From positions 1-64,000 of the forward strand of contig JADLHJ010000078.1 of NCBI GenBank assembly GCA_020848835.1: a stretch of DNA of 64,000 nt, read 5' to 3'. The position numbers and the translations under genes were made by a program. Each line of letters opens with the position of its first letter. The stretch's first letter is position 1. Shown piece after piece: positions 1-64,000 of this stretch. Source of the stretch: Candidatus Hydrogenedentota bacterium. GTDB taxonomy: Bacteria > Hydrogenedentota > Hydrogenedentia > Hydrogenedentales > SLHB01. Below the pieces are notes generated by a model, which was not told where the DNA came from, made no database searches, and saw only the letters and a list, made by a program, of their open reading frames with translations.

Positions 1-22
1 CGAGTTTAGGGCGAACCGCATC

Positions 23-1576
<1,554 letters not shown>

Positions 1577-1965
1577 TCTGCGTTCCTATTCCACGAAAAC
1601 TCTGGATTTGCGAGCGGATTTTGGAACGCACGTAACCCAGTCTCCCATGATCTCGTTATAAACGTGGAATTGGGCATTCTGCTTCTCTCCGTTAAGTGTT
1701 GCCGGGTTTATAACGGTCTATCCTCTATGCCCAGTCCGTTGCACTGATGCTAGTAAATCATCGCTATCCTGTTGCGCTTGATACTTGAATCAGCGGTGCG
1801 AAACGACCTGGGTTTAGTTCACGGGATCGGCGCTAAAACACGAAATCTATCTAAATTTTGCAGTCGGGCTGAGACCTAGCTTAATAACGGCTGAGCTCCC
1901 ATGTACGGACCTGTAGAACGTGAAATAACGTTGTCAGCGGAGCCCAGTTTCGATATGCTCGCCCG

Positions 1966-2865
1966 ATGACCACACGTGCGACTGTTTCATTGCTGGCTGG
2001 TGCAGCACTATTTATATTGTCCAGTTGTGCGACGACAGATCTATTGACACAGGGTTCCGGACATGGCTCGCCCTTTGCTGGTCGGCGCGCCGGCACTCAA
2101 ACCACCGTTGAGGGTATCGAGCTGTGTTGGTGCCCGCCTGGACAGTTCACCATGGGTAGCCCGCGCGATGAACCGGAACGGCGACCAGGTGAAAACCAGG
2201 TGAATGTGACGTTAACGCGGGGGTTCTGGATCGGCAAGTTCGAGGTGACGCAGGGTGAATGGAAGCGGATCGTGGGAGAAGTCCCCGGTGTATTCGATAA
2301 GGGCGAAGGCGAACGCTTTCCGATGTATGACGTGAACTTCGCGCAGTGCGAGGAATTTTGTGCAAAGGCGACTGCACAAGCGCACGCGTCCGGCGAACTG
2401 CCAAGGGATTGGGAATTCAGGTTGCCCACCGACGCGCAGTGGGAGTATGCGTGCAGGGCGGGGACAACAACCGCAACGCCCTACGGAAACTCGTTGAGCA
2501 GTATGAAGGCCAATTTCCTCGGCCATACTCCATACAATGGCGGCGCAGTGGGCCCGGCGCTGGATCGCACTTGTGAAGTGGGGCAATACGCTCCCAATCC
2601 GTGGGGCATGTACGACATGGTGGGCAACGTGTTCGAGTGGTGCCGTGACTGGTACCACAACCGCGCGCCCGGTGGTGTCGATCCGGATTTACACGATGTA
2701 CCCGGCAACCGTAATGCCGCTGGTTCCTTGTCTCGCGTGCGGCGAGGCGGCTGCTGGGCCGATGTGGGCTGGCCCTGCCGGTCGGCGTTTCGGCTTCGTT
2801 TCGAACCGGAACGCGGACACAGCCACATCGGGTTTCGGGTCGTTGCGGTCCAAGTCAAGCCTTAA
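1966..2865 (+). CDS. Lipoprotein-like protein with FGE-sulfatase (SUMF1) domain
   Basis: Lipobox-like LSSC; FTMGSP, FEVTQGEWK, RLPTDAQWEYACRAGT, GMYDMVGNVFEWCRDWY, GFRVV motifs. Confidence 0.88.
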   Translation: MTTRATVSLLAGAALFILSSCATTDLLTQGSGHGSPFAGRRAGTQTTVEGIELCWCPPGQFTMGSPRDEPERRPGENQVNVTLTRGFWIGKFEVTQGEWKRIVGEVPGVFDKGEGERFPMYDVNFAQCEEFCAKATAQAHASGELPRDWEFRLPTDAQWEYACRAGTTTATPYGNSLSSMKANFLGHTPYNGGAVGPALDRTCEVGQYAPNPWGMYDMVGNVFEWCRDWYHNRAPGGVDPDLHDVPGNRNAAGSLSRVRRGGCWADVGWPCRSAFRLRFEPERGHSHIGFRVVAVQVKP

Positions 2866-3073
2866 CAATCCTTTAACTAAACGCATCCGCTGGGATGAAA
2901 GTCTACATATTGGGGATGCTATCCCCGTTCCAAGACCTTTGACTTCGGGGGCTTGTGCGTGGTAGCCTATGCGACTGTTTGGCATACCCGCCAGACGCAA
3001 CGATTAGGGAGTAGACAGCCGGGCCGGGGACGCCTATTAGTGACGGCGGCGGTTGTTCTTTGTCTAACGCACT

Positions 3074-3895
3074 ATGCTGAAGATGAAGGTGGGCTTGGTC
3101 GGGTGCGGCAATATTGGCGCCGATCTGTGCATTGCGCTACAGCGCGGCACGATCCCGGCTGAGATTGTCGCCTTGACGGACATAGACGATGCGCGCGCGC
3201 GCAAACTTTTGAACTCGTTCGGGTTGAACGCGGTAATCTGCGATCTCGACGAGAACATGGCGGCGGCGGATTACGTTGTCGAGTGCGCGCAACCGAGTGT
3301 GGTGGAAAGCGTCGTCGCGGCGGCGATCCGACACCAGCGCGATTGTTTGATTATGAGCGTGGGCGGTCTGATGGACCACCCGGATTTGATAGCTGAAGCA
3401 CGCCATAAGGGCGTGGATATTCGGATTCCTTCCGGAGCAATTAGCGGTCTGGATGGAATTCGCGCGGCGATGGAAGCGGGTTTGCATCATGTGATGCTGA
3501 CAACGCGGAAGCCGCCTAAGGGCTTGTCCGGCGCGCCGTATCTCGTTGAGAACGGTATTGACGTGGATAACCTGACGGACGCGAAGGTTGTATTCGAAGG
3601 GTCGGCGCGCGAGGCGTGCAAAGCGTTTCCGCATAACGTGAACGTCGCGGCGGCGCTGAGCCTGACGGGTATTGGCCCGGACGAGACAATGGTTCGCGTG
3701 ATTGCGGACCCGCGGGCGACGTCGAACACGCATGAGATTGTCGTAGAAGGCGCGTTCGGAATGTTGAAGACGGTAACGGAAAACTTGGCATCGCCGAGGA
3801 ATCCGAAGTCGAGTTATCTGGCATCGTTGTCGGCAGTAGCGGAATTGCGCGCCGTGGCGAGCCAGTTTGTTGCGCATCATCAGGGATTGGTTTGA
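3074..3895 (+). CDS. nadX: Aspartate dehydrogenase family protein
   Basis: N-terminal Rossmann VGLVGCGNIG; SGAISGLDGIRAA; FPHNVNVAAALSLTGIG typical of L-aspartate dehydrogenases. Confidence 0.82.
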   Translation: MLKMKVGLVGCGNIGADLCIALQRGTIPAEIVALTDIDDARARKLLNSFGLNAVICDLDENMAAADYVVECAQPSVVESVVAAAIRHQRDCLIMSVGGLMDHPDLIAEARHKGVDIRIPSGAISGLDGIRAAMEAGLHHVMLTTRKPPKGLSGAPYLVENGIDVDNLTDAKVVFEGSAREACKAFPHNVNVAAALSLTGIGPDETMVRVIADPRATSNTHEIVVEGAFGMLKTVTENLASPRNPKSSYLASLSAVAELRAVASQFVAHHQGLV

Positions 3896-3932
3896 TACGC
3901 CGCGCGGATGCGGCTGAACGTGGAGAGATAAC

Positions 3933-4244
3933 ATGTACGCAGTGGTGACGACAGGCGGAAGACAAGTGAAAGTCGCAAAGGGCGATCACGTCCGCGTAGA
4001 TAAGATCGAGGCGCCTGTCGGCGATCGTATCGAGCTGGGCAACGTCCGTCTGGTAGCGAAGGACGATGGTATCGTCGTCGATCCGAAGGCGTTAACGGGC
4101 GCGAAGATCGTGTGCGAAGTGACGGCGCAGGACAAGGCGAAAAAAATCCTTGTATACAAGAAGAAGCGTCGCAAAGGATTTCAGCGCACAAAGGGCCACC
4201 GTCAGCACTACACGCAATTGAAGGTTACGGACATCGTTCTCTAA
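3933..4244 (+). CDS. rplU: 50S ribosomal protein L21
   Basis: MYAVVTTGGRQVKV start; KKRRKGFQRTKGHRQHYTQLKV C-terminus. Confidence 0.97.
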   Translation: MYAVVTTGGRQVKVAKGDHVRVDKIEAPVGDRIELGNVRLVAKDDGIVVDPKALTGAKIVCEVTAQDKAKKILVYKKKRRKGFQRTKGHRQHYTQLKVTDIVL

Positions 4245-4278
4245 ACGATTGTCTTTTAGATTCTAAGGAGTCGGAAGA

Positions 4279-4542
4279 ATGGCAACAAAAAAAGCAGGCG
4301 GTAGTTCACGCAACGGCCGCGATTCAGCGTCACAGCGCCTTGGCGTCAAGCGTTACGGCGGCGAAAACGTCCGCGCGGGCAATATTCTCGTGCGCCAGCG
4401 CGGCACAACGTTCTTCCCCGGCGATAACGTCGGTATCGGCAAGGACGACACGCTGTTTGCATTGGTTGACGGTGTCGTGAAGTTCCGTCAGACGCGCAAA
4501 GATCGCAAGTGCGTCGACGTGATCGAAGCAGCCGCGGAGTAA
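4279..4542 (+). CDS. rpmA: 50S ribosomal protein L27
   Basis: [29 protein letters not shown]; directly follows rplU. Confidence 0.98.
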
Positions 4543-4567
4543 GCTCCGCACCTCGGAGCGGCACACC

Positions 4568-5821
4568 ATGTTTGTTGATCGCGCGCGGGTCCGTGTTACG
4601 GGGGGCGCGGGTGGAAATGGGTGCCGCAGCTTCCGCCGCGAGAAGTATGTGCCTCGCGGCGGCCCCAACGGCGGTGACGGCGGCAACGGCGGCGACGTCT
4701 ATTTTGTAGCGGACCGGCGCTACACCTCCCTCCTTGATCTCAAATACCACGCGCATTGGAAGGGCATGCCCGGCGTGCATGGCGCCGGGTCGGATTGCCA
4801 CGGTAAGAATGGCGAAGACCAAATCATTCACGTGCCCTTAGGCACTATCGTGAAGCGCGCGGATGATGAATCGATCATCGCCGATCTCACGGATGAAGGT
4901 AGCCGCTTCCTCGCCGCAACGGGCGGTAAGGGCGGCCGCGGTAATGCGCGCTTCGCTACAGCAACGGAACGCGCACCGCAGTTCGCGGAAGTAGGCGAAC
5001 CAGGCGCCGACAACGAGTTTCTGCTCGAGCTCAAAGTTATCGCGGAAGTAGGTTTGGTCGGATTGCCGAATGCAGGCAAGTCTACTTTCCTCGCGGCAGT
5101 GTCGGCCGCGCGCCCGAAAATCGCACCCTATCCTTTCACCACCCTCTCCCCCAATCTGGGCGTCGTGCCGTTAAGCGATTTTCGTACGCTGACAATCGCG
5201 GACATTCCCGGAATCATCGAAGGCGCTGCCGACGGCAAGGGTCTCGGGCACGACTTTCTTCGCCATATCGAACGCACCAAGGTATTGCTGTTTCTCATTG
5301 ACCTTGGCGACGAAGACCCGGCGAAGACGAAAAAAATTCTGGAGTCGGAGTTGGCGCAATACAGCGACGTTTTTGAGACACGCCCGCGGGTCTACGCGCT
5401 GAACAAGGCCGACATACCGGAAAATCAGGAACGCTTCAAGAAACTCAAACGGCGTTTTAAATCGCCGTGGCTGATTTCTGGCGCAACGGGTGAAGGTATC
5501 GACAAACTGCTGGAACACTTGTGGCAGACGGTCGATCAGCTCCGCCGTGAAGAAGATGCAGCACCGCAAGGAACCGAATTGGCGGAATATGCATACGAAG
5601 CGCCATATACGGTAGAACGCGTAGAGGACGGCTTCCGCGTGGACGGCAAGGTCGCCGTGCGCGCAGTCCGCATGACGAATTTTGACAACGAAGATGCCGT
5701 GCGCCACCTGCAGAAGCGTTTTAAGAAGATGGGAATCCTGAAGGCATTGAAACGCATCGGTGCAAAGGAAGGCGATTCGGTGTTCGTGGGCGACGCGGAG
5801 TTGGAGTATCACCCCGACTAG
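4568..5821 (+). CDS. obg: Obg/CgtA GTPase
   Basis: Glycine-rich Obg fold, GLPNAGKST G1, ADIPGIIEGA G3, OCT-like C-terminal domain; follows rpmA. Confidence 0.97.
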   Translation: MFVDRARVRVTGGAGGNGCRSFRREKYVPRGGPNGGDGGNGGDVYFVADRRYTSLLDLKYHAHWKGMPGVHGAGSDCHGKNGEDQIIHVPLGTIVKRADDESIIADLTDEGSRFLAATGGKGGRGNARFATATERAPQFAEVGEPGADNEFLLELKVIAEVGLVGLPNAGKSTFLAAVSAARPKIAPYPFTTLSPNLGVVPLSDFRTLTIADIPGIIEGAADGKGLGHDFLRHIERTKVLLFLIDLGDEDPAKTKKILESELAQYSDVFETRPRVYALNKADIPENQERFKKLKRRFKSPWLISGATGEGIDKLLEHLWQTVDQLRREEDAAPQGTELAEYAYEAPYTVERVEDGFRVDGKVAVRAVRMTNFDNEDAVRHLQKRFKKMGILKALKRIGAKEGDSVFVGDAELEYHPD

Positions 5822-5839
5822 GGTTGCAAAGCGACTTTT

Positions 5840-6946
5840 ATGCAAACCATCGTTATAAAGATTGGCACAACGCTTCTCGCCGGCGCGCGCGGGTTTGATG
5901 GGGCAGTCGTCGAAGGGCTTGTGAAAGAAGTCGCAGTGCTCAAAAACGAGCGCGATATCAATGTGTTGCTTGTCTCTTCCGGCGCTATTGGCTGCGGCAT
6001 GGACACGCTGAAACTCACCGAGCGCCCAAAAGTATTGCCATTAAAACAGGCGACCGCAGCAATCGGCCAAGCGCGGCTGATGCATTTTTATCAAGTGCTG
6101 TTCGAGACTTATGGGGAAGGGTTGCACACCGCGCAGGTCTTACTCACTTCATCCGATCTCGACGATCGGCATCGTTATCTGAATATTCGCAACACGATTC
6201 ATACCTTGTTCTCACTGAAGAACGTTGTGCCGATTGTCAACGAGAACGATTCAGTAGCCACGGAGGAGTTGCGCTTCGGCGACAACGATACGTTATCCGC
6301 ACGAGTGGCAGCGAAAATCGATGCCAACCTACTCATCATTCTCAGTGACATCGACGGGCTTTTCGATCACAATCCCCGAAAGCATAAGGATGCGCAGTTG
6401 ATCGAGCACGTCGAGCAAGTCGATGACAGCATCGAAGCGCTCGCCGGCGATACCGTTGTTGAGACGTCTGTGGGCGGTATGAGAACTAAACTTCAGGCCG
6501 CGCGAATCGCCTGCGCATCTGGTCTTGAAACGGTCATCGCAAACGGAAATACACCGGGGATTCTCCGCGGCGTCTTGGACGGCACGGCACGCTGCACACG
6601 CTTTGGCAAATCCACGGCCGCCATGTCGCACCGGAAACGCTGGATTGCATTCGGGCGATCTGCGCGTGGCGCCATTGCCGTTGATGATGGCGCCCGTGCA
6701 GCGTTGATGACAAAAGGTAAAAGCCTTCTCCCCGCCGGCATCACAAGCGTAACCGGCGCTTTCGAGATGGGCGCCGCAGTGCGCATACGCGACGGTTCAG
6801 GCAAGGATATCGCTTGCGGCCTCGTAAATTATTCCAGCACCGACCTCGACCGCATCAAAGGTTGCAAAAGCAGCGAAATCCGCGCCATTCTAGGCCACAA
6901 GGACTTTGACGAAGTCATTCACCGGGACAATTTGGTGCTCCTCTAA
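5840..6946 (+). CDS. proB: Glutamate 5-kinase with PUA domain
   Basis: VIKIGTTLL, VSSGAIGCGM, NENDSVATEELRFGDNDTLSA, C-terminal PUA-like region. Confidence 0.96.
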   Translation: MQTIVIKIGTTLLAGARGFDGAVVEGLVKEVAVLKNERDINVLLVSSGAIGCGMDTLKLTERPKVLPLKQATAAIGQARLMHFYQVLFETYGEGLHTAQVLLTSSDLDDRHRYLNIRNTIHTLFSLKNVVPIVNENDSVATEELRFGDNDTLSARVAAKIDANLLIILSDIDGLFDHNPRKHKDAQLIEHVEQVDDSIEALAGDTVVETSVGGMRTKLQAARIACASGLETVIANGNTPGILRGVLDGTARCTRFGKSTAAMSHRKRWIAFGRSARGAIAVDDGARAALMTKGKSLLPAGITSVTGAFEMGAAVRIRDGSGKDIACGLVNYSSTDLDRIKGCKSSEIRAILGHKDFDEVIHRDNLVLL

Positions 6947-8226
6947 TGGCAACCGTATCGAAAACATGCGACGCCGGATTGCGCGACGAAATTGAGCGGG
7001 TAGGCAAGCAAGCGCGGGCCGCCTCCAATTCGTTGCGCACCTTGTCTTCGGCCGTAAAAGATAACGCGCTTACCAATATTGCCGGGAAACTGCGCACATC
7101 GCACGACATACTCATCGCGGAGAATGCGAAGGATTTGGATACCGGCCGGGCGAAGGGCCTTTCGTCGGCAATGTTGGATCGTCTTGCGCTTAACGCCAAA
7201 AGAATTGACGCAATGGCGGAAGGTTTAGAGCAAGTCGCGGCGCTGCCCGATCCGGTTGGCGACATTGTTTCACAAGTTGTGCGCCCCAACGGATTAAAAA
7301 TCGCGCAGATTCGCGCGCCCCTTGGCGTCGTGGGGATTATTTACGAAAGCCGGCCAAACGTCACGGCAGACGCGGCAGCCCTGTGTTTGAAGTCGGGCAA
7401 TGCGTGTGTATTGCGTGGCGGATCAGAGGCGATTCATTCCAACCTGGAAATCGCAAAAATATTTCAAGAAGGCGCAACAGCAGCGGGCGTACCAGAAAAT
7501 GCCGTGCAGATGATTTCTACCACGGATCGCAACGCTGTGGGCGAAATGCTCAAGCTGGATAAATACATCGATGTCATCGTGCCGCGCGGCGGCAAGAATC
7601 TTATCGAGCGTATCTACGCCGAATCGCGAATCCCTGTTGTCGCGCATCTTGATGGCATCTGCACCACCTATGTGCACTCGGACGCGGACCTCGCAATGGC
7701 GAAGCGCGTTTGCCTTAACGCAAAGTTGCAGCGGCCCGGCACCTGCAACGCAATGGAAACGATGCTCGTACACGCCGATGTCGCAAAATCTTTCCTTCCC
7801 GACGTTGGCCGCGAACTACTCACGGCGGGCTGCGAGATTCGCGGATGCGAGCGCACGCAGAAGCTAATCGCGTGCACCGCGGCCACTCCCGAAGATTTCG
7901 AGACGGAGTTCCTCGAAAAGATTGTCGCGGTAAAGATAGTCGATTCGCTCGATGAGGCGATTGCACATATTGGCGAGCATGGCTCGCACCATTCAGATGC
8001 GATTATCACGACTGGCTATGACGCAGCGGAGCGTTTCTTGAACGAAGTGGATAGCGCGACCGTGTATGTAAACGCTTCCACGAGATTCACCGACGGCTTT
8101 GAATTCGGGCTCGGCGCGGAAATCGGCATCAGCACGAACAAGTTGCATTGCCGCGGTCCAATGGCACTCAAAGAACTCACCAGCCTGAAGTACATAATCC
8201 GGGGCGACGGTCAGATTCGTGAGTGA
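6946..8226 (+). CDS. proA: Gamma-glutamyl phosphate reductase
   Basis: PLGVVGIIYESRPNVTADAAALCLKSGNA; coupled to proB by 1-bp overlap. Confidence 0.97.
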   Translation: MATVSKTCDAGLRDEIERVGKQARAASNSLRTLSSAVKDNALTNIAGKLRTSHDILIAENAKDLDTGRAKGLSSAMLDRLALNAKRIDAMAEGLEQVAALPDPVGDIVSQVVRPNGLKIAQIRAPLGVVGIIYESRPNVTADAAALCLKSGNACVLRGGSEAIHSNLEIAKIFQEGATAAGVPENAVQMISTTDRNAVGEMLKLDKYIDVIVPRGGKNLIERIYAESRIPVVAHLDGICTTYVHSDADLAMAKRVCLNAKLQRPGTCNAMETMLVHADVAKSFLPDVGRELLTAGCEIRGCERTQKLIACTAATPEDFETEFLEKIVAVKIVDSLDEAIAHIGEHGSHHSDAIITTGYDAAERFLNEVDSATVYVNASTRFTDGFEFGLGAEIGISTNKLHCRGPMALKELTSLKYIIRGDGQIRE

Positions 8227-8830
8227 GCCGCGCCGCATCGGTGTCTTCGGCGGCACCTTCGATCCAATTCACAACACGCACCTGGCGATAGCACACGCCG
8301 CGCGCGATCAGGCGAATTTAGATCTCGTGTTGTTTGTCGTTTCTGCAAATCCTCCCCACAAACGTGGCGCCAATCTAGAGTCGGCCGAAGACCGCCTTGC
8401 GCTCGTGGAAGCCGCGCTCATGAACGAACCCGATATGGCCCCAAGCAGAATTGAGATCGATCGCGATGGTCCCTCGTATACGGCAGACACGCTCGATGCC
8501 TTACATGATCAATTTCCCGATGCGGCGCTGTTCCTCATTATCGGCATGGACTCGCTAATCGACTTGCCGAAGTGGCGCGCGCCGGAACGCATTCTATCGC
8601 GCGCGTATTTGCTGGTCGTTCCACGGCCGGGCGAAGATGCCGCGCCAGAATCGCTGCGTGGGAAGTACACACTACTGACGTTTCCAGAGAACGACCTGTC
8701 TTCCACGGACGTGCGATCGCGTTTGGAATCGGGCGACCCATGCACGGATGCTCTCCCCCACGCCGTTTCCGACTTGATCAAACTACGAGGGCTTTATCGT
8801 GAGTGCGCTGAGCATTCCACGCGCAGATGA
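8219..8830 (+). CDS. nadD: Nicotinate-nucleotide adenylyltransferase
   Basis: GVFGGTFDPIHNTHLAIA; SSTDVRSRL C-terminal ISSTxIR-type motif. Confidence 0.95.
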   Translation: MSEPRRIGVFGGTFDPIHNTHLAIAHAARDQANLDLVLFVVSANPPHKRGANLESAEDRLALVEAALMNEPDMAPSRIEIDRDGPSYTADTLDALHDQFPDAALFLIIGMDSLIDLPKWRAPERILSRAYLLVVPRPGEDAAPESLRGKYTLLTFPENDLSSTDVRSRLESGDPCTDALPHAVSDLIKLRGLYRECAEHSTRR

Positions 8831-9386
8831 GTTTGTGGCGCGGCTACGCGGACGTTTGAGCGAGAACCGCGTCAGGCATTGCGTTTCCGTGGCCGAGACG
8901 ATGTGGCAAGTGGCATCGGAAAATGGGCTGGACACAAACCGCGCGGCCGTCGCAGGTTTCCTGCACGACATGTGCAAGGCATTCACTCCCGCGGACATGC
9001 TCGCCGCCGCGGACCGCTACCGGATTTCAATCAACGAAACGCAACGCAAAAAGCCGTCACTGCTACATGGTCACGTCGCGGCGCACGAGGCTAAACATGA
9101 TCTGGGTGTCGATCACGACGATGTGCACGAGGCCATTGCATGGCATGTGACCGGATACCCGAATGTTGGCCCGCTGGCGCTGGCGTTGTATTACGCCGAC
9201 TTTTCGGAACCATATCGCGATTTTGAAGAGGCCGAAGTTGCGCGGGACATTTACCAAAAGGACGGGTTACGCACGGCGGTGCGTTATGTCGCGCGCGCAA
9301 AGACCGAGCGCCTCGTAACAAAGCGGATGCTTATCGATCCGAATACAGACGCCTTTCGTGCGTGGCTGGAAACTGCGCCAGCTTAA
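8799..9386 (+). CDS. yqeK: YqeK-type HD-domain hydrolase
   Basis: RVRHCVSVAETM, AGFLHDMCK, HGHVAAHEA, HVTGYPNVGPLALALYYADF; follows nadD; GTG start. Confidence 0.88.
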   Translation: MSALSIPRADEFVARLRGRLSENRVRHCVSVAETMWQVASENGLDTNRAAVAGFLHDMCKAFTPADMLAAADRYRISINETQRKKPSLLHGHVAAHEAKHDLGVDHDDVHEAIAWHVTGYPNVGPLALALYYADFSEPYRDFEEAEVARDIYQKDGLRTAVRYVARAKTERLVTKRMLIDPNTDAFRAWLETAPA

Positions 9387-9516
9387 CAAGGCTCTCGTCG
9401 AAAGTTTCCGTAACAGTGGCGAATCATAGCCCGCATATACCACAATAAACGCGCATCTCAATTTGCGCGGTCTTATGTTATACTTATTGTTGATCAAGGC
9501 GACGGGGGAACGTGCC

Positions 9517-10902
9517 ATGATCTACCAGTCGATTTCGTCCAAAGACCGTTCATGGGCAGCACTGCGAATCGCGGGATTGTTGGCAGGGATCTTAATCTGC
9601 TTCGCGCCTGCGAGCTTTTCAGATGGAATGTTGGTTCTAGTTGCAGACCCTCTCGCCGAAGATACAACGCACTTTCCACTCGTGCGCGCGGCCGCGCCTG
9701 CACCTGGCGCAAGTCTTCGCGACGAACGGCTCGGTACGATTCAAACGCGCGTAACGTCTAAGCCGGGACTGCGCCATGAGTATGCGCGGCACGATCCGTT
9801 TAACAAGGATTGCTCGCTCATTTTGCTCACGGATATCACGGCAGGCGCGTGGCTCGTGTTCAAGACGAGCGCCATCCCGTTTGACAAGGAAGGCGGACTG
9901 TTACGGCAGATTGATTTCGAAGAACCGCGATGGGACGGCGCCGATCCACGTGTGATCTGGGGGACGCGCGATTTTTCAATTCTCCGGATGAATGTCGATT
10001 CGTGGGATGTGTCCGTGGTGAAGGATTTCACAACAGATCCTGTGATTGGCCCCATCCTAAAAAGTGAGCCTGATCTTTATCGAATCACCATGAAAGACGA
10101 AGGCGAGGCGTCGCTGGATCGGCGCTATTGGGCTTTTATCGTGCAAGGCGCACAAGACGACTATCGCGCGCGATACATCTTGGTGTGGGACCGGACAGAC
10201 GATAAGGTCATCGGACTAATGAAACTGGCGGAGACACAATCCCGGATTGACTGGGTGGGCATGTCCCCCAAGGGGACGTGGGTGATCGTCGGCAGCGATC
10301 ATGACAACGGGAGCCCGTTGGCCGGGCTTGTTATGTTGGACCGCGCACTCAAGCGCGCCCATCCGCTTCATTACAGTACCGGCCATGCCGATGTTGGGAT
10401 CGACGCGACCGGACGCGAAGTAGTTGTGATGCAGAACGCACAGACGGATTTCATCGATCTCATCCCGCTCGATGAAATGACGAAATCGATACCGCCAGGC
10501 GGCAGCTACGAGGGAACTAACCACGTACCACTTCTACGTTTATTCTATGCGTCGGACTCTACCGCCGGTTTCAACAGTGGCGTGCACATCTCGTGTAACT
10601 ATGCAGGGTGGTGCGTAGTGTCAACGCATATCGAACCTGGTGTTGCCGAGAAGAATTGGCTGGATCGGTCGATCGTGTTGGTCCGTCTGGACCCTTCACA
10701 GCCGCGAGCGTATTACGTCGCGAAGGTCCACGGAACCTGTAGCGCGTATTGGGAAGAAACGCACGCAGCGATTAGCGCGGACGGTGCTCGCATTGTCTGG
10801 GCCACCAATTGGAACCAAAATGTTGGGCAGGAGAAAGTCTGGCTAGTGGAGTGTCCATTGCCGAAGGGGTGGCAAGGCGGTCCGGCGACACGATCAAACT
10901 AG
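9517..10902 (+). CDS. Uncharacterised secreted protein, possible beta-propeller-like repeats
   Basis: Long ORF (9463..10902); ATG at 9517 preceded by gacgggggaacgtgcc; hydrophobic N-terminus; no clear family recognised. Confidence 0.7.
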   Translation: MIYQSISSKDRSWAALRIAGLLAGILICFAPASFSDGMLVLVADPLAEDTTHFPLVRAAAPAPGASLRDERLGTIQTRVTSKPGLRHEYARHDPFNKDCSLILLTDITAGAWLVFKTSAIPFDKEGGLLRQIDFEEPRWDGADPRVIWGTRDFSILRMNVDSWDVSVVKDFTTDPVIGPILKSEPDLYRITMKDEGEASLDRRYWAFIVQGAQDDYRARYILVWDRTDDKVIGLMKLAETQSRIDWVGMSPKGTWVIVGSDHDNGSPLAGLVMLDRALKRAHPLHYSTGHADVGIDATGREVVVMQNAQTDFIDLIPLDEMTKSIPPGGSYEGTNHVPLLRLFYASDSTAGFNSGVHISCNYAGWCVVSTHIEPGVAEKNWLDRSIVLVRLDPSQPRAYYVAKVHGTCSAYWEETHAAISADGARIVWATNWNQNVGQEKVWLVECPLPKGWQGGPATRSN

Positions 10903-10911
10903 CACGCAGCG

Positions 10912-12405
10912 CTAATTCTCCTGAAAGCCGGGCTCCATAAAGAGCCCCACACTTCCCAAGGTGAAGCATGCTCTGGCATCTTCAACATTGATACGGAGTG
11001 CTGAAGCTGTCGTTCGTTCGCAGCGCAGCAGGCGTTTCCACCCAATCGAAGTTCCATCTGCAATACGCCGCCATTCGCCTTCTACTTGTGCTTCCACGCT
11101 GAAGCGCAAGATGCGTTGACCAAGTTCGACGTATTCCTGCAGCAGGATGACATTGAATGTCTTTTCTCCGGACAACGCGATTTCCATCGAAGCCGATTTA
11201 ACTTCGTCATCGGTTGCCCAATAGGTTTTTCTTTCCGTATCCAACACATTTGAAGCCGCGAATCGCTCGCCGTTTCCGCGCACATTTTGCGCCGATGCTT
11301 TTGCCCCGGTAATCAGGTTTTCCGCGAAGGTAGCGTCCAGGTGCGCGCGCATGCCTTTCAATGCCGCCACGTCGTTTTCGTGGATCAATCCGCGTTTGTC
11401 CGGCGGCAGGTTGAGTAACAACGACGTGCCGCGACCGACCGATTCAAAGTAGATGCTCACCAGTTCGTCTGCTGCTTTGACTTTGGCGTCTTCCTTCGCG
11501 TGATAGAACCAGCCTGGTCGAATGGAAACATCGACTTCCGCAGGCAGCCATTGTTTGCCGTCGCTGTGGCCATTCACCGCTTCTTCATATTTGGTGAAGC
11601 CCGGCGCGGCGGGGCCGTTGCCTTCACGAGCACGCGGCGTAAACGTAGCCCAGCACGGGTCGCCCGCGTAACCGCGCTCGTTGCCCACCCAGCGGATGTC
11701 CGGACCGACGTCACTGAAGATCACAGCTTGAGGTTGCAACTCACGCACAATGGACCACGTATTCGCCCAGTCGTAGTAGACGGCTGGATCGATCTTTCTA
11801 TTCTCGCGCGCGCCTCCGTAGTAGCCCGTACCGCCGTTTGCGCCATCGAACCAGACTTCGAAGATTGGGCCGTTCTCTGTCAGCAACTCGCGAAGCTGAT
11901 TACGGAAGTATTCAATGTACGAAGGGCGTCCATACTCGGCGTGGTTGCGGTCCCACGGCGAGAGGTACACGCCAAACTTCAGGCCCGCATCCGCGCACGC
12001 CGCAGCGAGCTCCGCGACGACGTTGCCTTGTCCATTCTTATAAGGCGCGTTCTTGATGGTGTGATTCGCGTACTTCGACGGCCAAAGGCAAAAACCGTCG
12101 TGGTGTTTGGCAGTCAGGATAAGCCCCTTCATGCCGGCAGCCTTTGCAGTATCAGTCCATTGGCGGACGTCGAGTGCAGTCGGATTGAAAACGGATGGCG
12201 ACTCGTCCCCTTCTCCCCACTCGCGGTCTGTGAACGTGTTGACTGTGAAATGCACAAACCCATAAAACTCTAGTTCGTGCCAAGCCAACTGCCTCGCGCT
12301 CGGTCTTGGATCTAAGGTCGCAGGCGGCACTGTCTCAGCCAATATGTAGGAAGCGGGAAGCACAAGAACCAGAGCAACTACAGAAGAAAGATTCCGTCGC
12401 ATCAA
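10912..12405 (-). CDS. Alpha-L-fucosidase (GH29)
   Basis: LTAKHHDGFCLWPS, FGVYLSPWDRN, IFEVWFDGANG motifs, signal peptide; ATGA overlap with upstream URO-D gene. Confidence 0.93.
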   Translation of the reverse strand: MMRRNLSSVVALVLVLPASYILAETVPPATLDPRPSARQLAWHELEFYGFVHFTVNTFTDREWGEGDESPSVFNPTALDVRQWTDTAKAAGMKGLILTAKHHDGFCLWPSKYANHTIKNAPYKNGQGNVVAELAAACADAGLKFGVYLSPWDRNHAEYGRPSYIEYFRNQLRELLTENGPIFEVWFDGANGGTGYYGGARENRKIDPAVYYDWANTWSIVRELQPQAVIFSDVGPDIRWVGNERGYAGDPCWATFTPRAREGNGPAAPGFTKYEEAVNGHSDGKQWLPAEVDVSIRPGWFYHAKEDAKVKAADELVSIYFESVGRGTSLLLNLPPDKRGLIHENDVAALKGMRAHLDATFAENLITGAKASAQNVRGNGERFAASNVLDTERKTYWATDDEVKSASMEIALSGEKTFNVILLQEYVELGQRILRFSVEAQVEGEWRRIADGTSIGWKRLLRCERTTASALRINVEDARACFTLGSVGLFMEPGFQEN

Positions 12406-13502
12406 CGTTTCTCCGTCATTTTTATTGCGGAATCACTTAGCTCCTGGCATATGCAGATGAACGCGATAACGCGTTCGTCGGGCGTTCCGCTTTCAATATC
12501 CGCGGCTACGATGTCGCAGGGGCCCAACTCTTGGCAAATCCGGCTTAAATCGAATTCAATTTCCTCAAGCGATTTGTCGGCAAGTTCTGTCGGACGATAC
12601 ATCACCGCGCGCCGCGCGTGCGGCATGAGTTTTTGCGCCGTGCAGAGATCCGACTCGAGCCCCATATCGACATACGCAAGATTGGGTAGGCTGGCGTAAT
12701 CTTCAAGATAGGGGTCAACTGTCCACGCGCAGTTGTGTACGCCTATCGTCGCAAAGGTGTCCGCGATCCGCCGATCGTAAGGAAGCAGAAACTCTCGGTA
12801 GATATCCGGCGATACCAGATTCACGAGGCAATTGCTGACGGTGAAGAATGAGACATCAAATCCAGTTTCGCGCTGGCGCGCGTGCAAGCGGCGCGCGGCT
12901 TCGATCATCGTAGTGCACACACACTCAAACAAATGGTGGCACAAGTCTGGTGCAGTAAGAAGGTCTGTGAATAATTCTTCGCCGCGAAGGCGGTGCGCAT
13001 TGTTCAGCACGCCTTGCCAGTTAATGTATCCCGTTACCGTTCCCAGGCGATCCGCGATATGATCAACCTGCATCATCAACGATTGGAAGAAGGGATTTAC
13101 CTCGAGATTTGGAGAAAGCAGTTCAAGCACTTGACTGTCTGACAACGGTGCACCAACCGCGACTGGCCATTGGTCTTCGCGATAGACAATTGGGCATCCG
13201 TAAATGCCCGCAATAACGCATGCGCCATGAACGCCGGTTAGTAAATCGATTTGGCCGTGGTTTGGCGGAAGTCCGATGCGCGCGCCGGGAAAACGGCGGT
13301 CCAACTCGGTGCGCATGCGCGACAGCGATTCCAGGCGGTACTCAACATCCGTGTGCCAGCATTCGGAGAAATCGATACCCAGCGCGTCGCGGTACCACTT
13401 GGGCGTGAACCCTATTTCTGGACGCAGGTAGGGTTCGTTGCCGGTCGCGGTTTGTCGCGTCGCGGGCGCGCCTGGCGCGATGTAGCTGATGAGTTGCTGC
13501 AT
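12402..13502 (-). CDS. URO-D-superfamily methyltransferase (UroD-A)
   Basis: URO-D/MtaA-like pattern; GVHNCAWTVDP; likely ATG at 13502 (MQQLISYI) within ORF to 13607. Confidence 0.78.
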   Translation of the reverse strand: MQQLISYIAPGAPATRQTATGNEPYLRPEIGFTPKWYRDALGIDFSECWHTDVEYRLESLSRMRTELDRRFPGARIGLPPNHGQIDLLTGVHGACVIAGIYGCPIVYREDQWPVAVGAPLSDSQVLELLSPNLEVNPFFQSLMMQVDHIADRLGTVTGYINWQGVLNNAHRLRGEELFTDLLTAPDLCHHLFECVCTTMIEAARRLHARQRETGFDVSFFTVSNCLVNLVSPDIYREFLLPYDRRIADTFATIGVHNCAWTVDPYLEDYASLPNLAYVDMGLESDLCTAQKLMPHARRAVMYRPTELADKSLEEIEFDLSRICQELGPCDIVAADIESGTPDERVIAFICICQELSDSAIKMTEKR

Positions 13503-13515
13503 CACGATACGCGCA

Positions 13516-14532
13516 TCACGCGGGCGTAACGCTGCGCGCAAAGTCGAGCATGGCGCGCAGATTCTCTGGCGGCGTGCCGCGCGGGACTTCGCAACCCGCA
13601 CTGACAATGTAAGGCGCGTGCGCGTCGTGATGGCACTGGGCTATGGCCGTGTAGACCGATTCGGGCGTACCGTCGCGCAGGGCGCGGACGGGATCGATAT
13701 TGCCGAGCAGTGTTTGCTTTGAAGGCATGGATGCGCGTGCATCGCGCATCGACACGGGAAAGTCGAGGTCGACAATGTCGCAGTGGAGTTGTCCCATGCC
13801 GCTGCAAATGCTCGATGTATCTCCACAGATATGCAGCCGCACGCGCGCGCCCATATCGCGTATGCCGCGCACAAGCTGCATTTCGTGCGGCAATACAAAT
13901 TCCTCGTAGAGCGTGGGGCCGATGAGTGAAGCGGCTGCGTCACCGACGCCAATGATGTCAGCGCCGGCATCGATCTGCGCGCGCGCAAAGCGCAATTCCA
14001 TATCAACCACGAACGCGAACAGATCGTGCACAAAGTCCGGGTCTTCGTAGAAGTCCATCATGAGCGTGTTGATACCGCGAAGATCCGCGGCCTGCGCGCA
14101 GGGGCCTTCCACCCAGCCCTCAATAAGTTTGTGTCCGCCCACGCGATCCTTAAACAGCGCGACGGCATTCACGCGATCGTGCATGCGTCCGCCACCAAGG
14201 GGATCCGGCATCTTTAATGAGAGAAACGCAGACTTTTCCAAAAGAACTGCATTGGATTCATCAATTGCAGGTGGCTGATCGTCAAAGTATTCAATCGTAC
14301 CGCCGCAATCCGCGGCTTCGCGCGCGGGATCGGAGATGCAGGAAACGTGATCGATCTCGTAGTCGTCTGCGACACGGAGCTGACATTCGACGAGCGTGCG
14401 GTAATCTTTCGCGTAGTCACCGTAGCGTTTGCCCGCGTGATCCGCCGCGAACATCATGGTAATGGGCATGAAGGGCAAGCGGTCTGGCTTTCCCCCATCG
14501 ATTGTCGCAAGAATTCTTTCCCGCCCGTCCAT
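13516..14532 (-). CDS. URO-D-superfamily methyltransferase with complete HxC...C motif (UroD-B), MtaA/MtbA-like
   Basis: RERILATIDGGKPDRLPFMP, VRLHICGDTSSI, SAGCEVPRGTPPENLRAM; G-rich SD gtgggggag before ATG 14532. Confidence 0.87.
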   Translation of the reverse strand: MDGRERILATIDGGKPDRLPFMPITMMFAADHAGKRYGDYAKDYRTLVECQLRVADDYEIDHVSCISDPAREAADCGGTIEYFDDQPPAIDESNAVLLEKSAFLSLKMPDPLGGGRMHDRVNAVALFKDRVGGHKLIEGWVEGPCAQAADLRGINTLMMDFYEDPDFVHDLFAFVVDMELRFARAQIDAGADIIGVGDAAASLIGPTLYEEFVLPHEMQLVRGIRDMGARVRLHICGDTSSICSGMGQLHCDIVDLDFPVSMRDARASMPSKQTLLGNIDPVRALRDGTPESVYTAIAQCHHDAHAPYIVSAGCEVPRGTPPENLRAMLDFARSVTPA

Positions 14533-14631
14533 TGGCATCTCCCCCACGCGCTGGACTCGCCGGAACCCCGCAGGTAGCTTAGCGCGATTATTGGTGAACA
14601 TCAACATTGAAAAGGCCTAACTCCATGTCAA

Positions 14632-14657
14632 GACCGCGTAAACGCGGAACTACAAAC
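14632..14657 (-). repeat. Dispersed hairpin repeat copy 1: gtttgtagttccgcgtttacgcggtc (minus strand)
   Basis: 25/26 identical to 51425-51450; contains CCGCG-ttta-CGCGG hairpin. Confidence 0.7.
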
Positions 14658-14706
14658 TTTTGACATTTTGGTGTCTTGCTGCGCCCTTTGTTATTGTCAG
14701 TGTAAT

Positions 14707-14760
14707 GCGCGGAGTGTTTGGCGCGTCGGGGGACGCGCCAGTTAAGAGCCGCTCCAGCGC
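14707..14760 (+). promoter_or_regulatory. Candidate structured leader: outer stem GCGCGGAG/CTCCaGCGC enclosing TGGCGCGTC-GGGG-GACGCGCCA hairpin
   Basis: 9-bp perfect hairpin with GGGG loop at 14719-14740, 33 nt upstream of ATG 14774 (34 nt from the 8-bp stem). Confidence 0.6.
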
Positions 14761-14773
14761 AAGGGGGCATCTG

Positions 14774-16213
14774 ATGAGCGCGAACATCGAACAGCGCTAT
14801 TCCGAACGGCTGCGACGCTACACCACCGCGATGAACAACCAGAAACCGGACCGCGTGCCCTTGCGCCCGTTTGTGGCCGAGTTTGCCGCAAAGTACGCGG
14901 GGATCAACTGCCAGCAAGCAACGCACGATTTCGAGGGTGCGCTCGCGGCCACGCGGAAATGCGCTACCGATTTCGATTGGGACGCGACAGTCGGCAACAT
15001 GATTTATGTGTGGACAGGGCTGACCGAGGCGATCGGTCTCACCTACTACGGCGCGCCGGGTATACACGTGCCGGCGGACGTCGGATTTCAGTATCGCGAG
15101 CCTGCGGAAGACAACGCGCACATGCGCGCGGACGAGTATGACGCCTTGATCGCCGACCCCACCGGATTCTTGTTCAACACGTGGCTTCCGCGTGTATCGA
15201 AAGACGTGGCCCCCATCGGTGGACCCTCGACGTATCGCAACAATCTTGCATTTGTCAAAGGCGGCATGGCGATGCTGAATTACTTTACGGCACTCGGAGC
15301 GCAGAACGAACGGCTAAAAAACGAGTGCGGCACGGTGTCTGCCATTGGCGGCATTCTGAAAGCGCCACTGGATATTCTCGGCGACAAGTTGCGCGGGTAC
15401 TACGGGCTCACGAACGATCTCATCGAACAGCCGGAAAAAGTGCTGGCGGCGTGTAGGGCGCTCATGCCGCATCTCATGCACGTCGCGCTTACGAGCGCGG
15501 ACCCGGAGAAGACCGTACCCATCACCATATGGATGCACCGGGGATGCGTTCCGTTTGTGACGCCGCATACATTCGAAACGATCTACTGGCCCACACTGCG
15601 GCCCATCATCGAAACGCTATGGGCGCACGGTTATCAGACGCTTTTCTACGCAGAAGGAAATTGGGACGCGCACTTGGACACATTTACGGAACTACCCGAA
15701 GGTAGCATCATTTTTCACATCGATCGCAGCGACTACCAAAAGGCGCACAAGGCGCTGCACCACAAGTTCGCGTTGAGCGGCGGAATACCGAATACGGTGC
15801 TTTCGCTCGGCGCGCAGCAGGAGGTCCGCGACTGGTGCAAACGCCTGATCGATGAAATTGGCGCAGACGGCGGCTTCATCATGGATGCGAGCGCTATTGT
15901 GCAGAACGACGCGACGGTCGAGAATGTGCGCGTGCTGACTGAGTTTACGCGAGAGTACGGCGTGTATCGCAATGGGCCAAGCGTGGAGAGGTTAGCAGCG
16001 CCCACGGCACGCCCGTGCGATGAAGCGGCGATTGCGCAGTGGGCCAAAGAGTTTCCGGCGGTGGACCCTGCGCCGGGAATCTGTGTTCCCTGGGAGGGGA
16101 AGCGTGGCGAACTCAAAAATGTGCTTGGCGACGAAACGCTGGTAAAGCGCGTATGGAACGACATTGAAGGCTTTGCTTACACCTTCATCTGGCACTGTCT
16201 AGTTTCGTTCTAA
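14774..16213 (+). CDS. URO-D-superfamily protein lacking canonical zinc-ligand motif (UroD-C)
   Basis: YSERLRRYTTAMNNQKPDRVPLRPF typical URO-D N-terminus; ATG at 14774 with SD aaggggg. Confidence 0.83.
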   Translation: MSANIEQRYSERLRRYTTAMNNQKPDRVPLRPFVAEFAAKYAGINCQQATHDFEGALAATRKCATDFDWDATVGNMIYVWTGLTEAIGLTYYGAPGIHVPADVGFQYREPAEDNAHMRADEYDALIADPTGFLFNTWLPRVSKDVAPIGGPSTYRNNLAFVKGGMAMLNYFTALGAQNERLKNECGTVSAIGGILKAPLDILGDKLRGYYGLTNDLIEQPEKVLAACRALMPHLMHVALTSADPEKTVPITIWMHRGCVPFVTPHTFETIYWPTLRPIIETLWAHGYQTLFYAEGNWDAHLDTFTELPEGSIIFHIDRSDYQKAHKALHHKFALSGGIPNTVLSLGAQQEVRDWCKRLIDEIGADGGFIMDASAIVQNDATVENVRVLTEFTREYGVYRNGPSVERLAAPTARPCDEAAIAQWAKEFPAVDPAPGICVPWEGKRGELKNVLGDETLVKRVWNDIEGFAYTFIWHCLVSF

Positions 16214-16882
16214 TTAGGATGTCGCGGCGCTGAGATAATCCAAGGCGCCTTGTGGATCTGGCGCGTACGCGGTTGCGTTGATTCGGCGCGCAAAATCGTC
16301 TGTGAGCGGCGCACCGCCGACGAGGATAGGCGTGGCCGGGCTGACTTCATGGATCGCCTTTATAATCTTCTCCATGTTCACCATCGTCGTGGTGAGCAGT
16401 GCGCTGAGTCCGACGCTGCATCCCGGGTTTTCCTGCACCGTCTGCACGAATTTCGCTGCGGGAACATTCACGCCCAGATCGATCACTTTATAGCCGCCGC
16501 CTTCGAGCATCATTGCGACGAGGTTCTTGCCAATGTCATGGAGATCGCCTTCGACCGTCCCGATAACAAAAGTCCCGCGATGGTGCGTCTGGCCTGATTC
16601 GAAGTACGGTTTGAGATGGGCCATCGCCGCCTTCATCGCCTTCGCCGCCATGAGCAGATCGGGCACGAACGCTTTGCCTTCGCTGTACTTCTTCCCCACT
16701 CGCGTCATGCCGACGATCAATCCATCGGCAAGCACGGTCTCAGCGGAAATACCATCGTCCAACGCCTGCCGGGTCAATTCGTCAGCGCCATCTTGATCCT
16801 TCAGATCGGGCGGATGCGGCGAGCTGCGGTTAACTTTTCCCCGTTCCAGGCAGATGGCAAGGCGTTCGATGAGATCGTTCAT
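16214..16882 (-). CDS. Corrinoid protein (methyltransferase cobalamin-binding subunit)
   Basis: GTVEGDLHDIGKNLVAMML (DxHxxG), GLSALLTTTMVNM, ILVGGAPLTDDFA; N-terminal helical cap; SD cagggggaa before ATG 16882. Confidence 0.95.
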   Translation of the reverse strand: MNDLIERLAICLERGKVNRSSPHPPDLKDQDGADELTRQALDDGISAETVLADGLIVGMTRVGKKYSEGKAFVPDLLMAAKAMKAAMAHLKPYFESGQTHHRGTFVIGTVEGDLHDIGKNLVAMMLEGGGYKVIDLGVNVPAAKFVQTVQENPGCSVGLSALLTTTMVNMEKIIKAIHEVSPATPILVGGAPLTDDFARRINATAYAPDPQGALDYLSAATS

Positions 16883-16907
16883 GAGTTCCCCCTGTACGGC
16901 GCCATAA

Positions 16908-16938
16908 GCGCACCGCCCGTCCCCACGGGCAAATGCGC
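16908..16938 (-). promoter_or_regulatory. Candidate structured leader upstream of corrinoid protein
   Basis: Minus strand GCGCA-ttt-GCCCGT-GGGG-ACGGGC-gg-TGCGC; hairpin ends 32 nt before ATG 16882. Confidence 0.58.
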
Positions 16939-17042
16939 GATCATCGCACGCGTTAATTGTACACGGTTTCTCAATGTTTTGCGATTGCTGCCGTTCACCC
17001 CTATGATCCAAGGGGGAAACCTACGGCCAATCAGGGGGACTT

Positions 17043-18068
17043 ATGACGCCGAGGGAACGGGTAATCCGCGCGCTCGAATTTCGGCAGCCTGACCGGGCGC
17101 CGCGCGATCTGTGGTATCTGCCGGGGATTGCGCAGACGCGCGCCGCGGAACTGAACGCAATGCTTGAACGGTATCCCATCGATTTCGCGCAACCGGTGTT
17201 TCGCTACGGTGCATCGGCACGCGCAGTCGGCACTCCCGACCGCGTCGGCACCTACAGCGACGAATGGGGCTGCGTGTGGACCGTTGCGGAAGATGGTGTT
17301 GTTGGCGAAGTAAAAGTACACCCGCTCGAAGATTGGAACGCGTTAGCATCGTTCGTACCTCCGTGGGAAGTATTGAAAGCTGCGGATGCGTCGGAGACGA
17401 ACGCGAGCTGCGCGGCAACAGATCGCTTTGTGAGGAGTAGCACCTCAATTCGGTTGTTCGAGCGCATGCAATTCCTGCGCGGTGTCGAAGCGCTATTTCT
17501 GGATCTCGCGTATCTTCCTGGCGAGTTATTTACACTGCGCGACATGGTGCACGAATATTACCTGCGCGAGATTGATCTATGGACCAAGACCGATGTAGAC
17601 GCGATCTTCTTCATGGACGATTGGGGATCTCAGTCGAACCTGCTCATCGCGCCGGAGCAGTGGCGCGAAATTTTTCGACCGTGTTATGCCGAATATTGCC
17701 GGCGCATTCGCGAGGCGGGCAAATATGTCTTCTTTCATTCCGACGGGTACATCGCGCCGATACTCGGCGATTTGATCGAGATCGGCGTTCACGCGATAAA
17801 CGCGCAGCTCTTTTGCATGGACATTGAATCACTCGCACAGCTGCACAAAGGACGTATCACGTTCTGGGGCGAAATTTGCAGGCAGCAGATTTTGCCCTTT
17901 GGCTCACCCGCGGAAGTACGCGCCGCGGTGATGCGCGTGCGCCGCGCGCTTGACGACGGGCAAGGCGGCGTGATTGCACAATGCGAATGGGGAAATGAAG
18001 ACCCGGCACAGAACATAGCGGCCGTATACGATGCGTGGCTGGAGCCTACGCCTGTGCAACCTCGCTAG
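17043..18068 (+). CDS. URO-D-superfamily methyltransferase (UroD-D)
   Basis: MTPRERVIRALEFRQPDRAPRDLWY; YVFFHSDGYIAPI; IAQCEWGNEDPAQNI. Confidence 0.88.
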   Translation: MTPRERVIRALEFRQPDRAPRDLWYLPGIAQTRAAELNAMLERYPIDFAQPVFRYGASARAVGTPDRVGTYSDEWGCVWTVAEDGVVGEVKVHPLEDWNALASFVPPWEVLKAADASETNASCAATDRFVRSSTSIRLFERMQFLRGVEALFLDLAYLPGELFTLRDMVHEYYLREIDLWTKTDVDAIFFMDDWGSQSNLLIAPEQWREIFRPCYAEYCRRIREAGKYVFFHSDGYIAPILGDLIEIGVHAINAQLFCMDIESLAQLHKGRITFWGEICRQQILPFGSPAEVRAAVMRVRRALDDGQGGVIAQCEWGNEDPAQNIAAVYDAWLEPTPVQPR

Positions 18069-19923
18069 CGTCATTGGTCGTTGGGAAAAAGAGCGCATCC
18101 ACGTAAATATCTTGAAACGCTGGATCGAGCGATAGATCCAAGTGATCGGTGCGTTGCGCAATCTCTTGCGCGAGCCTGCGCGCACGCAACGACGTCGCGG
18201 TCAGGCGCGCGCCAGCCAGCGAAGTGTTGCCAACAAACGTAATCCGATCGGGTTTAACGCCGATGGGCAAGAGCCCCATGCGTTGGGCGTTCGCGCAACG
18301 AATGTAATTTCCGAACGCGCCTGCGACCAACACCCTGCGAAGCTCGTGCGCTTCGATGCCCGCTTCCTTCAAGAGCAATGTAACCGCGCTCCGGACGGCC
18401 GCCGTGGCAAGTTGTACCTGGCGAATGTCGTTTTGATACACGGCGATGGATTGTCCCGTCGCGGTGTCGTGTGCATCGGCAATCACGAAAATCGTTTGAT
18501 CGCGGTGCCGGCGAATGTGCTGGCGCACCGCGTCTGGCAAGGTGCATGGTGCATCCTCCGCGTTTAACAATTCACCAGAGGGCAGCAGGATGCCTAGCCG
18601 TAGCAGTTCTGCGACGACATCAATCAGCGCCGAACCGCAGATACCGAGCGCAGCAGCCCCGTCAATCGTCTTGAACATCACGTCCTGCTCAATGTGCACC
18701 GCTTCGATCGCGCCAGCCGCGGCGCGCAGACCGTGCGTAATACCCGCGCCTTCAAAAGCTGGCCCGGCGGCGCAAGATGTAGCGATAAGCTTGCCTTTTG
18801 CGTGGACCGCCAATTCGCCGTTTGTACCAATGTCCATGAACAGTGATGGCGATTCGAGTTCTTCAAAGTTTGTCGCGAGAAGCCCGGCAACAGTGTCGCC
18901 GCCAACATAAGCAGAGATCACGGGGTAGACATAACATTGCGCCTTTGGATGCGCAGGCAAACCCAGTTTCGACGCAGATACACTCAATTGTTCACTCACT
19001 GCTGGCACAAAGGGCGACACGCCAATCGACGCCGGATCAACACCGAGTAACAAGTGTTGCATGGTAGTGTTACCGGCGAAAGTTATTTCCACGATATGCT
19101 CGATATGCTCATTTGCCGCGTGCACCAGCTCGCCCAGCATGGTGCAAACTGCGCCAACCACATCACGGTGCAAACGCTCCAAATGGGCGGAAGATTCGCT
19201 GGCGTACGCGATGCGCGTAAGGATGTCGTCGCCTATGGCGGTCTGCGGATTCAGGCGCACCGCGCGTGCGCGTTCAACCCCGTCTTCGAGGTTGATTAGC
19301 GACGCAGCTAGCGTGGTCGTACCGATGTCAAAAGCTGCTGCCAGGCGAGTTTGCTTAACCGTGCCCGGTGTGAACCCTATCAAGCGTCCACCTTGCATCA
19401 GCGCAGTGCCCACGAATCCGTGATGACGCAGCGCGGCAGGCAGGGTGCGCAACACGTCCAGATCAACCTCTACTGAACCAAGCACGCGTTCAAGCCGCAG
19501 CACGTCGCTCGCATCGTCCTCTAACGACGGCGGATCGAGAGTCACATGGCGCGCGCGCACGGGCGGATCGGAGACGTCGCACGTGGTTTCCGCCGCGTCC
19601 GCGAGGATTTGATACACAGCCGTCAAGAGCGAGACGTGCGGCACCTCAACGGTGAGCGGCTCGCCGACGCGCGTCTGACAGGCGAGATGTATGCCGTCCA
19701 TCAGTTCGTCGTGCGAAAGCAGCACGTGCTCCCGTAGCGACCTGACAACCACGCCTTGTTTCACGCGTATTTTGCACTTGCCGCAGTTGCCCCGTCCGCC
19801 GCAAGGCATATCGAGCACAATATTGGCGAGTGCCGCGGCCCGCCCCAAGGATTCACCGCGCGGAACTTGCACGCTGGTATCGTGCGGCGACAAAAAGTGG
19901 ACTGCTACGGTGTCTTCGATCAC
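18046..19923 (-). CDS. Ferredoxin + ASKHA-domain corrinoid activation protein (RACE/RamA-type)
   Basis: 2Fe-2S pattern CGGRGNCGKCKIR...LACQTR; AAFDIGTTTLAASL; LFMDIGTNGELAV; GTG start at 19923 overlapping preceding stop (GTGA). Confidence 0.93.
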   Translation of the reverse strand: MIEDTVAVHFLSPHDTSVQVPRGESLGRAAALANIVLDMPCGGRGNCGKCKIRVKQGVVVRSLREHVLLSHDELMDGIHLACQTRVGEPLTVEVPHVSLLTAVYQILADAAETTCDVSDPPVRARHVTLDPPSLEDDASDVLRLERVLGSVEVDLDVLRTLPAALRHHGFVGTALMQGGRLIGFTPGTVKQTRLAAAFDIGTTTLAASLINLEDGVERARAVRLNPQTAIGDDILTRIAYASESSAHLERLHRDVVGAVCTMLGELVHAANEHIEHIVEITFAGNTTMQHLLLGVDPASIGVSPFVPAVSEQLSVSASKLGLPAHPKAQCYVYPVISAYVGGDTVAGLLATNFEELESPSLFMDIGTNGELAVHAKGKLIATSCAAGPAFEGAGITHGLRAAAGAIEAVHIEQDVMFKTIDGAAALGICGSALIDVVAELLRLGILLPSGELLNAEDAPCTLPDAVRQHIRRHRDQTIFVIADAHDTATGQSIAVYQNDIRQVQLATAAVRSAVTLLLKEAGIEAHELRRVLVAGAFGNYIRCANAQRMGLLPIGVKPDRITFVGNTSLAGARLTATSLRARRLAQEIAQRTDHLDLSLDPAFQDIYVDALFFPTTNDASEVAQA

Positions 19924-20828
19924 GACGTAATTGCTTTCGCTTCGCCGCGCGAATTGTTCACAACGGCCGCGATCTCCCGAATATGCGCGGGAGTTGTACC
20001 ACAGCATCCGCCAATGATCGACGCGCCCGCGCGCACCAGTGCCGGCACCTGCGCAGCGAACGATTTGGGTGTTTCCGGATACCGCGTCTCTCCCTCGACG
20101 AATGACGGTATGCCCGCGTTCGGATGAACAATGATAGGCACGTCTGGCACGGCCGCGTGCATGGCGGCGACAATCTCCACCATTGCCTCAGGACCGAGAC
20201 TGCAATTCGCGCCAATGAGGTCCGCGCCCGCGTCCACGACTGCCGCGGCCATTTCTTCCGGCGATACACCCATCATTGTGCGATAGGTACCGTCTGGCAA
20301 GTGATTAAAGGTGAAGGTGCAGATGGTCTCTGCGCCGCTGTCTTTCGCCGCGCGCACGGCGAGCGTGCCCTCGTCAATCGCGCTCATCGTCTCGATGCAG
20401 CACGCGTTCACACCGCCTTCGAGCAAAGCTTCAGCCTGTGCGCGAAACGCGTCGTACAGTTCCTGCTCAGTGACGTCTTCCATGAGCAACATCTTGCCGG
20501 TGGGCCCCATCGAGCCAATCACGAAATGATTGGCGCCCGCAGCCTCGCGCGAGATGTGCGCTGCGGCGCGGTTGAGTTCGCGCACGCGATCAGCTTTATC
20601 GTAATCATCGAGCTTAAAGCGCGATCCGCCGAAGCTGTTTGTGGTGATGAGATCCGACCCGGCGGCTATGTACTTTGCGCCGACATTGCGCACGGCATCC
20701 GGGTTCTCGATGTTCCAAAATTCCGCGCAGATATCGGGTGTCAGTCCGGCGGCCATCAGCATGGTGCCCCACGCCCCGTCTGATACGAGCAATCGCCGTT
20801 CGCGTAATGCTTCTCGGATGGTTTGCAT
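19920..20828 (-). CDS. Homocysteine S-methyltransferase domain protein (MetH N-terminal/BHMT-like)
   Basis: SDGAWGTMLMAAG, GANCSLGPEAM, GGCCGTTPAHIREI zinc-binding CC motif; no B12 domain. Confidence 0.93.
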   Translation of the reverse strand: MQTIREALRERRLLVSDGAWGTMLMAAGLTPDICAEFWNIENPDAVRNVGAKYIAAGSDLITTNSFGGSRFKLDDYDKADRVRELNRAAAHISREAAGANHFVIGSMGPTGKMLLMEDVTEQELYDAFRAQAEALLEGGVNACCIETMSAIDEGTLAVRAAKDSGAETICTFTFNHLPDGTYRTMMGVSPEEMAAAVVDAGADLIGANCSLGPEAMVEIVAAMHAAVPDVPIIVHPNAGIPSFVEGETRYPETPKSFAAQVPALVRAGASIIGGCCGTTPAHIREIAAVVNNSRGEAKAITS

Positions 20829-20840
20829 AATGTCGCCGTC

Positions 20841-21818
20841 CTATACCGCCACACACGCATGCTGCGCCGCGTATATGGCCTCGTCGTGCCAAATTTTCCA
20901 GATGAGTTCGTAGCGATCGAGGGGAAGGCCGGTGTACACGCAATTGCTGGTGGAGAATACGTAACCGCCGCCGGGCATACCGTGGCGAATACAATAGCGA
21001 GCCGACTCGATTACGGCTTCATCGGTGCCTGAGTTAAGCAAACCACAATTCACGTTTCCGATGAGGCACAGCGCTCGCCCGTAGCGCCGCTTAACTTCTG
21101 CAATATCGACACCGCCTTGTGGATCGAGCGAATGCAGCGCATGGGGCCGCGCGGCAACAAGTTGGTCAATGATCGGCATGATGTTGCCATCGGTATGCTT
21201 GATGACGTAGTAGCCGAGATCGCGCAGCCCGCCGCACAGTTTGGCGAGATACGGCGACACGACTTCGGCGAACATGTCAGGACTTAAAAACGGATTGTCG
21301 TTGTAGCAGTAGTCCGCGCATAACGCGAAGCCGTCGAGCCCGCCCTGCTTGGACAGGCGCTCGGCCTTTTCCAGCATGCGGTTTACTTTTTCATCCGCTT
21401 TTCGTTTGGCATCATCCAGGTTTTCGTACACCCACGATACCCACTCAAGCATTTTGTCGCCCGCTGGAATCTCGTAGGTGGCGTCGCCGTGAAGCATAAG
21501 AAAATAAGTATCGCCGGACTGCTCACGAACGAGATCGATCATGCGAATATCTTCCTCTTCAGTACACGGATTGGTGTGGAGAAAGATTGCATTGTGTTCG
21601 TAGCGTTGCGCGGTCTTGATGAAGAGATCGGCTATGTCCGCCCGGTGCAGGCCGCGTTCGTGCTCGGTCATTTGCAGCCACTGGGCGTAATTGCGATGCA
21701 GCGGATGTACGCGCCCAAAGGCTTCCATCGTGAGGAAAAATACCAGCTCGAAATGCGGCACCCTGCCCGCCGGCGGGCGCAGTTCGAGCGCGGCTATGAG
21801 CGCTTCGCGCGGCGTCAC
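20841..21818 (-). CDS. URO-D-superfamily methyltransferase (UroD-E)
   Basis: TPREALIAALELRPP; YYVIKHTDGNIMPIIDQL; GTG start at 21818 with SD ccaggggga. Confidence 0.87.
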   Translation of the reverse strand: MTPREALIAALELRPPAGRVPHFELVFFLTMEAFGRVHPLHRNYAQWLQMTEHERGLHRADIADLFIKTAQRYEHNAIFLHTNPCTEEEDIRMIDLVREQSGDTYFLMLHGDATYEIPAGDKMLEWVSWVYENLDDAKRKADEKVNRMLEKAERLSKQGGLDGFALCADYCYNDNPFLSPDMFAEVVSPYLAKLCGGLRDLGYYVIKHTDGNIMPIIDQLVAARPHALHSLDPQGGVDIAEVKRRYGRALCLIGNVNCGLLNSGTDEAVIESARYCIRHGMPGGGYVFSTSNCVYTGLPLDRYELIWKIWHDEAIYAAQHACVAV

Positions 21819-21991
21819 GCGTGAGTCCCCCTGGCCCCGCCGTTTCGGCGAATGGGCCGTGACAAGTGCATGCGATCGTATCGCATTGCTACTCCCCCAT
21901 AGGCCGTTCCCCAACGACCGCTAGTACTCTAGCGATTTATTCGCGCGACCGGCAACTTTTCGCGCTTCGCGGCGGAAATGCCGTAGACTGA

Positions 21992-22039
21992 CCGTGTTCG
22001 CGTCGGGGGACGCGGCAGCGCGCACTGCGACAAACACGG
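21992..22039 (+). promoter_or_regulatory. Candidate structured leader (possible three-way junction) upstream of rhaT
   Basis: CCGTGTT/AACACGG outer stem; CGCGTC-GGGG-GACGCG hairpin; GCAG-cgcgca-CTGC hairpin; outer stem 3' strand runs into the GGGGGG SD. Confidence 0.6.
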
Positions 22040-22052
22040 GGGGAACCGAGTC

Positions 22053-23102
22053 GTGGTATCCAATCCTTTCTTGGGGGTCATGCTACACGCCATCGGGGGG
22101 CTTGCGGCAGGCAGCTTCTACATCCCATTCAAAGGCGTTCGCGGCTGGGCATGGGAAAGCTACTGGTTGGCCGGTGGCGTCATGAGCTGGATTGTCGCTC
22201 CCTGGGTTGTCGCAGCATTTACAACACCAGACCTATTCGCCGTACTAACCGAAGCACCCAAAGATAGCCTGTTTTGGAGTTATGTCTTTGGCATGCTTTG
22301 GGGTGTCGGGGGACTGACCTTCGGTTTGTCGATGCGCTATCTCGGCATTTCGCTCGGTTACGCGATCGCGCTTGGCTTTTGTGCCGCTATGGGCACGCTG
22401 ATTCCCCCGCTGTTCACCGGAGAACTCTCCGGCATGTTGACCGCATCATCCGGCAGAGTGGTGCTCGCCGGTGTTGCAGTTTGCGTGTTGGGAATCGCCG
22501 TGTGCGGACATGCGGGTATCCGGAAGGAACGCGAACTACCGGAAAGCGGGAAGACAGCGGTCATTGCCGAGTTCAATTTTGCCCGTGGTGTCTGGGTCGC
22601 GGTGTTTGCCGGCGTCATGAGCGCCTGCATGTCGTTTGGAATCAATGCAGGCAAACCTATCGCCGCGCTTGCGGTAGAACATGGAACGGCACATCTGTGG
22701 CAAAACACGCCCGTGTTCATCGTAATCCTTGCAGGCGGTTTCACTACGAATTTTGTGTGGTGCGTGTATCTGAATCGCAGAAACAAGTCAGGCGGCGATT
22801 ATCTACGGCGTGATACACCGCTCTTACCGAACTACCTCTTCAGCGCGCTCGCGGGTCTCACCTGGTACTTGCAGTTCATGTTCTATGGCATGGGCACAAC
22901 ACAGATGGGCCGCTACGATTTTGCGAGTTGGACACTTCACATGGCGTTCATCATCGTCTTCAGCAACATCTGGGCCTTGGCATTGCGTGAATGGCGAGGA
23001 TGCAGCAAGCGCACCACCGCCTGGATATTTGCAGGGCTGCTTGTTCTGTTCCTGTCGACAGTGGTCATTGGGTATGGGAACAAACTTGCCGGTGCAAGTT
23101 GA
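22053..23102 (+). CDS. rhaT: RhaT-like L-rhamnose/H+ symporter (DMT superfamily)
   Basis: HAIGGLAAGSFYIPFKGVRGWAWESYWLAGG typical RhaT N-terminus, about 10 hydrophobic segments; GTG start. Confidence 0.9.
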   Translation: MVSNPFLGVMLHAIGGLAAGSFYIPFKGVRGWAWESYWLAGGVMSWIVAPWVVAAFTTPDLFAVLTEAPKDSLFWSYVFGMLWGVGGLTFGLSMRYLGISLGYAIALGFCAAMGTLIPPLFTGELSGMLTASSGRVVLAGVAVCVLGIAVCGHAGIRKERELPESGKTAVIAEFNFARGVWVAVFAGVMSACMSFGINAGKPIAALAVEHGTAHLWQNTPVFIVILAGGFTTNFVWCVYLNRRNKSGGDYLRRDTPLLPNYLFSALAGLTWYLQFMFYGMGTTQMGRYDFASWTLHMAFIIVFSNIWALALREWRGCSKRTTAWIFAGLLVLFLSTVVIGYGNKLAGAS

Positions 23103-23198
23103 TCGGTAATCATGCCAACGCGGCATCATCGCAATGACGAATTAGCGACGCAAACACGCGCAAATAGGGCAATGCGTGCGTTGACAATGGGGGAATTT

Positions 23199-26100
23199 AT
23201 GAGGCAACACAGTTTTATCGCGTCGATAGCAGTCGCTTTGCTCATAGGCAATGCGGCGCTCGCCGAGATCAAAATCACGGACCTGCGGTGTGAATACCGG
23301 CGCGATCCATTGGGTATTGATATTTCCGCGCCGCGCCTGAGCTGGAAAATCGATTCGGATGCGCGTGATGTTGCCCAGACCGCATATCGCGTGCTTGTTG
23401 CAAGTGACCTCAAGCAGCTTGCGGAAGAAAAAGCCGACCTATGGGATTCGGGCAGGCGCGAATCGGACCAGTCAGTCCTCCTACCTTATGAAGGAAAGTC
23501 GCTGGCTTCACAACAGCAATGCTTCTGGAAAGTGATGGTTTGGGACAAATCTGGCGCCGCGTCTGAATGGTCATCGCCCGCGCGCTGGAGCATCGGGCTG
23601 CTCAACCAGAACGATTGGACCGCCAAATGGATCGGGCGCGACGAGGTACCGCCTCCGAACGAATTGGCGCCCGCGCAGTGGATTTGGTATCCCGACGCCG
23701 ATCCCCTGAAATCGGCGCCAGTTGCTGCGCGGTACTTCCGTACGGTGATCGATTTGCCCGCGAACAACGCGATCGCGACCGCCCGAGCACTCGTAACCGC
23801 GGACAATGCCGCGGTCGTTTTCGTGAATGGTACCGAAGTTGGAAAGATTGCGGACTACCATACCGCCGCTGCTTTCGATATCGCGGGACATCTGCACGGC
23901 GGCAAAAACATTGTTGCAGTCAAGGCGGAAAACTTCGGAAAGGAAGCCAACACCGCCGGACTAATAGGCCTTATCCAGATCACGTTTGCAGATGGCGGTC
24001 AGCGCAGCATCGTGACCGGCTCGAAGGCGTGGCAAACAGCGGACAAGGAGCAGGCCAATTGGACGACCGTGGACTTCGATGATTCTGCCTGGGCGCAGCC
24101 AATGACATTGGGACCATTCGGAATGGCGCCTTGGGGCGAGGTGGGCGCACCCACAGATCGGCGTCTCCCCGCACGCATGTTGCGGCGCACGTTTCCAATC
24201 GGAAAGCCGGTGCGCGCGGCTTTTGTGTTTATGAGCGGGTTGGGGCTTTCCGAACTCTATGTGAATGGCGTGCGCGTAGGTGATCACGTGTTGTCCCCAG
24301 CACTCAGCGAGTATGAAAAGCGCGTCTATTACGTGACACACGAAGTGACGCGAATGCTACAGCAAGGCAACAACGCGCTCGGCGTACAACTCGGTAACGG
24401 GCGATTCTTTTCGCCGCGTCCGACGTCATTCGTGGGCATGAAAAGTTACGGGTATCCAAAATTACTGCTCCAATTGCATTTGGAATTCGAAGACGGAAGT
24501 TCGGGAGTTGTTGTGAGCGACGAACAATGGAAACTCAGCAGCGACGGCCCGATTCGCGCGAACAACGAGTACGACGGCGAAGAATACGATGCGCGGCGCG
24601 AGTCGCGCGATTGGACGACGTCCGGGTTTGACGATTCGTCATGGGAGCCTGCGCAGATTGTAAAGGCTCCCGGCGGTGCACTGTCCGCGCAGATGATTGA
24701 GCCGATTCGGGTGACGGAAACAATCAAACCCAAGGCTGTCAATTCGATTGGGCCGGGCGCGTTCCTAGTGGATATGGGACAAAACATGGTCGGTTGGTGC
24801 CGCATACGGTTAAATGGTCCAGCGGGATCGACGGTCACCATGCGGCACGCGGAGACCGTAACAGGCGATGGAAGTCTCTACGTTGCGAACCTGCGTGGCG
24901 CAAAGGCCGAGTATTCCTACACGCTGAGGGGCGGTGGAGAAGAATACTGCGAACCGCATTTCACATACTTCGGATATCGATATATTGAAGTGCGCGGTAT
25001 CACCGGCGAACTCACGGCGGACATGATCGAAGGCAAGGTCGTTCACGACGCCGTTGAACCTGCCGGCAGCTTCACGTGCTCGAACGAAACGATCAATGCG
25101 ATTTATCGCAACGCCGTTTGGGGCATACGCGGCAACTACCGCAGCGTGCCAACGGATTGCCCGCAGCGCGATGAACGCCAAGGCTGGCTCGGTGATCGGT
25201 CCGAAGAATCGCGCGGCGAAATGTACTTGTATGACCTCGCCCTGTTTTACGAGAAATGGGTGCAGGACATGGAGGACTCGCAAAAGGACACGGGCAGCGT
25301 GCCCGATGTCGCGCCGCCTTACTACCCGTTCTACACAGACAACGTCACCTGGCCGAGCAGTTTCATCATCATTCCCGGAACTCTCTATGAGAAGTACGGA
25401 GACTTGCGCGCGATCGAGCGGCACTATCCAGCGATGAAACAATGGATCGCGTACATGGGACAGTACATGAAGGACGACCTGATGCCGCGTGACGAGTACG
25501 GCGATTGGTGCGTGCCGCCGGAATCGCAGGAGCTGATTCACAGTAAAGATCCGAGCCGCAAGACGGCCGGCGATCTGATTGGTTCGGCGTACTTCTACCA
25601 CGACCTCAATTTAATGGCGCGGTACGCGACGCTCTTAGGCAAATCGGAAGACGCCGCGCAGTTCAACGCACTGGCGGAAAAAATGAAAGCGGCGTTCAAT
25701 ACCAAATATCTGAATTCCCAGACTGCGGCATACGACAACGGCACGCAAACCTCGTGCGTGCTGCCGCTCGCGTTTGGTTTGGTCCCACAAGATCAGCGTG
25801 CTGCTGTGTTCGATCGTCTCACGAAAAAAATTATGGTGGAGGGCAATGGCCACATCGGAACAGGACTGATCGGCGGGCAGTGGCTCATGCGCGCGCTCGC
25901 AGACAACGGCCGCAGCGACATCGCTTTCACAATTACCACACAGCGCGACTACCCAAGTTGGGGCTATATGCTCGATCAAGGCGCAACGACGATCTGGGAA
26001 TTGTGGAACGGCAACACCGCCGATCCCGGCATGAACTCGCACAACCACGTCATGCTGCTCGGCGATCTACTCGTCTGGTTTTACGAGTACCTCGCGGGCA

Positions 26101-26453
26101 TACGGCCCGATCCCGAGGCACCGGGGTTCAAACATTTCACTCTGAAACCCGTGCCCGTTGAGGGACTGGACTTTGTCCGCGCGACGTATCGTAGTCCCTA
26201 CGGCCCTATCGAAAGCGAGTGGAAACGCGACGGCGACAAATTCACTTGGAACCTGCGCGTCCCCCCGAATGCGACCGCGGATGTGTACGTGCCCAACTCG
26301 GATCCGGCCAGGGTCTCCGAATCGGGCAATAGGGAAAACGACGCGCCGCGAGCAAAGCCGTCAGGCGAACAGAACGGCAGTGTCGTATACCGCCTTGGCG
26401 CGGGGCGGTATGTATTTCAATCCGTCTTGACACGCGAAGCCGCAGGCAAGTAG
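23199..26453 (+). CDS. Alpha-L-rhamnosidase (GH78)
   Basis: LRCEYRRDPLGIDISAPRLSW, NYRSVPTDCPQRDERQGWLGD, signal peptide; start at 23199 with SD tgggggaa. Confidence 0.96.
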   Translation: MRQHSFIASIAVALLIGNAALAEIKITDLRCEYRRDPLGIDISAPRLSWKIDSDARDVAQTAYRVLVASDLKQLAEEKADLWDSGRRESDQSVLLPYEGKSLASQQQCFWKVMVWDKSGAASEWSSPARWSIGLLNQNDWTAKWIGRDEVPPPNELAPAQWIWYPDADPLKSAPVAARYFRTVIDLPANNAIATARALVTADNAAVVFVNGTEVGKIADYHTAAAFDIAGHLHGGKNIVAVKAENFGKEANTAGLIGLIQITFADGGQRSIVTGSKAWQTADKEQANWTTVDFDDSAWAQPMTLGPFGMAPWGEVGAPTDRRLPARMLRRTFPIGKPVRAAFVFMSGLGLSELYVNGVRVGDHVLSPALSEYEKRVYYVTHEVTRMLQQGNNALGVQLGNGRFFSPRPTSFVGMKSYGYPKLLLQLHLEFEDGSSGVVVSDEQWKLSSDGPIRANNEYDGEEYDARRESRDWTTSGFDDSSWEPAQIVKAPGGALSAQMIEPIRVTETIKPKAVNSIGPGAFLVDMGQNMVGWCRIRLNGPAGSTVTMRHAETVTGDGSLYVANLRGAKAEYSYTLRGGGEEYCEPHFTYFGYRYIEVRGITGELTADMIEGKVVHDAVEPAGSFTCSNETINAIYRNAVWGIRGNYRSVPTDCPQRDERQGWLGDRSEESRGEMYLYDLALFYEKWVQDMEDSQKDTGSVPDVAPPYYPFYTDNVTWPSSFIIIPGTLYEKYGDLRAIERHYPAMKQWIAYMGQYMKDDLMPRDEYGDWCVPPESQELIHSKDPSRKTAGDLIGSAYFYHDLNLMARYATLLGKSEDAAQFNALAEKMKAAFNTKYLNSQTAAYDNGTQTSCVLPLAFGLVPQDQRAAVFDRLTKKIMVEGNGHIGTGLIGGQWLMRALADNGRSDIAFTITTQRDYPSWGYMLDQGATTIWELWNGNTADPGMNSHNHVMLLGDLLVWFYEYLAGIRPDPEAPGFKHFTLKPVPVEGLDFVRATYRSPYGPIESEWKRDGDKFTWNLRVPPNATADVYVPNSDPARVSESGNRENDAPRAKPSGEQNGSVVYRLGAGRYVFQSVLTREAAGK

Positions 26454-26472
26454 AAGTCGACCGCGTCCAATG

Positions 26473-28836
26473 CTATTTTGCGCCGTCACTATTCTTGGGC
26501 GACCACAAGAATACGCGACGATGCAGTCCCCCGCGCGACGTGCGATCCGCAGAAAGCGTTTCGACAAGAACTGCCAGGTGATTGGTCTGACCGGGCCGGA
26601 CTTGTTTCGACACTTCGATATCAAATGGTGTTCCTGCATCCTGCTTCATACGATGATCGACGAGTTGCCCGTTCAACCAAATCCAAAGGCGCACACTCGA
26701 CACGCCAGCCACCGTCAACCGCAGTGGCTTGTCCCCTGCATTTGCAGGCACATCGACCGCGCCCCGATACCAAGCCTTACCCGCGTAGGGCCACCCTGAT
26801 TCGTCCTGATATCCTTGCGCGTCCCAGTAGACGGAATCGCTGATCGTTTCCCATTTACCGCCCTTTCCCGGCAAATACCACTCCTCCAATGTGCCTACTC
26901 CGCGCGGGTCCGTCTTGAACTCCCACTGCGAAGGGAACATTGCGATACGTGTCCCCTTCTCGCCATTGCATTGGTCTGCAAGGGGCTGGTATGTCTTCCG
27001 AAACCATTCGAGGGTACCACGATGATCGCGCGCCCATTCGGGCGTGTGCGGTAACATTCCGGGGAGGGTTGATTCCGCTTCGTCCCGAATTAATTTCATT
27101 TTGTCCGCGTGGGACACCGCGTTGGCGTAGTCCCCGCGCGCTGCACAATCTTCCATCGCCAAAAACGCACGAATGTGATCATGCATCAGGTTGAACATGT
27201 GAGTTCGCGACTGAATCGTATCGCCCGCGCCTTGCGACCGCTCTGCCGCGCGTGCCATCAGCCCGTCGAGTTTACGCATGGTTTCTGGAGGGAGAATGAC
27301 CTGCCAGGGTATCAATCGTCCCCATGTCGTGTGCACACCTGATTGTTCAACAGAGTCTTCCAGCGTCCAAATGTATTGCTCTATTGGACGCGCTGCATCG
27401 CCGTAGAATCGCTCGCAGTAATCCCGCACCAATTCCTTCGTGTTCGCGTCCGTGTTCCACATCAGCTTCGCACGGAGATAGTAGTTGAGGTGCGTGACCA
27501 TCCAATTGTTACTGCCTTCCGTCCAAAATCCCCATATCCCCCGTTCTTTGTAGTAGCGCATGTCCGGAGCGATGGTGTGAAGATTGGGAAAGGGCAAATT
27601 GTCGAGGCTCTTGCCCGGATCGTAGTCGTAGACGAATACGCACTTCAGATCACGTGTCCACCGGTCGAACAGGGTCTTGTAGACCTCGCGCTGCCAACAA
27701 TGCGGGTCGCCGATCCGGTGAAACGTGCACGATTGAATCAAGGCAGACTGAATCCCAAGGTTAGGACTGAGCGTCCCGACGCCCTCAGGCGGGCGAACAC
27801 GGTTTGCATATCCGTTCGTAAATATCCAGTGATCCGGGAACGCTTTGTACACTTCCGTTGCCACCGCATTCGCAAACTTGAACCAGGTATCGCTGAGGCT
27901 CGGTTCCCCGAACCCCATCCCTTCAAACCCAGGCTCGGCGGCCACACATCGTGCGCAATGGCAGCGAGGGTGTCCATCCGGAGGTGCGAACCCGAACGTC
28001 CACTGCTCTGGATGTGCGCGGAACTCTTCTGTAATCGTCTTCACTGCAATTGTCACGGCTTCCGGCTCAGACAGGCACAGCATGTCTTTCATGCGGTTGC
28101 CTTTCTCGTCCACGGCATAAATGTTGGGATGGCTGTCGAAATACTGATCGGCAGGAGCAAGGCGTGAAACAGATCCATCACCCGGCAGGCTCAGACCAAC
28201 CAGGCTGTTCATGCGGTTGCGCTCGCGCCACAACGCAAAGTCTTGTGACTGCGGTTCGCTGACAGGCATCCAGCCGGAATACCAGATATTGCGAAAGCGA
28301 AAGTCCGGCCGTTCAACCACGTGGATCGGACCAATCGCTATTGTCTTTTGAGCAGGAACGACTTCGCCATACGTTCCTGGAAAGTACCATCGGCATCCCA
28401 GGCGCTCCAGGAAATCGTAGACCGCGTAGAGCGTTCCCAAATAAAGACCATCTTCATTGCCGGCCAAGATCACGCCTTGTGGGATTGTCTGTATGACGTA
28501 TCCTTCCTCGGCCATCTGGTGCGTGAATCCGCTGGGAATTTGAATGCCTGCGGCGTCAGACTGTTGTGATCGCCCTACGTATAGCGCAAATTCGGGTGGC
28601 GCAGCGTCATCACTGATAATCGGAAGTTGTGCACCCGATATTCGTTCCAAATAGCGTTGCAATTCTCCCGCAGCGCGCTGCGCCTGTGCAGTGCAGTGCG
28701 AAGACAAAACGATGGAGGCGACAGACTTTCCATTGTCTACGATTAGGTCGTCTGCAGTCGCGCAAACGGCAATAACCGCAACGACTACACACGTCCCAAA
28801 CCGCCGCCAATAATTCTTTCCTGTAAACATATGCAT
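26473..28836 (-). CDS. Secreted DUF4838-type protein, alpha-glucuronidase-like architecture
   Basis: Signal peptide; YAVYDFLERLGCRWYFPGTYGEVVP; GFAPPDGHPRCHCARC. Confidence 0.8.
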   Translation of the reverse strand: MHMFTGKNYWRRFGTCVVVAVIAVCATADDLIVDNGKSVASIVLSSHCTAQAQRAAGELQRYLERISGAQLPIISDDAAPPEFALYVGRSQQSDAAGIQIPSGFTHQMAEEGYVIQTIPQGVILAGNEDGLYLGTLYAVYDFLERLGCRWYFPGTYGEVVPAQKTIAIGPIHVVERPDFRFRNIWYSGWMPVSEPQSQDFALWRERNRMNSLVGLSLPGDGSVSRLAPADQYFDSHPNIYAVDEKGNRMKDMLCLSEPEAVTIAVKTITEEFRAHPEQWTFGFAPPDGHPRCHCARCVAAEPGFEGMGFGEPSLSDTWFKFANAVATEVYKAFPDHWIFTNGYANRVRPPEGVGTLSPNLGIQSALIQSCTFHRIGDPHCWQREVYKTLFDRWTRDLKCVFVYDYDPGKSLDNLPFPNLHTIAPDMRYYKERGIWGFWTEGSNNWMVTHLNYYLRAKLMWNTDANTKELVRDYCERFYGDAARPIEQYIWTLEDSVEQSGVHTTWGRLIPWQVILPPETMRKLDGLMARAAERSQGAGDTIQSRTHMFNLMHDHIRAFLAMEDCAARGDYANAVSHADKMKLIRDEAESTLPGMLPHTPEWARDHRGTLEWFRKTYQPLADQCNGEKGTRIAMFPSQWEFKTDPRGVGTLEEWYLPGKGGKWETISDSVYWDAQGYQDESGWPYAGKAWYRGAVDVPANAGDKPLRLTVAGVSSVRLWIWLNGQLVDHRMKQDAGTPFDIEVSKQVRPGQTNHLAVLVETLSADRTSRGGLHRRVFLWSPKNSDGAK

Positions 28837-28944
28837 ACCCCCTCCAGAGCGATATTCACTGCCGGGCAATGCACGCGGAATCTCGCGAAACATCGCACAT
28901 TAAGCACTCGAATAGTGCCATAAGAAGTCCGCAGTTCTCGCGAA

Positions 28945-30450
28945 TCAAAGGCACGCAGTCTCCAAGGGCCAGTCAAGGAGCGATGCAACCTTTTTGAATT
29001 GCGATGCATTGTGGCCGACGGACATGGCGAAGTGGTGCGTCGGACCCATCGGAAACCACGCGTCCATCAGCGCCACCGGACCAACTTCAAAGCGCACCGG
29101 CGTCATTGTATTGCCAATGCGAAGAATTTCGCCGTCAGTAGCGACGCCCTGATTCACGATCATCTTGAGTTTGCCATTGTGCGTCTGCGTAATCCCGAGC
29201 GTCGTCACGGGACCGCGCTTTACCTTCGCCTCGACGGAAACGCCAGAGCCCCACTTGCCGTGGTATAGGCCCATGCCGCGCAGAATGGGTTTGGAATCGG
29301 CAATGGCGATATGAAAGGGGCCATCGTGCCCCATGAGGATCGTGCCATCGACGAAGTCCGTTGCGACGAGTTCGCTGTAGCTGCCGCCTACGCCGAGCAG
29401 ATCGGAAATTTTCATCGCGACGGCAGTCTTCATGTCGCCTTCGCCGGAGCACGGCACGCCGCGCGCCGTGAGCAGCGAGTGGCCGAGGATAAACGCCTCC
29501 TGCAAGCGCTCGTATTCGTTCCCGGGTGCGCCGCGGTAGTAGTAGGTCAGCGCGTCGAGATTAAATTCGCGCACCAGCTTCTCCTGCGCAGCGGCGATGG
29601 TACAAGACCAGTCGAGTTGTTCAGGAGTGGGCTTTTTCGCGAGCGGGTCCGCGGGCGAATCTTCACTGATAACAAAGAACGCTTCGACTTCACGGAGTTT
29701 CGCGCGTTTCTCGTCCTCGGTCACGGAAGCGACGAGACGAGCAAGATCGCACATCTCGACAATCTCGACATGCATACCCGTCTGAGCCTGGATCATCGTG
29801 AAGTCGCTGTACATGTCGAGCATGCCCGGATAAGTGTGACCGAGAAAGCCCATACGCCCATTGCGCAATGCGCGTGTAACGCCCGCAGCACGCACCCATT
29901 CTTCGACCTCTCTCCACGCATTGCGCGCCTCAGGCCGGTCGCAAGTTACTTCATTCGCCACGGAGATTGCGGGCGTCTCTTCAAGGCCGAGTAGACCATT
30001 GACAACATGAAACGAAATGCCAGAGCGCGCTAGCGCGTTCGCGATCTCAGGAACACAACACGCGCAACAGTGCGCGAGCCACTCTCCCGTCGTCGTTTTT
30101 TCATAGTTCATGCGCTCGGCAGGTTGCAGGTTCAAGACAACTGCGGGCGCCTTGCACTGCTGGAACACCGGCAACACAAACGCGCTCATCGCATAGGTCG
30201 CGGCGTGACATAGAATGATGTCCACATTGCGGCTGTTAAAGAACTCGCTTGCGGCCCTGCCTTTCTCGGGCGAATCCACCATGCCGAAATTGTGCACCTC
30301 ACCCCACGCGCCCGCGCGGCGTTCGATAAAATGACCGTAGCCCACGAGACGATTGTGCAAACCTTCGAACTGATTCCAGTAATGCGGGTGTCCAATAGAA
30401 AACAGCCCTACGCGCGCGTGCTGTGACTTGTGTGTGAGGCGCTCGAGCAT
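28945..30450 (-). CDS. L-fucose/L-arabinose isomerase-superfamily-like protein
   Basis: 501-aa cytosolic ORF; RVGLFSIGHPHYWNQFEGL N-terminus, NVDIILCHAATYA, GEGDMKTAVAMKI-type motifs. Confidence 0.72.
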   Translation of the reverse strand: MLERLTHKSQHARVGLFSIGHPHYWNQFEGLHNRLVGYGHFIERRAGAWGEVHNFGMVDSPEKGRAASEFFNSRNVDIILCHAATYAMSAFVLPVFQQCKAPAVVLNLQPAERMNYEKTTTGEWLAHCCACCVPEIANALARSGISFHVVNGLLGLEETPAISVANEVTCDRPEARNAWREVEEWVRAAGVTRALRNGRMGFLGHTYPGMLDMYSDFTMIQAQTGMHVEIVEMCDLARLVASVTEDEKRAKLREVEAFFVISEDSPADPLAKKPTPEQLDWSCTIAAAQEKLVREFNLDALTYYYRGAPGNEYERLQEAFILGHSLLTARGVPCSGEGDMKTAVAMKISDLLGVGGSYSELVATDFVDGTILMGHDGPFHIAIADSKPILRGMGLYHGKWGSGVSVEAKVKRGPVTTLGITQTHNGKLKMIVNQGVATDGEILRIGNTMTPVRFEVGPVALMDAWFPMGPTHHFAMSVGHNASQFKKVASLLDWPLETACL

Positions 30451-30594
30451 AACGTATTCTCCCCCATGCCCTGGTTCCTAATCGGAAACCCTGCGTATGT
30501 ATTGTTAGCTGCGCGCGGAGTCGCGAATGCGAACGTTTGGCGAACCGGTGCAAAATGCGCGTCAGTGTCGGCGCTTTTTGGGCAAACGATACGC

Positions 30595-31479
30595 TCAGTT
30601 CCTCGAAGCCAACGACGTTACAAGCGCAAATGCTTTTTTCGCTTCGGCCAACAATTCCGATTCCGTGCCCGGCTGCAGACATTCGACAATGAGCGGACCG
30701 GAGGTGAAACCACCCTGCTTGAGCCGCGCGAGTACTCCTGCAAAATCCACCATGCCGGTGCCCGGAGTCACATCGACTGTCTTCGGTTCGCGATAGTCTT
30801 TCACGCTCATTCCGACTACTAAACCGTCCACAGTTGCCGCATCATCAACCGGATTCAATGTTCCGTCGGAGTAGTAATAGATGTTACCGGGGTCATACCA
30901 GAGCCGGAAATTCTTCTTATTGACTTTCTCCAGTAGCGCGCGGCACTGCGGACCGGTAGCGTTAGTCCCGCCATGCGGTTTCACGCTGATGCCGATGCCC
31001 TTGTCTTCCGCATAGCCGCACGATTCGCCAATCGCTTTGTAATACACTTCGGCAAGTTCCGGCGTCCCCACGCCACCCATCATAAGGTTGGCTACTTGCG
31101 CAGCGGCACAGTTGTCGATCAGGCGTCGCATACCCGCGATGCCCGTCTCGACTGATTCAAGCAGAATATCGCCACCGTATGCCGAGGGCACAGCAAGTCC
31201 GCGCCTGCGGCATTCCTCGCCGATGGCCGCTGCTTCATCCGGCGTGGTATTCACGTTGATGCCAAACTGGTTGTTCGGTTTCGTGGTCAGTAAGCCTGTG
31301 TACTTGAACCCCGCCTCTGCAATTGCATCCAGCGCCACATTGTGTTCGAACTGGTTCCAGGGACGGATATAACAACCAATCTGCCACGGCTCGTTCGGGT
31401 TCACCGCGCCATACGCACTTGTCGAGACTGCAGCAACCGCAGCCGCACCACTGCGAACCATGAATTCCTTGCGTGACAT
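30595..31479 (-). CDS. Sugar phosphate isomerase/epimerase-like TIM-barrel protein, Tat-like signal
   Basis: SRKEFMVRSGAAAVAAV signal; LDAIAEAGFKYTGL, FRLWYDPGNIYYYS. Confidence 0.82.
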   Translation of the reverse strand: MSRKEFMVRSGAAAVAAVSTSAYGAVNPNEPWQIGCYIRPWNQFEHNVALDAIAEAGFKYTGLLTTKPNNQFGINVNTTPDEAAAIGEECRRRGLAVPSAYGGDILLESVETGIAGMRRLIDNCAAAQVANLMMGGVGTPELAEVYYKAIGESCGYAEDKGIGISVKPHGGTNATGPQCRALLEKVNKKNFRLWYDPGNIYYYSDGTLNPVDDAATVDGLVVGMSVKDYREPKTVDVTPGTGMVDFAGVLARLKQGGFTSGPLIVECLQPGTESELLAEAKKAFALVTSLASRN

Positions 31480-31494
31480 CAAAAGATGCATCCT

Positions 31495-32745
31495 CTACCC
31501 TTTCCGAATTTCGCGGTGTTCTGGATCGTAAACCATCCGATGTCCGGTGTCATACGCCCGCATCGCCATGATAACTGCCACTGCGTGTTGATAACCCGCA
31601 TCAATCGAGGCGTTTGGCGTGTTCCGCGTGCGGATGCATTGCAGCCAATCGAGCATGTGGTCCGGCCGTTCGACGTGCTCGATCATCTTCGGCTCAGGCA
31701 CACAAGCCATTTTGGGTCCCGCGCCGTCACCGGTCAACATGGGCTTCTCCCAGTTCACCAAATCGATCGCGCCGTTCTCACCGGAAATAAGGAAGGAATC
31801 GCCCCCGCCGTTGCCACAATTGGTCGTGTAACTTACCATGAACCCTTCACGATAAATCCAAGTCGCTTGCGCGTGATCCGGGCAAGTAAATTTATAGTCG
31901 TCGTTCCACGTAAAGGTACCGCCCTGACATACGCTGCTAATCGGAAACTGTGCGCCGGTGATGTAGTGCACAAGGTCGATGAAATGCGATCCAAAACCGG
32001 GTACTGTCCCATCGGAAAAGTCTCGGTATCCATACCAACCCGAGTAGAGGTTGGCGTCAAATGGCCGCCTGGGCGCGTCCATTAGAAACTCGTCCCAATC
32101 CACGTCGTCGCACTTCACATCTTTAACGTAGCTGTACCAATAAGGACGCCACTCGTTGCGATGTTGCTCGATCCGGCCCACTTTACCAAGGACACCGGTC
32201 TTGTATAGTTCCCTCGCGCCGGTCATGCTCGCCATGCTGCGCAGTTGCGTGCCCACCTGAACCACTACGTTATTTTTTTTGACGGCGTCGCATGCTTTCT
32301 TCACGCCTTCAAGGTCCTTGCCTAGCGGCTTTTCCGCATAAATATCTTTCTTTGCTTCGGCTGCGGCCTTGAGATGCGTTGTGTGCTGATGATCGCAAGA
32401 GGCAATTGTAACGGCGTCAATATCATCCAGTTCGATCAGATCGCGATACGACACAAATTGCCGTGCATCGAGGTTGTACCACTCCTTGCAGAGCGCTGCG
32501 GCTTCCTCGCGCCGCAGCCGCCACGGGTCGCAAACGGCAGAAATCACCACATTTTCCGATTGCGCATGTGTGTTGATGCCGCGCATGTGCGCGCCAATCC
32601 CGCGTCCGCCGCAGCCTATGATGCCGATGTTGATGCGGTCGTTGGCGCCAATAACGCGCGCATAGCTTGCTGCGTTCATGGAAATTGCCGTTGCGCCTGC
32701 GGCCGCAGATTTCAGAAAAGTCCGTCTGTCAGTAGTCAATGCCAT
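31495..32745 (-). CDS. Gfo/Idh/MocA family oxidoreductase, Tat signal
   Basis: TDRRTFLKSAAAGATA Tat motif; INIGIIGCGGRG; IYAEKPLGKDLEG. Confidence 0.95.
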   Translation of the reverse strand: MALTTDRRTFLKSAAAGATAISMNAASYARVIGANDRINIGIIGCGGRGIGAHMRGINTHAQSENVVISAVCDPWRLRREEAAALCKEWYNLDARQFVSYRDLIELDDIDAVTIASCDHQHTTHLKAAAEAKKDIYAEKPLGKDLEGVKKACDAVKKNNVVVQVGTQLRSMASMTGARELYKTGVLGKVGRIEQHRNEWRPYWYSYVKDVKCDDVDWDEFLMDAPRRPFDANLYSGWYGYRDFSDGTVPGFGSHFIDLVHYITGAQFPISSVCQGGTFTWNDDYKFTCPDHAQATWIYREGFMVSYTTNCGNGGGDSFLISGENGAIDLVNWEKPMLTGDGAGPKMACVPEPKMIEHVERPDHMLDWLQCIRTRNTPNASIDAGYQHAVAVIMAMRAYDTGHRMVYDPEHREIRKG

Positions 32746-32767
32746 GATACTTTCCCCCTCTCGCACA

Positions 32768-32791
32768 GCGCACTCCCCCGAGACGCCGCGC
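32768..32791 (-). promoter_or_regulatory. Weaker candidate structured leader upstream of Gfo/Idh gene
   Basis: Minus strand GCGC-ggcgt-CTC-GGGG-GAG-t-GCGC; hairpin ends 27 nt before ATG 32745. Confidence 0.4.
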
Positions 32792-32814
32792 GTTATATCA
32801 TCGCTAAGAATCGC

Positions 32815-34872
32815 TTATTGCTTTGCTTCTATCCACTCCCGATAGATTGCGGCCTTCCCCGGCTCACTCGACGATTCATATTGGTTCAGCGTCTTCTCTA
32901 AACCTTGGCAAAGCTTCATTGCGGTATCCACATAGAGTTTCTCTGCTGCGGTTTTCGTCGGTTCTTGCAACGGCGCAAGCTTGCCTTCCGTTCCTAATCG
33001 CGCACGCGCTGCAATCGCATTGATAGCATCGACGGCGAGTTTCGCGTGGGACGCCTCGTATGTATTGCGTAACGCGCTTCCCTTACAGTTCGATGCAAAA
33101 CGCGAAATACGCTCCGCAAGCTTGCGTGCATCGGCACTTGTGCCTGCCGCAAATTTTTCCAGGGCTTCTGGCGCGGGGGCGGTATTCGCCGCATCCGACG
33201 GTTCCCTGGAACTCCTCAAAGAATCGGTAGCATTTCCGCCAAGACCTATGGCAACAATCGCCGTGTCCGCGATTGCATCGTACGGTAGCCGGACCGATTG
33301 CGCATCAAATTCTGTCCAAGCGTTTCCGTCAATCGTTACGGAAGTGATCGGGCCTTGGCCCGCGGTGCGGAGGAAAAGCTGCTTCGATCCGAACCGGATC
33401 GGGAACTCTTGCACAAGCTGCGTGATGCCGGTGGGAATGTGCGGCACGATTGTCAGCGAATCCGCTGTATAGAGATACTCGAACAGCCCGCGCACGATTC
33501 CGGCCATTGGGCCAAATGAATCGTAACAGAGGTTGTACGGTTCTTTCGGTTGATACACCGCATTGCCGAAATCGACCAGCGGATTGTCGAGACGAAACTC
33601 CCGCGCGAAACGCATCATGTGATTTACGGCGCGCCGCGCGTCTTTGTACTTCCCAAGCCGGAAATACGCAAGGTCCATCCGCGCTTCGCAGGTAGACCAG
33701 TGGCCCCCGTTCACCCAGGTACCGTGCTGCCACAACCACGATGTGGGCGATTCGTACATGTCATCCAGTCCAGGTTCATTTGCGATGATGATGTCGTGGC
33801 GGCGCAGGAGTGGAATCGACGCAATCTTCTCGTAAATCCTATTCGCTTGCGCGTCGTCCACCACACGAAATGCAATCGCATCGTGGTTGGGCGAGGTCTC
33901 GAAGTAACCGTGCTTCTCCGCGCCGTACACACCATGGCGCGTGCCGTCCGGATCGAGCGACTTGATGAAATAACCTTCTTCGGTCGTGACATGCTTTAAG
34001 CCGTTACGCGCACGATCCCGACGATCGGTATAGAGCGTGACTTTCTCTGCCGTGCCAGCAAGTTTTTCCAACTCGATCAATCGGTCCAGAGCGGCGATAT
34101 AGGTAATCGAGAGGCCCGTAAGATACGCCTTGTCATAAGTACCATCCGGTCGTTTCCACCCCGCATAGCTCGGCGCGAGCAAGTTTCCCGCAGGGCCGGC
34201 AAGAAACAGGTCCTTCTCCGGGTCGCGGCGTGACTCGATGAAGTTCGCGCTACGCTCCAACATCGGCAGGTAATGCGATATGGCCTTTGCGTCTCGGCCA
34301 ATCAGCAACAATTCTGATTGCAGTACCACGCCCGCGGCCGTGAATTCCATACCCCAGTCGTGGATGTCGGTTCGACCGTCGCCCTGCTTATAGACAATCC
34401 ACCCCGGCGATGCCGCATCGCAGAGACAACCATCGGGCGCAACCCAGTCCTTGTAACCGGCGCGTTTGCCGTCGCCCATCTGGCTGAACCACAAGTCCTG
34501 TGAATTCTGCAGAAAGGTCGTGAAAGGCTCCTGCAAGAATGGCAGCGCACAATACGTCGTTCCGTAACTATTCTGGATCCACCACGCACCCCAGGTCGGT
34601 CCTTCTACGAGCCCATTCCACGTGGGCATGTACAGCATCGACAAATTCTGAAACTCCGGATCGCAATCAAACATGCGGCGCGAAGTATCAAGCAGTTGGA
34701 TAAACCCGACATCACCTTCGCCCGAGAAATACGCTCCGCGAAACGTTTCCCCATACGCGTTTTGCGCGATACAAAATAAGAACGCCAAAAACGGAAGGGC
34801 CGGATTACACCCTCGCCAGTTGCCACGGCGCCCGCATCTCTCGCTGAAGGCGTTTATTTGCTTCGCGATCAT
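32815..34872 (-). CDS. Secreted six-hairpin glycosidase-like protein
   Basis: Long ORF with hydrophobic N-terminus (ALPFLAFLFCIAQNAYG) and (alpha/alpha)6-type glycosidase features; only plausible ATG at 34872 lies inside upstream gene. Confidence 0.7.
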   Translation of the reverse strand: MIAKQINAFSERCGRRGNWRGCNPALPFLAFLFCIAQNAYGETFRGAYFSGEGDVGFIQLLDTSRRMFDCDPEFQNLSMLYMPTWNGLVEGPTWGAWWIQNSYGTTYCALPFLQEPFTTFLQNSQDLWFSQMGDGKRAGYKDWVAPDGCLCDAASPGWIVYKQGDGRTDIHDWGMEFTAAGVVLQSELLLIGRDAKAISHYLPMLERSANFIESRRDPEKDLFLAGPAGNLLAPSYAGWKRPDGTYDKAYLTGLSITYIAALDRLIELEKLAGTAEKVTLYTDRRDRARNGLKHVTTEEGYFIKSLDPDGTRHGVYGAEKHGYFETSPNHDAIAFRVVDDAQANRIYEKIASIPLLRRHDIIIANEPGLDDMYESPTSWLWQHGTWVNGGHWSTCEARMDLAYFRLGKYKDARRAVNHMMRFAREFRLDNPLVDFGNAVYQPKEPYNLCYDSFGPMAGIVRGLFEYLYTADSLTIVPHIPTGITQLVQEFPIRFGSKQLFLRTAGQGPITSVTIDGNAWTEFDAQSVRLPYDAIADTAIVAIGLGGNATDSLRSSREPSDAANTAPAPEALEKFAAGTSADARKLAERISRFASNCKGSALRNTYEASHAKLAVDAINAIAARARLGTEGKLAPLQEPTKTAAEKLYVDTAMKLCQGLEKTLNQYESSSEPGKAAIYREWIEAKQ

Positions 34873-36142
34873 CAATGAACTGCTCCTTCTTCGTATCCCA
34901 GTAGACTTCGCGGTTGAGCCGAATTGCCACGTCGCAGACCTGACAAAGCATATCGCCATTCACTGCGGACTCAATCGGCGAGATCGGATCGCGGCGCGAC
35001 TTCACGCTATCGAAGAAGTTGCGCATGTGGTGCTCGCTTTTGATAAGTCGAATCTCGTTGGACTGAATCACAGAATCGACGATGTTTTCAGGAGACGATC
35101 GAATCACATTCCGGTTCACGTGAACCCAGCCTTTTGTCCCCTCGAACGCAGTTCCATGTCCGCTAATCTGACCGTAGCGCGATTTCCATTCTTCTAACGC
35201 GGGTTCCGAACGGTAACGTATCGCAACGCCGCTGTCGTACGCGCACGCAATATCCCAAGAGGTCGCCGTGTTACAGACACCCTCGCTCGGAAACGTGCCC
35301 GTGCCCTTGATATGAACAGGCGTTTCGACAAGTTTTCCCGCGCCCCAGAGCGCAATATCAATCGGATGAATACCCCATCCCGCGATAAAGCCGATCGCAT
35401 ATTCGGAAATGAACCACCACCACTTGTTGGTGTCGCGCTCGTAAGTATAGGGGGTCTTGGGCGCGGGGCCGAGCCATCGATCGTAATCGAGCGTTTCAGG
35501 AACAGGGACTTCATTGGTAGGCCCGCCCGATACGCTTGCGGGAGACCAAACGTTGATCGTTTTGAGTTCGCCGATTCGGCCATTCAGCACAAGCTCGCAG
35601 GCCCGCCGAAAACGCTCGTCCGAGCGCTGTTGTGTGCCAAACTGGAAGATTCGCTTATGCCGGCGCACGGCCTTCCGCAGCGCCTGGTCCTGCTCCAGAC
35701 TGATCCCCAGCGGCTTCTCGACGTATACGTCTTTGCCCGCGCGCACCGCGGAAAGCGCGTGCAGCACGTGCCAATGATCGCACGATGCGATAATGCAGGC
35801 ATCAATGTCGTCACGGTGGGTAATGGCTTCAAACTCGTTGTACGCGGAGCACCCGGAGTTTTCATAAAAGCCGTCAACAGCAGCCTTGGCCGCTTCGCGA
35901 CGATCGCGCTTCACGTCGGCTACGGCGCATACCTGCACATCTGGAAGTTGAAGCGTCGCGCCCATGAGATAGCTGCCGCGATCGCCTACACCAATACAAC
36001 CCACCGTGATGCGTTCACTCGGCGCGGCACGGCCGCCGCGCCCGATTGCCGATGCTGGAATAATAGTGGGAAAACCTGCGGCGATTCCGGCCGCGACACC
36101 TGATCTAAGAAACCCCCGTCTCGAGACAACTCGATTTGTCAT
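34805..36142 (-). CDS. Gfo/Idh/MocA family oxidoreductase, Tat signal
   Basis: SRRGFLRSGVAAGIAAG Tat motif; VGCIGVGDRGSYL; VYVEKPLGISLEQ. Confidence 0.95.
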   Translation of the reverse strand: MTNRVVSRRGFLRSGVAAGIAAGFPTIIPASAIGRGGRAAPSERITVGCIGVGDRGSYLMGATLQLPDVQVCAVADVKRDRREAAKAAVDGFYENSGCSAYNEFEAITHRDDIDACIIASCDHWHVLHALSAVRAGKDVYVEKPLGISLEQDQALRKAVRRHKRIFQFGTQQRSDERFRRACELVLNGRIGELKTINVWSPASVSGGPTNEVPVPETLDYDRWLGPAPKTPYTYERDTNKWWWFISEYAIGFIAGWGIHPIDIALWGAGKLVETPVHIKGTGTFPSEGVCNTATSWDIACAYDSGVAIRYRSEPALEEWKSRYGQISGHGTAFEGTKGWVHVNRNVIRSSPENIVDSVIQSNEIRLIKSEHHMRNFFDSVKSRRDPISPIESAVNGDMLCQVCDVAIRLNREVYWDTKKEQFIDDREANKRLQREMRAPWQLARV

Positions 36143-36211
36143 AGCTGAAGTCCCCCCGAACTTCAGTTACAAGTGTACACGCTCGGCCCCTGGAAAACAT
36201 TTTCGTAAAAC

Positions 36212-36241
36212 AAAACGCCCGGCATAAAAGCCGGGCGTTTT
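36212..36241 (-). terminator. Intrinsic terminator for the ABC/TPR operon
   Basis: 12-bp perfect stem aaaacgcccggc-ataaaa-gccgggcgtttt followed by T-rich tract on minus strand, just after stop at 36258. Confidence 0.93.
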
Positions 36242-36257
36242 GTGTATCAAAAGAAAA

Positions 36258-38138
36258 CTAAGCCGCTTGCGCGGGATCGAACAGTTTGGATTTTTGGGCC
36301 GGTTCCTTGGACCGATACTCATACCACTTGTCGCCCGCCTTCAAGACGATATTACCGTCGAGTTCCTGAATCACGCGGACAACTTCAGGATTGGTGTATT
36401 CAAGCTGGATCAAAACATCGCTATCCTGCTCAATGGGCGTAAGTTCTTCGCCCTGATAGCCCGCGCCTGGTCCAATACTGACGCAGGTCCACGTGCCTTG
36501 CGTGAAACGATACAGACGGCCAGCAATGGACTTGGGCAGATGTCGTGTATATTCCTCTTCAACCTTTGAGCGCTCGATATAGCGGACGTCCGTGAGCGCC
36601 ATCGGCAGTTTGCCTTCCTGCTTGATATCCATCAGCAGCTTTGTGCCTAGATCCCAGAACTCGTTGCTCATCCAGCGTGCACGATCGATGGTGACAGCAG
36701 CTTCTTCAAATAGCCCTTTGCTACGCTGTTCCATCGCTTCGATTCGCAGGAGGCGTGCGCCCGCGTACGTTTCCTTTTCGTGCTCCTCCGCATCTTCGCG
36801 GTAGATAGACGACCAGAAGGCCTTTGCCTTTACATAAAGGTCCGCTTCCTTCGCATGCGCTTCCGCCGCCGCGGTTGTCCACTGCGCTATCGCCGCTGCG
36901 TCGCCTCGCTCTTGAGCGCGCGCGAGCATCGTATCGGCTGCGCGTGCAGACTTCGCGGCATAGTCCGTTTCGCGATCGAGTATTTCGCCTTCCATAAACT
37001 TAATGAAGCGCGGCGCGACGAGATTCGACGGCCACTTTGCGAGATAATCCTCCCAACCTTCCTTCGATTCTTCGAAGCGCTCGTCGATGCCTTTCAGGCG
37101 GTACAACGTACGGCGCACCCAGCGATCGTGATCCAGGCGGATCGCCTCGGACAGATACTTGATTGCGTCCACGTGGTTTTCTAGTTTGATTTCGTAGATT
37201 GCAAACCCGAGATCGAAGTACAGCTTGTAGTTGCGCGGGTTCTTGCGGATACCGTCCTTCAGGAAATCCACGCCGTAGAAGAAGTAGCGTTCCTTATCGC
37301 CAACCCACCACTCATGAACCGGATCGTAGGTCCGTAGTTCCCAAGAGGTGTCGGTCATGGGCGCAGTGGCGTTGTACGCCATGTGCCACGCGCCGAGCAG
37401 GTACGCGTCGATGAATTCGGGGTCAAGGGTAACGCAGGTCTTCATGAGCGGCAGCATGCGATGCATCTGGCCCTTGTGCCAATAACGGTCAACTTCCAGC
37501 CACACGAGGTTTGCCGCCATCTTGCGGAAGCCGAAGAACATGTTCGCCAGGCTGATCTGCGTGCCCCGCTCCTGATACAAACCTTCGACGCCCAATTGCG
37601 TGCCGAATGCGGCGATGCGCCCGTCTCGATGCGCCGTCCAGAGTTCTTTGCGCAGCCCCGAGGATTCCGGTGACAGCGCAAGGTTCCAGAGCGCGAGGTC
37701 GCGTTGGCGCTGTTCTTCCGTGTAAATGGTCTTTTGTCCCTCGCCCGTCTTGTCCTGCTCCTCGGCAACGTCTTCTTCAGGCACTGCCTCTGTATCTTCC
37801 TCGACATGCGGCGCGGCGGTGTAGCGAATTACCTTCTCAAGCGGTTTACCGGTCAATTTGTTGTAATCCGCCTCACCCACTGGAACGTCCGGCAGGATCG
37901 GTTCCGTGAGCTCAACGAGCTTGGCGAAAAGTTCATCGTCAACGTATTTTTCCGGATCCTCACCGGGAGGCGGTTTGCCGGGATCGCCGAAAAGGCGCAT
38001 CTGCGTAGAAGAACTCACCATCCAGCGATAAAAACGCTCGCATTCTTCAAGGTGACCCAAGCGGCGCCCTTGGGCAGAGCCCAGCGCCAACGCGGCGATC
38101 GCGAGAATCGGAACGGCAATACTCGGAAACTTCTGCAC
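36258..38138 (-). CDS. TPR-containing membrane-anchored protein of ABC module
   Basis: N-terminal hydrophobic segment; helical repeats (KLYFDLGFAIYEIKLENHVDAIKYLSEAIRLD); same operon as ABC permease. Confidence 0.75.
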   Translation of the reverse strand: MQKFPSIAVPILAIAALALGSAQGRRLGHLEECERFYRWMVSSSTQMRLFGDPGKPPPGEDPEKYVDDELFAKLVELTEPILPDVPVGEADYNKLTGKPLEKVIRYTAAPHVEEDTEAVPEEDVAEEQDKTGEGQKTIYTEEQRQRDLALWNLALSPESSGLRKELWTAHRDGRIAAFGTQLGVEGLYQERGTQISLANMFFGFRKMAANLVWLEVDRYWHKGQMHRMLPLMKTCVTLDPEFIDAYLLGAWHMAYNATAPMTDTSWELRTYDPVHEWWVGDKERYFFYGVDFLKDGIRKNPRNYKLYFDLGFAIYEIKLENHVDAIKYLSEAIRLDHDRWVRRTLYRLKGIDERFEESKEGWEDYLAKWPSNLVAPRFIKFMEGEILDRETDYAAKSARAADTMLARAQERGDAAAIAQWTTAAAEAHAKEADLYVKAKAFWSSIYREDAEEHEKETYAGARLLRIEAMEQRSKGLFEEAAVTIDRARWMSNEFWDLGTKLLMDIKQEGKLPMALTDVRYIERSKVEEEYTRHLPKSIAGRLYRFTQGTWTCVSIGPGAGYQGEELTPIEQDSDVLIQLEYTNPEVVRVIQELDGNIVLKAGDKWYEYRSKEPAQKSKLFDPAQAA

Positions 38139-38143
38139 GGCGT

Positions 38144-38977
38144 CTACAGCTCCTTGCGCCGGAAAATCCAGTACGACATGAGATAACCAGCAAGCCCGTA
38201 GAGCAGTCCATAAATAATGAGCTGCGAAAAGATCGTGTCGCGCGGCGCGTCGTTGGAAGCGAGGTAAAGAATCTGATCCTTCAAATCAAAGTACTGAAGA
38301 TTCGGGAGCACATTGTAGAGCCCGTACGCCGCATAACCAATCCAGGTGTCCAAGGCCTGTTGCGTCTGACCCGAACGATCGTAAACGTCCTTGAGATATT
38401 CAGTAAGGTTCCCCGTAATGTAGATGAAAAGTCCGCCAATTGTCGGCAAGACAGCCGAGTTTGCCGTGCAAGATACGGCGAACGTAAACGCGGACACAAT
38501 CAGGAATTGAAAGTAGGTCAGCAGGATCGAATACAACAGAAGCGTCGGCAACACCCGCTCTTTCAAATACAGCGCGAAGAAAAACAGGCCTCCCATCAAC
38601 ACAAGGTTGATGATGATGATGAATTGGACGCCGAGGAATTTCCCCAGTAAATACTGAAAGCGGCGCACCGGCTTGGACAGAACCGTGTAAATAACCTTGT
38701 TATCAACTTCTGTCGGAACAACCGAAGCGGAGACAAAGATGGTGATCAACATCCCGAAGATTGAAATTGTCGTGACGCAAATGTCTTTGATTAGCTTCAC
38801 GTCGAGTTCGGACTGACTGCCCGCGTCGCTCGAAGTCGTGAGGAAAGCGGTAATAAACTGAGAACCAAAGATGACGAGGATGCTAAGAATTAGAAACCCA
38901 ATCAAGGTCTTCTTGCGCATACCTTCGCGCCAAGTGTACACGGCAATACTCAGTACGCCGCCAAGTGCCGATCCCAT
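38144..38977 (-). CDS. ABC-2 type transporter permease
   Basis: Multiple TM segments; VDNKVIYTVLSKPVRRFQYLLGKFLG typical ABC-2 permease motif. Confidence 0.9.
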   Translation of the reverse strand: MGSALGGVLSIAVYTWREGMRKKTLIGFLILSILVIFGSQFITAFLTTSSDAGSQSELDVKLIKDICVTTISIFGMLITIFVSASVVPTEVDNKVIYTVLSKPVRRFQYLLGKFLGVQFIIIINLVLMGGLFFFALYLKERVLPTLLLYSILLTYFQFLIVSAFTFAVSCTANSAVLPTIGGLFIYITGNLTEYLKDVYDRSGQTQQALDTWIGYAAYGLYNVLPNLQYFDLKDQILYLASNDAPRDTIFSQLIIYGLLYGLAGYLMSYWIFRRKEL

Positions 38978-38982
38978 ACCTG

Positions 38983-39930
38983 CTACTTCCCTTCTTTCTT
39001 GGCCCGCGCGGCGCCTACGACGCGTACGAACAACTCTTCCAGCGTTTCGCGGCGCGGGGCAACGCTCGTAACGGTGACGCGCTCGGCTTTGAGGACTTCG
39101 AGCGCATCATACAGCGACATGGAAGGCGGCACTCGCAACCGCGCGCGGCTGTCTACAATGTCTTCCGCGGAGATGCCGCGATCTCCGAGCGATTTGACAT
39201 TTTGTTCCGTAATGCCGGTAACGTCCACCGACATGTCACGGTCCGTGAGTAGCTCGTTGATCGTGCCCATCGTCTGTACCACACCTTCGTACAAAATGCC
39301 GACGCGATCGCTGATCAATTCCACTTCGAGCAGTTCGTGGCTGGAAATCAGCAGGGATTTACCTTGCGCGCGCAGTTTCACAAGCAGATCGCGCATTTCC
39401 TTGCGCGCCACGGGGTCAAGACCGGTGGTGGGTTCATCAAGAATGAGCAGTTGCGGATCGCTCAACAAAGCCTGCGCGAGCCCAATGCGCTGACGCATGC
39501 CCTTTGAGTAGCCGCGCAACAGGCGCTTGCGCGCGCGCGTCATGCCGACGATCTCAAGCGTCTCGTCAATGCGACGTTCGAGCGTCTTACCGCTCAGGCC
39601 ATAGAGACTTCCATAGAAGCGAAGGATTTCCTCGCCTTTCAGGAAGTCCGGATAGTACGCCCCTTCGGGCAAATAGCCGATCTTACGTTTAATTTCGGGC
39701 GAGTCGATGTCCTGGCTGCCCATGATTCTGATCGATCCCGATGTTGGAAAGATCAAACTCAGCAGCATCTTGATTGTTGTCGTTTTGCCCGAACCGTTCG
39801 GTCCAAGATAGCCGAAAATTTCGCGCTCCTGGACCGCCAGGTTGAGGTCTTTCAGCGCGTGTACATCCTGCCCGCGGGCGGCGCCTTCATACACTTTGGA
39901 AAGGTTGTTCGTTTCGATGACGGCAGACAC
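38983..39930 (-). CDS. ABC transporter ATP-binding protein
   Basis: GPNGSGKTTTIKM, YSKGMRQRIGLAQALL, LLILDEPTTGLDP; likely GTG start near 39930. Confidence 0.96.
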   Translation of the reverse strand: MSAVIETNNLSKVYEGAARGQDVHALKDLNLAVQEREIFGYLGPNGSGKTTTIKMLLSLIFPTSGSIRIMGSQDIDSPEIKRKIGYLPEGAYYPDFLKGEEILRFYGSLYGLSGKTLERRIDETLEIVGMTRARKRLLRGYSKGMRQRIGLAQALLSDPQLLILDEPTTGLDPVARKEMRDLLVKLRAQGKSLLISSHELLEVELISDRVGILYEGVVQTMGTINELLTDRDMSVDVTGITEQNVKSLGDRGISAEDIVDSRARLRVPPSMSLYDALEVLKAERVTVTSVAPRRETLEELFVRVVGAARAKKEGK

Positions 39931-40183
39931 AATACTTCCTCGACGTTCGTGTTTAGTCCGCAAGCCCAGGGCATGGCCAGGAGTGAAAGCGAGTCACTAC
40001 ATCAGGCACACTACGCCTTACAAGGCCGGAAGGATAGCAAAGCCCTGTACACTTGTCAACGAATCCGCGCATAGTGCGGATTACGCGCTGCCGCCGCAAA
40101 GGCATCTGTGCTGATTGTATGACTCTTGTACTATGCGCCCCATCCTGTGTATCCTCCCGCGAAACGCAGAAGGAGCGTATTTT

Positions 40184-41080
40184 GTGAAGATCGGTGTCGT
40201 ACCGCGCGACGGCGAAACCGTCGTTGCTGTGGAAGTAGACAAACGCTGGATCGATTTTACGCGGGCCTACCGCATCTACGAATTACTCGAACACCAGCGC
40301 CTTGGGCTGCCCATTCGCGATATCCTCGAACTCTTGCAGCGCGGGTTGCTCAATGATGGAGGATTAATGCCGGTAATCGCCGCGATTCGCAATCACTCGG
40401 CAATTGATAAGTGCGCCATCACCGGTCAGCCTACATTCACCTTGCCGTATCGGCCGGGAAAAATCATTGCGATTGGCCGCAACTATGCGGCGCATGCCGC
40501 GGAAACCGGTCATGATGTGCCCAAGGAACCCATTTTCTTCTCCAAATCTCCGACGGCGTGCATTGGTCCCGACCAGGCAATCGTCGTTCGTAACGAATAC
40601 GGCCGTGTCGATCATGAGGGCGAATTGGCAGTCATCATCGGTAAAACGGCGAAAGATGTGCCGCAAGAAAACGCGCTGGACTATATCGTGGCCTATTCAT
40701 TGATGAACGATGTCACGGCGCGCGAAATGCAACGGAAGGACATCGACGCTGGACATCCGTGGTTCCGATCAAAAAGCTTGGACACGTTCTGCCCCTTCGG
40801 CCCCTATCTTGTGCTGCGCGACGCACTGCCTTGGCCGCTGGAAGTAGACATCGAGTGCGCCGTGAACGGCGCGGTGAGGCAGCAAAACAACACCCGCAAC
40901 TTTATATTCAAAATTCCTGAACTGATCGCCTACGTGTCCCGCTTTATCACCTTGGAACCCGGCGACGTAATCTCAACGGGCACTCCGGAAGGCATCGCAG
41001 CGCTGACACCCGGAGACAGTGTGGAAGTGCGTGTTCCGGAAATTGGCGTCCTACGCAACCCGGTCCTGGGCCTACGCTAG
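40184..41080 (+). CDS. Fumarylacetoacetate hydrolase family protein
   Basis: GRNYAAHAAETG, PIFFSKSPTACIGP, DHEGELAVIIGK, GDVISTGTPEGI; GTG start with SD gaaggag. Confidence 0.93.
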   Translation: MKIGVVPRDGETVVAVEVDKRWIDFTRAYRIYELLEHQRLGLPIRDILELLQRGLLNDGGLMPVIAAIRNHSAIDKCAITGQPTFTLPYRPGKIIAIGRNYAAHAAETGHDVPKEPIFFSKSPTACIGPDQAIVVRNEYGRVDHEGELAVIIGKTAKDVPQENALDYIVAYSLMNDVTAREMQRKDIDAGHPWFRSKSLDTFCPFGPYLVLRDALPWPLEVDIECAVNGAVRQQNNTRNFIFKIPELIAYVSRFITLEPGDVISTGTPEGIAALTPGDSVEVRVPEIGVLRNPVLGLR

Positions 41081-41102
41081 TCGTCGAATCGACAACGCAC
41101 CG

Positions 41103-42611
41103 CTAACCACGGATTTTTCGTTGTAGCAAGTTCACCAACTGCGCGGTGCTTTTGTCCTCCCGCGTTTCCTTTGTCACCTTTTGCACTGCATAGAGCACAG
41201 TGGTGTGATCTTTCCCGCCCAACGCCTCGCCGATTTCGGAGTATGACAGCTTTGCGATGAGGTCTTTGCACAGATACATCGCAAGTTGGCGAGGATAGGC
41301 GACCTGACGCTGACGGTTGCGGCTGCGCAAATCGGAGATACGAACGTCAAAGTGCTCCGCCACGGCGCGCAAAATGGCTTCAATGTTAATTGGTTGGAGC
41401 CGTTCTTTGCCGATAAGGTCGCGAAGCACTTCTTCGGCCAGTTCAGGCGTAATCGTCTTTTCTGTTAACTTGGCATACGCCAGCAATGTAACCAGGGAAC
41501 CTTCGAGTTCTCGGATGTTCGACGTGATGTACTTGGCGATGCAATGAAGCACGTCCGGCGGCACGGTAAGGTTCTCGCGCGCAGCCTTGTTTTGCAGAAT
41601 CGCGATCCGTGTCTCGATGTCCGGCGGCTGAATATCGGTCACCAAACCCCACTCAAACCGCGAAATGAGGCGCTGCTCGAGTCCCGGAATCTCCTTCGGC
41701 GGGCGATCGCTCGAAATTACAATCTGTTTGTGCGAATCGAAGAGCACATTGAATGTATGGAAAAACTCTTCCTGCGTCGCCTCCTTGCGCGATATGAAAT
41801 GGATGTCGTCTATCAGGAGCACATCTGCTTTGCGGTACTTCGTGCGAAACCTTACAGTCGATTTCTTCGCGATACTCTCGATGAGTTGGTTGGTGAAGTG
41901 CTCGGACGAAATGTAGCAGATGTTCGCGTCCGGCCGGCGCTGGAGGATTTCCTGCCCAATCGCCTGCATCAGGTGCGTCTTACCCAGCCCGGTGCCTCCA
42001 TGCAAGAAGAGCGGGTTGTACGCGCGGCCCGGCGTCTCTGCAACCGCACGCGCGGCCGCATGCGCAAAACGATTCCCATTGCCGACCACGAACCGGTCAA
42101 ACGTATATCGCGCATTAAATGGCTGCTGACGCGTCTGCTGCGGCGGGCGTTCCTGGGGCATGCCGCGAAGCTGCAGTTGCTCGGGCTTATGCTTGACCTG
42201 TTTGTTGGCCCCGCCTACCGGAGAAAGCGGACGGAATATAACCTCTCGGAGATCGGGTACGACGGTTCCTGCACACGCGGTCACCGCATCCATATAATGT
42301 TCGCGCAACCAATCCGCGAAAAACTTGTTCGGGACCGAGACGGTTAGTTGACCGTCTTCGTATGAATCGAAGTGTGTCGGGGAAAACCAGTTCTCAAAGC
42401 TTAGTTCGTCCAGTATCTTTTTGAGCCGCTCTTGTGTTGCGTCCCATGGATTTTGATCGCCAACGACCACGCGAGATACACCGTCCTGTGCTGGCAAACG
42501 CCGAACCCCCTTCCGCCGTTCCGGAGCGCCGCGCCGCACGCCGTGAAACATGATGTCCCACAAACGCGAAAATCGGACCCCGCCGTTTCTCTTCACCCTC
42601 CGCCGCCGCAA
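41103..42611 (-). CDS. dnaA: Chromosomal replication initiator DnaA
   Basis: NPLFLHGGTGLGKTHLMQAIG, DVLLIDDIHFIS, GKDHTTVLYAVQKV; true start may be internal (e.g. GTG near 42470). Confidence 0.97.
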   Translation of the reverse strand: MRRRRVKRNGGVRFSRLWDIMFHGVRRGAPERRKGVRRLPAQDGVSRVVVGDQNPWDATQERLKKILDELSFENWFSPTHFDSYEDGQLTVSVPNKFFADWLREHYMDAVTACAGTVVPDLREVIFRPLSPVGGANKQVKHKPEQLQLRGMPQERPPQQTRQQPFNARYTFDRFVVGNGNRFAHAAARAVAETPGRAYNPLFLHGGTGLGKTHLMQAIGQEILQRRPDANICYISSEHFTNQLIESIAKKSTVRFRTKYRKADVLLIDDIHFISRKEATQEEFFHTFNVLFDSHKQIVISSDRPPKEIPGLEQRLISRFEWGLVTDIQPPDIETRIAILQNKAARENLTVPPDVLHCIAKYITSNIRELEGSLVTLLAYAKLTEKTITPELAEEVLRDLIGKERLQPINIEAILRAVAEHFDVRISDLRSRNRQRQVAYPRQLAMYLCKDLIAKLSYSEIGEALGGKDHTTVLYAVQKVTKETREDKSTAQLVNLLQRKIRG

Positions 42612-42710
42612 CCCCGGACAACGGATAGGCCTACCGCTTTATTGCTTCAGTCGTATGGGGGTCTACTGCACCGCAAACCCCTTTTCAGCGCGCCGGTCAA
42701 GTGCGCCGAG

Positions 42711-42741
42711 TTATACACGCGCTATTCACAAGTTATTCACA
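42711..42741 (+). other. Three 11-bp-phased DnaA boxes, candidate oriC / dnaA regulatory region
   Basis: TTATACACG (42711), CTATTCACA (42722), TTATTCACA (42733), directly upstream of dnaA in a noncoding gap of about 640 bp with A-rich runs. Confidence 0.72.
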
Positions 42742-43255
42742 ACCCGCTTGTAGCGCCACACCCAAAAGCAACAATCGGAGTTTGCTATAGATTCTTTGCG
42801 CTGTCAAGCGGATTCTCTACATGATTGTTATATGCGCGTTTACACCGCGATTGTTATCGCACTCTTCCGTTTCGCCGCGCACGTTTCAAAAAAATCGAGT
42901 TTTGCGTTGCGCTTCACGCGCGAATCAACAGGACAAAATAGCGAAAGAGAAAATAAAAATTCGCGCACACACGATACCTGTCGCGTTGCACGAATTGACA
43001 CAGCTCTCCCCCGTTTCGTTTTGTTCTACTTCAGGAAAGTTGCGAAGACGGGTGAGCGCGCCACACTTGCGCTTCTACTCGCTTCCCCAATTGATCCGCT
43101 CCAGAATCAATCGCTGCAGATTATATCACTCGCATATCCATCGCGCAAGCAAATTGTGCTCTACGACATTCGCAACGTGTGCGATTGCGATTGGAGATGT
43201 GCGCTGCGCGCCGTTATGCTATGCGTTTCACAGGCACACTTCGCACAATACATCC

Positions 43256-44239
43256 ATGCATACATCAAGCACTTCACGAAAGCCGCGCATCGCCATCACG
43301 ATGGGCGACGTAAACGGCATCGGTCCGGAGATTCTTGCGCGTGCTCTCGCTTGCCCCGAACTCGATGCATCATGTTCCGTCTTGGTATACGGATGTAAAC
43401 AAACGCTTGAAGCAGCGCAACCATTTATTAATTGTGCACGCACAGCTACGCCAATAGAAATCATCGACGCTGGACATACCATTGCGCGCCTAAACGCAGG
43501 CACAGTGCAGCGGGATGCAGGGGCCGCCGCCATCGCATGGATCCGCGCCGCGGTTACCGCAGCGCTCGACGGCGGCGTTGATGCCGTAGTCACTTGTCCA
43601 ATTAACAAAGAAGGCATCCACCTCGCCGGCTCAAACGCGATCGGGCATACCGAGATCGTTGCCGAGATGACGGCAACGCCCGAATACCGCATGTCACTGT
43701 TTTCGGACGCGATGCGCATCGTGCACATAACAGGCCACCTTCCCCTTGCGGACGCTCTGGGAAAAGTTAAGACACAACGCATCGCCCAGACGGTACGTAT
43801 CGCGCATCAGGCACTTGTGGAACTCGATTTGCCGCGGAAAAGGATTGCCGTCGCTGGTCTGAATCCCCACGCGGGGGAAAATGGTTTACTGGGCGATGAA
43901 GAAGCCCGCGAAATCGCTCCCGCCGTGGAATTATGTATGCGTGACAACATCGACGTCTCGGGGCCCTATCCACCGGATACGGTGTTCCGGCGCATGCAGC
44001 TTGGCGAGTTCGATTTGGTGGTAGCCATGTACCACGATCAGGGGCATATTCCTCTTAAACTGGTTGCGATGGACGAGGGAGTCAACGTCACGCTCGGCAC
44101 ACCAATTGTCCGTACTAGCGTCGATCATGGGACCGCATACGACATCGCGTGGAAAGGTATTGCGAGGGAAGATAGCCTGATTGCGGCAATCCGGCTTGCA
44201 GCGCGCTTTGCGCAGGGCCGCGCAAAGGTCACCGCCTGA
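43256..44239 (+). CDS. pdxA: 4-hydroxythreonine-4-phosphate dehydrogenase
   Basis: ITMGDVNGIGPEI, GHTEIVAEMT, YHDQGHIPLKL, GTPIVRTSVDHGTAYDIA; start trimmed from 42821. Confidence 0.96.
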   Translation: MHTSSTSRKPRIAITMGDVNGIGPEILARALACPELDASCSVLVYGCKQTLEAAQPFINCARTATPIEIIDAGHTIARLNAGTVQRDAGAAAIAWIRAAVTAALDGGVDAVVTCPINKEGIHLAGSNAIGHTEIVAEMTATPEYRMSLFSDAMRIVHITGHLPLADALGKVKTQRIAQTVRIAHQALVELDLPRKRIAVAGLNPHAGENGLLGDEEAREIAPAVELCMRDNIDVSGPYPPDTVFRRMQLGEFDLVVAMYHDQGHIPLKLVAMDEGVNVTLGTPIVRTSVDHGTAYDIAWKGIAREDSLIAAIRLAARFAQGRAKVTA

Positions 44240-45480
44240 TGCTTCCAATGATCTTATTAATCGCCCTGCTCTGCCTGCCAAGCGCGCCAGTCCACGCCGA
44301 TCTATTTACGAAACATTCAGGCCGCTTGCAGGTTGGGCCTAACCCTTGCTCCATTGTCGCCGAAGACCTCAATGCCGATGGAATACCAGACATCGTAACC
44401 GCAGACCGAGGGGAAATGACGGGACAGGGCGAAGAGCGTCCCGCGAACGATGAACTCTCCCTGCTCGAATCCGAAAGCCCATTGAGTTACATCGCCCGCC
44501 CCCCATTGCGCGCAGGCTTTGCTCCCTACTGCGTGGTCGCCGCAAACATCGACGCCTTAAAGGCGCCGGACCTCGTCGTCGCAAGTTTTCATGACGCGCG
44601 ACGGCGCCACATCACCCTGTTTCGCAATCTTGGCGAAAGCGGCTTCGAACCCCTCACTTTTTCCGCACCGGAGGTGGGCCTCAAGTACTCGCGCATGCTG
44701 GACAACGATCAGTTGCCATTATATACCCTACCCGGAATCACATCCCTCGCCGTGCGCGAAATGACCCACGACGAGTTCCGCGACGTCGTTGCGACAGGTT
44801 GGTCAGCGGATGTTCTCCTGTTCTTCCCCGGCGATCGCGAAAAATATTTCGGCGACCCCGTAATTACGCAAGCGCCCGGCGGCCCGCGCGACGTCCAGGC
44901 CGCTGACCTGAACGGCGACGGCGAAGTCGACCTCGCTACCGTCATGTACAATTCCGGCGAAGTTGTACTTTGGAAAGGCACCGGTAATGGTTCGTTCACC
45001 GAAGCCAACCGTTTTCTCAGCGGCGCCGCACTACCCAATAAAGTTAAACTTGCGGATTTCAATGGCGATGGGCGAATCGACATTGCCGTTGCGCATTGTT
45101 TTACCAGCGATTCGGTGACCCTCTTTCTTGCCGATACCGATCGGCATTTCTCGTACAAAGTGCAACAAACGGAGACCATGTCGCTCAATGACAATCATGA
45201 GCGAGTGGACGACGAAATCCGCGATCTGATTGCGCAGGACTTGAATGGCGACGGGAAGACCGACTTTGCCGCGGCATGTTATGCGTCGGCGCGGGTTTGC
45301 GTATTTGTCAACGAATCCCAAGGCAGCGGCGTCCCGGTAAATTTCCGCCGCGAGATCTATTCATTCAAAGATGGACGCCCGCGCGCGTTGGCCGCGGCCG
45401 ACGTGAATGCAGACGGCAAAATCGACCTCGCTGTGGCGCTGTGGCAAATCAACGCCGTGGCATTCTTGCTCGCCCAATAA
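44239..45480 (+). CDS. Secreted FG-GAP/VCBS-repeat protein
   Basis: Signal peptide and repeated DLNADGIPDIV, DLNGDGEVDLA, DFNGDGRIDIA, DLNGDGKTDFA; ATGA overlap with pdxA. Confidence 0.92.
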   Translation: MLPMILLIALLCLPSAPVHADLFTKHSGRLQVGPNPCSIVAEDLNADGIPDIVTADRGEMTGQGEERPANDELSLLESESPLSYIARPPLRAGFAPYCVVAANIDALKAPDLVVASFHDARRRHITLFRNLGESGFEPLTFSAPEVGLKYSRMLDNDQLPLYTLPGITSLAVREMTHDEFRDVVATGWSADVLLFFPGDREKYFGDPVITQAPGGPRDVQAADLNGDGEVDLATVMYNSGEVVLWKGTGNGSFTEANRFLSGAALPNKVKLADFNGDGRIDIAVAHCFTSDSVTLFLADTDRHFSYKVQQTETMSLNDNHERVDDEIRDLIAQDLNGDGKTDFAAACYASARVCVFVNESQGSGVPVNFRREIYSFKDGRPRALAAADVNADGKIDLAVALWQINAVAFLLAQ

Positions 45481-47697
45481 TTATTGCGGTTGAGGGTCTC
45501 GCTTGATTGATTTCAACGCACTCACCAGTTCACGGTACGTTTCACGCTTCAACGGACGCCCGCCGAATCGCGCGTCACTATACGCCCGCAAAATATGCCT
45601 TACCGCCGCTGCGTCGATCGAAGGGTTGGTCTGCACTTCTTCAAGCAACTCACGCGCGCTGACTGTGTGGCCGTTCACTCCCAGCGCCAGGAGGCGGCGC
45701 TTCAGCAGCCCATACACCCGCGTAGCACGTATTTGATCTTCCGAAAACACGAGCCCAGGTCCCGCGCGCCGCTTCAGGGAAGCGCTGCGGTACATCATCA
45801 GAAATCCCCAGAGAATCGCGATCGCAATACACAGCAATATAAGGAACGCCGGCAAGCCCGACGAAAAGAACTTCATGGTGGGAAGTGAACTTCGCATCAA
45901 ATCGACATCGAACCGAAACAGCCCGATCGAAAAATTTACGATGTTGCCGAGCTGAAGGCCGCTGCTATATCCGATAACATCGCGGTAATAAACATACCGC
46001 GCCATCAATGAATAGCGGCCCAACATTCGCATGAACACCGCCCAGGCGGAATTGTCTATTTCCGCTTCGCCGGACGGGTCAAACGGATACCACCCGATGT
46101 TATTGAAATACGCCTCCACCCACAAATGTGCATGACGTTTCCGCACGATGTAGGCGCCGTCCGTTGCACTCCAGTCACCGTCGCGGTAGCCGGACGCCAC
46201 CCGCGCGGGAACACCTACGCTGCGCAGCATCATGCACATGCTGCTCGCAAACAGCTCGCAATGTCCGCGTCGCGTATTGAAGAGAAAATCGTCAACAGGA
46301 TCCGCAGAAGAAAGACTTTCGAGCGAAGTCGTGTAGGCATACAGGCTGGGGTCTCGCAAATGTGCCTGGATGGCTTCAGCCTTTTCATAAGGCGAATCGA
46401 ATCTCTCGGTCAGCGAAGTAGCGAGTGCTCGCGCCCTTTCAGATATGCGCGCGTCAGTAAATACGTCCATCAAACGCTCGCCATCGAACCCGCGCGCGTA
46501 GTCTCCAGATGCTGCAACGAGCCGCTCACGCGGCACCTCGGGAATTCGCGATTCGGCTCGATAGCTTACGCCCTCGCTTGTGGATTCCATCACGCGAAAT
46601 GTCTGGTTCTCGCGATCATCTAGGCGCAATCGTACCGTCGCGGAAGGGAAAAGCTTCACGAGATTTGCCAGCGCCGGAATTCCTGGTGCGTTGTGCGTAT
46701 CTTGAAGAAAGATCTCCTGTACCACCTCTCGTCCAGGAGGCGCCGTTTGCCCCCCCGCCTCCGCGCGTTCGATACGCGAGGCACGGCTACGCCATTCAAT
46801 ATAGATGAAATCGTCGGCGACTCGGTCCCACTCGGCGCCCACCAGCCGGTTAAAACTCGTCACGCGCCAATATAGCGGCTGATTTGGAAATGGCTCCTGA
46901 CCTTGAGGCATTGCGGGAAAGCGCGCAAGGAAAACGGGCGCTTCATCTGCCGCGATGTTGCCGCCCGCGGCGAGATTAACACGGTCATCCAGCCCCGTGG
47001 TCGTCGTATTTGTAATCGTGTTGTTACGCCCGAAAATACCGGCGTCCAAACGTGGGGTGAACAGGAAGAACAACAGCGTGGCGACGACGCACCCAATCGA
47101 TACCGCACTCAACACCGGCGCAACGCTCATCTGATCGCGGCGTTGACCGGTTACCCATTGCGCCACTTCCGGCGGCAAGAACCCCCGCCGGTGTTCGGCG
47201 GGTAACAAATCGGCGATATTGCCGTTCTTGTTCGCCTCGGCCTCTGCATAAATCTGCACCGATGCAAAAGCCCAAACCGCGCTGATGACGAAAATGGGTA
47301 CAACAAGCCCAAATGCAGAGTCGGGACTCTGCGCCACCGCGTCCACCAAAAGGAAAAACGCCATCAAGAACAGGTAGCGATATTCCTTTACGCTCTTCTT
47401 GTGCAGGAAAAGGTGAATCTGGACGTAGATTACGACCGCAGTCAGACCAAGGATAAGATCGGTGAAAAGGTACGGAACAATAACAATGGTAAATGCGAGC
47501 GACACGATTTGCGAGATGCGTTGATAGTAGGCTGACTTTTCGTCGAGACGCTCAAACATCCGCATCGACGATATGAGCGCCAATGGAATAAGCGTGATCT
47601 CCGGCCCAAACATCGATGTGGTCGCCAGCGCCAGATATCCCGAGAGCGTCATGATTGCCAAACTGATTCGAACGGTCCGCAGTGAGAAATTAGGCAT
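45481..47697 (-). CDS. TgpA-like transmembrane transglutaminase-domain protein
   Basis: Several TM helices, RRGHCELFASSMCMMLRSVGVPARVASGYRDG, WVEAYFNNIGWYPFDP. Confidence 0.93.
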   Translation of the reverse strand: MPNFSLRTVRISLAIMTLSGYLALATTSMFGPEITLIPLALISSMRMFERLDEKSAYYQRISQIVSLAFTIVIVPYLFTDLILGLTAVVIYVQIHLFLHKKSVKEYRYLFLMAFFLLVDAVAQSPDSAFGLVVPIFVISAVWAFASVQIYAEAEANKNGNIADLLPAEHRRGFLPPEVAQWVTGQRRDQMSVAPVLSAVSIGCVVATLLFFLFTPRLDAGIFGRNNTITNTTTTGLDDRVNLAAGGNIAADEAPVFLARFPAMPQGQEPFPNQPLYWRVTSFNRLVGAEWDRVADDFIYIEWRSRASRIERAEAGGQTAPPGREVVQEIFLQDTHNAPGIPALANLVKLFPSATVRLRLDDRENQTFRVMESTSEGVSYRAESRIPEVPRERLVAASGDYARGFDGERLMDVFTDARISERARALATSLTERFDSPYEKAEAIQAHLRDPSLYAYTTSLESLSSADPVDDFLFNTRRGHCELFASSMCMMLRSVGVPARVASGYRDGDWSATDGAYIVRKRHAHLWVEAYFNNIGWYPFDPSGEAEIDNSAWAVFMRMLGRYSLMARYVYYRDVIGYSSGLQLGNIVNFSIGLFRFDVDLMRSSLPTMKFFSSGLPAFLILLCIAIAILWGFLMMYRSASLKRRAGPGLVFSEDQIRATRVYGLLKRRLLALGVNGHTVSARELLEEVQTNPSIDAAAVRHILRAYSDARFGGRPLKRETYRELVSALKSIKRDPQPQ

Positions 47698-48769
47698 ACA
47701 CCACCTCCCGCGGATCGAGCACGCGCGGAAATCCCGGCGCAAGCAACTCGCCCCATTGCGCCGGATCCGGCGAAACGAGCAGGAAGGAAGCGTTGTGCCG
47801 GTCCGCCTCTTCCAGTGCCCGCGTGAATGGATCGGCCGCATCCGGTTCCGATGCTTCAATGCGCGCGAGGAATTCCAAAACTTTGATCCCCTGCGCCGTG
47901 CCTTCGCCTTCGCGCAACCACGTATTTGGTGTCACTATCGCCACCCGGTACTGCCGGTTGAGCAACGTTATCACAATGGACGCAGCAAGCTCGACAGCTT
48001 CCTCGAACTGCTCGGCGAAATTTTCCACACTCGCCTGCATGCGCGTGTCGAACACAATCACGACATAACGCGAAGTCTGTTGCTCCAGTTCCTTCACATA
48101 CAGCGTGCCGGTCCGCGCGCTCGCCCGCCAGGAAATAAAGCGCAGATCGTCACCAGGAATATATTCGCGCAGACTAAAGAACTCGTCGCCCGGCCCTTGA
48201 GCCACCCTGGGAAGTTCCCCAGCGCCGCGCAATTGATCGAGCAACGAAGTGCGCGCCGCGCGCACCCTCGGATATACCAGTACTTCTGTTTCAAGATTGA
48301 TACGCCGGCGGGCCTCAATGAGCCCAAACGGGAATGAAGTAACGAGCTCGATCTGCGGCAATTTCCGAGATCCACGCCTTTCAAACATCTGCGTGTAGCG
48401 CACTTGCGCCGCGCGACGCGCCGGAATAGACAGAATATATCCGATAGAGATACCCCGCGCATCGGCGTTTTCGATTCGTATCGAAGCAACCGTCAGGTAG
48501 TGACGCAAATTGGCGATGCGGATGAGCACCCCAAAATTCTCGTAGCGGTTCACCGCGTGCGGGGCTTCGCGCGCCACATCAAGCTTCATCAAGGTGCGCT
48601 TGCTCAAGATAAACGAAAACACGATGAAACTGGCTATTGCGCCGAAAATCAGGTAGTAAAGGTTGATTCCTGAGTTCCACGATGCCAGCAAGGCCAGCAA
48701 CGCGCAAATGATGAATACCTGCCCCGGCCGCGTGATACGCCGGCTGGTTTCTCGCTTGCGTCGTTTCAT
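47690..48769 (-). CDS. DUF58 domain protein
   Basis: N-terminal TM pair; FSLREYIPGDDLRFISWRASARTGTLYVKELEQQ. Confidence 0.94.
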   Translation of the reverse strand: MKRRKRETSRRITRPGQVFIICALLALLASWNSGINLYYLIFGAIASFIVFSFILSKRTLMKLDVAREAPHAVNRYENFGVLIRIANLRHYLTVASIRIENADARGISIGYILSIPARRAAQVRYTQMFERRGSRKLPQIELVTSFPFGLIEARRRINLETEVLVYPRVRAARTSLLDQLRGAGELPRVAQGPGDEFFSLREYIPGDDLRFISWRASARTGTLYVKELEQQTSRYVVIVFDTRMQASVENFAEQFEEAVELAASIVITLLNRQYRVAIVTPNTWLREGEGTAQGIKVLEFLARIEASEPDAADPFTRALEEADRHNASFLLVSPDPAQWGELLAPGFPRVLDPREVVYA

Positions 48770-48772
48770 CGG

Positions 48773-49744
48773 CTACTCGGGTACGGGCGTATTCTTCAGA
48801 ATCTCGTGAATGATGCGCGATCGCGCGCGCGCCGACGATATCGGATTGCCGTCGCGCGATTTCACCAGAATGCGGTGCGACAATATTGGTATCGCCATTT
48901 GACGCACATCGTCGGGCGTTACGTAATCGCGGCCTTCCACCAGCGCGCGCGCCTGACACGCTTCGTAAAACGAAACCGACGATCGCGGGCTAGCGCCAAG
49001 TTGCACGAACTCGCTCTCGCGCGTGGCCTGAACAATAGAGAGCATGTACCGCGCGACGCTCTCCTCCACCATGATCGTCCCTGCGAGACGCTGTAGATCG
49101 GTTACATCTTTTGAAGAAAGCACCGGCCGCAGTTGTTCCAGGGCCACCTTCGGGTCGCGGCGGCGCATAATGTGCAGCTCGTGCTCGTCGCCCGGATACC
49201 CCATCTCCACGCGCAGCATGAATCGGTCGAGTTGCGATTCCGGCAACGTATAAGTGCCTTCATACTCAACGGGATTCTGGGTCGCGAGAACGATAAACGG
49301 GTCTGGCAACTGCCGCGTAATGCCATCAACAGATATTTGGAACTCGCTCATCGCTTCGAGTAACGCGCTCTGCGTCTTCGGTGGCGTGCGGTTGATTTCG
49401 TCCGCCAGTACGACGTTCGCAAAAAGCGGTCCTTGCCGAAATTCAAATTCGCTGGTGCGCTGATTCAGGATCGAGATACCGATAATATCCGACGGCAACA
49501 TATCGCTCGTGAATTGCACGCGATGGAAGGTGCCTTCTATCGATCGTGCAAGACCCTGCGCCAGCGTCGTCTTACCCATGCCGGGAACGTCTTCAATCAG
49601 AATGTGACCGCGCGCCAGCAGACCCGTCACACACAGCTTCACAACCTCCGACTTGCCGAAGATAACCTGCTGTATGTTATCGACTAAGCGCGTTACGCGA
49701 TCATCTACGACGGCCTGACGGACTTCTTTTGTGACTGTTGCCAT
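48773..49744 (-). CDS. MoxR-family AAA+ ATPase
   Basis: GHILIEDVPGMGKTTLAQGLA, VVLADEINRTPPKTQSALLEAM, FIVLATQNPVEYEGTYTLPESQLDRF. Confidence 0.96.
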   Translation of the reverse strand: MATVTKEVRQAVVDDRVTRLVDNIQQVIFGKSEVVKLCVTGLLARGHILIEDVPGMGKTTLAQGLARSIEGTFHRVQFTSDMLPSDIIGISILNQRTSEFEFRQGPLFANVVLADEINRTPPKTQSALLEAMSEFQISVDGITRQLPDPFIVLATQNPVEYEGTYTLPESQLDRFMLRVEMGYPGDEHELHIMRRRDPKVALEQLRPVLSSKDVTDLQRLAGTIMVEESVARYMLSIVQATRESEFVQLGASPRSSVSFYEACQARALVEGRDYVTPDDVRQMAIPILSHRILVKSRDGNPISSARARSRIIHEILKNTPVPE

Positions 49745-49882
49745 GACGACTCCCGAGCGTTATGAAATATGTATGAATACATGCACACCCGACAAGAATG
49801 AAAATACAATCGCGCTACCTTGCGAGATAATCTTCATTAAATCACGGCCAGTATGTCAACAATGCGAACGTCTAATTTCCAA

Positions 49883-50848
49883 TTACAGCCACCGCTCAAA
49901 CCAATCGTCCGCTTGCTCGAGGGCTTGCGGAGTCAGCGCGTGCCCCCCCGAGTGGGTATACTGCACCAAAGCGTCGCTCGCACTTAAAAACTTATACATC
50001 GTTTTTGCAGATTTAACCGCTTTCTCGCAGCTCTTTGGATTTGACAAGACTTCATCGTTTGTCGCAGAGACGACGAGATGGGGAGTCGGCGCAATAAGCG
50101 CCAGCAAGTGCTCCCAATCAAACGGATAGTCCTTCTTCGCGACCGATTCGCGAAGTTTCGGCAACTGAACAAACCCGTCCTCGCCGGCCCAGCGCTCAGG
50201 GTTCTTGTCGTCTTGGAACCGCGTGAAGCCGCAGCTAGACACGCAGCACTGTACACGCTGCTCAAAAGCGGCCAACATCAGCGCGTTCGTTCCGCCAAGA
50301 CCATGCCCAATAACCCCCAGCCGCGCAGGGTCAACTCGTTTCAGATCGCACATCGCGTCCAGCGCGTAGGTGTGATCCTGAAGCATCTTCGCCAGCACGG
50401 ACCTTTTTGGGTTGTCCTTGTAAAAAGATTTTGTGTCAAGCGCGGGTAGCCCGTGCGACTGCCGTTCGCCGCACGTGATGCTGTCCGGCGCAATAGTCAC
50501 GTACCCCATCTCCGCGTAGCGCCGCGCGATGGCCAGCGTCGCGTCGCCGCGGACACCCGCCGGCTCGTCTTTGCCGTAAGCGACTGCCTGGTGGCAGCAC
50601 AGTATCCCAGGCACTTCATCGCGGCCATCTGGAACAAACAGCCACGCCGATACCCGCTCCCATTCATCGACGAAATAATTGACGCGCCGGCGCACATAAC
50701 CCGGGAAAGACATCTCGTCCAGCGTCTTCATCTGCAGTTCGACACGCTCGCTATCCAATTCACCGATAACGTCGCGAACTGCGGCCTCGATCTTCTCCCT
50801 TACAGGCAGCCATTCCGACAAGCCTTTAAGCTTGCTCAAGTCTTGCAT
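49883..50848 (-). CDS. Alpha/beta hydrolase (dienelactone hydrolase / acetyl xylan esterase-like)
   Basis: LCCHQAVAYGK, RLGVIGHGLGGTNALMLAAF (GxGxGG elbow variant), C-terminal HSGGHALTP. Confidence 0.83.
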   Translation of the reverse strand: MQDLSKLKGLSEWLPVREKIEAAVRDVIGELDSERVELQMKTLDEMSFPGYVRRRVNYFVDEWERVSAWLFVPDGRDEVPGILCCHQAVAYGKDEPAGVRGDATLAIARRYAEMGYVTIAPDSITCGERQSHGLPALDTKSFYKDNPKRSVLAKMLQDHTYALDAMCDLKRVDPARLGVIGHGLGGTNALMLAAFEQRVQCCVSSCGFTRFQDDKNPERWAGEDGFVQLPKLRESVAKKDYPFDWEHLLALIAPTPHLVVSATNDEVLSNPKSCEKAVKSAKTMYKFLSASDALVQYTHSGGHALTPQALEQADDWFERWL

Positions 50849-50961
50849 GGATCTTCTGGTTCCTCCCTGGCGCTCATGCTAACAATCCCATGATGCGGTG
50901 CGCAATCGTTTGTCCCGTCGCGCGCTGCAATGGTATTGTGCCCAGAAGAAGAGGTGCATCC

Positions 50962-51414
50962 ATGCTGTCACGAATCGTCTCGCTTTTTGCCCCCGAAGTG
51001 CGTGAAACCGCCGCCGACCACGCCGAACGGCTCCGCCTCGCGACCTGCGTTATCATGCTCGAAGCCGCAGGCGCGGACAACGAATTCTCACCGGAGGAAT
51101 GCGAGCACGTCATCGCGACGCTGAAGACCCGCTTCGAACTGGCACAGAGTGATGCCGAAGAGTTGATTCAGTATTCCCAAGCCCGGCGCGCAGAATCGAG
51201 CGACCTATGGAAGTTCACGAACATCATTAACCAAACCTGCTCGAACAACGAAAAGATGGACATTCTCGGCGAGGTCTGGCGCGTCATCTACGCCGACGGC
51301 ACGTTGGACGGCCACGAAGACTACCTCATCCACAAACTCGCCAAACTGCTCAATCTGAACCACCCGCAACTCATCGAAGCCAAAATGGCAGTGCTCCGCG
51401 AAATTCGGGGGTAG
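50962..51414 (+). CDS. TerB-like domain protein
   Basis: ATCVIMLEAAGADNEFSPEECEHV; VWRVIYADGTLDGHEDYLIHKLAKLL. Confidence 0.87.
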   Translation: MLSRIVSLFAPEVRETAADHAERLRLATCVIMLEAAGADNEFSPEECEHVIATLKTRFELAQSDAEELIQYSQARRAESSDLWKFTNIINQTCSNNEKMDILGEVWRVIYADGTLDGHEDYLIHKLAKLLNLNHPQLIEAKMAVLREIRG

Positions 51415-51424
51415 GCAGCGCCCG

Positions 51425-51450
51425 GTTTGTAGTTCCGCGTCTACGCGGTC
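51425..51450 (+). repeat. Dispersed hairpin repeat copy 2: gtttgtagttccgcgtctacgcggtc
   Basis: 25/26 identical to reverse complement of 14632-14657; intergenic. Confidence 0.7.
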
Positions 51451-51548
51451 CTGCTTGCACCACGGTCAGTACCGCGCTTACCAACCTCACCTTTGATCTC
51501 GCCTCTCATCATTTATTAAACTATTGCCCGATTGCGGTTTATCTGCGT

Positions 51549-51634
51549 GCCGGAGTGGTGAAATGGCAGACACGCACGGTTCAGGTCCGTGTGGGCGCAA
51601 GCCCGTGGGGGTTCAAGTCCCTTCTCCGGCACCA
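51549..51634 (+). tRNA. tRNA-Leu (anticodon CAG)
   Basis: Acceptor GCCGGAG/CTCCGGC, discriminator A, encoded CCA; anticodon loop TTCAGGT; long variable arm GGGCGCAAGCCC; T-loop TTCAAGT. Confidence 0.97.
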
Positions 51635-51650
51635 TAATTTGATATAGTTG

Positions 51651-51679
51651 AAGGCTGCGCGACGGCGCGGCCTTTTTTT
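51651..51679 (+). terminator. Intrinsic terminator downstream of tRNA-Leu
   Basis: aaggctgcgc-gacg-gcgcggcctt hairpin followed by T tract. Confidence 0.88.
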
Positions 51680-51688
51680 ATTTGCAGT

Positions 51689-52591
51689 ATGGAGGGTGCG
51701 GTGATGTGGATGCGGGCATCTATTGTTGCGATGGCATTGGTGGTTTGCGCGTATGCGGAGCCAATCACAAAGATCAAAATCGACGGCAAATTTGACGACT
51801 GGAATGGCGTACCCTCTCACTCCGATCCCGAAGGAGATCCCCACGACACCGACCACGATCAGCAGGGCGATACGCCCGCGCTCGTAAACCATCCCGACGT
51901 GGACATCCTTGAGTTCAAGTTAACTCACGACAAGAAAAACCTGTACGGCTATTGGAAATCCAACGGCCTCATCGGCCGCACGCAGAACACCAGCCAAGGC
52001 ACAGCCGGGCGCTTCTACGTCATCGTCACCATCGACGTGGACAACAAACTAAAAACCGGCTACTGGCTGCACGAAGGCGGCTACTACCCCACCTCCCGCG
52101 GCTACGACATGAACATGGAGGTCGAGTATTACAACGGCTCCTTCAACACCGGCCACTACCTCAACCACGGGGCGCGTAACGACACCGAATTGGATCAGTG
52201 CTTCCTCGATCAGGCGCAAGGCATCGTCAACATTCGCAAGGGCACCTACGATTACTACTCGCAATGGGTGTGGTGGGACGAGCCTCAGGGGCATATGGGC
52301 GAAATCGTACTTCCAAACGGTCACGACACCATCATCTGGGTCACCGACAAAGGGCCCATCTACCAGGGCATCATCACCATCGCGCTTTCGGAAGACCGCA
52401 GCGAAGCCGAAATGAAGGCCCCCTTCCGAGGCTTCATGAAGGACGATAAGGGCAAACCGATTATTAAACTCGGCAAGACGATCCGCGCATCCTTCTCCCT
52501 AGAAGCCAGCGGCGAAGTAGCCCCCGGCGGCCAATGGGCATCTGACACCGCGGAACCGATCACGTATACGCTGGATAAGCCGTCACGCTAA
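51689..52591 (+). CDS. Secreted protein, carbohydrate-binding (CBM9/DOMON-like) fold suspected
   Basis: Signal peptide; KIDGKFDDWNGVP N-terminal motif typical of CBM9-like domains. Confidence 0.62.
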   Translation: MEGAVMWMRASIVAMALVVCAYAEPITKIKIDGKFDDWNGVPSHSDPEGDPHDTDHDQQGDTPALVNHPDVDILEFKLTHDKKNLYGYWKSNGLIGRTQNTSQGTAGRFYVIVTIDVDNKLKTGYWLHEGGYYPTSRGYDMNMEVEYYNGSFNTGHYLNHGARNDTELDQCFLDQAQGIVNIRKGTYDYYSQWVWWDEPQGHMGEIVLPNGHDTIIWVTDKGPIYQGIITIALSEDRSEAEMKAPFRGFMKDDKGKPIIKLGKTIRASFSLEASGEVAPGGQWASDTAEPITYTLDKPSR

Positions 52592-54063
52592 TCGCTCCAG
52601 ATTGGATTTCGATTTCCGCAACTGCCGCCAACGAGTTGACTCTCGCCGAGCGCTTCGACGCGTACATCGTAACCGTCCGGAGAGTAGTCTATTACTTTGG
52701 AAACGTTCAATGTTCCCGTCCGCGACTTCCAATCCGATACATAGCTTGTCGAGGTAAATTCGAGCAGCGTCCGATCGATGTCACACCACGCAACGATATT
52801 TCTGGCAGACGCTGGCTCGTTCCATTTGGCCTTCGCCCCATCCACTGTAATGCCGTCGAGTTGTAGTTTAATTGTTACGGGCGCACTACCTGCCGTTCGG
52901 GGAGTCATGGTAACAATGACTGATCCACCGCTATTCACTCGTGCGTTGACTTCGGTGTTGGACGCAGAAGAAATGCTATACATGGTAAGATTCGGGCCTC
53001 CTTTTGGATCATGAGGACCCGGCAACGCCTGCAAAGTTTTCAATGCTTTGATCGGAACTTGATACAATTGGCCGTCTGACGCTATCGATAACTCGCGAGG
53101 CAGGGACATACAGCCGTTCCATCCCAAGCCTTCTTTAAATCCTCGCATCCATCCAACCAGGACCGTCGGCTCCGAGTCTCGGGGCAAATAAACATTCGAC
53201 GCATAAAACGAACCGTAGTCGAGCACCCCCTCTTTTTCAGGTGTGAATGAATAGCTATTCAATTCAAACGAACCTACAAAATATCTGAGTGGCTTATAAG
53301 GCGAGAAGATCAATACCCACTTTCCATCGAGTGGGAAAAAGTTGGGACATTCAAAAAACTCAACCGCAGACTTTGGCTGCCGATAGAGAATCCCGCGATA
53401 TATCCATTTATCAAGCGGCGGCGACTCCGCTTCAAAAATCGGAATGATCGCTTCATCCTTGGTATCCGCACCACAGACAAGAAACGTCCGTTCCTCTGCT
53501 TTGAAAATAAAGGGATCGCGCCAGTCTGGGCCAATCTCGAAGGGAACGGATTTCACATCCAGCATCGGGTTCTTCGGGTGCTTTTCCCATTTGATTAGAT
53601 CAGAATCGCCAATCGCTGCCCACTGTTCGTTCGGGCGCTTCTTCTCTGCGCTGGACACGCTGGTATAGAACAATATCGGCACGCCATCGCCATTGATAGC
53701 GGCGCAACCGGAAAACACATGCGCCTCGCCTTTGTCCTCAGACGGCCATAACGCAATCGGCAAATGTTCCCAATGCACGAGGTCCTTGCTCCGCGCGTGG
53801 CCCCAGTGCATATGACCCCACGCGTCGCCGTATGGATTGTGTTGATAAAACAGATGGTAGTAGCCATTGTAAAAAATCGTACCGTTCGGATCGTTCATCC
53901 AATTCGCAGGCGGACGGAAGTGATACACAGGCCGCGAAGGATCTTTGCTCGCCTTTTCCGTAGCCGCTTTCACGCTCTCTTCCGCGCGCTTCAGCGCCGC
54001 ATCGCGATACTCATCCGCACATGCCGCCACGCATAGCAACGCAACCGCGAATCGCATTATCAT
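52588..54063 (-). CDS. GH32 family glycosidase (levanase/fructosidase-like)
   Basis: HFRPPANWMNDPNGTIFYNGYYHLFYQHNPYGDAWGHMHWGHARSKDLVHW; WRDPFIF; FECPNFFPLDGKW. Confidence 0.95.
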   Translation of the reverse strand: MIMRFAVALLCVAACADEYRDAALKRAEESVKAATEKASKDPSRPVYHFRPPANWMNDPNGTIFYNGYYHLFYQHNPYGDAWGHMHWGHARSKDLVHWEHLPIALWPSEDKGEAHVFSGCAAINGDGVPILFYTSVSSAEKKRPNEQWAAIGDSDLIKWEKHPKNPMLDVKSVPFEIGPDWRDPFIFKAEERTFLVCGADTKDEAIIPIFEAESPPLDKWIYRGILYRQPKSAVEFFECPNFFPLDGKWVLIFSPYKPLRYFVGSFELNSYSFTPEKEGVLDYGSFYASNVYLPRDSEPTVLVGWMRGFKEGLGWNGCMSLPRELSIASDGQLYQVPIKALKTLQALPGPHDPKGGPNLTMYSISSASNTEVNARVNSGGSVIVTMTPRTAGSAPVTIKLQLDGITVDGAKAKWNEPASARNIVAWCDIDRTLLEFTSTSYVSDWKSRTGTLNVSKVIDYSPDGYDVRVEALGESQLVGGSCGNRNPIWSD

Positions 54064-54065
54064 GG

Positions 54066-55346
54066 CTACAGTTTCCCTTGAAGTTTGTACAGGTTCAGCA
54101 GCGCCTTGTTCATAATCTCTTCCCCCGCACCTAGCGGCACCCACGACACGGCCGCATCCGCGCCGTACCCGCCTTCAGACGCCGCTTCAATCGTCGGAAA
54201 GTACATGTGATGCCCGTTGCAATAGCCGTTGAAGATCACCTTCACGCCACGCGAACGTTCCTTCAATCGGTTCGAGTGATTGCAGAAGTATTCGCCCGAT
54301 ACACCCACCCAATACAACTCGCCATTGATAAGCAGGCAAGTGAGATGCGGCTTAATCTCATCACCCTTCAATTCATCCATGAAGGCGTTTGCCAATTCTG
54401 GAAAGAACGCGGCGCCCAACAACATCTTGCTCGCGGGACTCGTGATTTGTGAGCGGGTCTTGTATGTAAAGACGTCGTCCATACCCTTAATCGACGGGTT
54501 GTCCGGCACCTTCGTCGTAATCGTTTCATTTACCTTTAACACTTCGCGCCCGACCGCCGCGCCGAATAAATCGATTGTCTGCGTCTGGTCGGTACTCTGA
54601 ATCGACATATCCCCCGCCGCGCCTTGCACAAACTGGCACTGCGCGCCCAGCGCTTGCTCGACCGTGTTCATCATGTGCCCCGGCCATTCCGCTGAAAATC
54701 GCAAGTCCTCGGCAGGCAGACGCGTCGGGTGCGCCTGATAATTCACCATCACCGCGATAGGCTTCCCATCCAACGCATCCACGCGCACAACGCTGAGTTC
54801 CGTGTCGCGCGCCTTCGGTTCGGATTTCTGCTGCCGGTTGCGGTTCATATCAATGTTCGCCGAACCCCAACCAATCTTCGCGGGCTGCGTTTTCGCCGCC
54901 GCCTCTTTAATCACTGCAATGATGTGATCAGGCAGCGCCTTTGCATAATCCACGCAATCCTGAAACTTCCCCTGCCCCTTTTCCGGCGCGTCCAATAACT
55001 CAATAACCGGACCATGGTGCGTATGCGATCCTGAAATCATCACAAACTGCACACCCGCATCCTCAAGGACAGCCTTGCGAATCTTCTCCATCATCGGATC
55101 CGTAGGCCCGCGACCGATATCCATCGTCACAATCGCCGCCTTCGTATCGCCCGCTTCAAACACCACGCACTTCGCAAAGAGTGGATCGATTACCCCCTGC
55201 GACAACGCGTCATGCCGCGCCCCGTATCCCCACATCGGCATCGGCTTCTGCGGCGTAATATCCACCTTCGCCGTCCCCGCCTTGAACTCCTGCGCGGAGG
55301 CAGTAAAAGCTGTCAGAGTGATTAGAAAGGAAAGAAAAATTCGCAT
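54066..55346 (-). CDS. Neutral/alkaline non-lysosomal ceramidase-like protein
   Basis: AGTAKVDITPQKPMPMWGYGAR, ISGSHTHHGPVI; signal peptide. Confidence 0.85.
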   Translation of the reverse strand: MRIFLSFLITLTAFTASAQEFKAGTAKVDITPQKPMPMWGYGARHDALSQGVIDPLFAKCVVFEAGDTKAAIVTMDIGRGPTDPMMEKIRKAVLEDAGVQFVMISGSHTHHGPVIELLDAPEKGQGKFQDCVDYAKALPDHIIAVIKEAAAKTQPAKIGWGSANIDMNRNRQQKSEPKARDTELSVVRVDALDGKPIAVMVNYQAHPTRLPAEDLRFSAEWPGHMMNTVEQALGAQCQFVQGAAGDMSIQSTDQTQTIDLFGAAVGREVLKVNETITTKVPDNPSIKGMDDVFTYKTRSQITSPASKMLLGAAFFPELANAFMDELKGDEIKPHLTCLLINGELYWVGVSGEYFCNHSNRLKERSRGVKVIFNGYCNGHHMYFPTIEAASEGGYGADAAVSWVPLGAGEEIMNKALLNLYKLQGKL

Positions 55347-55425
55347 GGCCGCACGCTCCCATTGCCCAGTGAAGTGCATGAACTATAGCGATTAGACATG
55401 ATGCGATACCAGAATAGGAGAGGGT

Positions 55426-55464
55426 GCGCGCGAAGCGCTTTGGAGTGCGGCGCGGTAGCGCCGC
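55426..55464. repeat. Candidate double-hairpin palindromic intergenic element
   Basis: gcgcgaagcgc followed by ttggagt and perfect GCGGCGC-ggta-GCGCCGC hairpin. Confidence 0.45.
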
Positions 55465-55512
55465 TTTTCTTCGGAAAGTCCAGTAAAACGACGAAAGAGC
55501 AACAACCCGAAA

Positions 55513-56805
55513 CTAGATCATATTCGAAACAACATGCAATGCATGCCGCGGGTTCTTAATCGCGCGCTTGGCCATCTCCGTCCAACTGTAATTACGAAAC
55601 GCCTGACGCGCGCTGAGCTGCAAGAACAATCGCTTTTGCAGTGCGGGAGACATGTTCTCATTACAATTGAATGTATCCGGATCGCCCGCAGTAAACTTAT
55701 CCCAGGTCACACCAGCTTTCATGATCTGATCTTTAAACTCATCAAACAGTGCCGTACCCGGATACGGCGTCAGATAATGGATCGACGCAAAATCAATCTC
55801 CGCCTGCTTGATGAATTGCTGCGTGAGCCGCACATCTTCTTCCGTCTCACCCGGCGTGCCGATAATAAAACACCCGCGTACACGCAGGCCCGCCTCATGA
55901 ATGTGGCGCGCCGCCTGCATATTCTGCTCGACCGTCGCATGCTTCACCATGCGGTCTAGCATCCGCTGGCTGCCACTCTCGAACCCAATCGTGATCTGCA
56001 CACACCCCGCCCGCTTCATCAAGCGCAACACATCAGGGCGAATCCGCCGCGCATGGATCTGGCACTCCCACTTCAAGTGGTGCAGGTCGTGCGCGATCAT
56101 CGCGTCGCAGATTTCCCGAAAGCGATCGATGTCCGTCGCCATCAATTCGTCGTAAAACGCGATACTCTCAATATTGTGCTTATCGACGAGATACTTGATC
56201 TCTTCTACGACGCGCTCGGCGCTATGAAACCGCAGTTGCGTCTCACGCTTCGAATTGATGCAGTAATTACAAACGAAGGGGCAACCGCGGCTCGTGATAA
56301 TACCCAGCGTGCGGTAGGAGAACCCCGCGATCTCCTCCCCCGCCGCTGCGTATAAATCAAGGTTCAACTGATCGCGTCGAGGATCGGGCAACGCATCGAG
56401 CTGCGTCGGAACCTCCGGCTCGATGATACCCTCGAGTTTTCCCCGCGTAATCGCCTGCGGAAAACTCCATTCCGCCTCGCCGCGAATCACACAATCGCCG
56501 TGCTGAATCGCTTCATCCGGCATCGCCGTAGGGTGCGCGCCGCCCATCACTACAGTCAGACCGCGCTCTTCTTTGATGCGATCCGCAATCTCATACGCCC
56601 GCAACGCGTACATCGTCATAAACGATATACCGGCGATGTCCGGCTTAAATTCGTCTATACCCTGCCATACATCGTCGCCTGCGATTTCATCGATGATCCG
56701 CGTCTGGTGACCATCCGCCTGCAAAGTCGCCGACAAATACGCAAGCCCGAGATTTTCCTTCTTCAAGGACCTTGGCACACTCGGGTTTATCAGCGCGATC
56801 TTCAT
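55513..56805 (-). CDS. B12-binding-domain radical SAM protein (rSAM1)
   Basis: N-terminal B12-binding-like fold; SRGCPFVCNYC CxxxCxxC; GTPGETEEDV. Confidence 0.94.
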   Translation of the reverse strand: MKIALINPSVPRSLKKENLGLAYLSATLQADGHQTRIIDEIAGDDVWQGIDEFKPDIAGISFMTMYALRAYEIADRIKEERGLTVVMGGAHPTAMPDEAIQHGDCVIRGEAEWSFPQAITRGKLEGIIEPEVPTQLDALPDPRRDQLNLDLYAAAGEEIAGFSYRTLGIITSRGCPFVCNYCINSKRETQLRFHSAERVVEEIKYLVDKHNIESIAFYDELMATDIDRFREICDAMIAHDLHHLKWECQIHARRIRPDVLRLMKRAGCVQITIGFESGSQRMLDRMVKHATVEQNMQAARHIHEAGLRVRGCFIIGTPGETEEDVRLTQQFIKQAEIDFASIHYLTPYPGTALFDEFKDQIMKAGVTWDKFTAGDPDTFNCNENMSPALQKRLFLQLSARQAFRNYSWTEMAKRAIKNPRHALHVVSNMI

Positions 56806-58211
56806 CAGTGCGATCCCACAACCTTTAGCAACCGCTGCGCGCTATAACGGCCAAGACGCATCATGCCGCCAAAACCTTCGCGGCGAAACGCATTTCCAAA
56901 GTGGTGAAACAAAGTGCGTGGACGCCGCGTCATCATGTGCCACTGCCAGCGACGCCATGCGAAGTCATACATTTCCGCAATGTCATCGGCGGAATAGCCC
57001 GGATACGACACGACCGCTTCGCCCGAGGGATCGAACTGCATCCAACTGTCTTTCGTCAGCCAGCCGTTGCGCTTGGCGTTGTCGTAAAACGCAGTGCCGG
57101 GGTAGGGCGTCGCGATTGCAAATTGCAGCGTGTGCGTATTCAAGCGTAGCGCGAAATCGATGCTGCGTAGCGCACTCTCGCGCGTTTCGCCTGGCAACCC
57201 CACGAGAAAGTTCGCGTGCGTTTGAATACCGAACTCACGACAATCGCGAACCGTGCGCGCGACATCCTCCGGCTTCTGATCTTTCGGAATCTGACGCAGC
57301 ACTTCGGGGTCACCGCTTTCCACGCCAAACTTAATCGCCCGGCACCCAGCACGCGACATCGCCTCGATCACATCGCGATCGATAACGGCGTTCCCCATGC
57401 AACTAAACGGTATGCCGAATTTGCGCGATGAATATTCTTCGCAAAGTGCAAGGATATGTTTGCGGTTGATCGTGATCGTGTCGTCATCAAAATAGATTTC
57501 GTCCGGCGCGTACTTATCAATGAGCAACTGTATTTCATCGCACACGCGCTTCGGATCGCGGCGGCGATAGTTGCGCTTTCCTTCAAACGGCGCAATTGTG
57601 CAGAAACCACATTCGAGCGGGCACCCGCGCGACGTAAGCACCGTAACCGAACGCCCCATGCAAAATGGGTCGTTGTACTTCTCCATTACCATCGCGTCCC
57701 ACGGCGGCGCGGGAATGTCGTCGAGATCACGAATCATCGGCGCGAATTCTGCGTTAGGGTGCTGCGCGGTAACGAGCCACGGCTGCGCTTCAAGCGAAAG
57801 CGCTGTGGAAATAACCTGATCGTATTCGCCGCGAATAACACCGGCAAATCCGGCTTCAATATGTTCCGCAGGCGTCGCGGTCGCGTGCGCGCCACCCGCA
57901 ATGGTCCGCACACCAATGCGCCGCATGGTTTCCAAATCGTGCTGCCAACTCGGCGCACTCGTCTCCATAAAGACAATGTCCGGTTGAAACGCACGCGCCT
58001 CGGCATCAAGCTCATCCAACGACATTCCAACAGCGATGCAATCGATCAGCCGAGCCTCATGCCCATCCGCCATTAACCGCGACGTCGCATACGCCAACTG
58101 AAACGGAAACGGATGATAGTCAATCCCCGTCTTCTTTAGCTTGCGCCCGTGCGGCCAGCGCGATCCTGCGCGGCAGAACGGCCCAGGCGGATTTAGAAGC
58201 AACACGCGCAT
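56805..58211 (-). CDS. B12-binding-domain radical SAM protein (rSAM2)
   Basis: MRVLLLNPPGPF; TSRGCPLECGFCT; YFDDDTI; VGLPGETRES. Confidence 0.94.
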   Translation of the reverse strand: MRVLLLNPPGPFCRAGSRWPHGRKLKKTGIDYHPFPFQLAYATSRLMADGHEARLIDCIAVGMSLDELDAEARAFQPDIVFMETSAPSWQHDLETMRRIGVRTIAGGAHATATPAEHIEAGFAGVIRGEYDQVISTALSLEAQPWLVTAQHPNAEFAPMIRDLDDIPAPPWDAMVMEKYNDPFCMGRSVTVLTSRGCPLECGFCTIAPFEGKRNYRRRDPKRVCDEIQLLIDKYAPDEIYFDDDTITINRKHILALCEEYSSRKFGIPFSCMGNAVIDRDVIEAMSRAGCRAIKFGVESGDPEVLRQIPKDQKPEDVARTVRDCREFGIQTHANFLVGLPGETRESALRSIDFALRLNTHTLQFAIATPYPGTAFYDNAKRNGWLTKDSWMQFDPSGEAVVSYPGYSADDIAEMYDFAWRRWQWHMMTRRPRTLFHHFGNAFRREGFGGMMRLGRYSAQRLLKVVGSH

Positions 58212-58212
58212 G

Positions 58213-59346
58213 CTAGATGAACTCGTACTGCATGTCGTTGTCGATCATCGCTTCGTCGAGAATCTGGTTGTACTTCACAAAACGGCAATCGAGATTGTTG
58301 CACTCGTGCGGCTCGATGCCGTCAATCGCTTCCCAATGCTTCTGGCTGTACCACAACGCATCGAGCGGGGTTGTGAAACAATTGCCAATGGAATGTTTCT
58401 CCTTGCGATGGCGATAGTAACAACAAAGGTACACTTCGCCCATCGGATCAACGGTCAGTTGCAGCGGCGTGAGCCAGCACTTCGTCGTCATATTAATCTT
58501 GTCGGTGCCGCCAACGACCGGCATCTGCGGATATTTCTGCCGCAATTCGCGCATCTGAACGTTCACGGCCTGGCCTTGCTCCTCATTCAACTCAGAAGCT
58601 ACCAGACGCGCCGCCTTGAACTGTACGGAATCCACGCCAAGCCGAATCGCCACGCGTACGCACTCTTCCACTTCGTGATAGTTGTTCGCGTCGAGCACGA
58701 CCTTGATGCTGATGCGCACACCAGTCCCACGCTCTCGGCGCAGCGCGAGCATCCCCATGATGTTTTCACACACAGCTTCAAACCGCGCTTCCGGGGTCTT
58801 CGGCCGTTTCACACGATTCGCAGTCTCGGGCGTCGCGCCGTCAAATCCAACGCGCACATAACTCGCGCAATCCACCAACGCAGACGCTAGTTCGCCTTTA
58901 AGTTTAGTGCCATTCGTGAGCAGGCCAATGCTCGTGCCCTGCGATTTCATCTTGCGCACAAGCTCCGCGAGATGGGGATGCAGCGTCGGCTCGCCCCCGC
59001 CGCAAAACTCCACACCCCGCACGCCCAAAGCGTGCAGGTCGTCGCAGAGCTTGAACAACTTTTCCTTCGACATCACGCGGTCAAGGTCTTTGTTGGTATT
59101 CTCCGCGTTGTACTCGCACCACAAGCAATCCTGATTGCACACATACGTCGGATACACGATCGCCGTGCGCGGCGCGGGCATCTTTTTTTCTAGAATCATG
59201 CGCGCCTCGGTCCAGTGCGTCATGATCCGCGTCTGCAACGTATCGAATATCCCGGCCTCTTGGCCTGGCGTCGTGCCGAATCGTGGCTGCGCGATAGGCG
59301 GGAGTTGCGCCTCATCCTGAGGGGCGATTCCTGATTTCGGCGTCAT
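58213..59346 (-). CDS. Radical SAM protein with SPASM-like C-terminal cysteine cluster
   Basis: YVCNQDCLWCEYN; VEFCGGGEPTLHP; C-terminal CWLTPLQLTVDPMGEVYLCCYYR...ECNNLDCRF; start MTPKSG at 59346. Confidence 0.93.
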   Translation of the reverse strand: MTPKSGIAPQDEAQLPPIAQPRFGTTPGQEAGIFDTLQTRIMTHWTEARMILEKKMPAPRTAIVYPTYVCNQDCLWCEYNAENTNKDLDRVMSKEKLFKLCDDLHALGVRGVEFCGGGEPTLHPHLAELVRKMKSQGTSIGLLTNGTKLKGELASALVDCASYVRVGFDGATPETANRVKRPKTPEARFEAVCENIMGMLALRRERGTGVRISIKVVLDANNYHEVEECVRVAIRLGVDSVQFKAARLVASELNEEQGQAVNVQMRELRQKYPQMPVVGGTDKINMTTKCWLTPLQLTVDPMGEVYLCCYYRHRKEKHSIGNCFTTPLDALWYSQKHWEAIDGIEPHECNNLDCRFVKYNQILDEAMIDNDMQYEFI

Positions 59347-59963
59347 GGTGCGCTCCCTTGGTTTGCGGCCGGTTGTTCCGATGTGGATGGTTTGCCCGTA
59401 AAATTTTTCTTCACCGAATCGCGGATGTTCTTCTTCACTGCGTCGCGCGTGGACGGCGACGCCTGCGGCGCGGGAATAATCATCCACAACGCCGGATCTG
59501 AATTGACGCCGCGCGCAGCCCGCATGCGTTTGATCACCAACCGCGCGAGACTCCGTCGCGAATCTTTCGTCAACCGGAACTTCTTGTCTTCGGTCACGTA
59601 GATCTGCACAAACGCCTTGTCTTTCAGCGTAAACGCCTTGCTTGTGAACACAGCGCCCTGCTCGGTCGAGGCTTGCAGCACATGCTTACCCTTCGGCAGT
59701 TTGATTTGATACTGCCCATCGTAGCTTTTCTCGTCCATCACAAAGTTGCGATCGAGAATTTTCTCGCCGTCCAACGTCACTTGCACATCCGCCGGGCCCG
59801 TCGCGCTTGGGTCTTCATTGAAGACTTTCATGAACAAGGTCCCGCGTTCCGGCAAGCGAATGTTCGCGCCGCCGCCCGAACCGCCACCGTCCGACTCGCA
59901 ATTGCTCGCGAGAAGGGCGGCCAAAATACATACCGCGCGCAGGACCCAGCGCACACTACACAC
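59343..59963 (-). CDS. Uncharacterised secreted/lipoprotein-like protein, paralogue of next gene
   Basis: Signal-like N-terminus, Gly/Ser linker, domain VQVTLDGEKILDRNF...QIKLPKGKHVLQAS...AFTLKD; ATGA-type overlap with 58213..59346. Confidence 0.82.
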   Translation of the reverse strand: MCSVRWVLRAVCILAALLASNCESDGGGSGGGANIRLPERGTLFMKVFNEDPSATGPADVQVTLDGEKILDRNFVMDEKSYDGQYQIKLPKGKHVLQASTEQGAVFTSKAFTLKDKAFVQIYVTEDKKFRLTKDSRRSLARLVIKRMRAARGVNSDPALWMIIPAPQASPSTRDAVKKNIRDSVKKNFTGKPSTSEQPAANQGSAP

Positions 59964-60396
59964 CTCCCTGGCCCGGCATTACGTAAATAGGCTGGTTCGA
60001 AACCGAAAAGCTGAATTCCGAAGGCAGGCCCTTTTGCTTCGGCGAGAAATACAGCGCGCCGAACAGCGTGTCTTTGATCTCAAATGTACGCGCTATCTCC
60101 GCGTTGCCCTTGATCGTCTTGGCGCGAATCTCGTGTGTCCCCGGCGGCAGGTTAAACCGGAAGCGATCGTCGTGTTGCCCGCGCTGACTGCTGAAGCTGC
60201 GGTTCATTGCCAGATCGCCATCAATCCATATTTTGACATCGAGCGGCACGCCATCGAAGCCCATCTGATCCACATACACGCGTAGATGGAAATTTCCATT
60301 TGGATCCTCGAACGGCGCCGCCTCGTGCGCGGGCATGTGCATACACCCCGCGACTGCAACCGCCACCACACAAAACGCAAAAAACTGTTTCATCAT
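59956..60396 (-). CDS. Small uncharacterised lipoprotein
   Basis: Lipobox VAGC; VKIWIDGDLAMNRSF...RFNLPPGTHEIRAK...TFEIKD; overlaps neighbours. Confidence 0.84.
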   Translation of the reverse strand: MMKQFFAFCVVAVAVAGCMHMPAHEAAPFEDPNGNFHLRVYVDQMGFDGVPLDVKIWIDGDLAMNRSFSSQRGQHDDRFRFNLPPGTHEIRAKTIKGNAEIARTFEIKDTLFGALYFSPKQKGLPSEFSFSVSNQPIYVMPGQGGV

Positions 60397-61856
60397 TAGT
60401 TGTTCCCCACAAATCCCACATATGTTTTTTCTTTATTGCCAAAATAACTCACAAAACTTTTCACCCCGTGCAACTTCGCACGCAGATCGGCCATATTCTG
60501 GATATTGCGCAACATTCGCCACATTTGCCCGGGCCGCAAATAAAAACTGCGCAACCCTTCATCAATGAAACTATTGATCTGTTCTGCGCTCAAGCCCGGC
60601 AATTGCTGCGTGGAACGCTGCTCGAAATTGTCGTCCACCCAATCGCGCCACTTCGTTTGCTGGAGATACCCGTTCTCCTGCGCCCATTTGTAATAGGACG
60701 TCCCCGGGTACGCCACGACCGCAGTAAACTGCGCCGTGTCGATCGGCAATTGCTGCGACAGATCGAGGGTCTTCCGCGCTGTTTCGGCGGTCTCGCCCGG
60801 CCCGCCAAACATGAAGCAACCGTGTACGCGGATGCCTGCGTTGTGCGCGTTATGCGCGAAGCGGTGCATCTGCGCGACCGTTGCGCCCTTCTTCACGTTG
60901 TTCAGTACTTGCTGATCGCCGAACTCGAATCCCACGCACAACCAGCGGCACCCCGACCGTTTCATCAGTTTTAATACTTCGAGATCGTTTACATCCACGC
61001 GCGCGTTCGCGCTCCACGAAATGTTCAGGTTGCGACGAATCATCGTCTCACACAGTTCTACAAGACGGTCCTGTGAACTGCGCATCGTCAGCGTATCGTC
61101 TTCGAACATGATCTCTTGCAGGTTCGGGAATAGTTTCTTGTCGTACTCGATCTCATCGCAGACGTTATCGGCGCTGCGCGTACGATAGCTATGCCCGTTC
61201 ATCACCTGCGGCAACTGGCAGAACGTACATTTCGCGCGACACCCACGTCCGCTCAGCAGCGTCACGAATGGAAATAGCTTTCCGAAATCGTGGTAGTCGT
61301 TGATGTCCACGTGCTTCCACGCGGGAAACGCGAGTTCGTCGAGGTTCTCAATATAGGGACGCGATGGATTACACACATATTGCGAACCATCCATCCACGC
61401 CAACCCCGCGCATTCTTTAATCGCGACACCATTCGCAAGGTCGCGAATCGTGTAGTCGTACTCCGCAATCGCGACGGCATCCAGGGCACCGTTCGCATTG
61501 CGCAAGGTATCTTCAGGTTCAGCGGTCACATGCGGACCGATCATTACATGTAAGCCGCCCAGCGCGTCTTTGCACAAACGCGCCGACTCGATGTCCGCGT
61601 CGATCGACGGCGTCGTCGCCTGATATACGACCATGTCCGGCGCGAAAGTTTTCAGCTTCTGAATCGCAATTTCCGTCGGCATGTTTTTGGCCTGCGCATC
61701 GAGAAAGTAAATCTCGTGCCCAGCCGCCTCAACCACGCCCGCACAGGTGCAGAAATAATCCGGATGCCGCTGCACGCGCCCACGCGAACGCGCAAACCAC
61801 CGCGCGGACTTCGTGAAGTCTTTGCCAAACATCGGATTTAAAAAAGCAACGCGCAT
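60396..61856 (-). CDS. B12-binding-domain radical SAM protein (rSAM3)
   Basis: MRVAFLNPMFGKDF; SGRGCRAKCTFCQ; FEDDTLTM; FGGPGETAE; start trimmed to MRVAFLN. Confidence 0.94.
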   Translation of the reverse strand: MRVAFLNPMFGKDFTKSARWFARSRGRVQRHPDYFCTCAGVVEAAGHEIYFLDAQAKNMPTEIAIQKLKTFAPDMVVYQATTPSIDADIESARLCKDALGGLHVMIGPHVTAEPEDTLRNANGALDAVAIAEYDYTIRDLANGVAIKECAGLAWMDGSQYVCNPSRPYIENLDELAFPAWKHVDINDYHDFGKLFPFVTLLSGRGCRAKCTFCQLPQVMNGHSYRTRSADNVCDEIEYDKKLFPNLQEIMFEDDTLTMRSSQDRLVELCETMIRRNLNISWSANARVDVNDLEVLKLMKRSGCRWLCVGFEFGDQQVLNNVKKGATVAQMHRFAHNAHNAGIRVHGCFMFGGPGETAETARKTLDLSQQLPIDTAQFTAVVAYPGTSYYKWAQENGYLQQTKWRDWVDDNFEQRSTQQLPGLSAEQINSFIDEGLRSFYLRPGQMWRMLRNIQNMADLRAKLHGVKSFVSYFGNKEKTYVGFVGNN

Positions 61857-62350
61857 CAGTCTTTCCACAAATTACCGAGATATAGGGCCTTCTTCGGGAA
61901 TCCCGCGCGAATCGCGGGAAGCAATTCGTGACGTATATCGGGATAAAACTTCAATGATTCCAATTCGTTCACCGGCATGTAACGCACTTCCACCACGCGC
62001 GGATCGACGCCGCAGGCAATCTCGCCGGTCACGACGTGCGCCGTGAAACACAAATTGATCGTATGCCTCGTGTTGTCCGGTGGTATGGTGTCGTTTACGA
62101 TCACGAGATCCCCAACCTCAATTTCGAGGCATGCCTCCTCGCGCAATTCGCGCTGCAACGCTTCTGCGAGCGGCTCGCCATATTCGATCCCGCCCCCCGG
62201 CAACAGCCAATAAGACTTCCCATTCTTGATATGACGCACCAAAAGCAGTTCATCACCGCGCATGATTATCGCCGCCACACGGATACGCGGGCTCTGTTGC
62301 GCCGGTGAAACTTCGGCGCCGTCCATCAGTTTAGGTTTACGCGCGAGCAT
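61856..62350 (-). CDS. NUDIX hydrolase
   Basis: GGGIEYGEPLAEALQRELREEACLEIEV Nudix box. Confidence 0.96.
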   Translation of the reverse strand: MLARKPKLMDGAEVSPAQQSPRIRVAAIIMRGDELLLVRHIKNGKSYWLLPGGGIEYGEPLAEALQRELREEACLEIEVGDLVIVNDTIPPDNTRHTINLCFTAHVVTGEIACGVDPRVVEVRYMPVNELESLKFYPDIRHELLPAIRAGFPKKALYLGNLWKD

Positions 62351-63660
62351 CAGGCTACGCCGTCCACAGTATCGACAACATACGCCTTTAAAGACCCCAA
62401 CTGCGGCGCAGACAGTTCTGCATCCAGCACAATGTCATTCCCCTCATACGCGCGATCGAACACGCGTCCCCATTCATACACACGCGAAGCCAAGTTCGCT
62501 TCCTGTTGCGGAATACGCAGCGTCACCCGCGTACGCGCGTTGGCGAAATAAGCTTCAATTCGTTTCAAGAGTTCAGCCAAACCCTCGCGCGTCACAGCGG
62601 ATACCGCACACGACTCGCCAGGCTGGTTTAATTTTTCGCGCACAGAATCGTCGTCCGCGGCGTCAATCTTGTTGTACACGCGAATCAACGGCTTACTCGT
62701 CGCGCCGATTTCTTCCAACACGCCCATCACGGCGCTGACCTGCTCGTCCACGCCCTCATGCGACACATCGGAAACAAGCAGGATCAAATCCGCTTCATTC
62801 ACTTCTTCCAACGTCGCGCGAAACGCGGCCACAAGCCCGTGCGGCAATTTGCGAATAAATCCCACCGTGTCGGTTATCACTGCCTGTCCGCCACCCGGCA
62901 AATCGCAGCGCCGGCTCGTCGGATCGAGCGTCGCGAAAAGCTTGTCTTCTACGAACACACCTGCCTGTGTCATCGCGTTCAACAATGACGATTTCCCAGC
63001 GTTGGTGTAGCCGACCAGTGCGACGGTGCCAACCGCGCCTTCCGTTCTGCGCTTGCGCTGCGTCTGGCGGTGCCGCCGAATCTCGTCGAGATCGGAACGC
63101 AGTCGATCGATCCGCTTACGGATTACGCGGCGATCAACTTCCAGCTTCTGTTCACCGGGACCACGCGTACCAATACCGCCGCCCAGCCGCGCCATCTCGA
63201 CACCGCGGCCGGTAAGACGCGGGAGAATGTATTGAAGCTGCGCGAGTTCGACTTGATGCTTACCTTCGTTTGTACGTGCTCGCTGCGCGAAAATATCGAG
63301 AATCAGTTGCGTGCGATCCAGCACCTTCACGCCAAGCGCCTTCTGCAGCTTAGATCCCTGCGTCGGCGAAAGTTCCGAATCGAAGAGTACGAGGATCGCC
63401 TCAAGCTCGCCAACCGCTCTCGCGATCTGCTCGACCTTACCTGCGCCGATGAGCGTCGCCGGACAAGGCACCGCGCGACGTTGCACCATCGTGCAGGCCA
63501 CTTCGGCGCCAGCAGTCCACGCCAAACGGCGCATCTCCGCGAGCGATTCTTCTACCTCGTCGTGGTCCTCGCCGGGCACGACAAGGCGCACCAATATCGC
63601 CGTCTCCGAAATCGGCGGACGGTCAATGGTAATCAGTTTGCTATTTTCAGCCACGATCAT
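62350..63660 (-). CDS. hflX: GTPase HflX
   Basis: GTRGPGEQKLEVDRR, ALVGYTNAGKSSLLNAM, TVGFIRKLPHGLVAAFRATLEE. Confidence 0.97.
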   Translation of the reverse strand: MIVAENSKLITIDRPPISETAILVRLVVPGEDHDEVEESLAEMRRLAWTAGAEVACTMVQRRAVPCPATLIGAGKVEQIARAVGELEAILVLFDSELSPTQGSKLQKALGVKVLDRTQLILDIFAQRARTNEGKHQVELAQLQYILPRLTGRGVEMARLGGGIGTRGPGEQKLEVDRRVIRKRIDRLRSDLDEIRRHRQTQRKRRTEGAVGTVALVGYTNAGKSSLLNAMTQAGVFVEDKLFATLDPTSRRCDLPGGGQAVITDTVGFIRKLPHGLVAAFRATLEEVNEADLILLVSDVSHEGVDEQVSAVMGVLEEIGATSKPLIRVYNKIDAADDDSVREKLNQPGESCAVSAVTREGLAELLKRIEAYFANARTRVTLRIPQQEANLASRVYEWGRVFDRAYEGNDIVLDAELSAPQLGSLKAYVVDTVDGVA

Positions 63661-63924
63661 TATGCAGGCCGGACCCGAATCCCCTTGCAGCTATGCCCCA
63701 TATACAGGCGTATCCCGCGCGGATTATACTGCATCTAGTGGAACGCGTCCACAAGATTTAGCAGAATATTCGTTCTTTTTAATCGTTTTCACACTCCGAA
63801 TATTCCGCACACGTATTCTACCAGCCATCACTCCTTTCCGCTACAAAAATCTCCATGCGCATTTGCGTTTTTCGAGTTTTTTGCGCTATCATCCACCTCG
63901 TTTCGCGGGGTTTAGGAGTCAGCG

Positions 63925-64000
63925 GTGCGTGGTGTTTTTCTCGGGCTGATAGCCGCAGCGTTTCTTTTCGTACTTACCCTTCAGGCACAGGAAAATTCAA
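63925..64000 (+). CDS. 5' end of a secreted protein truncated by window edge
   Basis: SD taggag before GTG; VRGVFLGLIAAAFLFVLTLQAQENS reads as signal peptide. Confidence 0.6.
   Translation, partial: MRGVFLGLIAAAFLFVLTLQAQENS

Follow-up and report, generated by a model that had tools for sequence, protein, structure and literature searches.

B12-dependent radical SAM enzymes make up a large branch of their superfamily for which few products are known. The locus described here raises the question of what an operon encoding three of them, together with a SPASM-type radical SAM protein and two lipoproteins, might make. The operon occupies positions 55513 to 63660 on the minus strand of the window, the 64,000-nucleotide stretch of a Candidatus Hydrogenedentota contig (JADLHJ010000078.1) that was analyzed. 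Our preferred answer, to which we give an even chance, is that the enzymes use radical chemistry to tailor a sugar or cyclitol head group of a nonhopanoid envelope glycan or glycolipid.

A compact operon encoding four radical SAM enzymes

All eight open reading frames are open and intact, in the order hflX, NUDIX, rSAM3, lipA, lipB, SPASM radical SAM, rSAM2, and rSAM1, and adjacent genes are spaced by −8 to +1 bp. The first gene encodes the housekeeping GTPase HflX (62350..63660; TIGR03156, 461 bits versus a cut-off of 217) and overlaps the NUDIX hydrolase gene (61856..62350; PF00293) by 1 bp, within TGATG at 62350. The NUDIX gene in turn overlaps rSAM3 (60396..61856) by 1 bp when the latter begins at the conserved ATG at 61856 (MRVAFLNPMF...); the rSAM3 frame can be extended to a listed GTG at 61868. 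Further overlaps join rSAM3 to lipA (59956..60396; 1 bp, at 60396), lipA to lipB (59343..59963; 8 bp, 59956 to 59963), and lipB to the SPASM gene (58213..59346, ATG at 59346; 4 bp, 59343 to 59346), followed by a 1-bp gap to rSAM2 (56805..58211) and a 1-bp overlap of rSAM2 with rSAM1 (55513..56805; at 56805). These junctions, read from the sequence, bear out an earlier note on this DNA, which had described an operon with mostly 1- to 8-bp overlaps. Since the gene order is seen again in other Hydrogenedentota genomes at 58 to 93% identity, the operon is not a chance arrangement.

The gene identities and B12-type domains proposed in that note likewise hold up in Pfam, where the B12-binding (PF02310) and Radical_SAM (PF04055) domains exceed their curated cut-offs in each of rSAM1, rSAM2, and rSAM3, and Radical_SAM is found together with SPASM (PF13186) in the fourth radical enzyme. 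The CxxxCxxC motif is invariant in rSAM3 (C210/C214/C217, 24 of 24 sequences), rSAM2 (C197/C201/C204), and rSAM1 (C175/C179/C182). With PF02310 above its cut-off at the N terminus, all three have the features of B12-dependent radical SAM enzymes and are predicted to use cobalamin.

In the SPASM enzyme, the radical SAM cysteines C69/C73/C76 and the C-terminal pattern C289-x12-G-x4-C307, C308, C348, and C353 are invariant in 12/12 orthologues, and PF13186 scores 33.2 bits against a cut-off of 21.5. This combination of core and C-terminal cysteines identifies it as a SPASM-type radical SAM protein. A full SPASM domain has seven cysteines; fewer are present here, and the C-terminal region is modeled at low confidence.

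rSAM3 and rSAM2 in an HpnJ-like clade, probably outside hopanoid biosynthesis

HpnJ, the bacteriohopanetetrol cyclitol-ether synthase responsible for the cyclitol head group of hopanoids, is among the few nonmethylating B12-dependent radical SAM enzymes tied to a product. rSAM3 matches the HpnJ family TIGR03471 over its full length with 359 bits, and rSAM2 and rSAM1 reach 226 and 122 bits, all below the cut-off of 577.6. In our tree, rSAM3 and the HpnJ proteins of hpn clusters, which share its B12 plus radical SAM architecture and 34 to 35% identity, form one group (support, 100/98), with rSAM2 as the sister group (99/93). Domains and tree grouping thus place rSAM3 and rSAM2 in a broad HpnJ-like clade.

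rSAM3 differs from HpnJ in its surroundings: neither HpnI nor HpnK is encoded nearby, squalene-hopene cyclase is missing from the host genome, and rSAM3 is paired with a NUDIX hydrolase and, in some genomes, with three more radical SAM enzymes. Hopanoid cyclitol-ether biosynthesis with rSAM3 acting as HpnJ, which the full-length match and the shared clade would favor, was weighed across the 68 Hydrogenedentota genomes compared here. Squalene-hopene cyclase is encoded in four of them, three of which carry the operon; however, it is absent from the host (G000; no match over the cut-off), its 98%-complete sister (G001), and most rSAM3-bearing genomes, and rSAM3 stays under the HpnJ cut-off in 68/68. 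These two observations largely refute the hopanoid pathway, which we consider very improbable. A search for HpnI at E ≤ 1e-40 gave no match in the 68 genomes and likewise none in the control genomes.

rSAM1 occupies a separate branch of the tree, and its best NCBIfam match is BchE (136 bits, far under the cut-off of 481). It has no specific affiliation, which counts against a sugar reading. For the BchE, ladderane, PhpK, and B12 lower-ligand (BzaD) families, all scores fall far under the respective cut-offs, and, in line with the earlier note, no characterized pathway fits.

Among solved structures, the best relative by sequence of rSAM1, rSAM2, and rSAM3 is AprD4 (PDB 6fd2), a radical SAM diol-dehydratase whose substrate is an aminoglycoside sugar, although the three proteins reach only 76 to 113 bits against NF033070 (cut-off, 500). 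For the SPASM enzyme, the closest solved protein by sequence is BlsE (7vob), and BlsE and DesII (8hzv), radical SAM enzymes of sugar nucleosides or nucleotides, head the structure search. Identity to the SPASM enzyme in the structural alignment is nevertheless 17 to 20%, and desosamine or blasticidin genes are absent from its vicinity. The same search separates BlsE and DesII poorly from the peptide-acting SuiB (E values of 8e-14 versus 3e-13), an observation that counts against a sugar reading. Substrate change is frequent among radical SAM families, and this, too, counts against it.

Two conserved modules and a local lipoprotein addition

rSAM3 is present in 27/68 genomes from six families. 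A NUDIX gene lies directly upstream in 17 of the 25 rSAM3 loci with upstream sequence, spanning five families; the pairing is old, and the NUDIX hydrolase is an ancient partner of rSAM3. By comparison, hflX precedes rSAM3 solely in loci of family f1. SPASM, rSAM2, and rSAM1 accompany one another in 12 genomes belonging to two families, the trio being complete in 12/12 SPASM-bearing genomes, and rSAM2 orthologues are found in 13/68. The operon thus consists of two conserved modules, NUDIX-rSAM3 and SPASM-rSAM2-rSAM1. As for the distribution of the three-gene module over families f1 and f4, the unrooted trees allow both transfer and inheritance.

That the two modules and hflX-NUDIX are simply neighbors, kept together for transcriptional convenience while each radical SAM enzyme has a different task, would explain the 13 rSAM3 loci lacking the three-gene module and the two genomes (G011 and G013) with the module and no rSAM3. 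Yet 10 genomes from two families have the modules side by side, most often with an overlap or close to one, and the three-gene module is intact wherever its SPASM gene occurs; we consider mere neighborhood distinctly unlikely.

A collection scan with the SPASM protein matched three Hydrogenedentota MAGs only, and searches of 4 and 291 genomes from two other phyla, run with no positive control, gave no match at E ≤ 1e-30. With rSAM2 as the query, 40 genomes from another phylum yielded only relatives of 30 to 36% identity. Our literature search found no paper linking Hydrogenedentota or Lawsonia with radical SAM enzymes.

lipA and lipB are paralogues, sharing 27% identity (E = 4e-9). All 10 of 10 homologues retain the lipobox cysteine; the lipobox reads VAGC in lipA and is irregular in the window copy of lipB (ASNC, with N at −1). 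LipA is predicted to be a small all-beta protein, with eight strands in its AlphaFold model (pLDDT, 74.5), and a fold search returned nonsignificant matches only (transthyretin-like proteins and HGSNAT; all E > 0.001). The lipoproteins accompany the three-gene module in just 6 of its 12 genomes, and rSAM3 directly abuts the SPASM gene without them in 4 genomes. The lipoprotein-rSAM pairing emphasized in the earlier note did not survive this comparison, whose outcome is one that the note itself had named as refuting its reading: it is a local addition, and the lipoproteins do not define the pathway since half of the module genomes lack them.

The lipoproteins also bear on modification of a peptide or protein, in which the SPASM and B12 radical SAM enzymes would act on a RiPP-like peptide or on the lipoproteins themselves. 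Peptides are frequent substrates of SPASM radical SAM enzymes, SuiB ranks just behind BlsE and DesII, and both lipoproteins are encoded between rSAM3 and SPASM. Against this, the lipoproteins are missing from 6 of the 12 module genomes, and a relative of theirs lies apart from any radical SAM gene in G024. We found no RiPP precursor gene between the operon genes and recognized no RiPP partner gene in the operon, whose genes overlap or abut too closely to accommodate a conserved precursor gene. We judge a peptide substrate quite unlikely.

Relatives in glycan and glycolipid loci

Glycosyltransferases occur in 9/19 loci of rSAM2/HpnJ-type relatives versus 1/20 control loci (p = 0.003), and the 91 neighbor proteins of these relatives include 12 of family GT2 and 4 of GT1, versus at most 1 of each among 91 controls. 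Weighing against a sugar reading, the relatives, apart from an rSAM2 orthologue in G009, are only 30 to 36% identical. The absence of an obvious glycosyltransferase, remarked on in the earlier note, is accurate inside the operon, where we found no glycosyltransferase or sugar-nucleotide gene, a further point against such a reading; it does not extend to the related loci.

On plasmid 1 of Lawsonia intracellularis, LI_RS06575 groups with rSAM3 (93/84; 34% identity over 97%) and lacks NUDIX and rSAM2 partners, lying instead in a glycan-type cluster with glycosyltransferase, SIS, HAD-IIIA, and GHMP kinase genes. An Eleftheria terrae plasmid carries a pair (N7L95_RS24805/24800) in the order of rSAM2-rSAM1. 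RS24805 groups with rSAM2 (33% identity), whereas RS24800 groups apart from rSAM1, and the flanks differ from those of our operon, comprising a PIG-L deacetylase, WecB-type and family-4 glycosyltransferases, and an epimerase. In G009, a true rSAM2 orthologue (63%) lies beside an LPG_synthase_TM protein, a methyltransferase, a GT2 enzyme, and another B12 radical SAM protein, a locus resembling hpnI-hpnJ-hpnK-LPG_synthase of Mycetohabitans.

The lysylphosphatidylglycerol-synthase-type membrane protein in G009 could also speak for an alternative in which the operon alters the hydrocarbon portion of a membrane lipid, C-methylating or cross-linking acyl or isoprenoid chains or forming rings in them. 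B12 radical SAM enzymes have been proposed for ladderane and archaeal tetraether-lipid rings (PMC13142503). The ladderane-associated family TIGR04072 does match rSAM1 to rSAM3, with 109 to 121 bits, but these scores fall far short of its cut-off of 360, and rSAM3 and rSAM2 score much higher against HpnJ. Moreover, acyl carrier, desaturase, and fatty acid genes are not conserved with the operon, and the five-rSAM desaturase/PAP2 cluster of a Citrobacter plasmid branches separately in the tree. A hydrocarbon substrate thus appears unlikely.

A candidate pathway

The carbohydrate reading draws on the closest characterized or solved relatives (HpnJ, AprD4, and BlsE/DesII), which act on carbohydrates, and on the glycosyltransferase-rich loci of relatives. 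An envelope association, as suggested in the earlier note, is plausible, although the lipoproteins on which it was based no longer serve as its ground; the glycan and glycolipid loci of the rSAM relatives provide another.

For a carbohydrate head group, we infer a route in which each of the four enzymes would cleave SAM to a 5′-deoxyadenosyl radical and abstract hydrogen from the carbohydrate part. rSAM3 might then bring about a ring rearrangement or contraction, as HpnJ does in making the cyclitol ether, while rSAM2 and rSAM1 could use B12 for additional C-methylation, deoxygenation, or ring chemistry, and the SPASM enzyme might contribute a BlsE/DesII-type oxidation or elimination. The order and chemistry of these steps are conjectural, as would be any role of the NUDIX hydrolase. 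The lipoproteins, a lineage-specific periplasmic addition, may bind or display the product. In its boldest form, a four-enzyme radical assembly line would yield a carbocyclic or carbon-rearranged head group on a nonhopanoid envelope glycolipid, an undescribed lipid class with an HpnJ-type enzyme working outside hopanoid biosynthesis; this we regard as unlikely.

An ancient and widespread HpnJ-type enzyme together with a coinherited three-enzyme module offers a defined target for a new envelope molecule. In addition, a phylum that carries rSAM3 and mostly lacks hopanoids indicates that HpnJ-like genes are unsafe as hopanoid markers.

Operon organization and enzyme families

The earlier note placed eight minus-strand genes at 55513-63660 (hflX, NUDIX, rSAM3, the small lipoprotein genes lipA and lipB, a SPASM radical SAM gene, rSAM2, and rSAM1), and these ORFs are borne out at those coordinates by reading the window sequence. 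Spacings along the operon are, in order, -1, -1, -1, -8, -4, +1, and -1 bp when rSAM3 is started at its conserved ATG (61856) and the SPASM gene at the ATG at 59346. Pfam searches confirm the HflX and NUDIX assignments, show a B12-binding and a radical SAM domain in each of three proteins and a radical SAM and a SPASM domain in a fourth, and find no domain in LipA or LipB. The window belongs to a 6.1-Mb assembly, where its contig is 106,737 bases long, and close relatives in the named genome collection are Candidatus Hydrogenedentota in every case. Directly downstream, this genome has a gene resembling neutral ceramidase (54066-55379) and one for a GH32-type glycosidase (52588-54144); related genomes carry a convergent coiled-coil protein in place of this 52588-55379 pair.

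rSAM3 matches the model for HpnJ (TIGR03471, bacteriohopanetetrol cyclitol-ether synthase) end to end at 359 bits, below the cut-off, and rSAM2 scores 226 bits; family models give no clear best family for rSAM1. In a tree of 61 B12-radical SAM proteins, whose long branches make the placement of single outside proteins less certain, rSAM3 groups with a Lawsonia plasmid protein and the HpnJ of hpn clusters (support, 100/98). rSAM2 and an Eleftheria protein (100/97) form the sister of that group (joined at 99/93), and rSAM1 lies on a separate branch. The SPASM protein keeps C69-x3-C73-x2-C76, as well as C289-x12-G-x4-C307, C308, C348, and C353, in 12/12 orthologues. By sequence, AprD4 is a solved relative of the three B12 enzymes and BlsE of the SPASM enzyme, whose structure search is topped by DesII and BlsE, with SuiB close behind; AprD4, DesII, and BlsE are sugar-acting enzymes.

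Two modules across the phylum

Among 68 Hydrogenedentota genomes, SPASM orthologues (59-91% identity) occur in 12, with a clear gap to all other matches (at most ~34% over comparable lengths). rSAM1 orthologues occur in the same 12 genomes, and rSAM2 orthologues (63-90%) in these plus G009. rSAM3, found at 64-92% identity in 27 genomes of six families (f1, f2, f4, f7, f9, and f11), is much older and wider spread than the SPASM-rSAM2-rSAM1 module. NUDIX lies immediately upstream of rSAM3 in 17 of the 25 loci with upstream sequence, across five families; hflX joins this neighbourhood in f1 only. Where downstream sequence suffices, rSAM3 continues into the module in 10 loci (one spread over two contigs) and not in 13, and two genomes (G011 and G013) have the module without rSAM3. 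In G016, the convergent coiled-coil gene that elsewhere flanks rSAM1 lies ~105 bp from rSAM3, and the module is therefore cleanly missing; this genome also has a further radical SAM gene with a CPNACRHC motif between NUDIX and rSAM3 (L130:4315-5403). A BNR-repeat (sialidase-like) gene in opposite orientation upstream of hflX/NUDIX-rSAM3 in nine genomes of several families (e.g., L036:4100-5479 and L099:10720-11826) is part of rSAM3's older neighbourhood.

Lipoproteins

LipA and LipB are paralogues, and the lipobox cysteine is kept in 10/10 homologues; the LipB lipobox (within 59898-59963) reads ASNC, irregular at -1, where the remaining homologues have G or S. Six genomes have such genes in the rSAM3-SPASM interval, with two copies in the host (G000), its sister (G001), G005, and G021, and one in G008 and G019. 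G011 and G013 lack them, as do G004, G015, G027, and G052, in which rSAM3 directly adjoins SPASM. The five lipoprotein-bearing genomes included in the rSAM1 and rSAM2 trees (G021 was left out) form one clade, and in G024 a relative is located away from any rSAM gene. Given this patchy presence, single clade, and separate relative, the lipoproteins are an accessory of one lineage. An AlphaFold model shows an all-beta domain of eight strands, with no significant match in a PDB structure search.

Glycan context and proposed function

HpnJ acts after HpnI and HpnK, in the final step that forms the cyclitol ether (PMC12583986), and is one of the few non-methylating B12-radical SAM enzymes whose role is known (PMC13142503). 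We reject a hopanoid pathway here, as the host genome lacks squalene-hopene cyclase, an enzyme present in just 4/68 genomes. An HpnI search of the 68 genomes, run without a positive control, gave no match. The four cyclase genomes (G005:C136, G021:C251, G024:C803, and G008:C10 [L195 and L196]) are close relatives, and each cyclase gene adjoins a radical SAM gene that has weak similarity to the SPASM query and may be hpnH.

Several relatives of these enzymes lie among glycan genes. The Lawsonia intracellularis plasmid 1 locus, whose HpnJ-like protein groups with rSAM3, has glycosyltransferase, SIS, HAD-IIIA, and GHMP kinase genes. In Eleftheria, two radical SAM genes ordered as rSAM2-rSAM1 sit amid a PIG-L deacetylase, three glycosyltransferases, and an epimerase. 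The true rSAM2 orthologue of G009 adjoins a methyltransferase, an LPG_synthase_TM protein, another B12-radical SAM protein, and a GT2, much like hpnI-hpnJ-hpnK-LPG_synthase of Mycetohabitans. Glycosyltransferases are present in 9/19 rSAM2/HpnJ-type relative loci (those from another phylum being 30-36% identical to rSAM2) versus 1/20 control loci, which come from the same phyla as the relatives and in part from genomes shared with them (Fisher P = 0.003, approximate because controls were not matched genome by genome). At the protein level, GT2 domains occur in 12 and GT1 domains in 4 of 91 neighbours, and each of the two in no more than one of 91 control proteins.

As separate observations, the Lawsonia plasmid (L091, NC_008012.1) carries a glycan-type biosynthesis cluster with the HpnJ-like and a second radical SAM protein and five methyltransferases. 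A mobilizable Citrobacter portucalensis plasmid (L114, NZ_CP134684.1, 49425-66621) has five mutually related radical SAM genes beside a fatty-acid desaturase gene and genes for a PAP2 phosphatase, a GH3-family protein, and an acetyltransferase; in Enterobacteriaceae, this may be a lipid-type radical SAM cluster that is so far uncharacterised.

The operon most likely performs radical tailoring of a head group, either a sugar or a cyclitol, on an envelope glycan or glycolipid that is not a hopanoid. Its domains, motifs, and modules and the glycosyltransferase enrichment around relatives are demonstrated, and we infer the substrate, chemistry, step order, and envelope location. It would be a variant of the already known HpnJ-type B12-radical SAM tailoring and, within the partial genome sampling searched, appears confined to Hydrogenedentota.
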